55,828 nucleotides of DNA from Deltaproteobacteria bacterium (GTDB taxonomy: Bacteria > Myxococcota_A > UBA9160 > UBA4427). Location: positions 1 to 55,828 of the forward strand of contig JAJDAN010000090.1 in the NCBI GenBank assembly GCA_029261855.1, in the 5' to 3' direction. The translations under genes were made by a program, and so were the position numbers. The stretch's first letter is position 1. Each line of letters starts with the position of its first letter. A model generated the notes under the pieces. The model was given only the letters and a program-made list of their open reading frames with translations, did not search any database and was not told where the DNA came from. This document shows, piece after piece, positions 1-55,828 of this stretch.

Positions 1-151
1 CGCCCCAGCGATTGCGGGTTGGCGACGGGGGGTGTTGCCTGGGGGGGGAGTGTGGGTGGGGCATGCTCATCCCTGGGCGGTGGTGTTTTCCCTTTGCCGG
101 GTCTTCGTCATGCCATACGTCGTCACAGGCCCCACCCGCACCCCACCCCTC

Positions 152-193
152 GTGACTGGGTGGCTGGATCGTGTGACGGGGTGGCTGGAACGT
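152..193. repeat. 21-bp imperfect tandem duplication upstream of crotonase gene
   Basis: Two adjacent 21-bp units (152-172 and 173-193) begin GTGAC and contain GGGTGGCTGGA. They differ at two positions. The array ends 8 bp before the putative -10 hexamer of the crotonase gene. I see no gene in 1-213; the open frame that runs through it is Gly/Pro/Arg-rich and not protein-like. Confidence 0.7.
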
Positions 194-201
194 GGGTTGG
201 T

Positions 202-207
202 TACCGT
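202..207 (+). promoter_or_regulatory. Putative -10 hexamer (TACCGT), leaderless-type spacing
   Basis: TACCGT lies 6 nt before the ATG at 214 and there is no Shine-Dalgarno sequence. This places transcription initiation at or near the start codon. It is one of several TANNNT hexamers at this spacing in the window. Confidence 0.4.
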
Positions 208-213
208 TCTTGG

Positions 214-1035
214 ATGGATTTGAAGGTGACTTGCTATGAGGTCGACGACGGGGTTGCGACCCTGACGTTGAATCGGCCGGAACGGTTGAATAGTTGGACC
301 GGGCGCATGCATACCGAGTACCGCTGGGTGCTCGAGCAGGCGGAGCTGGACCCTTCGGTGCGGGTCGTGGTGGTGACGGGCGCCGGACGCGGTTTCTGTG
401 CCGGGGCGGACACGACGGCGCTCGAGACCCATGTGGAACGCGGGGGCTACGACCCGGGGACGCCTCCGGACCTGGCGCGGCCCGGCTATGGGGTGCGTCC
501 GGAGTTCGATGCCAACTTCGCTTTCCAATTCGGGTTGACGAAGCCCGTCATCGCGGCGATCAACGGCCCCGCTGCCGGCGTTGGACTGGTGATCGCCTGC
601 TATGCGGACCTTCGGTTCGCGGTTCCCGGGGCGAAGCTCACGACGGCGCACGGCCGCCTCAACCTTCCGGCCGAGTACGGGCTGTCGTGGTTGCTGCCGC
701 GTTTGATCGGCGTGACCCGTGCGAACGACGTCCTGTTGAGCAGTCGTGTCTTCCTGACGGACGAGGCTTGGGAGATGGGCCTGCTCAATGGGCTGGTCGC
801 CGCGGACGAGCTGCTCCCGCACACCTACGCCTACGCGCGCAAGATGGCGGCCGAGGTGTCGCCCGCCTCCCTGCGCGAGACCAAGCGACAGATCTATACG
901 GACCTGCATCGGGACGTGGGCAGCGCGGTCGGCGAGGCCGACATGCTGCTCGACCGCATGATGAAGACCGATGACTACCGCGAGGCGGTCGCGGCCTACC
1001 GGGACAAGCGCCCGCCCCGCTGGAGCGGCTCGTAG
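214..1035 (+). CDS. Enoyl-CoA hydratase/isomerase (crotonase) family protein
   Basis: This 273-residue cytosolic protein has the crotonase fold and presumably acts on acyl-CoA thioesters. The first oxyanion-hole segment reads GFCAGADTT (about residues 60-68) and the second is NGPAAGVGL (about 115-123), followed by LPAEYGLSWLLPRLIG. Canonical hydratases carry a catalytic Glu in a QPE-like segment. Here the aligned stretch is TTAHGRL, so strict hydratase activity is uncertain. The frame is open upstream to position 19, but that extension is low-complexity. ATG 214 (MDLKVTCYE) starts exactly where family homology starts. The neighbours (LLM oxidoreductase, SDR, P450) suggest lipid, steroid or terpenoid catabolism, but that is inference. 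Confidence 0.85.
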   Translation: MDLKVTCYEVDDGVATLTLNRPERLNSWTGRMHTEYRWVLEQAELDPSVRVVVVTGAGRGFCAGADTTALETHVERGGYDPGTPPDLARPGYGVRPEFDANFAFQFGLTKPVIAAINGPAAGVGLVIACYADLRFAVPGAKLTTAHGRLNLPAEYGLSWLLPRLIGVTRANDVLLSSRVFLTDEAWEMGLLNGLVAADELLPHTYAYARKMAAEVSPASLRETKRQIYTDLHRDVGSAVGEADMLLDRMMKTDDYREAVAAYRDKRPPRWSGS

Positions 1036-1060
1036 GTCGCCCGGTGAGCACCGGCCCGAT

Positions 1061-2182
1061 TCAGCCGCTGAGAAGTGCCGTGTAGAGCGCGGTCGCGACG
1101 TTGAAGGCGCGCAGGTCTCCCAGGGTCCCAGCGCCCATGCGATTCATCACGTAGGAGAACCCCAGCCGGGCGTCGGGGTCGAAGACCGCGAGGGATCCGC
1201 CCCAGCCACCCCAGAAGAAGGTCCTCGGGTTGGGGCCGATGGGTAGCTGCGGGGAGGTCAGGCCGAAGCCGACGCCGAAGCGAATGGGCACCCCGAGTAC
1301 CAGGTCCTGGACGTGACTCTGTTCTTCGAGGAGCTTCGCGAGGGTCGCCTCGTCGAGCAGCTCGCCATTCGCGACCGCACCCGCCACCCGCGCCACTGCG
1401 CGAGCATTGCCGGTTCCGTTCGCCGCGGGGATCTCGGCGGCCCGCCATTCTCGGCGGTTCGCGTCGTCTCCGCGGATCGGAGGATTGCCGAGGGTCTTGC
1501 CTGCGACCGAACCCGGGTCGCTGACGTTCGCGGCCAGGTCCGCGTCGTCGGGCGCCTTCAGCTCGCCGACCCGGGGCTCGTGCTCTTCGGGAAGGCCGAT
1601 GTGGAAGTCTGCGCCGAGCGGCACCGCGATCTCGTCCCGGAAGAAGCTGCCGACACTGCGGTCGCAGACCCGGCGCACCACTTCGCCGACGAGGTAGCCC
1701 TGGGTCAGGGCGTGGTATCCGCTCGCGGTGCCGGGGTCCCAGAAGGGTGCCTGGGCGGCGAGCAGCTCGGTGCACTTGTCCCAGTCGTAGAGATCTTCGA
1801 CCGCGAGCTGTTCGGCCCAGCCCGACAATCCCGAGCCGTGGCTCAGCAGCTGACGGATCGGGATCGCGGACTTGCCGGCCGCGGCGAATTCGGGCCACAC
1901 CGAGGCCACGGGTGTGTCGAGGTCCAGCTCGCCGCGGCCGACCAGCAGCAGCGCGGATAGCGCGGTCATCGTCTTGGTCGTCGAGTAGACGTTGACGATC
2001 GTGTCTTCCAGCCAGGGGTCGCCGCGTTCGTTGCGGTCGCCAGCCCAGAGGTCCACGACCGCCTCTCCCTCGAGCACGGCGGAGAAAGAGGCCCCGAGTT
2101 CGAGGCCCTGGTCGAAGTTTTTCTGGAAGGCCTCGCGCACGGCGGCGAATCGCTCGTCGCAGTGTCCATGGACGGTGGTCAT
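1061..2182 (-). CDS. Serine hydrolase of the beta-lactamase/esterase family VIII
   Basis: This 373-residue protein has a class-C beta-lactamase-like fold. The SxxK motif is STTK at residues 67-70, and the second catalytic motif is the Tyr in a SGYHALTQGY segment. A WGGWGGS stretch near the C-terminus corresponds to the third motif of the family. There is no signal peptide, so it is predicted to be a cytoplasmic esterase or carboxylesterase (EstB-like) rather than a true beta-lactamase. A good ribosome site (GAGGAG, 7 nt before ATG) supports the start. It is convergent with the crotonase gene (25-nt gap) and divergent from the LLM gene. The substrate cannot be deduced. Confidence 0.85.
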   Translation of the reverse strand: MTTVHGHCDERFAAVREAFQKNFDQGLELGASFSAVLEGEAVVDLWAGDRNERGDPWLEDTIVNVYSTTKTMTALSALLLVGRGELDLDTPVASVWPEFAAAGKSAIPIRQLLSHGSGLSGWAEQLAVEDLYDWDKCTELLAAQAPFWDPGTASGYHALTQGYLVGEVVRRVCDRSVGSFFRDEIAVPLGADFHIGLPEEHEPRVGELKAPDDADLAANVSDPGSVAGKTLGNPPIRGDDANRREWRAAEIPAANGTGNARAVARVAGAVANGELLDEATLAKLLEEQSHVQDLVLGVPIRFGVGFGLTSPQLPIGPNPRTFFWGGWGGSLAVFDPDARLGFSYVMNRMGAGTLGDLRAFNVATALYTALLSG

Positions 2183-2226
2183 GCCGACTCCTCGTGGGGT
2201 GCACCGTTCTTGATAGCGGATGTTGC

Positions 2227-2232
2227 TAGGGT
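2227..2232 (+). promoter_or_regulatory. Putative -10 hexamer (TAGGGT), leaderless-type spacing
   Basis: TAGGGT ends 7 nt before ATG 2240 of the LLM oxidoreductase gene, and there is no Shine-Dalgarno sequence between them. It is consistent with a leaderless mRNA. Confidence 0.35.
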
Positions 2233-2239
2233 GGGCGCC

Positions 2240-3217
2240 ATGGCGATGACCGTCCTTCGCTTCGACATGCGTGCGCCGAGCTTCTCTCCCGCGTCACCCC
2301 GGGACCTGTACGCGGCCGCACTGGACATGTGCGCTTGGGCGGACGAGCGGGGCTTCTCGACCATCGGACTGTCGGAACACCACGGGTCGACGGACGGCTT
2401 CCTGCCGGCGCCCCTGGTGATGGCAGCTGCGGTCGTCGGTCGCACGCGCACGATTCCCATCAACGTCAGTGCGCTGCTGGTTCCCCTCTACGATCCGGTG
2501 CAGATCGCCGAGGACCTCGCCGTCCTGGACCTCCTGAGCGGCGGCCGCGTTTCGGTGATCGCAGGCATCGGCTATCGACCCGAGGAGTACGCAGCGCGGT
2601 GCAAGCCGTTCGCAGATCGCGGGCGTCTCTTCGACGACTCTCTCGAGACGATCCTCGGGTGCTGGCGGGACGGCTTCGTAGAACGTGGTGGCATGCGCGT
2701 CCCCGTGACGCCCGTCCCGCATACGCGTCCGCATCCGCTCTTGCTGGTCGGAGGCTCGACCCCGCGCGCCGCGCGCCGCGCCGCGCGCCTGGGGCTGCCC
2801 TTTGCACCGCCGATCTCGGACGCCGCATTGTTGGAGACCTACGAAGAGGCCTGTCGCGACTGCGGGACGCGGGCGTTCGCGGTGAGCCCCGGGGAGCCGG
2901 CGGGAACCTTCGTTTCCGAGGATCCGGACGCGACCTGGAAGGAGATCGGTCCCTACGTGGTCCACGACGCGGTCACGTATGCGAGTTGGCAGCGCAAGGA
3001 CCAGCGTGCCTACGCGCACGCCCGGGGGCGAAGTGTCGAAGAGCTGCGAGCGGAAGGAAAGTACCGTGTGCTCACGCCCGAGCAGTGCCTGGCCTACGCG
3101 GCGGAAAAGGGCGAGCGCGCGGCGTTCCATTTCCCGGCACTGGTCGGCGGGACGCCACCGGAGATCGGCTGGCGAAGTCTCGAGCTCTTCGCCGACAAGG
3201 TCATGCCCTTCCTGTGA
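2240..3217 (+). CDS. LLM class (luciferase-like) flavin/F420-dependent oxidoreductase
   Basis: This 325-residue TIM-barrel protein belongs to the bacterial luciferase superfamily. It has the typical N-terminal GFSTIGLSEHHGS segment, the ALLVPLYDPVQIAEDLAVLD segment, and SGGRVSVIAGIGYRPEEY. Members use reduced FMN or F420 in mono-oxygenation or reduction, and the cofactor cannot be settled from sequence. The frame is open further upstream to 2162, but that extension would overlap the divergent esterase gene. ATG 2240, preceded by the TAGGGT hexamer, is preferred. It is near a P450 and an SDR in an apparent catabolic neighbourhood. Confidence 0.85.
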   Translation: MAMTVLRFDMRAPSFSPASPRDLYAAALDMCAWADERGFSTIGLSEHHGSTDGFLPAPLVMAAAVVGRTRTIPINVSALLVPLYDPVQIAEDLAVLDLLSGGRVSVIAGIGYRPEEYAARCKPFADRGRLFDDSLETILGCWRDGFVERGGMRVPVTPVPHTRPHPLLLVGGSTPRAARRAARLGLPFAPPISDAALLETYEEACRDCGTRAFAVSPGEPAGTFVSEDPDATWKEIGPYVVHDAVTYASWQRKDQRAYAHARGRSVEELRAEGKYRVLTPEQCLAYAAEKGERAAFHFPALVGGTPPEIGWRSLELFADKVMPFL

Positions 3218-3247
3218 GGCGATTCCGGGTCCAGTTGGCTGAAGGCT

Positions 3248-3547
3248 CTACTTGCCGAGGCGGCTGAAGATCGCTTCCGGGCTCTCGACGTCGTCTGTCG
3301 TCGCGGACATGCCGTTCAGCATCGTCGCGAGCGCGGACACGACGGAAGGATCCACTCCCCGGGACTCGAGCTCATGCGGAAGCACCTTCTCTACGACGAC
3401 CCGCAGCTGCGACGGGCTGACCGCAGCTGCTTGCAGGCCGGCCTCCTTGAGCGCCAGTCGAACGGTGCCGCGCGCCTCGAGTCGGTCGAGGGAACTCGAA
3501 GCTTCGAGGGTCTCGCACACTGCGGTGAAGGCCAGACTGTCTGCCAT
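3248..3547 (-). CDS. Small conserved-looking protein of unknown function
   Basis: This 99-residue protein starts MADSLAFTAV. It is amphipathic and predicted helical, with the segments RLEARGTVRLALKEAGL and VVVEKVLPHELESRGV and a C-terminal EAIFSRLGK. It has no signal peptide, cysteine or membrane segment. I do not recognise a named family. The open frame continues upstream on the minus strand, but the extension is Arg/Pro-rich and overlaps the divergent hydrolase gene. It is convergent with the LLM gene (30-nt gap). A small cytosolic protein, perhaps a subunit or regulator, is the most that can be said. Confidence 0.6.
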   Translation of the reverse strand: MADSLAFTAVCETLEASSSLDRLEARGTVRLALKEAGLQAAAVSPSQLRVVVEKVLPHELESRGVDPSVVSALATMLNGMSATTDDVESPEAIFSRLGK

Positions 3548-3669
3548 GCTGAGTGACACATCGGCACGTCGCGCGACGCCTTGAGACCCGCGGCCGATCG
3601 AGCAGCGGGCACGCTCGCATCGGCGTCTCGTGGCTGTCTCGAAGATTCCGCCCCGGGGCGAATTGGGAT

Positions 3670-5919
3670 ATGTTGCGCTGGGTGACACGGGCCGTGACGC
3701 GGAAGATCGCAATCGAGCGCCTGCGGCCGCGGACGGGTTCGGGCCCGGGCGTGCGCCTGGCAACGGGCCTGGGAGCGGGGCTGAGACAGTGCCTCTGCCT
3801 GTGTCTCGGCGTGAGCCTCGCTGCCTGCGGTCTCGGTGAAGGGCGGAAGACCGGGCCCGAGCAGGTGCTTGGGCGGATCGGGGCCGAGTCCTTCGGGCTT
3901 CGGGACGCAGAGGAGCGAGTCTTCGCCCGCGAGGCGCATGCGGCCATCGGTGCCGAAGCGAGGCCGGTCCTCGAGGCGCCGGTCTCGCGCCGGGTCGGGT
4001 CCGCACTCTGGATCGATCCGGACGCCGAAGGGCGCCTGCACGCATCCTTCGTCCTGGCTCCGGCTGTCGCCGGGCTTCCCGATTCCGCGTTCAGCCTCGA
4101 GTTGCAGAAGCTCGAGCTTCCCCAGGGAGCCGGCGATCTACCCGGCATCCCCCAGGAGGTGCTGGACGGGATCCAGAAAGGGACCTTCACGCAGATCGTG
4201 ACCAGCGTCTGGACGCTCGAACGTCAGGGTGCCGCCGACCCCGACGCGACCGCGCGGAGCGACGCCGAAGCAGGAGATCGGGTGCGCGTCTCCTACACCC
4301 CCGAGCAGACGAACACGCCCTTCTCGTACAACCTGCACCTCGCGGTCCTCGAGCCGTCGACGCCACGTTTCGAGAGTCGGGTGTTCGAGGTGGTGGCTGG
4401 CTCGCGGCTCGAGCTGGCCTACGGCCTGTCGTCGATGCCGGGTGCGGTCGGGGAGCAACCGGTGAATTTCGCGGCGGATCTCCGCTGCGGCGATGACGCG
4501 CCGAGATCCGTCGTGCGAGCGACGCTGCCGGCAGGGGGAGAACGCCACTGGCACGAAGCGCAGGTGCCGCTGCCCGACGCATCCGAAGCCTGCGCGCTGA
4601 CCCTCACCAACGCGGGCCCACGAGGCGAGTCCGTTCGCGGCGCACTCTGGGCGGTGCCCCGCGTGATCGGACCCGCGCCGACAGGCGCCGAACGTGATCT
4701 CAACGTCGTGGTCGTCTCTCTGGATACGCTGCGGGCCGACCACCTGTCGGGCTACGGCTATCCGCGCCTCACTTCACCGGGCATCGATGCCGAGTTGATG
4801 GCTCGCGGTGCGACGTTCCTCGACCTGACCAGCACCTACAGCCGGACCGACGTCTCGCACATGAGCATGCTGTCCGGGCTGTATCCCGCGGCGCGTCCGG
4901 ACCCCGCCAGTCTGCACCCCGATACTCCGCTCCCGCTGCTGGCCGAGGCGTTCGCGGCGGCCGGGTACGAGACGGCGGCCTTCGCCGAGGACGGGCTGTT
5001 CGCAGGGTCTTTGGGCTTCTGGTTCGGGTTCGACAGCTTCACCGAACGCGCCTACGTGGATCGCGACCGGGGTGTCGTGTCCTTCGCGGCGGCGAGGGCC
5101 TGGCTGCGCGAGAACGCGGATCGCCGCTTCTTCCTGTTCGTCCACACCTACAAGACCCATGCCCCGTACGCGGCGAACGAGCCGTACGCGGGGCTCTTTC
5201 GGGACCCGGCGGAATGGCGCCGAGAGGGCATGAGCCCGGTGCCGCCGCGGCACCGGGAGATCGCCGACGAATACGACCGAACGATCCGCGAAGCCGACGC
5301 GCTGGTCGTGGGTCTGCTCGAATCGATCGCGTCGCTCGGGCTGGAAGAACACACCCTCGTCGTCCTGACCTCGGACCACGGCGAGGCCTTCGGCGAGCAC
5401 GGGAGTCTCGGCCACAGCTATGCGCCACAGCAGGAGGTGATGCACGTGCCGCTGGTGCTGCGCGGTCCGGGTGTGCCGGCAGGACTGCGCATCGACGTGC
5501 CCGTCAGCCAGGTCGACATCACCCCGACGCTGCTGGACCTCGCGGGCCTCGCGCCACTCGCCGTCGCCCAGGGCGTCAGCCTGGCACCCGCCCTGCGAGG
5601 AGAGACGTTGGCGCCGGACCGACCCTTGCACTTCGCCTGGGCCGGGAACTACGCCCGGGGTGTGCGCTATGGGCCGTGGAAGTTCCGAGACAACAAGCAG
5701 GGAGGCAAGCTCACCGACGTCGCCTCCGACCCCGGTGAGCGTCGCCCGAGGCGGCTGAACGCGGAACAACGAAGGGTCGTCGACACCTACCTGGCTGACC
5801 ATGAGGCGGAGTCCGCGGCCATTCGAGAGGGCTTCGGAAGCGCCGATCCCGATGGCCTGCCCCGTGTCATCAGCGAGGACGTGGAGGACTCACTGCGCGC
5901 ACTCGGCTACATCGAGTAG
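3670..5919 (+). CDS. Lipoprotein hydrolase of the sulfatase / alkaline phosphatase superfamily
   Basis: This 749-residue protein has a basic N-terminus and a lipobox (LGVSLAAC), so it is a predicted lipoprotein. About 300 residues without a recognised domain precede the sulfatase-like domain, which opens with VVVSLDTLRADHLSGYGY (metal-binding Asp, near residue 345). The second metal site is TSDHGEAFGEHGSLGHS. The position that is Cys/Ser in formylglycine sulfatases is Thr393 (TDVSHMSMLSG). Maturation by a formylglycine-generating enzyme is therefore impossible, and the activity may be phosphodiester or phosphonate hydrolysis rather than sulfate ester cleavage. ATG 3670 (MLRWVTRAV) is chosen because the signal sequence begins there. 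The frame is open to 3553. Confidence 0.8.
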   Translation: MLRWVTRAVTRKIAIERLRPRTGSGPGVRLATGLGAGLRQCLCLCLGVSLAACGLGEGRKTGPEQVLGRIGAESFGLRDAEERVFAREAHAAIGAEARPVLEAPVSRRVGSALWIDPDAEGRLHASFVLAPAVAGLPDSAFSLELQKLELPQGAGDLPGIPQEVLDGIQKGTFTQIVTSVWTLERQGAADPDATARSDAEAGDRVRVSYTPEQTNTPFSYNLHLAVLEPSTPRFESRVFEVVAGSRLELAYGLSSMPGAVGEQPVNFAADLRCGDDAPRSVVRATLPAGGERHWHEAQVPLPDASEACALTLTNAGPRGESVRGALWAVPRVIGPAPTGAERDLNVVVVSLDTLRADHLSGYGYPRLTSPGIDAELMARGATFLDLTSTYSRTDVSHMSMLSGLYPAARPDPASLHPDTPLPLLAEAFAAAGYETAAFAEDGLFAGSLGFWFGFDSFTERAYVDRDRGVVSFAAARAWLRENADRRFFLFVHTYKTHAPYAANEPYAGLFRDPAEWRREGMSPVPPRHREIADEYDRTIREADALVVGLLESIASLGLEEHTLVVLTSDHGEAFGEHGSLGHSYAPQQEVMHVPLVLRGPGVPAGLRIDVPVSQVDITPTLLDLAGLAPLAVAQGVSLAPALRGETLAPDRPLHFAWAGNYARGVRYGPWKFRDNKQGGKLTDVASDPGERRPRRLNAEQRRVVDTYLADHEAESAAIREGFGSADPDGLPRVISEDVEDSLRALGYIE

Positions 5920-5934
5920 TCGTTCGCGGGCGGC

Positions 5935-6765
5935 TCAGCTCTTCGTCGGAGTTGCTGCCGAGAGGGTCTCGTTCAGGAGCGCCTCGTTCTCCTCGTTGGA
6001 GCGGCCGGTGCCGATGCTGGCGGTCATACCACCATCCACGGGATAGGCGACGCCCGTAATGAACGCGGCCTGCTCGCTCGCGAGGAAGGAGACGAGAGCC
6101 GCGACCTCTTCGGGCTGGCCGACCCGCCCGAGCAGGTGACCCTTGCCCAGCAGGTCGGTGACCTGCTTCACGCCGTGGGCGGGTCCCAGGATGGGCGTGT
6201 CGATGACACCGGGGCAGACGGCGTTCACCCGGACCTTGCTCGCTGCGAACTCGCAGGCTGCGGCCTTCACGAGCCCGACCACGCCGTGCTTCGACGCGTA
6301 GTAGGACGGCATGTGAAGACCCCCGCGCAGCCCGGCCACCGACGCGGTGCACACGATGGACCCGGCGCCCTGGGCGATCATCGGCTCGCACACGGCCCGC
6401 ATGCCGAGGAAGACGCTGCGCAGGTTCACGGAGATGACCTCGTCCCAGACGGCGAGATCTCCGCCCCGGATCGTCGAGCCCCGCGCAATCCCGGCGTTGA
6501 GGTAGGCGATGTGAAGGCCGCCGAAGCGATCGAGGGTGCGGCGCACCATGTCTTCGTTCGCTTCCGGAGTCGATGAGTCGCCGACGCATGCGAAAGCCTC
6601 GCCACCGGCAGCATCGATCTCCTTGGCCACACGCTCGGCGCCGTCGCCGTCGAGGTCGGCGATGCAGACCCGGGCACCCTCGCTCGCGAGCAGTCGCGCG
6701 GTCGCCCGCCCGATCCCGGACGCGCCTCCGGTGACGATGGCGACGTGGTTGGCGTGGAGGGTCAT
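5935..6765 (-). CDS. Short-chain dehydrogenase/reductase (SDR)
   Basis: This 276-residue classical SDR has the Rossmann motif TGGASGIGR at residues 12-20. An acidic residue follows the second strand (CIADLDGDGAE), suggesting NAD(H) preference. It has NAG in YLNAGIARG and the catalytic YYASKHGVVG (YxxxK), with Ser in the CTASVAGLRGG strand. A GGAGA ribosome site precedes the ATG. The substrate is probably a hydroxyl or keto group of a lipid or terpenoid, judging only from the neighbouring P450 and LLM genes. It is convergent with the sulfatase-fold gene (15-nt gap). Confidence 0.88.
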   Translation of the reverse strand: MTLHANHVAIVTGGASGIGRATARLLASEGARVCIADLDGDGAERVAKEIDAAGGEAFACVGDSSTPEANEDMVRRTLDRFGGLHIAYLNAGIARGSTIRGGDLAVWDEVISVNLRSVFLGMRAVCEPMIAQGAGSIVCTASVAGLRGGLHMPSYYASKHGVVGLVKAAACEFAASKVRVNAVCPGVIDTPILGPAHGVKQVTDLLGKGHLLGRVGQPEEVAALVSFLASEQAAFITGVAYPVDGGMTASIGTGRSNEENEALLNETLSAATPTKS

Positions 6766-6792
6766 GCAGGTCTCCGATTTTCTATTGAGTCG

Positions 6793-7026
6793 CTACTGGA
6801 CGCGTCGGATGTAGCTCGGGACGGTGGCGGTCCGGCGGTTCGGCCCCCCCGCCGGCGTGAACGCGGCCCAGACCAGGCAGGCGAACCAGCCGATCCCGGT
6901 CCAGCCCGTGAGGGCGTTCACGATCAACACCGCGATATACGCGTCGTGATCTCGCGCCGCCGCGATCATGAACGGCACGAAGTAGAGGATGACGAGCGAT
7001 AGGGGAAGCAGCTCGACCATGCGCAC
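6793..7026 (-). CDS. Small membrane protein, superinfection-immunity (Imm) family-like
   Basis: This is a 77-residue protein (start at 7026, or Met at 7020) with two predicted transmembrane helices: LPLSLVILYFVPFMIAAA and a second through ALTGWTGIGWFACLVWAAF. The pattern NALTGWTGIGW followed by an aromatic-rich helix matches the family named after phage T4 Imm, which blocks DNA entry of superinfecting phage. Most bacterial members are uncharacterised. No phage genes are nearby, so an actual immunity role is not demonstrated. It lies 27 nt upstream of the SDR on the same strand and may be co-transcribed. Confidence 0.65.
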   Translation of the reverse strand: MRMVELLPLSLVILYFVPFMIAAARDHDAYIAVLIVNALTGWTGIGWFACLVWAAFTPAGGPNRRTATVPSYIRRVQ

Positions 7027-7088
7027 AGGCTACACCACGGCGCCGCGTCGAAGTCGCGCAGCCGATGGTTGCGGTAAGCTCGGCCCCC

Positions 7089-7093
7089 GGAGG
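7089..7093 (+). promoter_or_regulatory. Shine-Dalgarno site of P450 gene
   Basis: GGAGG lies 8 nt before ATG 7102, and TAAGCT at 7075-7080 is a plausible -10. This gene therefore appears to have a normal short leader, unlike many neighbours. Confidence 0.5.
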
Positions 7094-7101
7094 TCGCGCC
7101 A

Positions 7102-8322
7102 ATGGCTCTCGCAAGGGCTCTCGAGCTGCTCGACGTATCGAATCCGGACACCTTCGCCGAGGGCTTCCCGCACGCCTTCTTCCGCGCTCTGCGCCGGGGG
7201 GCGCCCGTGGCCTGGCACGAGGGGGACGTCTTCGGGGGGCCCGGCTACTGGATCCTGTCGCGCTACGACGACATCCGGTCGGTCTCCAAGAACCCGCGTC
7301 TGTTCGTGTCCGGGCAGGGCAACCAGATCGAGCAGCGCCCCAAGGCCGAGATGGACACCCTGCGCAGCATGATCGCAATGGACCCGCCGGCGCACCCCCG
7401 TTACCGCAAGCTCGTGAGCGGCGGCTTCACGCCGGCGGCCACGGCACGACTCGAGCCGAAGACGCGCGAACGCGTGCGCGCGATCCTCGACGCCGTCGCC
7501 CACAAGGGCGAGTGCGATTTCGTAACCGACGTGGCGGCGGAGCTTCCGCTCCAGGTGATTGCGGACCTGCTGGGTGTGCCCCAGGACGCTCGCCACCAGC
7601 TCTTCGACTGGAGCAACAAGCTGCTCGGCAGCGAGGACCCCGAGTACGGCAACGACATGTCCGTCACGATGGCCGCCGGCCTCGAGATGATGCAGTACGC
7701 GTACAAGCTGAGTCAGCAGAAGCTCGCGAATCCGGGGCAGGACCTCGTCAGCTCGCTCATGACCAGTGAGGTCGACGGCGAGAAGATCGGGATGCTCGAG
7801 TACGGGTCCTTCTTTCTGCTGCTGGCGATCGCGGGCAACGAAACCACTCGCAACCTGATCTCACACGGCCTGCTCCTGCTGCTCGAGCATCCGGACCAGC
7901 ATGAACGCCTGAAGGCGGATCCGTCGCTGCTGCCCTCGGCCATCGAGGAGATGCTCCGGATGCGTCCGCCGGTCATGTACTTCCGGCGCACGGCCACCGA
8001 GGATACGGAGATTCGGGGGGTGCCCATCCGCCAGGGCGACAAGGTGACCTTGTGGTATCCGTCCGCGAATCGCGACGAGGACGTCTTCGACGAGCCGGAT
8101 CGCTTCGACATCGCGCGACATCCCAACGAGCACGTCGCCTTCGGGCACGGCCAGCACTTCTGTCTCGGGTCCCATCTCGCGCGCATGGAGATCCGCGTGA
8201 TGTTCGAAGAGCTGCTGCGACGCCTGCCGGACATCACACTGGCAGGAGAGGTGCGGACGCTGCGTTCGCATTTCATCGACGGCATCAAGTCGATCCCCGT
8301 GCGGTACACGCCCGAGGCCTGA
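7102..8322 (+). CDS. Cytochrome P450
   Basis: This 406-residue soluble bacterial P450 has the I-helix oxygen-activation motif AIAGNETTR (about 241-249) and an ExxR region in PSAIEEMLRMRPP. The heme-binding loop is FGHGQHFCLG with the axial thiolate Cys354. The GNETTRN and FGHGQHFCLGSHLARME patterns resemble CYP124/125/142-type hydroxylases of sterol side chains and methyl-branched lipids. That subfamily assignment is inference. It needs an external ferredoxin and reductase, and none is in the window. It stands alone, convergent with dnaE2. Confidence 0.9.
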   Translation: MALARALELLDVSNPDTFAEGFPHAFFRALRRGAPVAWHEGDVFGGPGYWILSRYDDIRSVSKNPRLFVSGQGNQIEQRPKAEMDTLRSMIAMDPPAHPRYRKLVSGGFTPAATARLEPKTRERVRAILDAVAHKGECDFVTDVAAELPLQVIADLLGVPQDARHQLFDWSNKLLGSEDPEYGNDMSVTMAAGLEMMQYAYKLSQQKLANPGQDLVSSLMTSEVDGEKIGMLEYGSFFLLLAIAGNETTRNLISHGLLLLLEHPDQHERLKADPSLLPSAIEEMLRMRPPVMYFRRTATEDTEIRGVPIRQGDKVTLWYPSANRDEDVFDEPDRFDIARHPNEHVAFGHGQHFCLGSHLARMEIRVMFEELLRRLPDITLAGEVRTLRSHFIDGIKSIPVRYTPEA

Positions 8323-8362
8323 GACCCGGCTTGAACCCGAGACCCGGCTTGAACCCGAGACC
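8321..8362. repeat. 18-bp tandem repeat between P450 and dnaE2 3' ends
   Basis: Two perfect 18-bp units (GAGACCCGGCTTGAACCC at 8321-8338 and 8339-8356) and a partial third unit start inside the P450 stop codon. They fill nearly the whole 46-bp convergent gap. The array has no dyad symmetry, so it is not an obvious intrinsic terminator. Confidence 0.85.
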
Positions 8363-8368
8363 GAGCCG

Positions 8369-11300
8369 CTAGCGATAGTCGTGCGCCTCGGGAAGCTGCG
8401 ACGGGTGCAGGGGTACGGCCTCCAGGTGACGGGCCCGGACGTGGATCACGCCGTCGACGTTCTGGAGCGGCCCTTCGATCTGCAGGACCGGTGAGGTGTG
8501 CAGCACGGCCCGGTACTTCTGGAAGACGTCGGGCATGAGGATGGCGTTCGCCGTGCCGGTCTCGTCTTCGAGGGTCACGAAGCACACCTTTCCGGAACCG
8601 GGGCGCTGCCGGACGATCACGTGCCCTGCCGCCTTCACGAAGCGCCCGTTCGGCAGGTCGCGCAGGCTCTTCGCAGGGTGGACACCCCGCGCGTCGAGCT
8701 GTCCCCGAAGATGCTCGAGCAGTTGCGGCCCGGTCGTGAGTCCCGTGAGTCGGTAGTCCGCAAGCGTGTCCTCGAGAGCAGTCGTCTCGCAAAGCGGAGA
8801 AGCGTCTCCCGTGCCGCGCGGGGTCTTGCCGGCGAACAGCGAATGCGAATCGCGCTCCAGGCCGGCAACCTGCCACATGGCATCGCGCCGGCCCGTGCGT
8901 CGAGAACGCCGAGGCCCGGTGAGTGCTGCGAGCGCGCCCAGCTCGGCCAATGTGTCCAGCTCGTTCCGGTGGAACGACACCCGGGCTGACAGGTCGGCGA
9001 GATGTGCGAAGGGCCGCTCCGCGCGTTCGCGTGCGATGTGACGACCGGTCTCTTCCCGCAACCCGTTCGCGAAATGCAGACCGATGCGGACCGCGGGTCG
9101 CTCGCCGTCCCGGGTTTCCAGCGTGCACTCCCAGTCCGAATGCATCACGTCGATGGCACGCACCTCGACGCCGTGACGCTGGGCGTCCTTTACGAGGGTG
9201 GCCGGGTTGTAGAAGCCCATGGGCCAGGCGTTGAGCAGTCCCGCCAGGAATGCCGCCGGGTGGTGGCACTTGAGGTACGACGAGGCGTAGGCGATCAACG
9301 CGAACGACGCCGAGTGGCTCTCGGGGAAGCCGTAGAGCGCGAAGGCCGTGATGTAGCGATGCACCGACTTCTGGGCCTCGACAGTGAGCCCTTTCGCCCG
9401 CATGCCGGCCACCAGGCGGTCCTCGATCTTGTCCATGGCGGCGATGGACCGCTTGAAGCCCATGGCGCGTCGCAGCTCTTCGGCCTCGCCGCCGCTGAAG
9501 CCCGCCGCTTCCATCGCGATGCGCAGGATCTGTTCCTGGAAGATGGGGACGCCCAGGGTACGCTTGAGGATCGGTTCGAGACTGGGATGCGGATAGTCGA
9601 TTTCTTCGCGGCCAGCGCGCCGGTTCAGGTACGGGTGCACCATCTCGCCGACGATGGGACCCGGGCGGATGATCGCGATCTCCACCACGAGGTCGTAGAA
9701 GCAGGCGGGTTTCATGCGGGGCAGGGTCGCCATCTGGGCCCGGCTCTCGATCTGGAAGGTCCCCACGGTGTCCGCGCGTTGGATCATGGCGTAGGTGTCC
9801 GGGTCGTCGGGTGGCAGGTGGGCCAGGTCGATGGTCTTGCCTTCGTGCAGCTCGATCAGGGGGATCGCCTTCTCGAGGGCGTCGAGCATGCCGAGTCCGA
9901 GCAGGTCGATCTTGATGATGCCGAGGTCCGCGCAGTCCTCTTTGTCCCATTGCACGACGCGCCGGTTTTCCATGCTGGCAGGCTCGATGGGTACCACCTC
10001 GTCCAGTCGTCCAGCGGCGATCACGATGCCACCGCTGTGCTGACCCAGATGACGAGGCAAGCCCTGCACCCGGGCGATGAGCTCGAGCAGCAGGGCGATC
10101 CGCGGTGCGCTGGGGTCGATGCCCGCGCTCTTCAGGATCTCGGGCAGGCGGTCCCGGTCTTCGGGGAGGTCGTCGCGGAACGACACGTGGGCGAGCAGCT
10201 TCGAGAGTCGGCCGATGGCATCGTCCGCCATGCCCAGGACCTTTCCCATTTCGCGCACGGCCATGCGCGAGCGGTAGGTGATGACGTTGGCGGTCATGGC
10301 GGCGCCGTGGTGGCCGTACTTCTCGAAGACGTACTGGATGGCCAGCTCGCGCTGGTCGCCGGAGGGGAGGTCGAGGTCGATGTCCGGCCACTCGCCGCGC
10401 TCTTCCGACAGGAAACGTTCGAAGAGCAGATCCATGCCCACCGGGTCGACGGCGGTGATCCCCAGCGCATAACAGACGGCGCTGTTGGCCGCCGATCCTC
10501 TTCCCTGGCACAACATTCCCCGCTCGAGGGCGAAGCGCGTTATGTCGTAGACGATCAGGAAGTAGCCGGAAAGGTCGAGCTTCTCGATGACCGCGAGCTC
10601 GTGCTCGATCTGGGTGCGGACTCGCCGGGAGAGCCGGGCCTTGCCCGGATTCTCATAGCGTTCGCGAGCGCCGATCCAGGTGAGCTTGCGCAAGAAGGAA
10701 GCCTGGGTCTCGCCGGGCGGCACCGGGTATTCGGGGAAGCGATAGCCCAGGTTCTCGAGGGTGAAGGTGCAGCGGTCGGCGATGGTGCGCGTGGAGCGCA
10801 CCCATTCGGGGCGATCTGCGAAGCGCGCCGTCATGTCTGCGGGTGAACGCAGGTAGTGCTCGCCGTTCGGCAACAGGCGTCGCCCGGCAGCGTCCAGGGT
10901 CGTTCGCCAATACAGGCAGGTGAGGGCGTCGAGCAGCTTGCGATCTTCGGCGCGGGCGCAGCGGACGTCTCCCGTGGCGACCACTGGGACGCCCGCGGCT
11001 TCTGCCAGATCGACGGCCCGACGCGAGAGCTTCTCACTGTGGCGGTGGAAGGGCCGCGACACATCGACCCAGACCCGGTCCCTTCCCGGGAAGGCCGCGC
11101 GTGTGCGGTCGAGCAGCTGTGGGGTGAGGCGCTCGTCCCCGCGCACGAGCACCGTGAGGTCGCTGCCGTGTCGTTCGAAGTCCTCGAAACGAAGCGCAGC
11201 TTCTCCTTTCTCGCGTTCGGCATGGGATGCGGTGATCAGCCGACACAGGTTGCGCCAGCCTCCAGGCGACTCGGCGAGCAACAGCAGCGAAGGCGCCCGC

Positions 11301-11608
11301 ACGCCGAGCGGCAGCTTGCGCGCCGCGCGGGCTCCGCGGGCTCCGCTGGCTTCGGGGGCTTCGGGGGCTCCGAAAGAGTCGAGAGTCAGCTCGGCGCCGT
11401 GGATTGCCCGTATGCCGGCTCGCACGGCGGCCTGGTGGAAGCGCGGTATGCCGTAGACACCGTCCCGGTCGCCCAGGGCCAGCGCCGGAATGTCCAGATC
11501 TGCCGCGCAGTCGATCAGGTCTTCCGGGTTGGAGGCGCCGGAAAGAAACGAGAAGGCGCTGCAGGAGCGCAGCTCGACGTAGTCGCTGGTTCTTCGGGGG
11601 GTGGCCAT
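8369..11608 (-). CDS. dnaE2: Error-prone DNA polymerase III alpha subunit DnaE2 (ImuC)
   Basis: This 1079-residue C-family polymerase has the DnaE2 layout: an N-terminal PHP domain beginning YVELRSCSAFSFLSGAS, then the catalytic palm with PDIDLDLPSGDQRE, then a C-terminal OB-fold region ending in HPSQLPEAHDYR. The length is typical of DnaE2 and about 80 residues shorter than replicative DnaE. It is the catalytic partner of ImuA and ImuB in damage-induced translesion synthesis. Those two genes lie about 9 kb away on the same strand, so the common imuA-imuB-dnaE2 cassette is split. The promoter region carries an element nearly identical to that of imuA. Confidence 0.95.
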   Translation of the reverse strand: MATPRRTSDYVELRSCSAFSFLSGASNPEDLIDCAADLDIPALALGDRDGVYGIPRFHQAAVRAGIRAIHGAELTLDSFGAPEAPEASGARGARAARKLPLGVRAPSLLLLAESPGGWRNLCRLITASHAEREKGEAALRFEDFERHGSDLTVLVRGDERLTPQLLDRTRAAFPGRDRVWVDVSRPFHRHSEKLSRRAVDLAEAAGVPVVATGDVRCARAEDRKLLDALTCLYWRTTLDAAGRRLLPNGEHYLRSPADMTARFADRPEWVRSTRTIADRCTFTLENLGYRFPEYPVPPGETQASFLRKLTWIGARERYENPGKARLSRRVRTQIEHELAVIEKLDLSGYFLIVYDITRFALERGMLCQGRGSAANSAVCYALGITAVDPVGMDLLFERFLSEERGEWPDIDLDLPSGDQRELAIQYVFEKYGHHGAAMTANVITYRSRMAVREMGKVLGMADDAIGRLSKLLAHVSFRDDLPEDRDRLPEILKSAGIDPSAPRIALLLELIARVQGLPRHLGQHSGGIVIAAGRLDEVVPIEPASMENRRVVQWDKEDCADLGIIKIDLLGLGMLDALEKAIPLIELHEGKTIDLAHLPPDDPDTYAMIQRADTVGTFQIESRAQMATLPRMKPACFYDLVVEIAIIRPGPIVGEMVHPYLNRRAGREEIDYPHPSLEPILKRTLGVPIFQEQILRIAMEAAGFSGGEAEELRRAMGFKRSIAAMDKIEDRLVAGMRAKGLTVEAQKSVHRYITAFALYGFPESHSASFALIAYASSYLKCHHPAAFLAGLLNAWPMGFYNPATLVKDAQRHGVEVRAIDVMHSDWECTLETRDGERPAVRIGLHFANGLREETGRHIARERAERPFAHLADLSARVSFHRNELDTLAELGALAALTGPRRSRRTGRRDAMWQVAGLERDSHSLFAGKTPRGTGDASPLCETTALEDTLADYRLTGLTTGPQLLEHLRGQLDARGVHPAKSLRDLPNGRFVKAAGHVIVRQRPGSGKVCFVTLEDETGTANAILMPDVFQKYRAVLHTSPVLQIEGPLQNVDGVIHVRARHLEAVPLHPSQLPEAHDYR

Positions 11609-11614
11609 CGATCC

Positions 11615-11643
11615 ACTTTCGGTTTGTTTTCGCTTCGAGTCAA
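11615..11643 (-). promoter_or_regulatory. dnaE2 promoter with shared damage-type element
   Basis: On the minus strand this reads TTGACT, a 17-nt spacer containing GCGAAAACAA, then GAAAGT 6 nt before the ATG. 22 of 29 positions match the imuA promoter at 21649-21677. Good -35/-10 spacing plus an identical 10-bp spacer core suggests a promoter with an overlapping operator. An inverted copy of the GTTTTC/GAAAAC half-site occurs at 11626-11631 and 11649-11654. Confidence 0.55.
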
Positions 11644-11697
11644 TGAAAGAAAACGTCAGTTGATTCAGGTATTTGACCGCTCGCTGGCCGCGCGACG

Positions 11698-11703
11698 TAT
11701 GCT
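11698..11703 (+). promoter_or_regulatory. Putative -10 hexamer (TATGCT), leaderless-type spacing
   Basis: TATGCT lies 6 nt before GTG 11710 of the receiver gene. A TTGACC at 11673-11678 lies 19 nt upstream and could be a -35 with long spacing. There is no Shine-Dalgarno sequence. Confidence 0.45.
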
Positions 11704-11709
11704 CCCCGG

Positions 11710-12108
11710 GTGCAAGAGGGAGTGTTGGACGGGGCGCCTGCAGGCAGGGCCGTACTGGTCGTCGACGACGAGCCGCAGCTCTTGCGGTTGCTCGTGCGGG
11801 TCTTCGAGAAGCGCGGTTTCCGGGTCTTCCCGGCAGCGGACGCCGACGAGGCCGCCCGGATCTTCGAGCAGCATCGGGACGAGATCGACGCCGTGCTGCT
11901 CGATGTCGTGATTCCGCCGGCGGGTGTGGATCCGCTGCTTTCGAGAATGCTCGGCCTGCGCGAGGATGTCGGGGTCGTACTCACGAGCGGCGACGAGCTA
12001 CCGCCGCTGCTCCGCGACCGACTGGAGGCTCTGGGGGGTGTCTTCCTGCGCAAGCCCTTCGCACCCGATGCGGCGGATGCCGCAATTCGGAAGGTGACGG
12101 TCGCCTGA
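11710..12108 (+). CDS. Stand-alone response-regulator receiver domain protein
   Basis: This 132-residue single-domain CheY-like receiver has the acidic pair Asp19-Asp20 (LVVDDEPQ), phospho-acceptor Asp65 (AVLLDVVIPP), switch Thr/Ser at 92-93 (VVLTSGDE) and conserved Lys115 (LRKPF). There is no output domain, so it must act by protein-protein contact or as a phosphate shuttle. The start is GTG 11710 (or in-frame GTG 11722). Its stop overlaps the next start as TGATG, so expression is coupled to the FAD oxidase gene. No hybrid kinase is adjacent; the nearest signalling genes are at 26 kb. Confidence 0.88.
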   Translation: MQEGVLDGAPAGRAVLVVDDEPQLLRLLVRVFEKRGFRVFPAADADEAARIFEQHRDEIDAVLLDVVIPPAGVDPLLSRMLGLREDVGVVLTSGDELPPLLRDRLEALGGVFLRKPFAPDAADAAIRKVTVA

Positions 12109-13484
12109 TGGCGGGGATCGTCGTCGTAGGCGCTGGCGTTGCCGGCCTCGTGTGCGCCTGGCGTCTGCAGCGCGCCGGGCACGAGGTGCAGGTGCTCGAG
12201 CAGTCGGCGGACCCCGGCGGGCGGCTGCGCGCCGTGGCACACGGTGACCGCCGCATCCAGACCGGGGCGGGCTTCTTCACCGACGGGCAGCGCAATGTTC
12301 TGAGCGTGGCGGGCACCCTCGGGCTCGGAGACGCCGTCGTCCATCTCGAACCGGAGGGCAGCGTGCCCGGCCGCGTGCTCTACGCGGGTCGCTTCGAGCC
12401 GTGCAGCTTCGCCCCCGGCTTCGGAGCCCTGCGTTCTGCGGTCTTGGCTCCCGGCGCCCGCCTGCGGATGGGGCGCCTCTCCGCTGAGCTGTTCCGTCAT
12501 CGCGATCGTCTCGACCCGGTTCAGCCCGAGCGGGCGGCGCGTCTCGAGGACGGCGAGGACATGCCTCGCTACCTGGCGCGGCTGCTCGGAGACGCAGCTC
12601 GCGAGCGTCTCGTTTCGCCTTTCGTTTCCACACTGCTCGGGTGTGAGCCCGAGGACGTGGGCGCGGCGTTCTTTCTGCTTTCCATGCGCTCCCTCGCTCA
12701 GGGCGCTGCGCCGGTCAGCTTCGAGGGAGGCTTGTCCCGGCTGGCGGAAGCGCTCTCGGACGCCGTCCGCGTGCGCACGGGCTGCGAGGTCTTCTCCGTC
12801 GAGACCGAACGCACGGGTGCGCGGGTCCGCTACCGATCCCGCGGTCGCGAGCGCAGCTTCCTGGCCGACGCCGTCGTAATGGCGGTGCCGGGCCCCGTCG
12901 TTCCGCAGCTGTGCAACACGCTGACGAGCGACGAGCGCATCTTCTTCGATTCCGTGCGCTATGCGCCGGGCATCCAGGTGGATGTCCTGCTGCCCACGCG
13001 CCCGGGCGGTCTCGCCTTCGGCAACTGCATTCCGCGCGAGGCCGGTACCGGGTTGCGATCGATCTTCGCGACCCATCGGGACCCGGGAGCCGGACCCGCG
13101 GGCACCGGACACCTGACGGTGCACCTCGCCGAGTCTGCGGTGGTTCGCCTCGGCCGTGCGAAGGACGAAGAGATCATCGGCTTCACCCTCGATGCACTGG
13201 CCAAGACCCCCGTCGGCCTGTTGCCGTCCTACGAGGCGGTGGTGCACCGCTGGCCGTACGCGCGTCCGGTCTTCCCGTTGGGTGCGCTGTCGCGACTCGA
13301 GAACTTCGACGTCCGCATCGGGCGGTCGCCGCGGCTGGCGTTCGCGGGCGACTATCTGATCGGCCCGACCGTCGAGGGAGCGCTGACTTCGGGCATGCAG
13401 GCGGCGTCCCGCGTGGTCCAGAGCCTCGACGACACGGGGCTCGGCGCCATCCGCTCGCACCTGGTCCACTCGTGGACAGCCTGA
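12108..13484 (+). CDS. FAD-dependent amine oxidase / protoporphyrinogen-oxidase-like protein
   Basis: This 458-residue protein has an N-terminal dinucleotide-binding GAGVAGLVCAWRLQRAGH motif, then the DPGGRLR and GAGFF signature of the NAD(P)-binding Rossmann/amine-oxidase class. Its C-terminal FAGDYLIGPTVEGALTSG is the typical second FAD-contact block. The overall pattern resembles HemY-like protoporphyrinogen oxidases and carotenoid or amine oxidases, but the true substrate is unknown. No other heme or carotenoid gene is in the window. It starts within the stop of the receiver gene (TGATG) and its end overlaps the downstream esterase by 13 nt, so the three form one translationally coupled operon. 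Confidence 0.82.
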   Translation: MAGIVVVGAGVAGLVCAWRLQRAGHEVQVLEQSADPGGRLRAVAHGDRRIQTGAGFFTDGQRNVLSVAGTLGLGDAVVHLEPEGSVPGRVLYAGRFEPCSFAPGFGALRSAVLAPGARLRMGRLSAELFRHRDRLDPVQPERAARLEDGEDMPRYLARLLGDAARERLVSPFVSTLLGCEPEDVGAAFFLLSMRSLAQGAAPVSFEGGLSRLAEALSDAVRVRTGCEVFSVETERTGARVRYRSRGRERSFLADAVVMAVPGPVVPQLCNTLTSDERIFFDSVRYAPGIQVDVLLPTRPGGLAFGNCIPREAGTGLRSIFATHRDPGAGPAGTGHLTVHLAESAVVRLGRAKDEEIIGFTLDALAKTPVGLLPSYEAVVHRWPYARPVFPLGALSRLENFDVRIGRSPRLAFAGDYLIGPTVEGALTSGMQAASRVVQSLDDTGLGAIRSHLVHSWTA

Positions 13485-14191
13485 AGCTGCGGGTCGGCTA
13501 CAAGCCCGTCGAGCCGACGGGAGAAGAGCCGCCCACTGGCTTCGTGCGACTCGAAGAAGGTGCTTCGAGCGCGGTGCTCCTCACGCCAGACGAGATCGAT
13601 CCCGCCCGGCGCTACCCGCTGTTCACCGTGTTGCACGGCGCCGGCCGTCAGGACGAGGCGCTGGCCAAGGCCTACCGCGACGAGCCGAACCGAAGGCAGG
13701 CCTTCTTCCTGATCCCGCGCTCCCTCGAGCCCACCTGGGACCTGATCGCCAGCGAGGGACGCCCGGATCTCGACTTCCTCGAGTTTGCCTACGATCTGAT
13801 CTACCGGCGCTTCCCGGTCGACCCGCTGCAGCAGGTGCTGATCGGCTACTCGGACGGCGCCAGCTACGCGATGTCCGTCGGTCTTTCCAACTCCACGATG
13901 TTCGCCGCACTGATCGGCTGGGCGGCCGGCTTCATCGTGCTCGATCCGGACACGGCCGAAACCTTCAAGACAGGCGTCCCCGAGCCGCGTCCGCGCATCT
14001 ATCTCGAGTACGGAACCCACGACGAGCTGTTCGACTTCCACACCGTCGCCATCCCTACCCGCGACCGGCTGATCGCGTCCGGCTTCGACGTCACCTTCTC
14101 GGCGGACGAAGGCGGAAGACACTGGCCGTCCGGGACCTTCCACCGCGAGGCGCTCGACTGGTACTTCGCGGCAGCGGGCACGGCGGCCTGA
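13472..14191 (+). CDS. Alpha/beta-hydrolase (esterase / PHB-depolymerase-like)
   Basis: This 239-residue hydrolase has the nucleophile elbow GYSDGA (GxSxG), a candidate acid in YGTHDELFDF and a candidate catalytic His in GGRHWPSG. An oxyanion-region TVLHGAGR lies in the first third. No signal peptide is seen, so it is predicted cytosolic. The frame is open upstream inside the FAD oxidase gene. GTG 13472 (VDSLKLRVGYK) overlaps that gene by 13 nt and gives a normal-length protein. The substrate is unknown. Confidence 0.75.
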   Translation: MDSLKLRVGYKPVEPTGEEPPTGFVRLEEGASSAVLLTPDEIDPARRYPLFTVLHGAGRQDEALAKAYRDEPNRRQAFFLIPRSLEPTWDLIASEGRPDLDFLEFAYDLIYRRFPVDPLQQVLIGYSDGASYAMSVGLSNSTMFAALIGWAAGFIVLDPDTAETFKTGVPEPRPRIYLEYGTHDELFDFHTVAIPTRDRLIASGFDVTFSADEGGRHWPSGTFHREALDWYFAAAGTAA

Positions 14192-14236
14192 TCCGCCGGG
14201 GTTGAGTTTCGCGCGGGCGATCGATAGGAGCGGCGA

Positions 14237-15196
14237 ATGCGGATTGGGATCCTGCTTGCTCTCTCGTTGCTCCTGGGCGGCTCGGCGGCTGCCCAGAGCA
14301 CCGTCGTGTACGACGACGGCGGGGACCACGTGCTGAGCGCGTACGCGCAGATCCCCGAGCCCGACGGCGCATTGATCGAGGTTCGCGATGGGCCCGCGAG
14401 TGATCCCACCCGCCTCGACGTGACGCTCGCCGACGACCTCTATTCGCTGAACTTCCGGGTGTACGATCACTCGGATCTCGAGCTGCTGGGCAGCATCGGG
14501 TACGCGAGCGTCGCGGCCTACGACGACTCGACGGTGAATTGGTTGCAGGCGCTCGGCTACGGGACGGTCCTCTCGGCCCAGGACCGCTCGAGCGTGGAGG
14601 TCGACGCGTTCCTGGAGAGCATCTCCGCCGATCACGAGGCCAACCTCGTCCTGCACGACGGCACAGCTCAGTTCGTTGCGCGCGGCCAGTCGACCACCAC
14701 CGTGACGGCTGGCTCGCTGTTCCTGGCGCACCTGTACGAGTCGTCCGCGATGCACATGACGGGAGGCCGCTACGGGCTCGACAGCGGAAGCGTGCGGGAC
14801 GACGCGTACCTGCTCGTGGAGGGCACGGCGCGCCTGGACGCCTACTACGGGTTCTCGGTCAGCGGGAACGGCCGCGCCGACATCCACTCCGGCCCGCTGA
14901 CGTCGGGACTCTTCGGTATGGGCATCTCCGACTTCGGCCTCGTCCAGCTCTTCGGCGAGGACTGGGCGATCGACGGCGTGCCGTTCGGGTTCGGCAACGT
15001 GGCCGCGCTCACGGGTGGAGCGGAGCGGACGGGCCGCCTCACCGGAGTCCTGGAAACCGGCGACATCGTCGACATGGAGTTCGGCGTGCAGGACTCCGGC
15101 ATCCTACGGCTCCTGCCGGAGCCCGCGAGCGGGCTGTTGGTCGCCTGCGGCCTGGTACTGGCGCTCCGCGCCGCTTCGCGTCGCAAGCCGGTCTGA
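14237..15196 (+). CDS. PEP-CTERM-anchored exported protein
   Basis: This 319-residue protein has a signal peptide (LLALSLLLGGSAAAQ, cleavage near residue 20). A body of short repeated beta-strand-like motifs follows (TARLDAYYGFSVSGNGRADI, DRSSVEVDAF), suggesting a parallel beta-helix. The C-terminal sorting signal has PEP in LLPEPASG, a hydrophobic stretch LLVACGLVLAL and the basic tail RAASRRK. PEP-CTERM proteins are processed by exosortase; none is in the window. AGGAG 7 nt before the ATG supports the start. The cargo function is not recognisable; a surface or extracellular-matrix role is likely. Confidence 0.8.
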   Translation: MRIGILLALSLLLGGSAAAQSTVVYDDGGDHVLSAYAQIPEPDGALIEVRDGPASDPTRLDVTLADDLYSLNFRVYDHSDLELLGSIGYASVAAYDDSTVNWLQALGYGTVLSAQDRSSVEVDAFLESISADHEANLVLHDGTAQFVARGQSTTTVTAGSLFLAHLYESSAMHMTGGRYGLDSGSVRDDAYLLVEGTARLDAYYGFSVSGNGRADIHSGPLTSGLFGMGISDFGLVQLFGEDWAIDGVPFGFGNVAALTGGAERTGRLTGVLETGDIVDMEFGVQDSGILRLLPEPASGLLVACGLVLALRAASRRKPV

Positions 15197-15214
15197 CCCC
15201 GCCTTCCCCGACGG

Positions 15215-16186
15215 TTACTCCGGGAGCCCCGTCTTCTCGGACAGCCCCAGCATGAGGTTCAGGTTCTGGATGGCGGCGCCGGCCGCTCCCTTGCCGAGGT
15301 TGTCGAGGATGGCGACGAGCAGGACGTGGTCGCTCTCGTGGTCGATCACCTGCAGCTCGATGCGGTTGGTGTCGTTGCAGGCGCGCGGGTCGAGGCTGCG
15401 CTCGTCGGTGGCGCGGCCCTCGAGCAGCGGCCGCACCGCGACGAAGGGCTCGTTGGCGTAGCGCTCGACGAGCGCCTCCTGGATCGCCTTGCCCGAGCAC
15501 CCGGCCGGCCGCAGAGCGGCGTGCAGTGGGATCTCCACGCGCATGCCGCAGTCGAAGGGACCGACGGCGGGGACGAAGACCGGCTCGTGCAGCAGGCCGC
15601 TGTAGCGGGTCATCTCCGGCATGTGCTTGTGGCGCGCCTGTAGCGAGTAGGGTGCCTCGTAGGGCAGGGCGACGAGGCCGAGGTCCGGGTCCTGCCAGCG
15701 CTCGATCAGCTTGCGGCCGCCGCCGCTGTAGCCGGAGAGGGCGTGGACCGCGATGGCGCTGTCCGGCGGAACGAGCCCGGCGTCTACCAGGGGCCGCAAC
15801 GCCAGGATCACCGCCGTCGGGTAGCAGCCCGGGTTCGAGACCCGCTTCGCGTTCGCGATGGCGTCCCGCTGGTCGGCGCCCAGCTCCGGCACGCCGTAGA
15901 CCCAGCCGTCGTCCACCCGAAACGCGGTGCTGGCGTCGATGATCTTCGTCTCGCTGCCGTCGAGCCAGCTGGCCGCCTGCCGGGACGCGTCGTCGGGCAG
16001 GCACAGCACGACCAGATCCGCCGAAAGCAGGCATTCCCGGCGGGTGGCATCGTCTTTTCGGCGCGACTCGTCGATTTCCACGCGCTCGAGATCGGCGCGA
16101 CCCGCCAGCCAGTCCCGGATGCGCAGGCCCGTCGTGCCGACGTGGCCGTCGACGTAGACCCGGGGCTTGTTCGAGGAGGACGACAT
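15215..16186 (-). CDS. argC: N-acetyl-gamma-glutamyl-phosphate reductase
   Basis: This 323-residue enzyme catalyses the NADPH-dependent third step of arginine biosynthesis. It has the N-terminal VYVDGHVGTTGLRIRDWL segment, the active-site Cys in SNPGCYPTA, and GYSGGGRKLIE; these and the length fit the shorter type-2 ArgC form. Start ATG 16186 is preferred, since the longer open frame upstream covers dinB. GACACT 8 nt before the start resembles the leaderless hexamers. It is divergent from dinB with a 36-nt gap. No other arg gene is adjacent. Confidence 0.92.
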   Translation of the reverse strand: MSSSSNKPRVYVDGHVGTTGLRIRDWLAGRADLERVEIDESRRKDDATRRECLLSADLVVLCLPDDASRQAASWLDGSETKIIDASTAFRVDDGWVYGVPELGADQRDAIANAKRVSNPGCYPTAVILALRPLVDAGLVPPDSAIAVHALSGYSGGGRKLIERWQDPDLGLVALPYEAPYSLQARHKHMPEMTRYSGLLHEPVFVPAVGPFDCGMRVEIPLHAALRPAGCSGKAIQEALVERYANEPFVAVRPLLEGRATDERSLDPRACNDTNRIELQVIDHESDHVLLVAILDNLGKGAAGAAIQNLNLMLGLSEKTGLPE

Positions 16187-16210
16187 GGCCCGCCAGTGTC
16201 GCACGACCGT

Positions 16211-16216
16211 TACACT
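16211..16216 (+). promoter_or_regulatory. Putative -10 hexamer (TACACT) of dinB, leaderless-type spacing
   Basis: TACACT lies 6 nt before ATG 16223. No Shine-Dalgarno sequence and no copy of the dnaE2/imuA GCGAAAACAA core is present, so dinB is probably not under the same control. Confidence 0.4.
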
Positions 16217-16222
16217 CGGGCC

Positions 16223-17551
16223 ATGACCGACCACCCCACGGTCATCTTGCACGCCGACATGGACGCCTTCTATGCGTCGGTGGAGCAACGCGACCATCCC
16301 GAGCTGCGCGGGAAGCCCCTTGCGGTGGGCGGAGACGGTCCGCGCGGTGTGGTTTCGGCGGCGAGCTACGAGGCCCGGGTTTTCGGCGTGCACTCGGCGA
16401 TGCCGTCCTTCCAGGCGCGTGAGCGCTGCCCGGGGCTGGTGTTCGTGCGCGGGGACATGGCGCGCTACGCGAACGAGTCCCGCAAGGTGTTCGCGATCTT
16501 CCGGGACTTCTCGCCGTCGGTCGAAGGCTTGTCTCTCGACGAGGCCTTTCTCGACCTCACCGGAAGCGAACGGCTGATGGGGACGCCCCGGGAGATCGGC
16601 GAACGCCTGCGCGCACGGGTGCGCAACGAGCTCGGGCTGCCGATCTCCGTGGGGATCGGCCCGGTGAAGATGGTGGCGAAGATCGCCAGCGGGGCCGCCA
16701 AGCCCGATGGCCTGCGCGAGGTGGCGCCGGACGAGGTGCGCGAGTTCCTCGACCCCCTGCCCGTGCGCGCGGTCTGGGGCGTCGGTGCCGTCGGCGAGCA
16801 GCGCTTGTTGGCGGCGGGCTTCCACACCCTGGGCGATCTGGCGCGCGCGGACGACCGGCGGCTCGAGGAGCGCCTCGGCGACTGGGGGCTGTCGGTCGCG
16901 CGCCTGGCCCGCGGCCGCGACCTGCGCGAGATCGAGCCGTACCGCGAGGCGGTCTCCTACAGCGAGGAGAACACCTTCCGCCAGGACGTCTCCGACCGCG
17001 GCGTACTCGAGGCGACGATCCTGACCCACGCCGAATCCGTCGCTCGACGCTTGCGGCGCGACAAGGTGCAGGCGCGGACCGTCGTGCTCAAGTGGAAGGA
17101 AGGCAAGCGCGTCGCGCCGGGTCCCCGCGGCTACAGGGTCCACACCCGGCGCGTGACCCTCGCCGAGCCCACGGACGACGGCGACCTCATCGCGCGCGAG
17201 GCGCGCGGGTTGCTCGCGCGCGCGGCCCTCGACCAGGCGGTGCGCCTCATCGGGGTCGGATGCACCAACGTGATCGGCGAGCGTCCCACCCAGCTCGGGC
17301 TGTTCGCGTCCCCGGAACGAGAGAAGCGCAGCCAGCTCAACCGCGCCCTCGACGAGATCAGCGACCGCTTCGGCGGCGGGACCGTCCGCCGCGCCAGCCA
17401 GGGGCCCGCCGAGCGCGCGGGGCTCACCCTGCAGATCAAGCGCGGAGAGGAGGCGTCAGGCGATGGGGTTCGGGCGCAGTCCGACGATCCAGTTCGCGAG
17501 CTTGATCATCACGGGATTGAGGAAGAGGAACCGGATTCCCCAGATCGGTGA
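16223..17551 (+). CDS. dinB: DNA polymerase IV (Y-family translesion polymerase)
   Basis: This 442-residue protein has the Y-family catalytic motifs HADMDAFYASVEQ (residues about 10-22) and SLDEAFLDLT. The helix-hairpin-helix region is AVWGVGAVGEQRLLAAGF, and the little-finger domain includes YSEENTFRQDV. A beta-clamp motif QLGLF is at 357-361. About 80 residues follow the clamp motif, longer than usual, ending in an acidic EEEEPDSPDR tail. The last 96 nt overlap the convergent creatininase gene, so part of the tail may be read-through into that gene's antisense. ATG 16223 is chosen because the polymerase starts there. Confidence 0.93.
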   Translation: MTDHPTVILHADMDAFYASVEQRDHPELRGKPLAVGGDGPRGVVSAASYEARVFGVHSAMPSFQARERCPGLVFVRGDMARYANESRKVFAIFRDFSPSVEGLSLDEAFLDLTGSERLMGTPREIGERLRARVRNELGLPISVGIGPVKMVAKIASGAAKPDGLREVAPDEVREFLDPLPVRAVWGVGAVGEQRLLAAGFHTLGDLARADDRRLEERLGDWGLSVARLARGRDLREIEPYREAVSYSEENTFRQDVSDRGVLEATILTHAESVARRLRRDKVQARTVVLKWKEGKRVAPGPRGYRVHTRRVTLAEPTDDGDLIAREARGLLARAALDQAVRLIGVGCTNVIGERPTQLGLFASPEREKRSQLNRALDEISDRFGGGTVRRASQGPAERAGLTLQIKRGEEASGDGVRAQSDDPVRELDHHGIEEEEPDSPDR

Positions 17552-18430
17552 GTGGCAGTCTTCCGGGCCGATGTCGCCGTCGAGCAGCTCGGTGACCGCC
17601 CCGGCCGCCTTCTCGCCGAGCAGGTCGAGGAAGCGTTCGCCGAGCTCGGCGGATGCGCCCGCCGGGGCGCCGGAATAGGTCTCTTCCTTGAAGAACGCGA
17701 TGCCGTCGCGATTGCCGCGCAGCAGGTTGATCAGGTCGCCGAGCTTGTTGCCCTTCTCGACCCGGGTCCTGCCCTGGTTCGCGAGCCAGATCTCGGCGGT
17801 CATCTGCGGCAGGTGTTTGTAGTCGGGATCGACCCAGTCGCCGTGCAACGCCAGCAGCTGGCTGGTCTCGACGAGACCGCCGTGGGTGTCGCCCCGGAGG
17901 TCGGGCTTGTGGACGCCCGGGACGTTGCCGAGCACGTCGTCGAGATTCGACGTGCCTTCGGTCAGTCTCGTGATCATCAGCGAGAAGAGCGAGACCATCT
18001 TGATGCCGTGTCGCCGATGCACGCGCTGGCAGGCCTTCTCGATGGCGAGGAAGTGGCGCGGGCCCCCGTGGAAGTTCGACACGACGACGTGCTCGAAACC
18101 CTGAGCGGCGAGGGTGCGCCCCAGGTCCTCGAGCACCGTCATCGTCGTCGAGGGCTGGAAGTACAGCGACCCGGGCTGCGGGACGGTGTCCGTCGCAGCG
18201 TAGATGAAGGGCAGCTTGAGGAAGACGCGGTCGCGGTGACGGTCCGGCAGGAAGCGCAGCACGCGCTCGGCCAGGCCCTCGCCTTCGAGGGCGTCGGCGC
18301 CCAGGGGCAGGTGCGGACCGTGCACCTCGAGGGGAGAGCAGGTGACCAGTACGACCGCGCGACTGCGATCGATGGCGTCGAAGCTGCGCTTGGTCAGGCT
18401 CTCCCAGCGGAGCACTCGGGGTTCGTCCAC
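17456..18430 (-). CDS. Creatininase / MftE-family metal-dependent amidohydrolase-like protein
   Basis: This 324-residue protein has the creatininase-family metal-binding motif LEVHGPHLPLGAD and the downstream NFHGG motif in VVVSNFHGGPRH, plus DTHGGLVETS (family HAGxxET-like motif). The family includes creatinine amidohydrolase and MftE peptidase; the activity here is not assignable. It is about 60 residues longer than typical members, with an extra C-terminal region that includes a hydrophobic GIRFLFLNPVMIKLANWIVG segment, possibly membrane-associating. GTG 18430 is preferred because GGGAGG sits 4 nt upstream; the alternative is ATG 18481. It lies 55 nt downstream of the methyltransferase gene on the same strand. 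Confidence 0.78.
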   Translation of the reverse strand: MDEPRVLRWESLTKRSFDAIDRSRAVVLVTCSPLEVHGPHLPLGADALEGEGLAERVLRFLPDRHRDRVFLKLPFIYAATDTVPQPGSLYFQPSTTMTVLEDLGRTLAAQGFEHVVVSNFHGGPRHFLAIEKACQRVHRRHGIKMVSLFSLMITRLTEGTSNLDDVLGNVPGVHKPDLRGDTHGGLVETSQLLALHGDWVDPDYKHLPQMTAEIWLANQGRTRVEKGNKLGDLINLLRGNRDGIAFFKEETYSGAPAGASAELGERFLDLLGEKAAGAVTELLDGDIGPEDCHSPIWGIRFLFLNPVMIKLANWIVGLRPNPIA

Positions 18431-18434
18431 GGAG

Positions 18435-18440
18435 CCTCCC
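18435..18440 (-). promoter_or_regulatory. Shine-Dalgarno site selecting GTG 18430
   Basis: GGGAGG on the minus strand lies 4 nt before GTG 18430. It favours this start over the upstream in-frame ATG at 18481, which has no such site. Confidence 0.5.
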
Positions 18441-18485
18441 TCGTGGCGCCGGGCGGAACGCTCCGGCGTACGGAGAGTCATCCTA

Positions 18486-19076
18486 TCAGGCGGAGGACTT
18501 GTTCCAGCGATAGATGCGCATGGGCGGGACGTTGAGCAGCTCGAGCTGGATGCTGGGCGCACCCATCACCTGGCGACCCAGGTCCTCGACGCGGTCGCGG
18601 AACTGATAGGCGACGAAGCGGCCGGTGGGCGCGAGGTTGGCGTCGATGCTGCGCAGGATCGAGAGGCCGAGCTCGCGGTCCATGGTCGAGAAGGGGATGC
18701 CCGACAGGATCACGTCGGCCGGGGGCAGGTCGTGGGCGCGGAGGGCGTCGCCGATGTCGGCAGCGCTGCCTTCGTGGACGATCAGGCGCGGGTCGCGGAT
18801 GGTGCGCTTCAGCAAGCGCGCGAACCTCGGATTGATCTCGATGGCCAGCAGCTTGGCATCCGGCTTCATGCGGGCGAGGACGGCGCGCGTGGTGCCGCCG
18901 GTGCCGGGGCCGAGCTCGATGGCGACGTCGGCCTGGGCCAGCTCGGCGACCTTCACCAGACGCTTCTCGAGGAAACGCGAGCTGGGAATGATCGACCCCA
19001 CCTGCTTCGGCTCATCGAGGAAGCCCTTGAAGAAGGCGAGGATGTGGTCCTGACGGTCGGGGCTGGGTGCGGACAT
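18486..19076 (-). CDS. SAM-dependent methyltransferase, phospholipid N-methyltransferase (PmtA)-like
   Basis: This 196-residue class I methyltransferase has the SAM-binding motif VAIELGPGTGGTTRAV, the acidic LLAIEINPRFARLL, and motif IV-like VILSGIPFSTMD. An N-terminal FFKGFLDEPKQVGSIIPSSRFL segment is typical of PmtA-like enzymes and relatives of rRNA adenine dimethylases. It may methylate phosphatidylethanolamine at the inner membrane, but the substrate is not proven. It precedes the creatininase-family gene in the same direction. A TetR-type palindrome lies about 95 nt upstream. Confidence 0.78.
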   Translation of the reverse strand: MSAPSPDRQDHILAFFKGFLDEPKQVGSIIPSSRFLEKRLVKVAELAQADVAIELGPGTGGTTRAVLARMKPDAKLLAIEINPRFARLLKRTIRDPRLIVHEGSAADIGDALRAHDLPPADVILSGIPFSTMDRELGLSILRSIDANLAPTGRFVAYQFRDRVEDLGRQVMGAPSIQLELLNVPPMRIYRWNKSSA

Positions 19077-19168
19077 GCGGGAGGGGGTCCTCGTCTTCGA
19101 CCGGCGCTCGGTGGGGCGCTCGGCAGGGGGTTCGCGAGTAGCGAGTGGGGTTGGTGAGAAGGAGGGTT

Positions 19169-19183
19169 CTGACCGGCGGTCAG
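19169..19183. promoter_or_regulatory. 15-bp palindrome, candidate TetR-family operator
   Basis: CTGACCGGCGGTCAG is a perfect odd-centred palindrome (TGACCG-G-CGGTCA core). It lies in the 181-bp gap upstream of the methyltransferase gene and downstream of imuB. This motif form is common for TetR-family repressors of lipid genes. No tetR gene is in the window. Confidence 0.5.
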
Positions 19184-19257
19184 TCTAAGGAGATTGAGGG
19201 ACCTTGCAACGACTATTTCTGGTTGCCCGTTGTTCTGGCTGCCCGCCGAGGCCTCTC

Positions 19258-20889
19258 TCAGTCATAGACCCCATCCACACGCCAGGCGCGAGCGTGCCAA
19301 TCGAAGCACAGTCTCAACACCGTTCCATCGCTGACCTGGACGTCGAAGTGATCGAGTGCATAGCGTTCAGTATCCGACCACCAGCGCCCTGTCGTTCGCC
19401 ATGGCCCCGAGGTGTGTACCACGTCGCCACTCGAGACGGCGCTCCGCAAGGACACGGGCACCCCGCGACTGACACGGACCTCGGCAGCGACCGCAGGGCG
19501 TAGTGCTCGGACCACGAGGGTTTCCCCGGATACGCGATCAACCTCGGGGCCCGACGAAGGTGTCGACGAAGGTATCGACGAAGGTGTCGACGAGCGTGTC
19601 GACGAAAGAGATGCGGGTTGAAAGGGCTTCATCCCATAGGCGTCGGGCCGGTGTTCGTTCGCGATTTCCGGTGCTCCCACCCGGCCCGCGCCACACAGGG
19701 ATTCCAGCTCGCTCAGGGTCCGGTCCAAGGTGTTCGGGTCCGGTCCTCTCGGGCGGAACAGGTCGAGCTGGTCGCACTGCAGGGGATGTCCCCGGGTTCC
19801 CAGCCGGACGGACTCGACGGCGGCGTCGGGTGCGTCGCTCTCGAGAGAGAGGGAAACGAGTCGCAACAGCACGCGCAGGTCGCGGGTCGGCCCCGCGATG
19901 CCGATCCGTCGCGCATCGCGACCCCCTCCAACGAGCTCGAGCTCGAGATCGAGCGGGCCGCAGGCGAGGCGCCGCAGGGTCAGTCGTTCGAGCAGACGAG
20001 AGAGCAGTCCGCGCAGGACGAATAACAACGGCTCGCTGCGGTCGACCGGGTGGTCGAGGTCCATGGCCTCGACGATGAGGTCGTCGCTGGGTGCCGGCAG
20101 GGGGGACTCGTTCTCCTCGCCGCGTGCCCGGGCGGCCAGCTGCAGGACTTCGGGGCCGAGGCGCGTGGCCAATGCACGTCGGGGCAGACGCAGCAGGTCG
20201 CGCACCGTGTGGATCCCGAATCGGGTGAGCTGCTGGCCGAGCTTGTCGTCCGGGTCGAGCAGGTCGACGGGCAGGGGCGAGAGGAACCGGGACTCGTGGC
20301 CTGGGGGCAGGACGCACACGGTGTGCTCGGACCGCGACGGGTCCGTGGTCGCGCAACGTCGCGCGGCGATGTGCGCCACGCTTCTGGAAGCCGCAACGGC
20401 CACGAACCCCGGCAGTCCCAGGGCTTCTGCGCGCGCGCCGAGAGCCGAAGCGAAGTGCGCTTCCTGTGAAAAGAGATGCGACAACCCCGAGGCGTCGAGC
20501 AGGACGGCCGCTTCGCAGGGAAACGCCCAGGTCGATCGCTCGGCCAGCGCGGCGCGCGGCGAGAAGGAAAGGGCGAGGTCCACCAGGGTCTGGCGCGTGG
20601 CCTGCTCGAGCGCCGGCGACATCACGCGCACCTGCAAGGCACTGCTGATGGAACGCGCCTGGGTGACCGAGCCCCGGGCGCGTACACCGTCTGCGAAGGC
20701 CGCCGGCGAGACGGCGATCACCTCTGCCCGGGCATCGTCCCCCGCCGCGACCACGAAGGGTTTCCCCTCGAGCTCGGGATGCGCGCGCAGCTCGGCGCGC
20801 AGCGGCAGGTCCGGAACCAGCAGGCAGGCCACGCGGCTTGTCCGCCGACCTCCTCTCGAACCTTTCTCCGAATCAGGCGGCGGACTCAT
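19258..20889 (-). CDS. imuB: ImuB, Y-family-like mutasome adaptor
   Basis: This 543-residue protein is related to Y-family polymerases but lacks the normal catalytic carboxylates: the N-terminus has ACLLVPDLPLRAEL instead of a DMDAFF motif, and the palm has LLDASGLSHLF. ImuB is a scaffold linking the beta clamp, ImuA and DnaE2. A canonical clamp motif QLDLF is at 374-378. After it comes a Ser/Thr/Pro linker of near-identical 4-residue units (SSTPSSIPSS) and a C-terminal domain of about 100 residues ending RVDGVYD. It overlaps imuA by 17 nt, so the two are coupled. Confidence 0.92.
   Translation of the reverse strand: MSPPPDSEKGSRGGRRTSRVACLLVPDLPLRAELRAHPELEGKPFVVAAGDDARAEVIAVSPAAFADGVRARGSVTQARSISSALQVRVMSPALEQATRQTLVDLALSFSPRAALAERSTWAFPCEAAVLLDASGLSHLFSQEAHFASALGARAEALGLPGFVAVAASRSVAHIAARRCATTDPSRSEHTVCVLPPGHESRFLSPLPVDLLDPDDKLGQQLTRFGIHTVRDLLRLPRRALATRLGPEVLQLAARARGEENESPLPAPSDDLIVEAMDLDHPVDRSEPLLFVLRGLLSRLLERLTLRRLACGPLDLELELVGGGRDARRIGIAGPTRDLRVLLRLVSLSLESDAPDAAVESVRLGTRGHPLQCDQLDLFRPRGPDPNTLDRTLSELESLCGAGRVGAPEIANEHRPDAYGMKPFQPASLSSTRSSTPSSIPSSTPSSGPEVDRVSGETLVVRALRPAVAAEVRVSRGVPVSLRSAVSSGDVVHTSGPWRTTGRWWSDTERYALDHFDVQVSDGTVLRLCFDWHARAWRVDGVYD
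19552..19611. repeat. 12-bp minisatellite encoding the ImuB linker
   Basis: Five consecutive 12-bp units (CGACGAAGGTGT and variants) run in frame on the minus strand and encode the repeating Ser/Thr/Pro tetrapeptide linker of ImuB. Unit number could vary without a frameshift. Confidence 0.85.
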
Positions 20890-21640
20890 TCACGACGATG
20901 GAGGCGCCGTCGGGGTCGACGGACGTGGCGCGGCTGCGCACCAGCAGCATGCGGGTCTCGAGGGTTTCGAGCAGGGAGGGCGTCCCCGTGAAGCAGGCGC
21001 GTGCGGGCTGCATCTCGATGGCGAGCGCGGCGTGGGGGCCGGCGAGCCGCTCTGCACTGAGCAGCAGCAGGGTCGTCCGGGAGGCGGCGGCGAGTCGGGT
21101 GAGTCGCAGCCAGGACGCCGTCCCCGGTCCTGCCCTTCGGTTCGTCCAGTCCAGCAGCACCAGGGGGAAGCCCTCGGTCTTCAGCAGCCGCTCGCTGGCG
21201 GCCAGGGCCTCTCGCTCGTTCGGTGGGCGCACCCACAGCACCCGGTCGAGGTCGACGCCGAGTCGTTCGGCCGAGATCGGATCGAAGGCGTCGGCAGCGT
21301 CCACCCAGCCGGCCAGCTCACCCTTCGCCGTGGTGGCGGCGAGCAGGGTGAGGGCCAGCGAGGTCCGTCCCGAAGAGGCGGCCCCACTGATCTCACTGAG
21401 GGCTCCGACGGGAAAGCCACCGCCCAGCAAGCGGTCGATGCGGTCACACCCGACCGGGAGATGACCGGCGCTCTCCTGGACCCTGCCGCCCAGGGTGAGG
21501 CGGTTGGCCGGGGTCAGGCCAGGGGGGAGCCGGGTGCAAAAGTCGGAGAGAAGCGACTCGAGCCGTTCGATTCGGCTCTCTATTCGATTATGCGTGCGAC
21601 GGACCTGCTTCAGTACGCCGCCGGGGGGTTGACGGGACAC
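20873..21640 (-). CDS. imuA: ImuA, RecA-like mutasome protein
   Basis: This 255-residue protein is of the ImuA (SulA/RecA-like) family. It has the fold segment LPVGCDRIDRLLGGGFPVGALSEISG followed by the P-loop-like SGAASSGRTSLALTLL. The usual Walker Lys is Arg, as is common in ImuA, so ATP hydrolysis is doubtful. It partners ImuB and DnaE2 in induced mutagenesis. The start is GTG 21640. Immediately upstream is a promoter nearly identical to that of dnaE2, in the 82-nt gap after purN. Confidence 0.88.
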   Translation of the reverse strand: MSRQPPGGVLKQVRRTHNRIESRIERLESLLSDFCTRLPPGLTPANRLTLGGRVQESAGHLPVGCDRIDRLLGGGFPVGALSEISGAASSGRTSLALTLLAATTAKGELAGWVDAADAFDPISAERLGVDLDRVLWVRPPNEREALAASERLLKTEGFPLVLLDWTNRRAGPGTASWLRLTRLAAASRTTLLLLSAERLAGPHAALAIEMQPARACFTGTPSLLETLETRMLLVRSRATSVDPDGASIVVNESAA

Positions 21641-21648
21641 GAAGGACT

Positions 21649-21677
21649 ACCTTCGCCTTGTTTTCGCCCCCGGTCAA
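21649..21677 (-). promoter_or_regulatory. imuA-imuB promoter with shared damage-type element
   Basis: The minus strand reads TTGACC, a 17-nt spacer with core GCGAAAACAA, then GAAGGT 8 nt before GTG 21640. It shares 22/29 positions with the dnaE2 promoter, including ten consecutive spacer bases. Confidence 0.55.
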
Positions 21678-21700
21678 GAGTGGAATGAGGTCAAGAGTGG
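21672..21700. repeat. 12-bp direct repeat with 17-bp period upstream of imuA
   Basis: GGTCAAGAGTGG occurs at 21672-21683 and again at 21689-21700. The first copy contains the -35 of the imuA promoter on the minus strand. It could be a recent duplication of the -35 region or tandem activator sites. Confidence 0.8.
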
Positions 21701-21722
21701 ATCGAGGGGAGGAGGTCGAAGG

Positions 21723-22376
21723 TCAGCCGTCGATGCGGGCCCGGTTGCCCTCGACGTGGACCCGGCCCTCGGCGAAGAGCTGGACGGCCCGGGGGAGGAG
21801 GCGTCGCTCGGCCTCCTGGACCCGGGCGGCCAGGCTGTCGACCGTGTCGTCCTCGAGCACGGGGACGGCTTCCTGCAGCAGGATCGGCCCGGTGTCGTAC
21901 TGGTCGTCCGACAGGTGCACCGTGGCTCCGGACAGCTTGACGCCGGACGCCAGCACCGCCTCATGCACCCGGCTGCCGTAGAAGCCCGTGCCACAGAAGG
22001 ACGGGATCAGCGCCGGATGGACGTTGAGGGTCCGTCCTGCGTAGCGTCCGCGCAGCTCGAAGAGCGAGAGAAAGCCCAGCAGCGTCACCAGGTCGACGTC
22101 GTAGGGGGCGAGAGCCTCGTGCAGGCGATCGTTGAAGACCTGCTTGGCCGGGTGCTGCTTGCGCGACACCGCAATCGCCGGAATGCCGCGTCTCCGGGCT
22201 CGCTCGAGCCCGAAAGCCTTCTCCTTCGACGAGATCACGACGACGACCTCGGCGTTCACCTCGCCCGCGTCGATGTGCTCGAGCAGGTTCTCGAGACTCG
22301 AGCCGTTTCCCGACAGCAGGACAGCGACGCGAAGGGGCCGGGCAGCTGCGGGCGTACCGGGAGAACGATCGTTCAT
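21723..22376 (-). CDS. purN: Phosphoribosylglycinamide formyltransferase 1
   Basis: This 217-residue enzyme transfers formyl from 10-formyl-THF to GAR in purine biosynthesis. The substrate-binding loop is LLSGNGSSLENLL. Catalytic Asn and His are in TLNVHPALIPSF, and the catalytic Asp is in LSDDQYDTGPILLQE. Start ATG 22376 follows TACAGT by 7 nt; a longer open frame exists upstream but overlaps the divergent kinase gene. It is separated from imuA by 82 nt carrying that operon's own promoter. Confidence 0.93.
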   Translation of the reverse strand: MNDRSPGTPAAARPLRVAVLLSGNGSSLENLLEHIDAGEVNAEVVVVISSKEKAFGLERARRRGIPAIAVSRKQHPAKQVFNDRLHEALAPYDVDLVTLLGFLSLFELRGRYAGRTLNVHPALIPSFCGTGFYGSRVHEAVLASGVKLSGATVHLSDDQYDTGPILLQEAVPVLEDDTVDSLAARVQEAERRLLPRAVQLFAEGRVHVEGNRARIDG

Positions 22377-22383
22377 CGGGGCC

Positions 22384-22389
22384 ACTGTA
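22384..22389 (-). promoter_or_regulatory. Putative -10 hexamer (TACAGT) of purN, leaderless-type spacing
   Basis: On the minus strand TACAGT lies 7 nt before ATG 22376 with no Shine-Dalgarno sequence between. Confidence 0.4.
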
Positions 22390-22490
22390 CCCTCGGGATT
22401 GACGCTCTGCCCGCAGGTCGCGAGACTGCGCGGTCCACTGCTCGCCTGTCTTGCGGATTCGTTCGCGCTCTCGGGGAAATCAGGAGATTC

Positions 22491-23456
22491 ATGTCGGTTC
22501 TCGTCACGGGTTCGATCGCCATCGACCAGATCATGGTCTTTCCGGACAAGTTCCAGAACCACATCCTGCCCGACAAGATCCACACCCTGAACGTCGCGTT
22601 CATGGTGCCGGAGCTGAAGCGGGTGTGGGGAGGGACGGGCGCCAACATCTCCTACAACCTGCGTTGCCTCGACCTCGACCCGATCCTGCTCGGCACCGTG
22701 GGCCACGACTTCGGCGCCTATGCGGACTGGATGGATCAGCACGGCGTCCGCCGCGATCACATCCGCGTGCTCGAGGACTGCTTCACCGCGCAGTGCTTCA
22801 TCACGACGGATCTCGAGAACAACCAGATCACCTCCTTCCATTCCGGCGCCATGGACCGAGCACACGAGGCACCCCTCGACGGTGTGGAGTCCGAGATCCG
22901 GGTCGGCATCGTCGCGCCGAACGGCAAGCGTGCGATGATCGAGCACGCGACGGCACTCAAGCAGCGCGGGATCGCATGTGTGGTCGACCCCGGACAGGGT
23001 CTGCCCATGTTCGACGGCCCCGAGCTGATCTCGCTGCTCGATGGAGCTTCGGTGTACGTCGTGAACGACTACGAATGGGCGCTGACCCTCGAGAAGACCG
23101 GACTCGACGAAGACGGCGTCGCCTCTCGCGTGGGAGCATTGGTGGTGACCCGGGGCGAGCAGGGTTCCTGGTTGCGTCGCGGCGCTCACGAGGTCGGCGT
23201 GCGCATGGACGGGGACCGGGACGAGATCCCGACCGTGACCCCCGACCGCGTCGTGGATCCGACGGGCTGCGGAGACGCCTTCCGCTCGGGCATCCTGTAC
23301 GCACTGCTGAACGATCTCCCGCTCGAGCAAGGCGCGAGGCTCGGCAATCTCATGGGCTCGCTCAAGGTCGCGCAGCCGGGACCCCAGAGCATCGAAACCG
23401 ACCTCGCCGCGATTCGCGAGCGCTTCGCTCGCGCGTACGAACGACCGCTCGACTGA
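22491..23456 (+). CDS. PfkB-family carbohydrate kinase, adenosine-kinase-like
   Basis: This 321-residue ribokinase-fold protein has the N-terminal VTGSIAIDQIM, the substrate motif GGTGANISYNLRCL and the C-terminal signature DPTGCGDAFRSG with catalytic Asp. The segments resemble bacterial adenosine kinases, which would fit the divergent purN, but ribokinase-type sugars cannot be excluded. AGGAG 5 nt before ATG supports the start. Its stop overlaps the next start as TGATG. Confidence 0.85.
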   Translation: MSVLVTGSIAIDQIMVFPDKFQNHILPDKIHTLNVAFMVPELKRVWGGTGANISYNLRCLDLDPILLGTVGHDFGAYADWMDQHGVRRDHIRVLEDCFTAQCFITTDLENNQITSFHSGAMDRAHEAPLDGVESEIRVGIVAPNGKRAMIEHATALKQRGIACVVDPGQGLPMFDGPELISLLDGASVYVVNDYEWALTLEKTGLDEDGVASRVGALVVTRGEQGSWLRRGAHEVGVRMDGDRDEIPTVTPDRVVDPTGCGDAFRSGILYALLNDLPLEQGARLGNLMGSLKVAQPGPQSIETDLAAIRERFARAYERPLD

Positions 23457-24727
23457 TGCAAGGCCCGCGGCTGCGCGCGCGCGATCTCCTCTGGTTCGTC
23501 TTCGGAGTGATGCTGCCCGTGCCGTGGATGGTGGCCCATGCCTTCGGGGGGCTCGGACTTCCCTTCGAGGCGATGGCCGTGATCTCCGGTGCGGCGATCC
23601 TGGGCGCGGCGTTCATGCTGTCGTGGTCCTGCGAGGTGGCCGAGCGCGACATCCCCCAGTCGCTGGCGCTGTTGGTCCTCGCGCTGGTCGGCGTGTTGCC
23701 CGAGTACGCGATCGACTTGCACTTCGCCTGGATGGCGGGCAAGGACCCGAGCTACGCGGGCTATGCGGTGGCGAACATGACGGGTGCGAACCGTCTGCTC
23801 ATCGGCTTCGGATGGGCCGCCGTCGTCCTGATCGCGTGCTACCGGGCCAAGACGACCAAGCTCGTCGTGCACCCCCGCCAGCGACTCGAGCTTCGCTTCC
23901 TCGTGTGGGCGACGCTCTACTCCTTCGTGATCCCGCTCTCGGGCACCATCAGCCTGTTCGACGCCGCCGTCCTGCTCGCGCTCTTCGTCGCCTACGTGCG
24001 CGCTGCCATGAAGGGCGACAACGAGGAACCGGAGCTGATGGGTCCGGCGATGCTCATCGACACGCAGTTCGGAACCCTCGGCCGCAGGCTCTGGGCACTG
24101 GGTCTCTTCGTGTTCGCGGGAGCGGCGATCTTCGTCTCCGCCGAGCCGTTCGCGGAGAGCCTGGTCCACCTCGGTCGGAACTACGACGTGGACGAGTTTC
24201 TGCTGGTGCAGTGGATCGCGCCCCTGGCTTCCGAGTCGCCGGAATTCGTGGTGGCGATCCTGTTCGCCTGGAAGCTGCGAGGGTCCGTGGGGATCGGTGC
24301 CCTCGTCTCCTCGAAGGTCAACCAGTGGACCTTGCTGGTGGGCGCCATCCCCATCGCCTACGGGATCTCCCTCGGCGCTCCCATGGGGCTGCCGCTCGAT
24401 GACCGCCAGACCGAGGAGCTGCTGCTGACCTCCGCGCAGTCGTTGCTGGCCGCGGTCATGCTTTCGGATCTCACCTTCAGCCGAAGGGAGGCGCTCACGC
24501 TGGCGGCGCTGTTCGCCGGGCAGCTGTTCTTCTCGAGCACCGAAGCGCGCTGGTGGTTCACTGGCGGCTACATGGTGGCCGCCGTGGGGCTGCTGGTGTT
24601 CGGTCCGGCGAGCCAGCGTGCGAACTTCCTGCAGCTGGTCGTGCCGCCGCGCTGGGCTTCGGGGGCCGGGTCTGGGCCTGATTCCGGGCCTGATTCTGGG
24701 TCTGGGCCGGAGCCTGGACCCGAGTGA
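23456..24727 (+). CDS. Ca2+/cation antiporter (CaCA) family membrane protein
   Basis: This 423-residue polytopic inner-membrane protein has about 10-11 predicted helices. The two alpha-repeat motifs of CaCA exchangers are visible: GVLPEYAIDLHFAW followed by ANMTGANRLLIG, and ASESPEFVVAILFAW followed by SSKVNQWTLLVG. Each has the metal-binding PE and conserved Asn. The central loop (GDNEEPELMGP) is short and acidic. The C-terminus ends in a Gly/Ser/Pro/Asp/Glu repeat encoded by a minisatellite. It starts in TGATG with the kinase and ends in GTGA with the oxidase, so the three genes are coupled. The ion (Ca2+, Na+ or H+) is not determined. Confidence 0.82.
   Translation: MQGPRLRARDLLWFVFGVMLPVPWMVAHAFGGLGLPFEAMAVISGAAILGAAFMLSWSCEVAERDIPQSLALLVLALVGVLPEYAIDLHFAWMAGKDPSYAGYAVANMTGANRLLIGFGWAAVVLIACYRAKTTKLVVHPRQRLELRFLVWATLYSFVIPLSGTISLFDAAVLLALFVAYVRAAMKGDNEEPELMGPAMLIDTQFGTLGRRLWALGLFVFAGAAIFVSAEPFAESLVHLGRNYDVDEFLLVQWIAPLASESPEFVVAILFAWKLRGSVGIGALVSSKVNQWTLLVGAIPIAYGISLGAPMGLPLDDRQTEELLLTSAQSLLAAVMLSDLTFSRREALTLAALFAGQLFFSSTEARWWFTGGYMVAAVGLLVFGPASQRANFLQLVVPPRWASGAGSGPDSGPDSGSGPEPGPE
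24668..24724. repeat. Minisatellite encoding acidic Gly/Ser/Pro tail of the antiporter
   Basis: Six-to-nine-base units of the form GGGTCTGGGCCTGAT repeat up to the stop codon and the overlapping GTGA start of the next gene. They encode a tail of GSGPDSGPDS type. Confidence 0.75.
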
Positions 24728-25848
24728 GTCACGACGCCGACGTCGTGGTGATCGGCGCCGGTGTGGTCGGGTTGGCGGCAGCTGCTGCGCTGGCGCGAGC
24801 CGGGCGCACGGTGATCGTGCTCGAGCGTCACGACGGAATCGCGCGCGAGACCACCAGTCGCAACAGCGAAGTAATCCACGCCGGCATCTACTATCCGGCC
24901 GGCAGCCTCAAGGCCGAGTTGTGCGTCGCGGGACGCCGAGAACTGTACGCGCGCTGCCGGGACCGCGGCGTATCCCACCGGCGAACCGGCAAGCTGATCG
25001 TCGCGACGAGCGAGGCCGAGCTGGGGGTTCTCGAGGGCATCCAGGCGACGGCGCGACAGAACGGCGTCGAGCTCGAGCACCGGGATGCCGCCGCGGTCGC
25101 CGAGATCGAGCCCCATGTGCGCGCGCTGGGTGCGCTGCTGTCTCCGGAGACCGGCATCGTCGATGCCCACGGCTATGCGCTGTCCTTCCAGGCCGAGGCC
25201 GAAGCCCACGGGGCGGTGGTGGCATTGCAGACCGAAGCGCTCGCCGTCGAGCGAGACACTGCGGGCTGGCGCGTCGATGCGCGGTCCGGCGCACCGGGTG
25301 CTGGCGCCGAGGTCCAGCAACTTCGGGCCGGGGCGGTGGTGAACGCCGCCGGTCTCGAAGCCGACCGCGTCGCGGAGCGCGCCGGCCTCGACGTCGATGC
25401 CTGCGGCTACCGCCTGCACTACTGCAAGGGCGACTATTTCTCTCTCGCGCCGTCGTCACCGGTTCGGCTCGACCACCTCGTCTACCCGGTGCCCGCGCAG
25501 GCCGGACTCGGCATCCACGCCACCCTCGATCTCGGAGGTCGGATCCGCTTCGGCCCCGACACGGAATACGTGACCGCCGTGGGCTACGAGATAGACGCCT
25601 CGAAGGCAGCGGGCTTCGCGCAGGCGGTGGCTCGCTACCTGCCGGGGGTGTCGCCTTCGGACTTGTCGCCCGACTACGCCGGCATCCGGCCGAAGCTGGC
25701 GGGCCCGGGCGGGGGCTTTGCCGACTTCGTCGTCTCGGAAGAGTCGGACCGGGGCCTCCCGGGCCTGGTGAATTGCATCGGGATCGAGTCGCCCGGGCTG
25801 ACGGCGGCGACCGCGATCGCAGACCGGGTGGTATCGCTGCTCGCGTGA
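24724..25848 (+). CDS. FAD-dependent oxidoreductase, L-2-hydroxyglutarate oxidase-like
   Basis: This 374-residue DAO-superfamily enzyme has the FAD-binding VVVIGAGVVGLAAAAALARAG at the N-terminus. TTSRNSEVIHAGIYYPAGSLK is characteristic of LhgO/L2HGDH proteins, and YCKGDYFSL and GLGIHATLDLGG are also typical. It would oxidise L-2-hydroxyglutarate to 2-oxoglutarate with electrons going to O2 or quinone, if the family assignment holds. GTG 24724 forms a GTGA overlap with the antiporter stop. Confidence 0.82.
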   Translation: MSHDADVVVIGAGVVGLAAAAALARAGRTVIVLERHDGIARETTSRNSEVIHAGIYYPAGSLKAELCVAGRRELYARCRDRGVSHRRTGKLIVATSEAELGVLEGIQATARQNGVELEHRDAAAVAEIEPHVRALGALLSPETGIVDAHGYALSFQAEAEAHGAVVALQTEALAVERDTAGWRVDARSGAPGAGAEVQQLRAGAVVNAAGLEADRVAERAGLDVDACGYRLHYCKGDYFSLAPSSPVRLDHLVYPVPAQAGLGIHATLDLGGRIRFGPDTEYVTAVGYEIDASKAAGFAQAVARYLPGVSPSDLSPDYAGIRPKLAGPGGGFADFVVSEESDRGLPGLVNCIGIESPGLTAATAIADRVVSLLA

Positions 25849-25923
25849 CGCGCGTTTCGCGTCCCGCGCTGCGGCCCGCGCGTTGCGGTCTGCCTTGGGG
25901 GCAGCACCAGGGTCAGCGTTGCG

Positions 25924-26778
25924 TCAAGCGAGATCGTCGAGCCAGATCACGGCGGAGCACATGTTGTCCCCGGCACGATTCTCGCGATGGGCGGCCAGAG
26001 CGGCCTCGGTCAGGTGCCGGCAGGCCTCGAGCGCAGGCGCACCCGTGTCCTGTCCGGCGCCGCCACGGTGTGCGTAGTCCACAGCGGCGGCGGCCGCCGC
26101 CGCGGGGTCCTCGACGCCAATGCCGACCTCGGACAGACCGTCGGATGCGAGCAGGACTGCGCGAGCGTCCGCGAGTGGCTCGCAGCCGACAACCCATTGT
26201 TCCGGTCGAAGCTGCCCCCCGTCGTATTGGTCGCCCGCGAACGCGCAGCCTCGCTGGCCCGTCGTCGCCCAGGCGAGATCACTGGCTGCATGAGCGCTTG
26301 CCCCCGCGTCTCGGGCCAGGAAGACGTGGCTGTCTCCCACGGAGGCGTGCAGCAAGACGCCCTCGCGCGGTCGCACCAGCGCGAGGGACAGGGTGGTGGG
26401 CGCGGGAGCCAGGCGCAGCTCGTGGGCTTGGGCGAGCAGGTCGTGATGGATGGCCTGCAGGACGGTACCGGCCGCGTCCCCCCAGGCGGCCGGCCGTAGC
26501 TCGGGGACGTCGCCTTCGGTCCAGTCGGCCGCCCGTTCCCGAAGCAGCCACTCGACCGCGCGTTCCGCGCCCCGCGCGCCATGGTGGCCGTCCGCGACCG
26601 CGACCAGGGCGCCGTGCTCACCGAACGCGAAGCACACCGCGTCCTCGTTGGCGTCCGCGTGGCCGTAGGTCTTGGGGGCGCCGCCCCGGGAAAGGGTGAT
26701 CGCCGCCGGCCCCTCGGACACGGCTGCGACGGCACCGTAGACGTGGTGCGCACTTCCCAGCAGCCGTCCGGATCTCAT
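25924..26778 (-). CDS. PP2C-family (PPM) serine/threonine phosphatase
   Basis: This 284-residue protein has the PPM metal-binding motifs ADANEDAVCF and VAVADGHHGARGAE. GDSHVFLARD and LLASDGLSEVG supply the later acidic metal ligands. It is cytosolic, with no extra sensor domain. It is transcribed divergently from the ChpT/kinase-like gene (57-nt gap with back-to-back -10 hexamers), so joint signalling is plausible. No Ser/Thr kinase is in the window. Confidence 0.85.
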   Translation of the reverse strand: MRSGRLLGSAHHVYGAVAAVSEGPAAITLSRGGAPKTYGHADANEDAVCFAFGEHGALVAVADGHHGARGAERAVEWLLRERAADWTEGDVPELRPAAWGDAAGTVLQAIHHDLLAQAHELRLAPAPTTLSLALVRPREGVLLHASVGDSHVFLARDAGASAHAASDLAWATTGQRGCAFAGDQYDGGQLRPEQWVVGCEPLADARAVLLASDGLSEVGIGVEDPAAAAAAAVDYAHRGGAGQDTGAPALEACRHLTEAALAAHRENRAGDNMCSAVIWLDDLA

Positions 26779-26786
26779 GCGGCGCG

Positions 26787-26792
26787 AGTATA
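26787..26792 (-). promoter_or_regulatory. Putative -10 hexamer (TATACT) of the PP2C gene
   Basis: TATACT on the minus strand lies 8 nt before ATG 26778. A TACATT on the opposite strand (26808-26813) probably serves the divergent gene, so the two promoters sit back to back. Confidence 0.5.
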
Positions 26793-26835
26793 CCGCCGGG
26801 CCGGGCTACATTCGGGCGCGTCAGGAGGTCTCGGT

Positions 26836-27483
26836 ATGACGACAGGACACGACCTCGTTTTCGCCCTGTGTCACGAGGTGGGAAATCTGGTCGGGGCGAT
26901 TCGTTTGAATGCCGACCTCATCGACGCGGAGGCGTCGGCCGTCGAACTCGCCAACGCGTCGGTCGAGATCGACGATTCGTCGGCCCGGATCCGGTCGTGG
27001 CTGTCGCTGGTGAGGCCGCTGCTCGACGGCGAAGCCGGTCCGGAACCCGGGGTCCCGCCCGCGGCGCTGCTTGCCGGCATCGACGAGGCGCTCGACGAAT
27101 ACGGGGGCCACGGCGTCGAGATCGACGTCCAGCAACCGGACGGTCTGGCGCGAGTGCGGGGTCGTTCGGAGACCCTCCATCACCTGATCGTGACGCTGGC
27201 CGTCCATGCGGTGGAGGAGACGCGCCCGAGCGGTCGTGTGCAGGTGAACGCCTCGTCCGGGACGGACGGGCTCGTGGTCTTCTGCGTAGAGGACGACGGT
27301 CCGGGCGATGACTCTCTACAAGGAGGCGCCGGCGGCCTACAAGGAGGCGCCGGCGGCGCGCTCACGGGTCGCGCCCTGGCGGTGGCGAGTGCGAATCTGA
27401 TCCTCGGGCGCGTGGGGGGGGCGGCGGACGTCGCGCGCGTCGACGGTTGCACGCGGGTGAGCTTGCGGCTCCCCCCGCTCTAG
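26836..27483 (+). CDS. ChpT-like histidine phosphotransferase or degenerate histidine kinase
   Basis: This 215-residue soluble protein begins with a helical-hairpin H-box: FALCHEVGNLVGAIRLNADL (candidate phospho-His in CHEVGN, about residue 13), then SSARIRSWLSLVRPLLD. A GHKL-like domain follows with a DDGPG G1-type box in FCVEDDGPGD. The N-box Asn is missing (TLAVHAVEE) and the G2 box is degenerate, so ATP binding is doubtful. Length and layout resemble the alphaproteobacterial phosphotransferase ChpT. AGGAGG 8 nt before the ATG supports the start. A 21-bp duplication in the lid gives LQGGAGG twice. Confidence 0.65.
   Translation: MTTGHDLVFALCHEVGNLVGAIRLNADLIDAEASAVELANASVEIDDSSARIRSWLSLVRPLLDGEAGPEPGVPPAALLAGIDEALDEYGGHGVEIDVQQPDGLARVRGRSETLHHLIVTLAVHAVEETRPSGRVQVNASSGTDGLVVFCVEDDGPGDDSLQGGAGGLQGGAGGALTGRALAVASANLILGRVGGAADVARVDGCTRVSLRLPPL
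27316..27357. repeat. Perfect 21-bp in-frame tandem duplication
   Basis: Two identical 21-bp units (27316-27336 and 27337-27357) begin CTACAAGGAGG and encode LQGGAGG twice within the lid-like loop of the ChpT/kinase-like protein. Identity of both units implies a recent event. Confidence 0.9.
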
Positions 27484-27493
27484 CAACCGCGGC

Positions 27494-28588
27494 CTATCCC
27501 CGTTCGAGGAGCTTGGCGGGGGGCTCGCGCAGGTCCCACACGATGCCGACGGCTGCCAGCCCGCGCAGGATGTAGTAGGTCAGGTCGATCTCCCACCAGA
27601 AGAAGCCCTGACGGGTCGAGGCCATGTACTTGTGGTGGTTGTTGTGCCAGCCCTCACCCATGGTGAGCAGGGCCAGCACCCAGTTGTTGCGGCTGTCGTC
27701 GCCTGTGTCGAAGCGCACGCTGCCCCAGCGATGGGCGAGCGAGTTGATCGTATAGGTGCTGTGCCAGAGCAGGGTGGTCGAGATGGCGACGCCCCAGACG
27801 ACGCCACTCCAGCCGGCGACCGCGTAGCAGAGCAGGCCCATGAGGACGGGCGGAAGCGCGTGCCAGCGGTTGAGCCAGCGCAGTTCCGGATAGGCGGCGA
27901 AGTCCCGGATGCGATCGATCTCGGTGGCGTCCCAGCGGCCGTCGAAGATCCAACCCTGGTGGGCGTACCAGAAGCCTTCGCGCGGGCTGTGCATGTCGCC
28001 GGGCTGGTCCGAGTAGCGGTGGTGCCGGCGGTGGCCGGCGGCCCACCACAAGGGGCCCTTCTGGATGGAGCAGCAGCCGAGGAAGGCCAGCACGAACTGG
28101 AAGGCGCGGCTGGTGCGGTAGGTCTTGTGAGCGAAGTAGCGGTGGTAGCCCCCAGTGATCGCGAACATGCGCACCCAGAAGAGGCTGGCGCAGAGCACGA
28201 CGTCGGCCGTCGTGACGCCCGTGAAGAACGCCAGCAGGCAGGACGCCTGGATCCCGTAGTAGGCGCCCGCCGATGCGATGTCGATCCAGCGACGATTGGC
28301 GTCGACTGTCGTTTCAGGGACGGGGTGCACGAGCAGTTCCTGCTCGAGGGCTTCAGCCACGATTTCCTCCGCTTCCGCTTTTTCTTCCTTCGGGTCGGGG
28401 ACTGGAAGGACCCGAAAGGGGGACGATGGGACGCGCCGGACGGTACGTTCGGGATCGACCCACGGCAGCGCCTGGCGTGTGAAAGTTCCGTAAAACGCCG
28501 TGGCTACTGCGGAATCGGCTGGATCTGCTACGGTCGCGCCCGCCGAGCCAGGCTCGGTCTCCCCAGCGAAGCCCCCCTGAGCCCTCAT
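27494..28588 (-). CDS. Membrane fatty acyl-CoA desaturase
   Basis: This protein of about 364 residues has the three histidine boxes of di-iron desaturases: HRYFAH, HRRHH and HNNHH. It has hydrophobic segments around them (SCLLAFFTGVTTADVVLC, VLMGLLCYAVAGWSGVVWGV). The NPH2-like GDMHSPREGFWYAHQGWIF pattern is typical of stearoyl-CoA delta-9 desaturases, so it probably makes monounsaturated acyl chains for membranes. An N-terminal extension of about 100 residues, rich in Glu/Ala (EEKAEAEEIVAEALEQE), is unusual. ATG 28588 is chosen because earlier starts would overlap typA; a later start is possible. Confidence 0.85.
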   Translation of the reverse strand: MRAQGGFAGETEPGSAGATVADPADSAVATAFYGTFTRQALPWVDPERTVRRVPSSPFRVLPVPDPKEEKAEAEEIVAEALEQELLVHPVPETTVDANRRWIDIASAGAYYGIQASCLLAFFTGVTTADVVLCASLFWVRMFAITGGYHRYFAHKTYRTSRAFQFVLAFLGCCSIQKGPLWWAAGHRRHHRYSDQPGDMHSPREGFWYAHQGWIFDGRWDATEIDRIRDFAAYPELRWLNRWHALPPVLMGLLCYAVAGWSGVVWGVAISTTLLWHSTYTINSLAHRWGSVRFDTGDDSRNNWVLALLTMGEGWHNNHHKYMASTRQGFFWWEIDLTYYILRGLAAVGIVWDLREPPAKLLERG

Positions 28589-28649
28589 CACCGTCTCCGC
28601 TCGCGAACAAGCGAATGACCGGAACGGTCCATCCCACAGGGCGAGAACC

Positions 28650-30470
<1,821 letters not shown>

Positions 30471-30481
30471 CCTCCCGGGCG

Positions 30482-31312
30482 GTGCAGAACGACCCTCGAC
30501 GACACGACCTGACCCCGGAAGAGCTGCGCGCCTACCGCGAGGACGGCTTCTTCATCCGCGAAGCGGTGTTCACGCCGGCCGAGCTCGACGCCATGCGTAC
30601 GGCAGGCGAGGAAGTCGTCGAGAGGGCCCAGTCCGCGAGCGCCGGGGGACGCGACTACCGCATCGACGGCAACCGCTACGTCGAGGGCCAGGCAGAGACC
30701 ATCCAGTACGAGCACGACGAGTCCGCCAGCACCGTGCGGGTCATCGAGCCCTTCCACCACCTGCACCCGATCTTCGATCAGCTGGTCGACGACCCGCGTA
30801 TCGTCGATCCCATGTGCGGCGTCATCGGAAGCGAAGGCGTCGCGCTCTGGACCGACAAGATCAACCTGAAGCGGCCGCGGGAGGGCTCGGGCTTCCGCTG
30901 GCATCAGGATTCGCCCTACTGGACCCACGCCAGCGACGACGTGGACCGCCTGCCCAACGTCATGGTGGTGCTCGACGACGCCGACGAGGAGAACGGCTGC
31001 TTCCGCGTCGTCCGGGGCAGCCACAAGCAGGGCTGTCTGCCGGGCATCCAGGACGGCACGACCCTCGGGGTGCTGTTCACGGACCCCGCCCACTTCGATG
31101 AATCCGACCAGGTGCTGGCGATCGCGCCCGCCGGCAGCCTCGTCTTCTTCAGCCCCCATTCCGTCCACGGGTCCCAGCCGAACCGCTCGGACCGTCCGCG
31201 ACGCGCCATGGTTCTCACCTACCAGCCCGCCGACCGTCCGATGTTCAAGGCGGCGGGGACGCGGAACGCGGGGGCGGGGACGCGGGACACGCGAGGGTCG
31301 GCCGCGCTCTAG
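30482..31312 (+). CDS. Phytanoyl-CoA dioxygenase (PhyH) family Fe(II)/2-oxoglutarate oxygenase
   Basis: This 276-residue protein has the Fe-binding HxD in RWHQDSPYWTH, the distal His in FFSPHSVHGSQPN and the 2OG-binding Arg in PRRAMVLTYQ. DADEENGCFRVVRGSHKQG is typical of PhyH proteins. It hydroxylates an unidentified small molecule or lipid. The start is GTG 30482, 11 nt after typA, with no clear Shine-Dalgarno sequence, suggesting coupling. The C-terminal tail (AAGTRNAGAGTRDTRGSAAL) is low-complexity and repeat-encoded, outside the catalytic domain. Confidence 0.85.
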   Translation: MQNDPRRHDLTPEELRAYREDGFFIREAVFTPAELDAMRTAGEEVVERAQSASAGGRDYRIDGNRYVEGQAETIQYEHDESASTVRVIEPFHHLHPIFDQLVDDPRIVDPMCGVIGSEGVALWTDKINLKRPREGSGFRWHQDSPYWTHASDDVDRLPNVMVVLDDADEENGCFRVVRGSHKQGCLPGIQDGTTLGVLFTDPAHFDESDQVLAIAPAGSLVFFSPHSVHGSQPNRSDRPRRAMVLTYQPADRPMFKAAGTRNAGAGTRDTRGSAAL

Positions 31313-31375
31313 CACCGGCAGCTCACGTGCATGAGGCGTTCGGCGTGCGCCGCTGTGCTCAGGGATGGACTTGGG

Positions 31376-31381
31376 TAATCT
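31376..31381 (+). promoter_or_regulatory. Putative -10 hexamer (TAATCT), leaderless-type spacing
   Basis: TAATCT lies 8 nt before ATG 31390 of the repeat lipoprotein gene, with no Shine-Dalgarno sequence. Confidence 0.45.
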
Positions 31382-31389
31382 CTCCCGCC

Positions 31390-32676
31390 ATGGATGACAG
31401 CTCGAAGACGCTCTCCCCTCGCTCGTTCTTGCCCTTGTTCTTGCTGCCTCTGCTCGCTGCGGCGCTGATCGCTGTCGCCTGCGGTGACGCCACGCCAGCG
31501 GAGCGCGAAGCGAAGCCCGCCGCGGTCCCCGTGCCCGAGACGCCGGCGGACATCTTCCGGGCCGAGCTGAACGAATCCCTGCGCGAACCCGACCCGTTCT
31601 TGCGCGCGCAGCGGCTCGGTGCCTTGTTGCCGACCATGGGAGCCGGTTCGGTGGCGTCCGTGATCGACGCGATCACGGACGACGGGATGGTCGATCTGCG
31701 CGGGACGGAGTACGACCTCCTCGTGCGAGCCTGGGCCCGTTTCCATCCCGAGGCCGCCGCCCAGTGGGCCCTCACCCGATCCGACCTGATCTATCGAACC
31801 GCTGTGCTGCACGCGGCCCTCTTTACCTGGGCCTCTATGGATCCCCAGGCAGCTGCCGCCGCCACCTGGGGCTGGAGCACGGCTGCCAAGGGGCTCGAGC
31901 GGGTGGTTCCCAGCGCGCTCGTTCGCGGCTGGTACCGCCACGGCAACTCGCCGGAGCTGGTGGAATTCGTCCGCACACGCCCCATGGGGATGCTTCGCCA
32001 GCGAGCCTTGTCCGTGTACATCCGCGTGGCGGCCCAGACCGACGGTCCGGCCGCGATCATGCAGTGGGCAGAGTCCCTGGACGACGAGGACGACGACCGC
32101 TTCAAGCTGAGCGCCTTCCGGATCGTCGCAGCGGAGCTGACGATTGCCGACGTGGAGGCGGGCCTCCGGTGGTGCGAGAAGTACTGCGACACCGAGTACG
32201 GCAAGAACATGCGAAGCCGCATTGCCCGCACCTGGGCAACCCGGGACGGGCCTGCCGCGCTCGAGTGGCTGTCGAAGGGCCCGGCGGGCAACCAGCGGGA
32301 TTTCGACATCCGGCTGGCCTACGCGCGCTGGATTCGCGTGAATTCCAAGGAGGCCCTCGAGTGGCTACCCGCCCAGGAAGGGGAAGGGGGGTTGCCAGAT
32401 TGGCTCCAGTCGGCGCTCCCGCCGTACTCCCGGGCAGTGGCCACTTCATCGCCTGCCAAGGCGGTCGAGTGGGCCGAGAAGATCAAGGACGAGAAGACGC
32501 GTGAACCCATCGTCGTGTTTGCAGCGCGGATCTGGCTGGGCGTCGACAAGCCCGCGGCCGAGGCGTGGCTCGAGCAGGCGTCTCTTTCGGAGGAGGCGCT
32601 GGAGCAGATTCGGAGTGGCCCCGAAGTCCCCAACCGGCCCCCCGCGGACCCGGGCGACGACGACGACGACGCGTAA
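31390..32676 (+). CDS. Putative lipoprotein with repeated Trp-rich helical motifs
   Basis: This 428-residue protein has a signal sequence (FLPLFLLPLLAAALIAVAC) ending in a possible lipobox Cys, although the -3 residue is Ala rather than Leu. The body is alpha-helical, with a recurring motif of the form PxAAxxWA: PEAAAQWAL, PQAAAAATW, GPAAIMQWAE, GPAALEWLSK, SKEALEWLPA, PAKAVEWAEK, KPAAEAWLEQ. Spacing is roughly 35-45 residues, suggesting an alpha-solenoid. The tail ends DPGDDDDDA. I do not recognise a named family. Periplasmic, membrane-anchored binding or scaffolding is the plausible role. Confidence 0.7.
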   Translation: MDDSSKTLSPRSFLPLFLLPLLAAALIAVACGDATPAEREAKPAAVPVPETPADIFRAELNESLREPDPFLRAQRLGALLPTMGAGSVASVIDAITDDGMVDLRGTEYDLLVRAWARFHPEAAAQWALTRSDLIYRTAVLHAALFTWASMDPQAAAAATWGWSTAAKGLERVVPSALVRGWYRHGNSPELVEFVRTRPMGMLRQRALSVYIRVAAQTDGPAAIMQWAESLDDEDDDRFKLSAFRIVAAELTIADVEAGLRWCEKYCDTEYGKNMRSRIARTWATRDGPAALEWLSKGPAGNQRDFDIRLAYARWIRVNSKEALEWLPAQEGEGGLPDWLQSALPPYSRAVATSSPAKAVEWAEKIKDEKTREPIVVFAARIWLGVDKPAAEAWLEQASLSEEALEQIRSGPEVPNRPPADPGDDDDDA

Positions 32677-32825
32677 GCCGGCCCGGCCCCGGACACCGAC
32701 ACGGAAGCCAAGGGCAGGGCAACGAGGGCAAGGCCGCCCAGCGGGGGTGCAGCGGGCCGAGCCCACTGCGTGCCGTGCGCCTAGCTGGCCGGGCCTGCGG
32801 CGGAAGCCGAAATCCCGACAGGCTC

Positions 32826-33134
32826 CTAGCCGTCCCGGTGCCAGACGATCTCGTCGTTGACTCCGTAGATCTCACACGGGGCCTGGATCCGGCGCCTCTC
32901 ACGATGCTTGGCGCATTCCTCGAGGGCGGCTGCCTCGGCCTCGTCCCGGCTGTCGTGCCCCGCTGACGCCGCGGTGATCCAGTGATTGCGTCTCGGATCG
33001 CCCGCGATCGCGAGCGCGCGTTCACGGGGCAGCTCGAGGAAGTCGTTCCAGACGCGTCGAAGATTCAGGTGGGCAGTCGTGCCACCCGACTCACAGGCGG
33101 CTAGCGCCAGGGTGACCAGGAGGAGCGCGGTCAT
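32826..33134 (-). CDS. Small lipoprotein
   Basis: This protein of about 102 residues has a short signal peptide (MTALLLVTLALAAC) and a perfect lipobox LAAC. The mature part is charged, with HWITAASAGHDSRDEAEAAA and two further Cys (EECAKHR, APCEIYG) that could pair. The AGHDSRDEAEAAALEEC pattern recalls DUF4189-like secreted domains, but I cannot confirm this. The frame is open upstream to 33272 through a strong stem-loop, so ATG 33134 is preferred. It lies downstream of the stem-loop and of the sorting-tail protein gene. Confidence 0.65.
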   Translation of the reverse strand: MTALLLVTLALAACESGGTTAHLNLRRVWNDFLELPRERALAIAGDPRRNHWITAASAGHDSRDEAEAAALEECAKHRERRRIQAPCEIYGVNDEIVWHRDG

Positions 33135-33221
33135 GCTCGCGAGGACTCTTGCGAGCCGCCCGAGGCTTTGGGTCTTCTTCCCGAACACCGGGGTGCGCAA
33201 GTGCGGGCTCCGGAACGACGA

Positions 33222-33259
33222 AGCCGGGACGGAGCGACCTGCGTCGCTCCGTCCCGGCT
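33222..33259. terminator. Perfect 17-bp stem-loop
   Basis: The left arm 33222-33238 (AGCCGGGACGGAGCGAC) is exactly complementary to 33243-33259, with loop CTGC. It lies downstream of the gene ending at 33306 on the minus strand and upstream of the small lipoprotein. There is no strong U-tract. It is probably a terminator or mRNA-stabilising hairpin. Confidence 0.6.
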
Positions 33260-33305
33260 CGAAGTGGGACATGATCAGCCTGTTTTATATCAGGCCATCG
33301 TTCCT

Positions 33306-34475
33306 TTAGCTGCGCACCAGCTTCCGTCGGGCGATGTAACCACCCGCCAGGAGCATGAGGCCCGCGGCTGCGCCCTGAGCCAGCGGCGACAGAGCCGGCG
33401 TGCCGGCGATTGCCGGGCTCAGCTCCAGCGCGACCCAACCGCGGTTCGCGTTCGGACCGCTGACGGTTCGGGCGCTGACCGATCCCGAAACCATCTGGAT
33501 CGTGCCGCCGCCATTGGCGGTGCGCGAGTCCTTGCCCGAGAGCGTGAAGGTCTCCGTATCGCCGAGGGCGCCGTTGTTGGTGACCACGAGCTGACCGCTG
33601 GTCCAGGAACCGGCAATGCTGGTCGCCATGTTCGTCGCGGGAATCCCCGGGTTGAACGCGACGGGGACGGCGAGGTTCACCGTGCCCTTCGGCGTGGCGC
33701 CCAGGTTCATGATCGCGATGTTGTTGCCGAAGAACTTGGCACCGCGGGTGGTGACGGACACGCCGTTGGCGTTACCGATTGCCTGGGGCTGTCCGAGCTT
33801 CGTGACCGCGGCCAACAGACCGGCGATACAACCCGGATTCGTTCCGCCCGGGAGGGCGGTGTGAATGCAGGGTGCGGTGACCGCCGTGCCGTCGATGTCG
33901 AGGAACAGGGTGACCGGGCGGCTGGCGATCAGGCCCGAGGGCGAGCCCTCGAGGATGAGGCCCGGTGCGGGGCCGCCGAAGCGCTGACCCAGCACGTTGT
34001 TGTAGAACAGGCTGGCGCCGCCGGGCCCGACCACCGTCGTGCTCGGGCCACCGGGCTTGATGTCGAACTCAGCACCGCTGGCGGGCCAGACGAACTGCAG
34101 ATTCGTGGCGACGGCGTACAAGGTCGGGTTGGTATCGCGAACACCGACAGTGGTCAGATTTGCCGGATTCGACAGCGCACCAGCGGGAACGTGCAGACGC
34201 CGCTGATACGCAGCCTTGCCACTCGCGCTGACGAGGGGTCGCGCGATAGTTCCGTCGACGACCTGGCCGGGAAGGATCCCAACCAGGAGGGGCGGAAATT
34301 CGGTGGGATTCGTGGGCTGCTGTACAGCTGCCTGGATCGGCAGGGCGAGGCCGGTACCGATGTGGAACTGCGCTCCGCCTCCGATTAGCGAGAACTTCTC
34401 CGCCTGGGCCCCACCTGCCACGCTCAGTCCGAGCAGCAGGATGCCGGTGATCCACGCGACACGCTTCAACAACAT
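33306..34475 (-). CDS. Exported protein with C-terminal sorting-type signal
   Basis: This protein of about 389 residues has a signal peptide (ITGILLLGLSVAGGAQA) and a Gly/Asn/Thr-rich beta-type body. The C-terminus is tripartite: PALSPLAQG, hydrophobic AAAGLMLLAGGYI, then ARRKLVRS. This resembles IPTL-CTERM-like surface sorting tails rather than PEP-CTERM. Three consecutive ATGs (34481, 34478, 34475) follow a duplicated AAGGAG site. ATG 34475 has the best spacing (6 nt from the proximal copy). The function is unknown; a structural surface protein is likely. Confidence 0.7.
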   Translation of the reverse strand: MLLKRVAWITGILLLGLSVAGGAQAEKFSLIGGGAQFHIGTGLALPIQAAVQQPTNPTEFPPLLVGILPGQVVDGTIARPLVSASGKAAYQRRLHVPAGALSNPANLTTVGVRDTNPTLYAVATNLQFVWPASGAEFDIKPGGPSTTVVGPGGASLFYNNVLGQRFGGPAPGLILEGSPSGLIASRPVTLFLDIDGTAVTAPCIHTALPGGTNPGCIAGLLAAVTKLGQPQAIGNANGVSVTTRGAKFFGNNIAIMNLGATPKGTVNLAVPVAFNPGIPATNMATSIAGSWTSGQLVVTNNGALGDTETFTLSGKDSRTANGGGTIQMVSGSVSARTVSGPNANRGWVALELSPAIAGTPALSPLAQGAAAGLMLLAGGYIARRKLVRS

Positions 34476-34481
34476 CATCAT

Positions 34482-34501
34482 CTCCTTGTGGCTCCTTGTG
34501 G
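34482..34501 (-). promoter_or_regulatory. Duplicated Shine-Dalgarno sequence
   Basis: CCACAAGGAG occurs twice in tandem on the minus strand (34482-34491 and 34492-34501) directly before ATGATGATG. The proximal AAGGAG is 0, 3 and 6 nt from the three ATGs, so the third is favoured. Confidence 0.65.
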
Positions 34502-34751
34502 ACTCTCAAAATTGGTGCCCCCAGGGGGGATCGAGAGGGCACACGAAATCTGCAAGCAATCGAATTGCAATCTGCGTGCCTCCCTCGAGATACTTGTGAA
34601 ATAGGAGGAAAGTAAAGCGGAATCAGCCAGTTGGGAGAAATTGCCCACTACTCGCTGGAATCGCGGGAAGCTGGTTGTGGAACGGTTTTTCCACGGATGT
34701 GGAAGATGAATTCGCACTCTTGCCGGATCTGGTCGTACGTTCCCGGGGGCG
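34502..34751. other. A+T-richer intergenic region with small inverted repeats
   Basis: About 250 bp lies between the TPR lipoprotein stop and the sorting-tail protein leader, visibly more A+T-rich than its surroundings. It holds inverted repeats GTGCCC/GGGCAC (34515-34520 and 34537-34542), GCAAT/ATTGC (34556-34568) and GTGGAA/TTCCAC (34677-34694). The last may end the TPR transcript. No convincing -35/-10 pair and no coding sequence was seen. Confidence 0.5.
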
Positions 34752-37004
34752 TCACGGGATATGCGCCCGCTCTGCGGCGCGTGCCGCGAGCTCGTCTTCG
34801 CCTCGTCGGGAGTAAACCTCGCTCAGCAGCTCCAGGGCCGGCGGGCCCCCGCCCAGCTGCACGGCCCGCAGGGCGCGCTCGAGCGTTCGATCGGAGGCGA
34901 TGTCCCGCGCCAGGTCCACGCGGACCCAGGCGGCCGCGGCCTCCGGGTCGACGGGGTGCTCGACCAGCAACGCGTCGATTCGTTCGGCCGCGAGGTCGGC
35001 CCGCCCGCCCGCCACCAGCAGCAGCACGGCCTGGATCTTGGGCGCGGCATTGCGCGGGTCCGCCGCCGCCGCGCGATCCAGCAGCGAGACCGCCCGGCCG
35101 GCATCGCTCGAGACGGTCGCCCGGGCGAGGCCGGCAAGCGCCCAGGGGTCTGCCGGCGCGAGTTCGAGGGCGCTCTCGTAGGCGGCGGCGACCTCGGCGC
35201 TGGGCGCGCCCGAAAGCTCGAGGTCCAGTGCGCGGATGGCGCGCGCCGGGCCCGAGTCAGGCTGCTTCGCGAGAAAGCCTTCGATGGCTTCGCGCCGGGC
35301 CTCCATCTCACCCGCCCGATGGGCGTAGCGAACGAGGGCCTGCAGGGCGGGGAGGGAGTCGGGTGCACCGAGGTCCAGGGGTGCGGTCGCCAGCATCTCC
35401 GCCGCGAGCGCCGGGCCGCCGCGCTTGTCGAGGCCGGCGGCAGCCGCGGCGAGACCCTCGCCCATGCGCGTCGGATGGTCCTCCTCCAGGGCTTCCAGGA
35501 AGCCCGTGACCAGCGCGGGGTCCGCGATCCCGCCGGCGATGCGCAGTCCGGTCAGGAGCTCCTCCTCGTTGAGGGGGAGGCCGCTGTAGTTGTGCTGCAG
35601 CACCACCAGCGCGCCGGCCGGGTTGCCCAGGGCCGCCAGCAGCTTCGCGCCGCGCGCTCGTGCGTCGGCCGCGCCGGGTGAGATGCGGATCGAGCTGCGG
35701 TACTCCTCGATGGCGCGAGGAAAGTCGCCGAGGTCTTCGGCGGCGAGGGCCGCGTAGTAGCGGGCCCAGGGATTGTCCGGCCACAGCAACAGGGCCTGGT
35801 CGTACTCTGCGAGGGCGGCAGCCGGGTCCCGACGCTCCTGGGCGACGCGTCCCCGGATCAGGTGTGCGTGGGCCTCCACGCCCATTTCGTCCGCGACTTC
35901 GAGGGCCCGGTCGTATTGTTCCGCCAGCACGAGCGCGTCGGCGTACTCGAACAGGTTCTGGGGAGTCAGCAGCTCTGCCGCGCGAAGAAGCTCGGTGCTC
36001 TTCCCGAGGGCGTCCGCCGCGCCCGGGAAGTTCTTCCGGGCGAGGCGTAGCTTCGCGACGCTCATCCAGCCCGACGCCGCCAGAATGGGCTCGTCGCTCT
36101 CGGTCCTCTCGATCAGCATGGCTTCGGCCTCGTCCAGATGCCCGGCGGCGGCCAGCCGTTGGACGAGTGCCGCACGGAATGCGGGCGACTTGGGCGCTGC
36201 CTCGTGGGCGGCTCGCGCGATCTCGAGGGCGCGTGCGGAGTTTCCCTCGGCCTCGTGGAGCGCCATGTTGCTCTCGACGACATCCGGATCGCTGGGATGG
36301 GCCTCCAGGCAGCGCTGCAAGGTCTCCTTGGCGCGCTCGGCCTGCCCGGCTTCCTGCTCGAGGATTGCCGTCGTCACGCAGTGCCACGCGAGCTTGCGCG
36401 GGTCGGCATCTTCTTCGAGCAGCCGTCCGGCGTCCGCCAGCGCTTCCTCGGCCTCGTCGAGGCGCTCCAACGCGACGAGGCCCAGGATCAGGGCCTCGTA
36501 GGCGTCGATCTGCTTCGGGTCGAGCTCGAGCAGTCGCCGGGCGTCTGCGATGGCCTCCTCGGGTGCCTGCCGCGAGTGCGCGTAAGCATTCGCTCGGATC
36601 AGCAGCGTCTGCGTGTTCTCAGGCTCGCGTTCGAGGATGCCGTTGCAGATCTTGATGGCTTCCTTGAAATCGAGGCCGACGAGGGCCAGCAGTGCCAGCT
36701 GGTTGCCTGCGCGGCCATACCATTCCGGGTCCTCCATGGCCTTGCGCAGGGACCAACCGGCGATATGGGGAGTCGTCATCGCGAGGGCGCGGCCGTACAG
36801 GAAGTTCGTCTCCGCGTCTCCGGGATTTGCCGCGAGCAGGCCGCGCAGGGGCTCGATGGTGGCGGCGTACTCACCGTCCTTCTGCTGTTGGCGGAGCGCT
36901 TCGATGGACGCGGGAGCCTCGCCGCAACCGGCAAGTAGCGTCAGCAGCAACGTCGCGGAGATTGCGACTCGAAGCGGGGATCGGGTCGGATTTGCGGGTT
37001 TCAT
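34752..37004 (-). CDS. Large TPR-repeat lipoprotein
   Basis: This 750-residue protein has a signal peptide and lipobox (LLLTLLAGC), then tetratricopeptide repeats over almost its whole length (for example NPGDAETNFLYGRALA, PEEAIADARRLLELDPKQID, YDRALEVADEMG, WPDNPWARYYAALAAEDLGD). It is predicted to be an outer-membrane or periplasmic scaffold. TPR lipoproteins of this size occur near exosortase/PEP-CTERM loci (PrsT type), but that match is not certain and no exosortase is present. ATG 37004 is preceded by TATATT at 6 nt. It is divergent from the second sulfatase-fold gene. Confidence 0.82.
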   Translation of the reverse strand: MKPANPTRSPLRVAISATLLLTLLAGCGEAPASIEALRQQQKDGEYAATIEPLRGLLAANPGDAETNFLYGRALAMTTPHIAGWSLRKAMEDPEWYGRAGNQLALLALVGLDFKEAIKICNGILEREPENTQTLLIRANAYAHSRQAPEEAIADARRLLELDPKQIDAYEALILGLVALERLDEAEEALADAGRLLEEDADPRKLAWHCVTTAILEQEAGQAERAKETLQRCLEAHPSDPDVVESNMALHEAEGNSARALEIARAAHEAAPKSPAFRAALVQRLAAAGHLDEAEAMLIERTESDEPILAASGWMSVAKLRLARKNFPGAADALGKSTELLRAAELLTPQNLFEYADALVLAEQYDRALEVADEMGVEAHAHLIRGRVAQERRDPAAALAEYDQALLLWPDNPWARYYAALAAEDLGDFPRAIEEYRSSIRISPGAADARARGAKLLAALGNPAGALVVLQHNYSGLPLNEEELLTGLRIAGGIADPALVTGFLEALEEDHPTRMGEGLAAAAAGLDKRGGPALAAEMLATAPLDLGAPDSLPALQALVRYAHRAGEMEARREAIEGFLAKQPDSGPARAIRALDLELSGAPSAEVAAAYESALELAPADPWALAGLARATVSSDAGRAVSLLDRAAAADPRNAAPKIQAVLLLVAGGRADLAAERIDALLVEHPVDPEAAAAWVRVDLARDIASDRTLERALRAVQLGGGPPALELLSEVYSRRGEDELAARAAERAHIP

Positions 37005-37010
37005 CGGCCG

Positions 37011-37016
37011 AATATA
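37011..37016 (-). promoter_or_regulatory. Putative -10 hexamer (TATATT) of the TPR lipoprotein gene
   Basis: TATATT on the minus strand lies 6 nt before ATG 37004, with no Shine-Dalgarno sequence. It is one of the clearest leaderless-type promoters in the window. Confidence 0.5.
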
Positions 37017-37125
37017 TCGGATAGCGGTGGGATCGCGCGCGGCCGGAACCAGGAGGGTGCGCAACAGAAGGCCGGGTACCCGCAGCAAGCCGGAACTCGC
37101 GGTTCCGGCCGCTAGCCCGCTGCGC

Positions 37126-37131
37126 TAGATT
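37126..37131 (+). promoter_or_regulatory. Putative -10 hexamer (TAGATT)
   Basis: TAGATT lies 10 nt before ATG 37142 of the second sulfatase-fold gene, giving at most a few nucleotides of leader. Confidence 0.35.
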
Positions 37132-37141
37132 GCGCCCGCGA

Positions 37142-38551
37142 ATGACGAAGCTGATCGACATGCGTTGGCCCTGGCTGGTCGCGGCTGCGCTTCTCCTGCT
37201 GGTCTTCGTCTCGACCTTCTTCGAGGTCCGCTTCCCCGGTGACTGGGACACCCGGCCCGTAGGCACCGTCGAGGACATCACGGCGCTCGCCGAGCGCGGC
37301 GATCTCAACGTTCTCATGCTCACGATCGACACGCTTCGCGCGGAACGGCTCGGGGTCTACGGCTACGAGCGGGACACCAGTCCGCACCTCGACAGTCTCG
37401 CCGCCTCGGGCGTGCGTTTCGAGCGTCACCTCTCCCAGTCGTCCTGGACGAAGGCTTCCATGGCCTCGCTCTGGACCGGCTTCTACCCCTCGCGAACCGG
37501 GATCACGCGCTACGACGGCGTCCTCCCCGAGGACGCCCTGATGCCGGCAGAGGTGCTGCGGGATGCGGGGTTCCAGACGGTCGGGCTGTGGCGCAACGGC
37601 TGGGTGTCGCCGACCTTCGGCTTCGACCAGGGCTTCGATGTCTACCAGCGTCCGATCGGCACGACCCTGCCCGCGAACCTGCGTCGCGAGAACCCCACCC
37701 TGAGCGAGCGCGGCACCGACGAGAGCCTGGTCGAGGCGGGTCTCGAATTCCTGCGCGTGAGCGGCGACCGGCCCTGGTTCTTGTACATGCACATGATGGA
37801 CCTGCACGAGTACGTCTACGACGCGGATTCCGCGCTGTTCGGGTCGAAGAGCTCAGATCTCTACGACAACTCGATCCGCTGGACCGATGGCACCGTCGGC
37901 TTCCTCATGGAGAAGCTGGCGGAGATGGGGCAGCTGGATCGGACGCTGATCGCCATCGTCTCCGATCACGGCGAGGCGTTCCTCGAGCGCGGGATCGAGG
38001 GCCACGCGCGCCGGGTGTACCGGGAGACGACCGAGGTCCCCTTCCTGCTTCTCTTCCCCTTCCGGCTCGAGCCCGGCGTCGTCGTGAAGACGCGCAGCCA
38101 GAACGTCGACGTGTGGCCGACACTCTTCGAGCTGCTCGGCATCGAGACATCCGAGGGGAGCGATGGTCGTTCGCTGGTCCCGGACATCCTGGCCAGCGCC
38201 CGGGGCGAGGAGCCGGCGGCCGAGGATCGAATCGCGTTCGCCGCTCTGGATCAGAACTGGGCCAAGCGAGACGCGTCGGCGTTGCCGACCGTTGCCGTCG
38301 TCGACGGGCCACACCGCTATATCCGGGTGCAGAACGAGGGCGGAGACCTGCAGGAGCAGCTCTTCGACGCCACGGATGATGCCCGGGAGGTACGGGACTG
38401 GGCGGCCACGGACCCGGCAACCCTCGAGCGTCTCCGGGCGATCGCCGACGAGTACTATCAGCGAAAGCCCGACTGGGGCGAGTCTCCGACCCGCGAGATC
38501 GACGAGCTCGAACTCAATCTGCTGCGCGCGCTCGGCTACAAGATCGAGTAG
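37142..38551 (+). CDS. Membrane-anchored sulfatase-superfamily hydrolase
   Basis: This 469-residue protein has one N-terminal membrane anchor (WLVAAALLLLVFVSTFF) and a periplasmic alkaline-phosphatase-superfamily domain. Metal motifs are LTIDTLRAERLGVYGY and VSDHGEAFLERGIEGHARR. The nucleophile position is Thr103 (SWTKASMASLWTG) instead of Cys/Ser, as in the 3670-5919 protein, and the C-terminal LLRALGYKIE also resembles that protein's LRALGYIE. The two are paralogues with different N-termini (lipoprotein versus membrane anchor). A phosphodiesterase-like or phosphoglycerol-type activity is as likely as sulfatase. The start is ATG 37142; the in-frame TTG 12 nt earlier is less likely. Confidence 0.82.
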   Translation: MTKLIDMRWPWLVAAALLLLVFVSTFFEVRFPGDWDTRPVGTVEDITALAERGDLNVLMLTIDTLRAERLGVYGYERDTSPHLDSLAASGVRFERHLSQSSWTKASMASLWTGFYPSRTGITRYDGVLPEDALMPAEVLRDAGFQTVGLWRNGWVSPTFGFDQGFDVYQRPIGTTLPANLRRENPTLSERGTDESLVEAGLEFLRVSGDRPWFLYMHMMDLHEYVYDADSALFGSKSSDLYDNSIRWTDGTVGFLMEKLAEMGQLDRTLIAIVSDHGEAFLERGIEGHARRVYRETTEVPFLLLFPFRLEPGVVVKTRSQNVDVWPTLFELLGIETSEGSDGRSLVPDILASARGEEPAAEDRIAFAALDQNWAKRDASALPTVAVVDGPHRYIRVQNEGGDLQEQLFDATDDAREVRDWAATDPATLERLRAIADEYYQRKPDWGESPTREIDELELNLLRALGYKIE

Positions 38552-38581
38552 CGCCGGTTCTTTCTGCGACTCGCTGGGTCT

Positions 38582-41350
38582 CTAGAACGAGACCCGCAAG
38601 CTGCCGCCGTAGGTGCGGGGGTCGCCGACGAAGTAGATCGTCGTGCTGTTGAAGGTGCTGCCGTCGAAGGCGAAGTTCTTGTAGGCCTCGTCGGTCAGGT
38701 TGCGGACCCAGGCGGCGATTTCGATCTGGGTGGCCCCCGGCGGCGTCCAGGCGACGCGAAGGTTGTGGATCCAGAAGGGCTTCTGGGCGGTGGTGTTCTT
38801 GGGTAGGAACTGCTGGTTCGCGTTGTTCGGGATGCCGCGTCCTTCGGTGGCGTCGTAGTAGGTGGTGTCCGTCCACACGCCATCGTAGCGAGGAGTCAGA
38901 TTGCCGAAGCGGCCCAGGGGGAACGACTGCTCGGCTGTGATGCTGACCTTGAACTGCGGCGAGTTCAGGAGACGGTTGCCCGTATTGTTCAGCTCGCGGT
39001 TTACGACCGTCTGCCGGCCGGCGATGGTCGTGATGTCCTGCTGGAGCTGGACGAAGTCGACGAACTGGCTCTCGAGCCAACCGAAGCGGACGTTCACGAA
39101 GGCCCCGTCCCAGGGACGTCCCGAAACGTCGACCTCGGCGCCGTATACCTCGGCCTTGTTGGCGTTGAGGATCACGAATTCCGGCTGTCCACCGGCGAAC
39201 TGCTGGGCGGTGAAGAGCTGGTAGTTCTCGTACTTGTAGTAGAAGAGCGAGAAGTCGAGATTCAGGCGCCCTTCGAACCAGCTGCCCTTCAGGCCGGTCT
39301 CGAAAGAATCGAGAGTCTCGGGCTTCGCCGTCGACACGCCGGCGCTGATGGAGCTGGTGGCGTTGTAGGTGCCGGGCTTCCAGCCGCGGGTGTATTTCCA
39401 GAAGACGTGGGTGTCTTCGCGGAAGCGATAGGTGAGCCGGATGGTGCCGGTCGGCGCGGTCCACTCGTCGTTCAGCTTCTGGAAGATGAAGTCGGGACTG
39501 CCGCCGCGCGCGAGGCTGTAGTCGAGCTTCTTCTGCTCCCAGTTGTATCGGACGCCACCGAAGAGGGTGAAGTCTTCCCAGAAGTCGAAGGACAGGCTCG
39601 CGTAGCCGGCGGCGCTCCACAGGTCCTGGGTGTAGTCCCGCTCGCCGACGCCGAACGCCGAGAACGGACCGAGGTCGTTCACGACGTTGACGTTGAGCTG
39701 TTCCCGCATGAACCAGCCGCCTACGTCCCAGCGGATGTCGGCCTGCTCGCCGTAGGAACCCTCGAGGCGGACATCCTGGGTCACCTGCCAGCCGTCGTCG
39801 TCGGTGAAGATGTGGAAGAGGGTCTCTGGCGAGAAGTCGAGGTCCCACGCGATGTCCCGGTCGTAGCCGTCGCCGCCGGTGACCGTGGTGAGCTGCATGC
39901 CTCCCCAGGGAAGCGCGATCTCGCCCTTGAGGTATCCGCCGTAGGTGTCGTTGTGGGTCGGGCCGGTCAGGTTGAAGTCACCCACGTACGGCTTCGAGTC
40001 GAGGTTCCTGGCCAGCTCGTTCGCCAGCTGGATCTTGGCCTGGTTGTCGTCGGCACGCTTCAGGTCGCGATCGGGGTTGCTGTTGCAGGTGCCCGCCGGG
40101 GAACCGGGCACGCTCGCGTTGCAGGGGGCCAGCTCGATCAGCCGCGCCCGGATCTCCTGGGGCTGGTACCCGGTGGTGGCGATGCCCTGCTGACCGCCCA
40201 GCACGCCGTTGACCCGAGAGCTGCCGTCGTCTCCGGGAATCGGGGGCCGGTATCCGCAGTTGGTGATGTCGTCGTTCAGGCAGTAGAAGCCGTTGACGCC
40301 GATGGACTGTCCGAGGCGGGTCGTTTCGTCCCGGCGGGAGCCGTGGCCGGAGACCAGCCAGGTCATGTCGAGGGTCGGCTGCAGGAGGAAGGTGCCGCGC
40401 AGGGCCCAGATGTCGCGGTTGTTGACCTTCGGCTTGAGGCCTTCGGGGATCGTCGAGCGGTTCTGGGTCTGCGGGAGCCGCTCGACCGGCTCTCCGCAGA
40501 TCGACCAGGGCGGGTCGGTGTTCTTCACACCAAGGGCCACCTGCTGGTTGAAGGAGGGAACCTGGGCGCGATCCGCGAAGGGAATCGCATTGCCGCAGCG
40601 GTTCTTCATGGTGCCGTCGCGCTCGGACACGCGGAAGGCGAAGCGGGCGGCGAGGATGTCCTCCCACATGGGTGCCTCGACGGCACCCTCGTAGTCGCGA
40701 TAGTCGTAGTCGCCGATCTCGGAATAGAAGTAGCCGCCGTAGTCGCCCGAGGGCTTGCGGCTGTAGATCTTGATGGCACCCGCCGAAGCGTTGCGCGCGA
40801 GGCCCGTTCCCTGGGGCCCTCGCAGCACGTTGACGGTTTCGACGTCGAACAGCAGCGGCAGCTGGAGCGCGGGCGCGTTCCTCGCGACGTCGTCCTGGTA
40901 GATGGCGACTGCACCCGTCGAGTTGGAGTTGAAGTCGTTCAGGCCGACGCCGCGAATGAAGAAGGTGGGCGAGGTCGCACCAGAGGTCACGATTTCCAGG
41001 TTCGGCGTGAACGACGCCAGGTCGGCGAGGTTCTGGGCACCGAGCGCTGCCAGGTCCTCGGCGCCGAAGCCGGTCACCGAGTCCGCGGTCGCGAAGTCTT
41101 CCGCGGAGTCGGACTCGGCACCCCGGACGACGATCTCCTCGATGCCGCTCGGCGGCGGCTCGGATCCGCCGCTCGGCGGCGGCTCGGATCCACTGCTCGG
41201 CGGGGTGTCCGCGTCCTGGGCAATGGCCGCAGGCCCGGCGGCGACTGCCGCGAAGAGCACCAGCAGCCAGAGGCCGGTGCCGAACGCCCGAAGTCCCACC
41301 TGGAGGGGGCCGAGGTCGAAGGCCTGTGAATAGAGGAACCGTCCTGTCAT
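38582..41350 (-). CDS. TonB-dependent outer-membrane receptor
   Basis: This 922-residue protein has a signal peptide ending in AAIAQ and a Ser/Pro/Glu repeat linker. A TonB box-like IEEIVVRG leads into a plug domain (FFIRGVGLNDFNSNSTGAVAIY, ETVNVLRGPQGTGLARNASA). A 22-strand-type barrel ends in GGSLRVSF with terminal Phe. The FTPNLEIVTSG and RGPQGTGLARNASAGAI patterns are those of receptors for organic substrates in heterotrophs rather than of a specific siderophore class. The ligand is unknown. ATG 41350 has GAAGGA upstream; the frame is open to 41413. It presumably depends on the TonB operon at 44-49 kb. Confidence 0.92.
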   Translation of the reverse strand: MTGRFLYSQAFDLGPLQVGLRAFGTGLWLLVLFAAVAAGPAAIAQDADTPPSSGSEPPPSGGSEPPPSGIEEIVVRGAESDSAEDFATADSVTGFGAEDLAALGAQNLADLASFTPNLEIVTSGATSPTFFIRGVGLNDFNSNSTGAVAIYQDDVARNAPALQLPLLFDVETVNVLRGPQGTGLARNASAGAIKIYSRKPSGDYGGYFYSEIGDYDYRDYEGAVEAPMWEDILAARFAFRVSERDGTMKNRCGNAIPFADRAQVPSFNQQVALGVKNTDPPWSICGEPVERLPQTQNRSTIPEGLKPKVNNRDIWALRGTFLLQPTLDMTWLVSGHGSRRDETTRLGQSIGVNGFYCLNDDITNCGYRPPIPGDDGSSRVNGVLGGQQGIATTGYQPQEIRARLIELAPCNASVPGSPAGTCNSNPDRDLKRADDNQAKIQLANELARNLDSKPYVGDFNLTGPTHNDTYGGYLKGEIALPWGGMQLTTVTGGDGYDRDIAWDLDFSPETLFHIFTDDDGWQVTQDVRLEGSYGEQADIRWDVGGWFMREQLNVNVVNDLGPFSAFGVGERDYTQDLWSAAGYASLSFDFWEDFTLFGGVRYNWEQKKLDYSLARGGSPDFIFQKLNDEWTAPTGTIRLTYRFREDTHVFWKYTRGWKPGTYNATSSISAGVSTAKPETLDSFETGLKGSWFEGRLNLDFSLFYYKYENYQLFTAQQFAGGQPEFVILNANKAEVYGAEVDVSGRPWDGAFVNVRFGWLESQFVDFVQLQQDITTIAGRQTVVNRELNNTGNRLLNSPQFKVSITAEQSFPLGRFGNLTPRYDGVWTDTTYYDATEGRGIPNNANQQFLPKNTTAQKPFWIHNLRVAWTPPGATQIEIAAWVRNLTDEAYKNFAFDGSTFNSTTIYFVGDPRTYGGSLRVSF
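41149..41200. repeat. 21-bp in-frame repeat in TonB receptor linker
   Basis: CTCGGCGGCGGCTCGGATCC-type units repeat with a 21-bp period and encode SGSEPPP/SGGSEPPP on the minus strand, between the signal peptide and the TonB box. Extra copies would lengthen the periplasmic linker without a frameshift. Confidence 0.8.
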
Positions 41351-41451
41351 CGCGTCCTTCTGAATCTTCGACCGGATGCTCGAATGCAACCGTGGGCAAT
41401 CGTTCTTCGGCATGGCATTCGGAGCCTCGAAGTATGTAACACTATGAGGCC

Positions 41452-42456
41452 ATGAGCAGAAGGGCCAACGCTTTTGTGAGGGCTGCCGTCGCGGCGGCGG
41501 TGTGCGCGCTGCTGTCTGCGGGCGGCCTGAGCCATGCTGCAGAGGGAGAGTCCTATCCCGGCGAGGATCGCTGGATCCCCTCCTTCGCCATCGTCAGCGG
41601 CGTTACGGCGCAGAAGCAGAAGGGGAAGGTCGAGTCCTTCATCATCGAGAGTTCGAACCCCGTCCTCACGAACATGGAGCCGACGGCCTCGGGAGACACG
41701 CTCGTCGTCTCGCCCTTCGTAGGCGGCAATCTCGAAATCATGACACCCACCTGGCATGTTCCGGGACGACCGCGCTTCTTCCTGAGCGGTGAGGTGCTGC
41801 CTACGTTTGCGACGGAGCGCGACCTGGCCACCCAGGGCCAGCCCGGCTGTATTCGCGGTCCCGCACCGGGCCTGCCCTGCGCGCGGGACGAGGACGGCAC
41901 GCGCCGAAATCCGTTCACGCAGGACCTGGCGAACGGTCGCGGGTCCGTCACGAGTGCCCAGATCGAGCGCTGGGTGTTCGGTGCGACGATCGGTGCCGCG
42001 TTTCCGTTCGAGTTCAACGAGCGCAAGCTGCTCCTCAAGCCGTCGTTCGGTTGGATCAACTACAAGGTTCGGGCCAGCGGGCTCGTCGTCGGTGTCCGGT
42101 GCAACCCGACCAGCGCCTGTACCGACTACACGCCGGTCCTGGGTCAGCCGCCTCGCCCCGGCTTCTTTCGCGAGATGCGGCTCTCTCAGGACGAGCGCCA
42201 GCGCTTCAACGGCATCGGCCCGGGTCTCGACCTCGAGATGCAGGCCGCGCGCTATGGCCCGATCGGCGCATCACTCGTGATTGGCGCGCGGGCGTACTAC
42301 ATCGTCGACGACGAGGTGATGCGCTTCAGCAAGCAACAGGCCTACAGCGACCAGGCCGGCGATGCCCTCACGAACGCCAACTGGCGCGTGAAGGTCGACG
42401 ACTGGATGTACCGCGGGCATGTCGGGATTCGCTTCAGCTGGCTCGGAGAGGACTGA
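41452..42456 (+). CDS. Predicted outer-membrane beta-barrel protein, unknown function
   Basis: This 334-residue protein has a signal peptide (AAVAAAVCALLSAGGLSHA). Aromatic-flanked alternating strands follow (TWHVPGRPRFFLSGEVLPTF, IGASLVIGARAYYIV, YRGHVGIRFSWLGED), suggesting an outer-membrane barrel. Two Cys pairs (GCIRGPAPGLPC, VRCNPTSAC) probably form disulfides in extracellular loops. I do not recognise the family. It is divergent from the TonB receptor with a 101-bp gap, which could mean a shared control region. Confidence 0.65.
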   Translation: MSRRANAFVRAAVAAAVCALLSAGGLSHAAEGESYPGEDRWIPSFAIVSGVTAQKQKGKVESFIIESSNPVLTNMEPTASGDTLVVSPFVGGNLEIMTPTWHVPGRPRFFLSGEVLPTFATERDLATQGQPGCIRGPAPGLPCARDEDGTRRNPFTQDLANGRGSVTSAQIERWVFGATIGAAFPFEFNERKLLLKPSFGWINYKVRASGLVVGVRCNPTSACTDYTPVLGQPPRPGFFREMRLSQDERQRFNGIGPGLDLEMQAARYGPIGASLVIGARAYYIVDDEVMRFSKQQAYSDQAGDALTNANWRVKVDDWMYRGHVGIRFSWLGED

Positions 42457-42534
42457 TCCTCGGGTCCGGCTCCTAGCTGCGGTCTGCCGGCCTTGCGTCG
42501 TCGCCTGTTCCCCAAGACTGCGTCCTGGGTCAGC

Positions 42535-43134
42535 CTAGTGGCCGTCCGACGCCAGTTCGATGGCTTCGGCGGTGGTGGAAGCCAGCGCAGGTGGAGCGAG
42601 TCGCGCGAGCAGTTCCGGGATGGACGCGCGCAGGGCGTCGTCGAGATCGCCACGGATCCTCGTGCGCAGCTCGCCGCGCCAGACCACGAGTCCACTGCGG
42701 CGGTCCGTGACGTCGATGCGCAGCGAGCCCCGATGGTAGGTTTCGATTCGCTGATCGGTCGACTGGACCAGGAAGGACGGACTGGAGGTGTGACTGGACA
42801 GCAGGTAGATGGCGCCCGTTTCGTTGACGGCGACCCGCTCGCGGGCGACGTCCAGTTCGAAGCCGACCAGCAGGTCGGGGTCGCCCCCCGCCTGGATCCG
42901 TCCGCCCCTGGCCAGCCCGTCTGCGACCAGGCGAGCGGTCAGGGTGTCCAGCCGCATCTCGTCGCCCGGCGTCGCGTCGACCACGCGCGTCGAGCGGCCG
43001 CCCCAGTCCCAGCTGCGGTCTACGCTGAAGTCGTGAGTCGAGTCGACACGAACGTCGTAGGAGGTTGCGCATCCCGCCAGAAACAAGGCCATGGCGGTGG
43101 ACGCGAGCCAGAAGATGCGGGCGCTGCCCTGCAT
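42535..43134 (-). CDS. DUF4136-type lipoprotein
   Basis: This 199-residue protein has a signal peptide and lipobox (ALFLAGC). The mature part has the DUF4136-like pattern: YDVRVDSTHDFSVDRSWDW near the N-terminus, then TLTARLVADGLARGG, DPDLLVGFEL, YHRGSLRIDVTDRRSG and VVWRGELRTRI. DUF4136 proteins are envelope lipoproteins of unknown role. AGGAG 5 nt before ATG 43134 supports this start over an upstream ATG. It is divergent from the next lipoprotein-like gene. Confidence 0.8.
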   Translation of the reverse strand: MQGSARIFWLASTAMALFLAGCATSYDVRVDSTHDFSVDRSWDWGGRSTRVVDATPGDEMRLDTLTARLVADGLARGGRIQAGGDPDLLVGFELDVARERVAVNETGAIYLLSSHTSSPSFLVQSTDQRIETYHRGSLRIDVTDRRSGLVVWRGELRTRIRGDLDDALRASIPELLARLAPPALASTTAEAIELASDGH

Positions 43135-43185
43135 GCTCTCTCCTGTCGGCAGAAGCATACGGCGTCCCCGTACGCCGCCCAATTC

Positions 43186-43200
43186 CGGCGTCAGACGCCG
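43186..43200. promoter_or_regulatory. 15-bp palindrome (CGGCGTC-A-GACGCCG)
   Basis: A perfect 7-bp inverted repeat around one central base lies in the 66-bp divergent gap and abuts the CTG codon proposed as the next gene's start. It could be an operator or a small hairpin (6-bp stem, loop CAG). Confidence 0.5.
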
Positions 43201-43983
43201 CTGAGATGCTTCTCGCGACTCCTACACCACGTCGGAGCAGCCGCGGCCGCGTGCCTGCTGGCAATCGGATGCACGGGGCCGGGTCCGCAGTCGGCCGCAA
43301 CCGCACCTGCCGACGCGCCCGGAGTTCTCCTCGTGCTGCCGCTGAACATCACGAGGCCCATGCCCCGGACGCTCGAAGTCATGCGCTGGACCGTGGAAGA
43401 CGAGATCGCCCGCTACCTGCGACAGCACGGAAGTGAGCTGCGCTCGGTCCCCCGAAATGTTGCGCGAAGCCAATGGCTGTCGAGCCTGCAGCGGGCGCGG
43501 GAGGGCGACGTGGACGAGCGCACGGCCTCCGATCGTGCGGCAGGAGCCCTGGCGGGATCGCTCCGAGAACTCGGCGAGTTCGACGCCATGGTGGTGCCTT
43601 CCCTGGTGAAGCGCGAGGCGGCGATCGAGCAGCACCACGCGCGCTGGGACGGCGCGCGGCAACGGATACAGGTGGAGACGCGCGGTCTCGATGCCCGCCG
43701 GCTGAGCAAGACGCCGCTCGATGGCGTCGTGCCGGCGGCGTCGCTCCACATAATGGTGTTCGACGCGCAGGGCCAGAAGCTTCACGAGGCGTTCGGCGGG
43801 CTCGAGGTCCTCGTGCGCGTCCGGGCGACGGGGCAGAATCTGCGGGGAGAACCGACCTTCCGGCTGCTGCCGCGTACCGATCTCCTCGTCGGTCTCGAAT
43901 CCGTGCGGGAGGGCGTTGCGATCGCCTTCATGCCGTTTCTGGCCGTCCCGGCTCCGGTCCTTCTCGGAGCCCCAGACGACTGA
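43201..43983 (+). CDS. Putative lipoprotein of unknown function with non-canonical start
   Basis: This protein of about 260 residues has an N-terminus with the form of a lipoprotein signal (RCFSRLLHHVGAAAAACL then LAIGC). A soluble domain follows with VLLVLPLNITRPMPRTLEVM, DAMVVPSLVKREAAIEQHHA and SLHIMVFDAQGQKLHEAFGG. No ATG, GTG or TTG in this frame lies between the in-frame upstream sequence and the signal, so CTG 43201 is proposed. A sequencing error or a far upstream start are alternatives. I do not recognise the family. It sits between the DUF4136 lipoprotein and the TonB operon. Confidence 0.55.
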   Translation: MRCFSRLLHHVGAAAAACLLAIGCTGPGPQSAATAPADAPGVLLVLPLNITRPMPRTLEVMRWTVEDEIARYLRQHGSELRSVPRNVARSQWLSSLQRAREGDVDERTASDRAAGALAGSLRELGEFDAMVVPSLVKREAAIEQHHARWDGARQRIQVETRGLDARRLSKTPLDGVVPAASLHIMVFDAQGQKLHEAFGGLEVLVRVRATGQNLRGEPTFRLLPRTDLLVGLESVREGVAIAFMPFLAVPAPVLLGAPDD

Positions 43984-44141
43984 TTCTGGGCGCTCACGAT
44001 CGCAGAGGCGGCCTCTCGATGGGTTGAAGCCTCACAATGGCCCGCAAATCCGCGATGCAGGTGGTAAAACGATGGGCAATACTCGTCCGGCTGCGGGTCG
44101 AAGGGACTCGCGGCAGCCTCGGGTGTTTGGGAGAGAGTCGA

Positions 44142-44975
44142 ATGAATTGGTCAGCAAGTGTCGCCTCGGCCGTTCTGGCGGGAGCATTGGTGCTTCCCTT
44201 GGGCGCCGTCGCACAGAACGCCTCGCCGAACGGCGCGCGGGAACCCGCTGCCGAGAGCGCCGATGCGGGTCAGCTCGAGCGCGTGCTGGACGTTCGGTCG
44301 GGCGGGAACGACGACGCCGCTGGCGCCCAGAAGCGGATCGATGCGCTCAGCGACGAGACGGACGATCTGCTTCGTAAGTATCGGTCCCTCCTGAAGCAGA
44401 TCGATTCGATCGACATCTACAACGGACAGATGCGTGAGTTGCTCCAGGCGCAGGATGACGAGATCGCGTCACTCGTCGACCAGGTGGGCCGAATTCAGAG
44501 TGTCGGCCGCAGTGTGACCCCGCTGATGTTCCGCATGGTCGACGCGCTCGAGAAGTTCGTCGACCTGGACGTGCCTTTCCTTCCGCAGGAACGCGGCGAG
44601 CGCATCGCCAGTCTCCGGGAGATGATGGGACGGGCGGACGTCACGACTGCCGAGAAGTTCCGCCAGATCATGGAGGCCTACCAGATCGAGAACGAGTACG
44701 GCCGCACGATCGAAGCCTACCGCGCATCCCTGGTCCAGGACGGCAAGGAGTCCACCGTCGACTTCCTGCGTTTCGGTCGGATCGCGCTCGTCTATCAAAC
44801 CCTCGATGAGAGCCAGTCGGGACGCTGGGATCAGGATTCCGGGGCCTGGGTCACGCTCGACTCGAGCCATCGGACTCCGATTCGAAACGGACTGCGGATC
44901 GCGCGCAAGCAGGCCGCACCCGATCTCGTCCTGTTGCCCTTGCCGGCCCCGACCAACGCGCAGGAGTCGAAGTAA
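44142..44975 (+). CDS. DUF3450 periplasmic coiled-coil protein of a TonB2-type operon
   Basis: This 277-residue protein has a signal peptide (AVLAGALVLPLGAVAQ) and a coiled-coil segment (KRIDALSDETDDLLRKYRSL, LLQAQDDEIASLVDQVG). A conserved DUF3450 body follows with FVDLDVPFLPQERGERI, YQIENEYGRTIEAYRASL and ALVYQTLDESQSGRWD. In Vibrio and Shewanella-type TonB systems this family is encoded first in the energising operon. ATG 44142 is preceded by GGAGAGAG; earlier in-frame starts give an Arg-rich extension. Its TAA overlaps the next ATG (TAATG). Confidence 0.85.
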   Translation: MNWSASVASAVLAGALVLPLGAVAQNASPNGAREPAAESADAGQLERVLDVRSGGNDDAAGAQKRIDALSDETDDLLRKYRSLLKQIDSIDIYNGQMRELLQAQDDEIASLVDQVGRIQSVGRSVTPLMFRMVDALEKFVDLDVPFLPQERGERIASLREMMGRADVTTAEKFRQIMEAYQIENEYGRTIEAYRASLVQDGKESTVDFLRFGRIALVYQTLDESQSGRWDQDSGAWVTLDSSHRTPIRNGLRIARKQAAPDLVLLPLPAPTNAQESK

Positions 44976-46363
44976 TGTGGATCCGGACGTCTGCGTCGAT
45001 CACGATGCTCGCTGTGGCGCTCGCCGCTTCGGTGGCCGGTGCCCAGTCGCCTGATGCGAAGAAGCCCACGGCTGGGGATCCGAAAACGCTCTTCGAGCTG
45101 CTCGACCTGGTGCAGGGCGGCCTACAGGTGGAGAAGGAGGAGCATCGCCGTCGCGAGCAGGAATTCATCCGCGCCAAGTCGGACCAGGAGCGCCTCCTCG
45201 CCGAGGCCCGCGCCACCCTCGCGAAGAAGGAGGCGGTCAGTCAGCAGCTCGAGAACGACTACAACGAGAAGGAGAAGATGATCGGTGAGAAGCAGGCGCT
45301 TCTGACCGAGCAACTCGGCCAGCTCGGCGAGCTCTTCGGCGTCGTGCGACAGGTCGCCACGGACGCCAGCGGCCAGGTGTGGGATTCGCTGACGAGTTCG
45401 CAGCTCGGCGCCCGCAAGGAACTGCTCGACCGACTGGGACGCAGCAAGGAGCTGCCCTCGACGGACGACCTCGACGCCCTCTGGTACGAGCTGTTCCGCG
45501 AGATGACGCAGCAAGGTCAAGTGGTTCGCTACACGGCCGACGTCCTCAAGACGAGCGGGGAAGTCGAGCAGCAGGAGGTCGTGCGCGCCGGACCGTTCAG
45601 CGCCGTTTCCGAAGGCAAGTACCTGCTGTGGGAGCCGAAGGAAGAGAAGCTGCGCGAGCTGACGCGTCAGCCGCCAGGCAAGTACCTCAGCACGGTCGAG
45701 CCCTTCGAGGAGACTCTGAGCGGTACCGCGGTTCTCGCCGTCGATCCTTCGCGCGGGTCGCTGCTGAACGCCCTGACCGACACGCCGAACTTCACCGAGC
45801 GGATCCAGGCCGGTGGCTACGTCGGTTACACGATCATCGCGCTGGGTGCGATGGCGTTCCTTCTGGGCATCGTGCGCTGGCTGACGGTGTTCATCACCAG
45901 TCGCAAGGTCGCGTCGCAGCAGAAGAGCGACTACGTCAACGAAGGCAATCCGTTGGGTCGCGTCCTGAAGGTGTTCGAGGACAACCGACAGGCGGATGCC
46001 GAGACCCTCGAGCTCAAGCTCGACGCCATCGTGTTGCGGGAGTCCTCGAAGGTCCAACGGCTCAACTGGATCGTGAAGACGGTCTCCGCGGTCGCACCGC
46101 TGCTGGGTCTGCTGGGAACCGTCACCGGTATGATCCAGACCTTCCAGGCGATCACGCTCTTCGGTGCCGGCGATCCCAAGATGATGGCCGGCGGTATCTC
46201 GGAGGCCCTGGTGACCACGATGCTGGGTCTGATGACCGCGATTCCGCTCGTGTTGCTCTACGACACGCTCGCGAACAGCGCTCGCCACGTGACCGACATC
46301 CTCGACGAGCAGAGCGCGGGGTTGATCGCGGCGCGCGCGGAGAGGGATCATGCTGGAGTATGA
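44975..46363 (+). CDS. TtpC-like MotA/TolQ/ExbB proton-channel protein with N-terminal extension
   Basis: This 462-residue protein has a signal peptide and a periplasmic coiled-coil domain (EKEEHRRREQEFIRAKSDQE) of about 250 residues. A C-terminal ExbB/TolQ domain has three helices, with the signature APLLGLLGTVTGMIQTFQAI and ALVTTMLGLMTAIPLVLLYD. This is the architecture of TtpC, the fourth subunit of TonB2 systems. It belongs in the inner membrane and works with ExbB to power TonB. It overlaps DUF3450 by 1 nt and ExbB by 14 nt. Confidence 0.88.
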   Translation: MWIRTSASITMLAVALAASVAGAQSPDAKKPTAGDPKTLFELLDLVQGGLQVEKEEHRRREQEFIRAKSDQERLLAEARATLAKKEAVSQQLENDYNEKEKMIGEKQALLTEQLGQLGELFGVVRQVATDASGQVWDSLTSSQLGARKELLDRLGRSKELPSTDDLDALWYELFREMTQQGQVVRYTADVLKTSGEVEQQEVVRAGPFSAVSEGKYLLWEPKEEKLRELTRQPPGKYLSTVEPFEETLSGTAVLAVDPSRGSLLNALTDTPNFTERIQAGGYVGYTIIALGAMAFLLGIVRWLTVFITSRKVASQQKSDYVNEGNPLGRVLKVFEDNRQADAETLELKLDAIVLRESSKVQRLNWIVKTVSAVAPLLGLLGTVTGMIQTFQAITLFGAGDPKMMAGGISEALVTTMLGLMTAIPLVLLYDTLANSARHVTDILDEQSAGLIAARAERDHAGV

Positions 46364-46877
46364 GGCCGTCGGCGCGGTTCGCGATTTCGTCGAGCGGGGC
46401 GGTGACGTCCTGCTCGTGATTGCGTTCGCGACGGCCGTCATGTGGATGTTCATCTACGAGCGCATGTGGTACTTCCGCACGCAGCACAAGAAGGAAGTCG
46501 CGCGGGTCCAGGAGCTGTGGAAGGCGCGCGAGGACCAGAGCTCTTGGGAGTCGAGCCAGCTTCGCAGGATGTGGATCTCCCGCCTGCGCATGAAGCTCGA
46601 ACAGCGCCTCGGCGTGATCGAGACGATCGTGAAGCTGTGTCCGATGCTCGGGCTCCTCGGTACGGTGACGGGCATGATCGAGGTCTTCGACGTCATGGCG
46701 GTCTCCGGCAGCGGCAACGCCCGCGGCATGGCGATGGGCGTCTCCAAGGCGACCCTGCCGACCATGGCCGGGATGGTCGCGGCACTTTCCGGGATGTTGT
46801 TCAGCATCCAATTCCAACGCTTCGCGCGTGACGAGGCCGAGCGGGTCGAGGACACGCTCGAGGTCGGCCATCTCTAG
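46350..46877 (+). CDS. exbB: ExbB-type proton channel subunit
   Basis: This 175-residue inner-membrane protein of ExbB2 type starts with helix LLVIAFATAVMWMFIYERMW, a cytoplasmic loop, then LCPMLGLLGTVTGMIEVFDVM and TLPTMAGMVAALSGMLFSI. It forms the pentameric channel that normally surrounds an ExbD dimer. No exbD follows: only 33 nt separate it from tonB. It overlaps the TtpC-like gene by 14 nt. Confidence 0.9.
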   Translation: MLEYEAVGAVRDFVERGGDVLLVIAFATAVMWMFIYERMWYFRTQHKKEVARVQELWKAREDQSSWESSQLRRMWISRLRMKLEQRLGVIETIVKLCPMLGLLGTVTGMIEVFDVMAVSGSGNARGMAMGVSKATLPTMAGMVAALSGMLFSIQFQRFARDEAERVEDTLEVGHL

Positions 46878-46910
46878 AACCCGAACCCGGATGCGGTCCA
46901 GGACGATTCA

Positions 46911-47540
46911 TTGATACGCCCCTTCGCCAGCTTGTTGATCACCATTGCGCTCGGCGTGCTGACGGCGTTCGGGCTCTTCTGGGTGATGCAGTCCCTCGTC
47001 AACGTCGAGGGCGAACTCGAGGCGAGCGGCTCGCGTCTCAGTATCGATTTCGTGCGTCTTCGCCGGGACAACACGCCTGAGGCGAAGAAGCGTGAGCCCC
47101 CGAAGCGGGAGAAGCCCGAGCAGGCGCCGCCGCCGCCGGACATGAACATGGCGAAAGCGATGAACCCCGGGGATGCCGTCGGAGAGATCATCCCGATGGT
47201 AGATACCGGTATGGAGCTCGAGGCGGCCACCAGTCTCAACACCGGGAGTTCCGGCAGTGATCGCGACATCGTTCCCCTCGTGCGCGTCGATCCCGAGTAC
47301 CCGCCGCGCGCAAAGCAGCGGGGCATTGGCGGTTATGTGGACGTCGAGTTCACGATCGGTCCGCTGGGAACCGTGCAGGATGCGAAGGTGATTGGCTCGA
47401 ATCCGACCTACGTGTTCGATCGCGCGACGTTGCGCGCGATCCGGAAGTGGCGATACAACCCGAAGGTCGTGGATGGGGTCCCGGTCGCCCGGACCGGCAT
47501 CCAGGTGCGTATCCGCTTCGACCCGGCGCAGGCACGATGA
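46911..47540 (+). CDS. tonB: TonB energy-transducing protein
   Basis: This 209-residue protein has an N-terminal anchor (ASLLITIALGVLTAFGLFWVM) and a short Lys/Pro/Glu spacer (KREPPKREKPEQAPPPPD). A C-terminal TonB domain carries RVDPEYPPRAKQRGIGGYV, VEFTIGPLGTVQDAKV and RATLRAIRKWRYNPKVVDG. The spacer is too short to span a wide periplasm, typical of TonB2 proteins. The start is TTG 46911 with AGGA 8 nt upstream. Its stop overlaps the TPR gene start (ATGA). Confidence 0.9.
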   Translation: MIRPFASLLITIALGVLTAFGLFWVMQSLVNVEGELEASGSRLSIDFVRLRRDNTPEAKKREPPKREKPEQAPPPPDMNMAKAMNPGDAVGEIIPMVDTGMELEAATSLNTGSSGSDRDIVPLVRVDPEYPPRAKQRGIGGYVDVEFTIGPLGTVQDAKVIGSNPTYVFDRATLRAIRKWRYNPKVVDGVPVARTGIQVRIRFDPAQAR

Positions 47541-48874
47541 TGCGGCTGCGCGCGATTTCGCTGCTGATCCTGATCGTGTTGATCTCCCCGCCCGTGTGGG
47601 CGGCGGAAGCGGCCCCCGACCGGGCGGCGCGAGAGGCGGCCGAGGTCGAGGCGGAGGCGGAAGCCCGTGCCGGAGTCGTTGCGGTCGAGGAAGAGCCGAT
47701 CGACCTCGAAGAGGTGGTGGCGGACCGCAGACGCAAGGCATCCTTGTACCAGGTGAAGCCCCGCATCTCGCGCTACCTGGCCGCGGCGGCGGAAAAGGCA
47801 GACGAGGGCTCCGTAGAAGACGGGCTCGCTCTCCTCGACCGGCTCAGCATGCCCCGCCTCAATCGCCAGGAACGCGCGATGGTCTACCGCTTGCGGGGCT
47901 TTCTCGCCTATACCGACGGCGACTACGAAGGCACCATCGCAGCGTTCGAGAAAGTCCTCGGCGAGGAAGTGCTGCCTCTCGACGCCGAGAACAAGATCCG
48001 CTTCAACATCGCGCAGCTGCGCGCGGCGGCCCAGCAATGGGACAAGGTGATTCCCGCGATCAAGCGCTGGACCCGCTACGTCCCGAGTCCGACCCCGCTC
48101 TCCTACTACCTGCTCGGGATCTCGTACTACCAGCTCGGTCAGATGGACCTGGCCATCGAGAACACCGAGAAGGCGGTCGACGCGTCTCCGGAACCGACGG
48201 AAGGCTGGTTGCAGCTGCTGGCGGCGCTGTACGTCCAGAAAGAAGACTATGTGAACGCGACGCCGGTGCTCGAAGAGCTGGTGATGCGCTTCCCGAAGAA
48301 GCAGTACTGGAACCAGCTTTCGCTCATCTACGGGGCACGCGACGACTACCGTCACGCACTGGCCGTGCAGCAGGTTGCCTACCTTCAGGGGTTCCTCACG
48401 GAAGACAAGGAGCTGCGCCGCCTGGTGCGTTCCTATCTCTATCACGAGCTTCCCTACCCGGCAGCGAAGATCCTCGAGAAGGGTCTCGCCGATGGTCGGA
48501 TCGAAGCGGACGCGTCGGCGTATGAGATGCTGGCCAACAGCTTGATCGCGGCGCGGGAGTACGACCAGTCCCTGGAGCCTCTGCAGAAGGCCGCCGAGCT
48601 GTCGCCGGACGGAAAGCTGCTGATCCGACTTGGCCAGGTGTACCTGCAACGAGAAGATTGGACGAAGGCGGCCGAAAGCTTCGAGCAGGCACTCGCCAAG
48701 GGTGGGCTCGAGAACCCGGGGTCCGCGGAGCTGCTGCTCGGAATCTCGTACTACGAGAGCCAGCGGGTCGGTCGGGCGCGCGCAGCCTTCCTGCGTGCGC
48801 GAGGCTATGCCAAGGCGCGCGCCGAAGCGGACAGCTGGATCACGCACCTCGCCAACGAGGCCAGCAAGAGTTGA
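47537..48874 (+). CDS. TPR-repeat periplasmic protein of the TonB operon
   Basis: This 445-residue protein has a signal peptide (LLILIVLISPPVWA). An Ala/Glu-rich stretch follows (EAAEVEAEAEARAGVVAVEE), then several tetratricopeptide repeats (LRGFLAYTDGDYEGTIAAFE, LLGISYYQLGQMDLAIENTE, RLGQVYLQREDWTKAAESFE). TPR proteins are commonly the last gene of DUF3450-TonB2 operons and may couple TonB to partners. ATG 47537 overlaps the tonB stop (ATGA). Confidence 0.85.
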   Translation: MMRLRAISLLILIVLISPPVWAAEAAPDRAAREAAEVEAEAEARAGVVAVEEEPIDLEEVVADRRRKASLYQVKPRISRYLAAAAEKADEGSVEDGLALLDRLSMPRLNRQERAMVYRLRGFLAYTDGDYEGTIAAFEKVLGEEVLPLDAENKIRFNIAQLRAAAQQWDKVIPAIKRWTRYVPSPTPLSYYLLGISYYQLGQMDLAIENTEKAVDASPEPTEGWLQLLAALYVQKEDYVNATPVLEELVMRFPKKQYWNQLSLIYGARDDYRHALAVQQVAYLQGFLTEDKELRRLVRSYLYHELPYPAAKILEKGLADGRIEADASAYEMLANSLIAAREYDQSLEPLQKAAELSPDGKLLIRLGQVYLQREDWTKAAESFEQALAKGGLENPGSAELLLGISYYESQRVGRARAAFLRARGYAKARAEADSWITHLANEASKS

Positions 48875-48884
48875 GCCGCGTCGA

Positions 48885-48905
48885 GGGGGTCGGCATCGAT
48901 CCCCC
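48885..48905 (+). terminator. Weak stem-loop after the TonB operon
   Basis: GGGGGTCG at 48885-48892 can pair with CGA and CCCCC at 48897-48905, with one bulged T and loop GCAT. There is no U-tract. It could attenuate transcription between the TPR gene and the DUF1232 gene. Confidence 0.35.
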
Positions 48906-48947
48906 CGCAGCCCGACTCCCTCTCATATTCCGACATCGGAGATCAGG

Positions 48948-49493
48948 ATGAAGGTCAGCTTCGAGCTCAGCCCCAGGGACATGAAGTACTTCCGCGAGCG
49001 GCTCAAGATCGCCCGCGAGGGTGCCGAGAGTCGCGACGAGACCGAGGTGATCCGGCTGGCGAAAGAGCTGGTGGCCGAGGCGATCGAGTCCGAGCCGCCG
49101 GAGTTCGTGCTGGAGCGGATCTCGAAGCTCGAGTCGCTGGCGGAGATGCTCGAAGACGCCGAGTGGAAGCTGCTCGGGCCCGATCGTGCGCGCATCCTCG
49201 ACGCGCTGACCTACTTCGTCGATCCGGACGACCTGATCCCCGACCGGACTCCCGGGCTCGGCTACCTCGACGATGCGATCATGATCGAGCTGATTGCCCA
49301 GGAGCTGAAGCACGACATCACGGCCTACGAAGACTTCTGCACGTACCGCAAGAAGCTCCCGAAGGCGGCGCCCGTGGACAAGATCGAGGCCGGGCGCGAG
49401 AGATTGCAGTCCCGGATGAGGCGCCGTCGCCGGCGGGAACGCGACAACCGTCGCGGTCGTAGCTCGTCCCGCTCGCCCGACCGGCTGTGGTAG
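48948..49493 (+). CDS. YkvA/DUF1232-family protein with Arg/Ser-rich tail
   Basis: This 181-residue protein has the DUF1232 signature ALTYFVDPDDLIPDRTPGLG followed by YLDDAIMIELIAQELKHDI. This family often has membrane-spanning helices, but here the region is fairly polar. The C-terminus is strongly basic (SRMRRRRRRERDNRRGRSSS), suggesting RNA, DNA or membrane-phosphate binding. GGAG 7 nt before ATG 48948 supports the start. It follows the TonB operon by 73 nt, with a weak hairpin between. The function is unknown. Confidence 0.75.
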   Translation: MKVSFELSPRDMKYFRERLKIAREGAESRDETEVIRLAKELVAEAIESEPPEFVLERISKLESLAEMLEDAEWKLLGPDRARILDALTYFVDPDDLIPDRTPGLGYLDDAIMIELIAQELKHDITAYEDFCTYRKKLPKAAPVDKIEAGRERLQSRMRRRRRRERDNRRGRSSSRSPDRLW

Positions 49494-49578
49494 CGGTCGA
49501 GCCCAGCCTTCGGTGAGTCCCTGCTCTCGGCGAGACCTGGCTAAGAGGGGAGGCTTCCCGGTACCCCTGGACTAGAGA

Positions 49579-49920
49579 CTAGAAGTCTCCCAGGGGCCTC
49601 TGGAAGAGATGCTCCGCCGGGTTGTCGACGAGGATCTCCCGCGCTTCGGTGATGCTGTGCCAACCGTTGGGCGCGGTGATCAAGGCCGCTGGCACGAACA
49701 GACCAGCGCCAACGACCAGTGCGACGAAGCCGACGGGACGCAGGATCACCGCATCGAAGCCGATGGATGCGACCCGCGCGGCACCGCTCTGGGACGTCGT
49801 CTCGTCCGCGTGTACAGCGGCGGCGGGCGCCATCAGCGCCATCCCCAGAGCCATCGCCGCCATCACCCGAGAGAGCAGGGTGATCGCGGCGCGCGGGCGA
49901 GAAGTCGTTCGGTTGTTCAC
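49579..49920 (-). CDS. Small exported/membrane protein of unknown function
   Basis: This 113-residue protein has a signal peptide (VMAAMALGMALMAPAAAVHA) followed by FDAVILRPVGFVALVVGAGL, a membrane segment, and a conserved-looking end (PAEHLFQRPLGDF). Small proteins with this 'RPxGFxALVVG...RPLGDF' pattern are found in several proteobacteria and are uncharacterised. It lies between the DUF1232 gene (convergent) and thrH (same strand). Confidence 0.65.
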   Translation of the reverse strand: MNNRTTSRPRAAITLLSRVMAAMALGMALMAPAAAVHADETTSQSGAARVASIGFDAVILRPVGFVALVVGAGLFVPAALITAPNGWHSITEAREILVDNPAEHLFQRPLGDF

Positions 49921-49956
49921 GGCCGGATGCTACCAGATGTGGCGACCGGGTCTACG

Positions 49957-49972
49957 CCGCAGCTAGCTGCGG
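49957..49972. repeat. 16-bp perfect palindrome (CCGCAGCTAGCTGCGG)
   Basis: This self-complementary 16-mer lies in the gap between thrH and the small membrane protein gene. Its right half and the bases after it resemble 42473-42492 (CTAGCTGCGGT then CCGGCC), another intergenic site. Confidence 0.6.
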
Positions 49973-49985
49973 TGTCCGGCCCTCC

Positions 49986-50597
49986 CTAGAGATCGCGGAG
50001 GGATGCCTGCGCCCACTCCCGGCGGGCCTCGTCGTAGGTCGTGGCCACCGGGTATTGCGGGAACTCGTCGATCACGTTCTGGGGCGGGCGGAACAAGATG
50101 CCGGCGTCGGCCTCGGCCAGCATCGTGGTGTCGTTGTAGCTGTCTCCGGTGGCGATGACCCGGAAGTTGAGCTGCTTGAGGGCGATGACCGCCTTCCGCT
50201 TGGGATCGGGCTGCCGAAGGTGATAGTCCACCACCATCCCCTGGTCGTCCGTCTCCAGGCGGTGGCAGAAGAGCGTCGGCCAGTCGAGTTGCCGCATGAA
50301 CGGCTCGGCGAACTCGTAGAACGTGTCGGACAGGATGATCACCTGGAAGCGCTCCCGGAGCCAATCCAGGAACTCGCGCGCGCCGTCGAGGGGCTTCATT
50401 CCGCCGATCACTTCCTGGATGTCGGGGAGCCCGAGTCCGTGCTCGCTCAGGATGCGGAGTCTCTGCTTCATGAGGACGTCGTAGTCGGGGATGTCGCGTG
50501 TGGTCGCGCGCAGCTCTTCGATGCCCGTGCGCTCGGCGAAGTTGATCCAGACCTCGGGGATGAGCACCCCTTCGAGATCGAGGCAGGCGAGTTCCAC
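49986..50597 (-). CDS. thrH: Bifunctional phosphoserine phosphatase / homoserine phosphotransferase
   Basis: This 203-residue HAD-superfamily enzyme has motif [13 protein letters not shown]. Here the usual DxDG is DLEG, as in ThrH proteins. Motif II is [11 protein letters not shown] and the Lys and Asp motifs are PDPKRKAV and [13 protein letters not shown]. ThrH dephosphorylates phosphoserine and can transfer the phosphate to homoserine. The start is GTG 50597 with GGAG 8 nt upstream. It is divergent from the RND efflux operon. Confidence 0.9.
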
Positions 50598-50669
50598 GGT
50601 GGTTTCTCCATTGGGGTGGCGGTCGTTCAGGTTGCAACCGGGCGGCCAATCCTAGCCCAGGCCGTCTGT

Positions 50670-50675
50670 TAGACT
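50670..50675 (+). promoter_or_regulatory. Putative -10 hexamer (TAGACT) of the RND-uppP operon
   Basis: TAGACT lies 8 nt before ATG 50684 with no Shine-Dalgarno sequence. It would give a leaderless or near-leaderless polycistronic mRNA. Confidence 0.45.
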
Positions 50676-50683
50676 CCTGCGCC

Positions 50684-51763
50684 ATGTCTCGATCCCGGAC
50701 GCTTCTCGTCGTCTGCGCCGTGCTCTTGTGGTTGTCCCCCATCGCGGGTTGTGATGCGGCCGATGAGAAACGCAGTTCGGAGAAGCCCCTCGAAACCGTC
50801 GAGGTCGTGACGGTGGAGCCGCGGGTACTGGTGGACATCGCATCGCTGACCGGTCAGCTCGAAGCCGAGAACAGCGTGGTCGTGAAACCCGAGACCGATG
50901 GAATCGTGGCGTCCATCGACTTCGTCGAGGGGGAGCCCGTCGAGAAGGGCCAGGTGCTCCTCACCCTGCGTGACGGGATGCAGCGAGCACGCGTCGCCGA
51001 GGCCCGGGCTGCGCTGAGGCTCGCCCAGCAGGTGTTCGACCGCGAGAGCAATCTCCAACGCCGGGACGCGTCGTCGGTTGCGCGCATCGAGGAAGTCCGT
51101 GCCAAGCTCGCGACCGGCAGGGCGCAGCTCGACCTGACGGAGATCGAGCTGTCGCGAACCCGCATTCCCGCGCCCTTCGACGGCGTGCCCGGGGCGCGCC
51201 TGGTCGCCATCGGGGAGCGCGTCGAGGACGACGCCGAACTCGTGAGGATCACGTCCCTCGATCGTCTCCAGCTCATCTTCACCGTGCCCGAGACGGCGGT
51301 GGCGTTGGCGCGTCAGGGCGCCGAGATCTCGATCCGGGTCGCGGCCTTTTCCGGAGAGAGCTTCGAGGGGAAGGTCTTCTTCGTTTCTCCGACCATCGAC
51401 CCGGCGACCCGACGCCTCGTCCTCAAGGCCTGGATCGACAACGAGGATTACCGCCTCAAGCCGGGGATGTTCGCGAACGTGGACGTGCAGGTGTCCAAGC
51501 GCCACGGCGCGCTGTTGGTTCCCGAGGCCGCCATGGTCTACGACCGCAACGGCACCTATGTCTGGCGCGTGCTGGAAGGCGACGCCGTCGAGAAGGTGCC
51601 CGTCGTGGTCGGTGTGCGTCAGTCCGGCGAGGTCGAGATCCGGGAGGGCATCTCGGACGGAGACCGCGTGATCTCTGCCGGCACCCACAAGGTGATGGCG
51701 GGGGATCGCATCGCGATCGCCGGGCCGGTAGCGGCTGCCCCGAGCCCCGAGGACGGGAAGTGA
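50684..51763 (+). CDS. RND efflux periplasmic adaptor (membrane fusion) lipoprotein
   Basis: This 359-residue protein has a signal peptide and lipobox (LSPIAGC). It has the MFP layout: barrel-sandwich start SLTGQLEAENSVVVKPETDG, lipoyl-like DFVEGEPVEKGQVLLTL, a short alpha-hairpin and beta-barrel (VEDDAELVRITSLDRLQLIF), and membrane-proximal ISDGDRVISAGTHKVMAGD. It bridges the inner-membrane pump and an outer-membrane channel; no TolC-type gene is present here. It ends in GTGA overlap with the permease. Confidence 0.9.
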   Translation: MSRSRTLLVVCAVLLWLSPIAGCDAADEKRSSEKPLETVEVVTVEPRVLVDIASLTGQLEAENSVVVKPETDGIVASIDFVEGEPVEKGQVLLTLRDGMQRARVAEARAALRLAQQVFDRESNLQRRDASSVARIEEVRAKLATGRAQLDLTEIELSRTRIPAPFDGVPGARLVAIGERVEDDAELVRITSLDRLQLIFTVPETAVALARQGAEISIRVAAFSGESFEGKVFFVSPTIDPATRRLVLKAWIDNEDYRLKPGMFANVDVQVSKRHGALLVPEAAMVYDRNGTYVWRVLEGDAVEKVPVVVGVRQSGEVEIREGISDGDRVISAGTHKVMAGDRIAIAGPVAAAPSPEDGK

Positions 51764-54700
51764 GACTGTCCGCGATCTGCATCGAGCGCCCGGTGCTGAC
51801 GACGGTGATGTCTCTCATCATCGTGCTGCTCGGCGTGATCGCTCTGCCGCGGCTTCCGAACCGTGAGCTTCCGGACGTGGATCCGCCCGTCGTTTCCGTC
51901 ACCACGATCTACCCGGGCGCCGCCGCGGAGGTCGTGGAGACCTCTGTCACGCAACCGCTGGAGGACGCGGTCAACGGGATCGAGGGCGTCAAGCACGTTC
52001 GCTCGGAGAGCCGCGAGCAGGTGTCGTCCATTTCGATCGAGTTCGGGCTCGACCGCGACATCGAAGCCGCGGCCAATGACGTGCGCGATCGGGTGGCGCG
52101 TGCCCGGGGCGAACTGCCAGACGAGATCGATCCCCCTGTCGTCGCGAAGACCGACGCGGACGCGCGGCCGATCCTCTTCATGGCGCTCTATGGCTCCAGC
52201 TACGACCAGATCGAGCTCACCCGCATCATCGACGACCGGGTGAAGGACCGCATCGAGAAGCTGCCGGGGGTCGCCCAGATCGTCACGGGCGGAGACCGTC
52301 GTTACTCGATGCGGATCTGGATCGACAACCGCCGCCTGGGCGCCCAGAACCTCACCATCGCCGAGGTCGTCGCCGCCTTGCAGCGCGAGAATGTCGACAT
52401 CCCGTCCGGTCGTATCGAGAGTCGCGATACGGAGTTCACCGTTCGCAGCCTGGGTGAGCTCACCAGCGTGCGAGACTACGAACGCTTGATCGTCGCGCAG
52501 GTCGACGGAAAGCTGGTGCAGCTCGGCGACGTGGCCGACGTGGAGACCGGCCCCGAGGACGAGCGCAAGCTCGTTCGCTACAACGGCGCGCCGGCGGTCG
52601 CCATCGGCGTCATCAAACAATCGAAGGCGAACACCCTAGCCGTGGCCAATGCCGTGAAGCGCGAGGTCGCCGCGCTGAACGCCGAACTGGGCAAGGGCTT
52701 GAGTCTCGAGGTCGCCTACGACTCGTCTGTCTTCATTCGCGAGTCGATCACCGACGTCACCCGCACGATCTTCGAAGCCTCGTTGCTGGTGGTGTTGGTC
52801 ATCTACATCTTCCTTCGCAGCGTCCGAGCGACCATCATCCCCGCCGTCGCGATCCCGGTTTCGATCATCGGCGCTTTCGCGGTTCTCTACTTCGCCGGCT
52901 TCTCGATCAACACCCTGACCTTGATGGGTGTGACCCTCGCCATCGGGCTGGTCGTGGACGATGCCATCGTCGTGCTCGAGAACATCACGCGTTGGGTCGA
53001 AGAAGGCACACCGCCCATGGAGGCGGCGCGTCGCGGCATGGACGAGATCTCGTTTGCAGTCGTTGCCGCGACCGTCTCGGCGGTATCCGTCTTCCTTCCG
53101 CTCATCTTCCTCCAGGACACGACGGGCCGGCTCTTTGGTGAGTTCGCCGTCACCGTCGCCAGCGCGATCGCGATCTCGGGCTTCGTCGCCGTGACGCTCG
53201 CTCCGATGCTCTGCGCCCGGGTGCTCGCAGTGCGACGCGAGGAGACCGGCCTGAAGCGGGTGCTCGGTCGCTTCTTCGAGCGACTCAGCGACGGCTACGT
53301 GTCGCTGGTGCGTCCGCTGGTCTCGTCACCCGTGCGGTCCGCAACAGCGCTCGGGCTCGGCGTGCTCTGGGTGCTCGGCGGCTTCTGGCTCTACGGTGAG
53401 CTGCCCGAAGAGCTGATGCCCGAAGCCGACCGCGGGACGGTGCTCGTCTGGTCCGAGGCGCCCGAGGGCAGCACGATCGAGTACATGGACCGCTACCAGC
53501 GCCAGGCGGAGGAGATCGTCCACGCGGTTCCCGAGATCGATCGCGGGCTCTCGGTCGTTGCGCTCGGACTCGGGGCTCCCGGGATCGTCAACCAGGGCAT
53601 CTTCTTCACACAGCTCGTCGATCGTTCCGAACGCGAGCGTTCCCAGCAGGAGATCGTCGCCTCCATGGGCGACGACCTGAGGGGTGTCGCGGGCATCAAG
53701 CTGCGACCCTTCAATCCGAGTCCGTTGCGCGGCTTCGGGGGCTCGGCTGTCGAGGTGGTCGTGCAGGGACCGGACCTCTACGAGCTGGCCCGGATCGCCG
53801 ATGACGTCGAACGCACGGCCATGGCCGAGGGCATCTTCAAGCACGTGCGGTCGAATCTCGTTCTCAACAAGCCCCAGCTCGAGATCGAGATCGACCGGGA
53901 GCGCGCCAGTGACCTTGGCATGTCCATGAAGGACATGGCGACGACCCTGCAGATCCTCCTCGGCGGGGTCGACGTCTCGACCTTCAAGCAGGACGGCGAG
54001 ACCTACAATGTCATGGCGCAGCTGCGACGGAACGAACGCGCGACGGCGCGCGACGTCATCTCGTTGTTCGTGCGCGGCAACGGCGAGCTGATTCCGTTGT
54101 CGGCGGTGGCCACGGCCCGGGAAACGACCTCGCCGCGCTCGCTCCCCCACTACGACCGCTTCCGGTCCGTCACGATCAACGCCGACGTGCAGGACGATGT
54201 GTCGCAGGCCGAGGGCCTCGACCGCATGATGGCCATCGCCCAGGCGTCGTTGCCCACTCGCGGTGGCTACCGGGTGGAGTTCTCCGGCGAAGCCGAGAAG
54301 TTCTTCGAATCCGGCAACGCCATCGTCTTTGCCTACGCGCTTGCGATCCTCATCGTGTACCTCGTGCTCGCGGCCCAGTTCGAGAGCTTCTTCGATCCCC
54401 TCGTGATCCTGGTTGCCGTGTTCTTGTCGTTCACGGGCGCGCTGATCGCCCTGAAGGTCGTGCCGGGTCAGTCGCTGAACCTGTTCAGCAAGATCGGCAT
54501 CGTGATGTTGGTCGGGTTGGTGACGAAGAACTCGATCCTGATCGTCGAGTTCGCCAATCAGCTGCGCGAACGCGGTCGCTCGCTCGGGGACGCCACCGTG
54601 GAGGCGTGTCGGACGCGCTTCCGCCCGATCCTGATGACTTCGACAGCGACCATCATGGGGATCCTGCCCATCGCCCTGGGGCTGGGCGCCGGTGGTGAAT

Positions 54701-54891
54701 CACGCGCCCCCCTCGGCGTGGCCGTCGTCGGCGGGATGCTCTTCTCGACGGCGCTCACCTTCTTCATCGTGCCCGCGACCTACGTGACTCTCGATCGCTT
54801 CCGCGGGCATCGCGCCCCGGCGTCTGATGCGGCGTCTGGGCCGGTGCCTCCCTCGACGCTCGATGCGGCGCCCTTGGCCGGGGGCCGATGA
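51760..54891 (+). CDS. RND efflux permease, HAE1 (AcrB/MdtB-like) family
   Basis: This 1043-residue inner-membrane pump has 12 transmembrane helices and two large periplasmic loops. The proton-relay Asp pair is in AIGLVVDDAIVVLENI (TM4) and the relay Lys in GLVTKNSILIVEFANQLRERG (TM10). It exports hydrophobic or amphiphilic compounds using proton influx. The substrate is unknown. The start is GTG 51760, overlapping the adaptor stop. Its stop overlaps the uppP start (ATGA), an uncommon gene fusion of transcripts. Confidence 0.93.
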   Translation: MRLSAICIERPVLTTVMSLIIVLLGVIALPRLPNRELPDVDPPVVSVTTIYPGAAAEVVETSVTQPLEDAVNGIEGVKHVRSESREQVSSISIEFGLDRDIEAAANDVRDRVARARGELPDEIDPPVVAKTDADARPILFMALYGSSYDQIELTRIIDDRVKDRIEKLPGVAQIVTGGDRRYSMRIWIDNRRLGAQNLTIAEVVAALQRENVDIPSGRIESRDTEFTVRSLGELTSVRDYERLIVAQVDGKLVQLGDVADVETGPEDERKLVRYNGAPAVAIGVIKQSKANTLAVANAVKREVAALNAELGKGLSLEVAYDSSVFIRESITDVTRTIFEASLLVVLVIYIFLRSVRATIIPAVAIPVSIIGAFAVLYFAGFSINTLTLMGVTLAIGLVVDDAIVVLENITRWVEEGTPPMEAARRGMDEISFAVVAATVSAVSVFLPLIFLQDTTGRLFGEFAVTVASAIAISGFVAVTLAPMLCARVLAVRREETGLKRVLGRFFERLSDGYVSLVRPLVSSPVRSATALGLGVLWVLGGFWLYGELPEELMPEADRGTVLVWSEAPEGSTIEYMDRYQRQAEEIVHAVPEIDRGLSVVALGLGAPGIVNQGIFFTQLVDRSERERSQQEIVASMGDDLRGVAGIKLRPFNPSPLRGFGGSAVEVVVQGPDLYELARIADDVERTAMAEGIFKHVRSNLVLNKPQLEIEIDRERASDLGMSMKDMATTLQILLGGVDVSTFKQDGETYNVMAQLRRNERATARDVISLFVRGNGELIPLSAVATARETTSPRSLPHYDRFRSVTINADVQDDVSQAEGLDRMMAIAQASLPTRGGYRVEFSGEAEKFFESGNAIVFAYALAILIVYLVLAAQFESFFDPLVILVAVFLSFTGALIALKVVPGQSLNLFSKIGIVMLVGLVTKNSILIVEFANQLRERGRSLGDATVEACRTRFRPILMTSTATIMGILPIALGLGAGGESRAPLGVAVVGGMLFSTALTFFIVPATYVTLDRFRGHRAPASDAASGPVPPSTLDAAPLAGGR

Positions 54892-55667
54892 GCGAGCTCG
54901 AGGCGCTGTGGCTCGGGATCGTGCAGGGGCTGACGGAGTTCTTTCCCGTCTCGAGCTCGGGGCATCTCGTGGTCTTCCAGACGATGCTCGACGTGCATCT
55001 CGAGGGATTGCTCTTCGACGTGGCGGTCCACGTGGCAACCGTGGTGGCGATCGTCCTGTTCTACCACCGGCGCATCGGCACGCTGATCGTCGGCGTACTC
55101 GCCCGCGACCGGGGTGCCCTTCGCTACGTGGGGAAGCTCGCCCTCGCGACGCTGCCTGTCGTCGGTGTCGGGCTCGCGGCGCGCGATCTGATCACCGCCC
55201 AGTTCTCGTCCCCGACCCTCGTTGCGGTCCTGCTGATCGTGACCGGCGGAGTCGTATGGACGACCCGCTTCACGCGGAAGGAGAACGGCCTGGAAGAGCC
55301 GGGCTGGGGTGCCGCGCTCTTGATCGGTCTCGCCCAGGCCTGCGCGATCCTGCCGGGCATTTCCCGCAGTGGTTCGACAGTTGCCGCGGCGCTCGCACTG
55401 GGGATCGCACCCGCAGCGGCGGCCGAGTTCAGCTTCCTGTTGGGAGTCATCGCCGTGAGCGGCGCGGCCGCCCTCGTGCTGCCGGATCTCCGCTACGCGG
55501 CACCGGAGGCTCTGTCGGCCGTGACGGTCGGGTCGGCGGCTGCACTGGTCAGCGGCTGTCTCGCCATCTGGTTGTTCTTGAAGATGCTGGCGAGCAACAC
55601 CTTCCACTACTTCGCCTGGTGGGCCTGGCTGGCGGGGGGCGCCTTCCTGGCCTGGCAACTCGTCTGA
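54888..55667 (+). CDS. uppP: Undecaprenyl-diphosphatase (BacA/UppP)
   Basis: This 259-residue polytopic inner-membrane enzyme recycles undecaprenyl pyrophosphate to the monophosphate carrier for peptidoglycan and O-antigen synthesis and gives bacitracin tolerance. The two signature motifs are GIVQGLTEFFPVSSSGHLV (Glu-rich P-loop-like) and ILPGISRSGSTVAAALALG (PGxSRS). Its start lies inside the stop of the RND permease (ATGA), so it is the third gene of that operon. Strong hairpins follow the stop. Confidence 0.95.
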   Translation: MSELEALWLGIVQGLTEFFPVSSSGHLVVFQTMLDVHLEGLLFDVAVHVATVVAIVLFYHRRIGTLIVGVLARDRGALRYVGKLALATLPVVGVGLAARDLITAQFSSPTLVAVLLIVTGGVVWTTRFTRKENGLEEPGWGAALLIGLAQACAILPGISRSGSTVAAALALGIAPAAAAEFSFLLGVIAVSGAAALVLPDLRYAAPEALSAVTVGSAAALVSGCLAIWLFLKMLASNTFHYFAWWAWLAGGAFLAWQLV

Positions 55668-55678
55668 GAGAGAGCGCC

Positions 55679-55716
55679 TCGACCCCCACCGAACGCGGCA
55701 GTTCGATGGGGGTCGA
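55679..55716 (+). terminator. Strong hairpin ending the RND-uppP operon
   Basis: TCGACCCCCA (55679-55688) pairs with TGGGGGTCGA (55707-55716). CGAAC/GTTCG extends the stem inside after one mismatch, leaving loop GCGGCA. No U-tract follows. Its position between convergent genes supports a bidirectional terminator. Confidence 0.65.
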
Positions 55717-55742
55717 TCAGAGCTTCTTCCGGCTTGCTGCGG

Positions 55743-55765
55743 GTGCGCGGCGTTAAGCCGCGCAC
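55743..55765 (-). terminator. Second hairpin, 9-bp perfect stem
   Basis: GTGCGCGGC (55743-55751) pairs with GCCGCGCAC (55757-55765), loop GTTAA. It lies 10 nt beyond the stop of the convergent partial gene, so it probably terminates that gene. Confidence 0.55.
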
Positions 55766-55774
55766 GCGCCGCGC

Positions 55775-55828
55775 CTAGGGGTCGAGGATCGGGGGGAGCC
55801 GCTGAGCGGGGTGGGTCTCGCGCAGCTT
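55775..55828 (-). CDS. 3' end of a convergent gene truncated by the window edge
   Basis: On the minus strand the last 54 bases read in frame as 17 codons ending in TAG, with C-terminus KLRETHPAQRLPPILDP. The placement of two hairpins before it and the convergent layout suggest a real gene end. The product cannot be identified from so few residues. Confidence 0.4.
   Translation of the reverse strand, partial: KLRETHPAQRLPPILDP

Follow-up and report, generated by a model that had tools for sequence, protein, structure and literature searches.

A TonB2-type operon without exbD and a solitary TonB2-class exbD elsewhere in the same genome

The TonB2-type operon of the window

The stretch of DNA analyzed here, referred to as the window, comprises 55,828 nucleotides of contig C90 from the draft genome of a deltaproteobacterium. 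It contains an operon of five genes, all on the plus strand and in the order ttpB-ttpC-exbB-tonB-ttpD, with the names ttpB, ttpC and ttpD taken from Vibrio (PMC6957404). An earlier note on this DNA had proposed the order DUF3450-TtpC-ExbB-TonB-TPR for positions 44142-48874, and both the open reading frames and the Pfam models bear this out. The operon and its downstream neighbor are made up of the following features:

44142-44975, plus strand: ttpB (DUF3450), first gene of the operon (Pfam PF11932, E=1.1e-84)
44975-46363, plus strand: ttpC, a large MotA/TolQ/ExbB-family protein of 462 aa (Pfam PF01618)
46350-46877, plus strand: exbB, a small protein of 175 aa (Pfam PF01618)
46878-46910: exbB-tonB spacer of 33 nt, the position of exbD in canonical TonB2 operons
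46911-47540, plus strand: tonB, with a TTG start (Pfam PF03544, TonB_C, E=1.3e-23)
about 47537-48874, plus strand: ttpD, a TPR protein (TPR models; HMM match 47684-48871)
48875-48947: spacer of 73 nt, the exbD slot in the sister operons of G012, G014, G018, G021, G015 and G009
48948-49493, plus strand: DUF1232 gene

The operon is of the TonB2 type in that a DUF3450 gene comes first, TonB and a TPR protein are encoded downstream, and two MotA/ExbB-family proteins are present, a long TtpC with an N-terminal extension and a short ExbB (two MotA_ExbB matches by Pfam, E=4e-28 and 4e-22). Both proteins align and tree with TtpC and ExbB of Pseudoalteromonas and others. In an alignment to 5sv0, Thr382, Glu410 and Thr415 of TtpC are the equivalents of Thr148, Glu176 and Thr181 of E. 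coli ExbB. The small ExbB keeps both pore threonines and carries a lysine at the Glu176 position, as do its relatives in our motif table. The pore residues kept in TtpC and ExbB are the counterparts of those that, in E. coli ExbB, face Asp25 of ExbD in the structure reviewed in PMC7014051. A TonB-dependent receptor gene (38582-41413), located upstream of this operon and encoded on the other strand, is a candidate client of the system.

Absence of exbD from the operon and a solitary copy on contig C48

The operon does not carry exbD between exbB and tonB, and because of this we class it as a TonB2 variant. The earlier note had reported a 33-nt gap between these two genes and no ExbD in the window, and both observations held. 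When the whole genome was searched with the Pfam model for ExbD, contig C90 gave no match, and a clade-specific ExbD HMM run against all six frames of the window returned nothing better than E=13. The window sequence contains 0 N. For comparison, we examined 80 TonB2 loci, mostly from Gammaproteobacteria with some from Alpha-, Delta- and Myxococcota, and exbD lies after exbB and before tonB in every locus that is uncut by a contig end. Because the ExbD searches were empty and the uncut comparison loci have the gene, the absence of exbD from the window operon is real and unusual. The note's premise that exbD normally sits between exbB and tonB thus holds for those uncut loci, but not for the operon's own clade, where the ancestral slot follows the TPR gene.

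Searches of the window's class covered 90 genomes, and most of the operons there are canonical as well. G030 was considered as a second natural operon without exbD and rejected, since runs of 100 N recur there about every 2.5 kb and one of them adjoins the end of exbB; the sequence (L109) is presented as one contig, looks like joined fragments, and gene absence in it means little. The operons of G001, G004, G027, G049 and G071 (C420) were likewise rejected because contig ends cut them. Two tandem ExbD matches between exbB and tonB occur at seven loci from Alpha- and Gammaproteobacteria (L141, L143, L169, L174, L180, L208 and L209). In the literature, we found no paper with these gene names in Myxococcota.

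The earlier note had left room for an exbD elsewhere in the genome and proposed a genome-wide search for ExbD/TolR homologues. That search revealed 10 ExbD-family genes, nine of which adjoin an ExbB-family gene. The single exception is on contig C48 (L014:6330-6734, minus strand), between hemG and hemH. Its product is an ExbD/TolR protein by Pfam (PF02472, E=1e-30) and belongs to the TonB2 class, being about 77-90% identical to the exbD products of complete operons in the clade (88% to G003 and 87% to G012, both with complete operons, and 90% to G073). It has an N-terminal transmembrane helix with the motif NLTPMLDVVFIM, in which the essential Asp25 is intact, followed by a periplasmic domain. 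Additionally, it aligns with the solved ExbD 7ajq over residues 10-129, with the aspartate conserved, and also with 6tyi.

In principle, one of the nine further ExbD-family proteins, either TolR-like or from another Ton/Agl-like cluster, might serve the window operon while the C48 protein works elsewhere. We regard this as improbable, since each of the nine genes adjoins an ExbB gene of its own and none of those with a reported identity exceeds 38% to the TonB2 class, against about 77-90% for the C48 protein.

The window operon is not alone in lacking exbD. On contig C83 there is a paralog of it, a TtpB-TtpC-ExbB-TonB-TPR operon (L012:5494-10150, minus strand) that has no exbD either and in which a gap of 17 nt separates exbB from tonB. 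Among the strong TtpC/ExbB loci of this genome, ExbD is missing from just those on C90 and C83; two more ExbB-family matches, on C32 and C34, are weak (37 and 23 bits). Thus, two operons without exbD and one exbD without an operon occur in the same genome.

The solitary gene was compared with its counterpart in G001, a genome of the same genus. The two are 93% identical, with dN of 0.051 against dS of 0.707 (dN/dS about 0.07), indicating that C48 exbD is kept by purifying selection. Upstream of the gene, one sigma70-like promoter was found where 0.0 were expected, as a match to the consensus only. No shared Fur-type site was found upstream, the best matches being no better than shuffles.

History of the exbD slot

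In G001, exbD is found at the same hem locus, between hemG and the genes for an enoyl-CoA hydratase and HemH, so that the solitary gene is seen there in two independent assemblies. The G001 operon itself breaks off within ttpC at the end of its contig, and that locus therefore does not confirm a loss of exbD from the operon in G001. Twelve other genomes have a homologous hemG locus (about 46-57% identity), and exbD is present there in none of the 12; hemG and hemH are direct neighbors in most of those that show both genes. Therefore, this genus gained both exbD and the hydratase gene by insertion at the hem locus.

Comparison with relatives, also proposed in the earlier note, located the slot from which exbD is missing. 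Six relatives (G012, G014, G018, G021, G015 and G009) have the order exbB-tonB-TPR-exbD, that of G009 being pieced together across two contigs. In a tree of TtpC and ExbB, the window operon is nested within this group (group support 100/98), on a branch with G014, G018 and G021 (support 96/87). From this nested position it follows that the ancestor already lacked exbD between exbB and tonB. Read from gene order and phylogeny, the ancestor of the window operon is one that carried exbD after the TPR gene, the trailing copy being lost later. In G014, G018 and G021 a DUF1232 homologue directly follows exbD, and in the window, where exbD is gone, 73 nt separate it from the TPR gene before it. The C83 operon groups instead with the canonical operon of G072 (support 87/96), and its loss of exbD was therefore a separate event.

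A DUF1232 homologue also lies beside the solitary exbD in G001 (L100), which suggests a joint departure of exbD and this neighbor from a TonB2 locus. As to the source operon, of the window type or of the C83 type, AU tests on the ExbD tree, whose 133 columns are too few to tell the two apart, rejected none of the alternatives tried. DUF1232 genes recur on either strand beside TonB2 operons of the class (L094, L095, L096, L214, L105, L102 and L106), and DUF1232 is possibly a functional associate of these operons.

Other rearrangements were seen in the course of this comparison. G052 (C38, L121, 3853-8016) and G079 (C434, L215, 87-4208) contain a TtpB-TtpC-TonB-TPR set without exbB and exbD, and each also holds a complete operon and a solitary TonB2-class exbD (L112 and L216). 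In these sets TtpC may be the sole pore subunit, or ExbB may be borrowed from the complete operon. A solitary TonB2-class exbD additionally occurs in seven genomes of one genus (G027, G024, G028, G029, G010, G022 and G019; L114-L120), where the flanks examined contain neither ttpC nor exbB nor tonB of this type; these genomes also carry an operon with a more divergent ExbD.

Proposed arrangement and its relation to known systems

We consider it very likely that exbD was relocated, having been lost from both the C90 and the C83 operon, and that the one C48 ExbD serves both in trans. Comparison among relatives shows that the clade's exbD first left its place between exbB and tonB for the 3' end of the operon, downstream of the TPR gene. 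This genus then lost it from the window operon and also from the paralog on C83, and one TonB2-class copy stands alone between hemG and hemH. The solitary ExbD would be made in trans from its own promoter and, as a dimer, the usual form, would occupy the ExbB/TtpC pore in each of the two motors. Protons would be harvested via Asp25, and both TonB proteins would work by the ordinary mechanism. As far as sequence data can tell, the C48 ExbD is probably common to both motors. That the two motors also compete for an ExbD detached to a haem-synthesis locus and perhaps free of iron control, with its supply coupling both, is a more tentative proposal that we hold to be possible but doubtful. More radically, one of the C90 and C83 motors might run without ExbD.

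A motor free of ExbD, with TonB, TtpC or TtpB at the pore position, would account for the absence of the gene from two operons, and G052 and G079 have sets that lack both exbB and exbD. However, the transmembrane segments of TonB and TtpC resemble those of relatives with ExbD and contain no acidic residue, so that substitution by another subunit, the second option raised in the earlier note, is unsupported. Furthermore, the threonines that face ExbD are retained, a TonB2-class exbD is maintained under purifying selection, G052 and G079 have a solitary exbD as well, and ExbD2 is reported to be essential in the TonB2 system of Vibrio vulnificus (PMC6957404). We therefore judge an ExbD-free motor highly improbable. 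There is similarly little chance that the two operons are decaying remnants: the loss of a single gene can start decay, but each operon has its five genes intact, GC3 in the window is coding-like, and the terminal branch of C90 in the TtpC and ExbB tree equals the median (0.24), that of C83 being 0.41. Lastly, an assembly deletion, which the earlier note had named as grounds for discarding its observation and which a draft of 91 contigs might invite, is scarcely credible, because a second, separate operon also lacks exbD and the relocated gene occupies the same locus in two independent assemblies; moreover, the genes on either side are undamaged and normally spaced, the sequence has no N, and the vacancy between exbB and tonB is accounted for by the nested position in the tree.

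Thus, exbD is truly missing from the window operon, and this reflects neither a deletion in the assembly nor a motor that dispenses with ExbD. The operon is a rearranged variant of the known TonB2 system, and the subunit that harvests protons has not been given up. The case shows that exbD can leave a tightly ordered TonB2 operon in two steps, to the 3' end and later to a remote site, and that two motors of the TonB2 type may share a single ExbD. It offers a natural test case for the specificity of ExbD toward its ExbB/TtpC partners. It also cautions that, when a motor operon lacks a subunit, the whole genome needs to be searched before an ExbD-free motor is postulated.

The TonB2 operon of Vibrio vulnificus has the order ttpB2-ttpC2-exbB2-exbD2-tonB2-ttpD2, and all six proteins, ExbD2 included, are reported to be essential for siderophore uptake (PMC6957404). 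The window operon shares with it the gene families, the order of the five genes present and the membership of both TtpC and ExbB in the MotA/ExbB family. It differs in that exbD lies outside the operon, alone on another contig, and in that the genome has two operons without exbD. Similar to the operons of G012, G014, G018, G021, G015 and G009, among which it nests, it has a DUF1232 neighbor, present in three of them; those operons keep exbD at the 3' end, whereas the window operon does not. Another parallel is the Ton system of Sphingobium SYK-6, which has six tonB-like genes alongside a single tonB1-exbB1-exbD1-exbD2 operon (PMC8599685). There, as here, parts of the motor are encoded at separate loci, but in SYK-6 it is the tonB genes that are dispersed, while in the present genome it is exbD that is detached.
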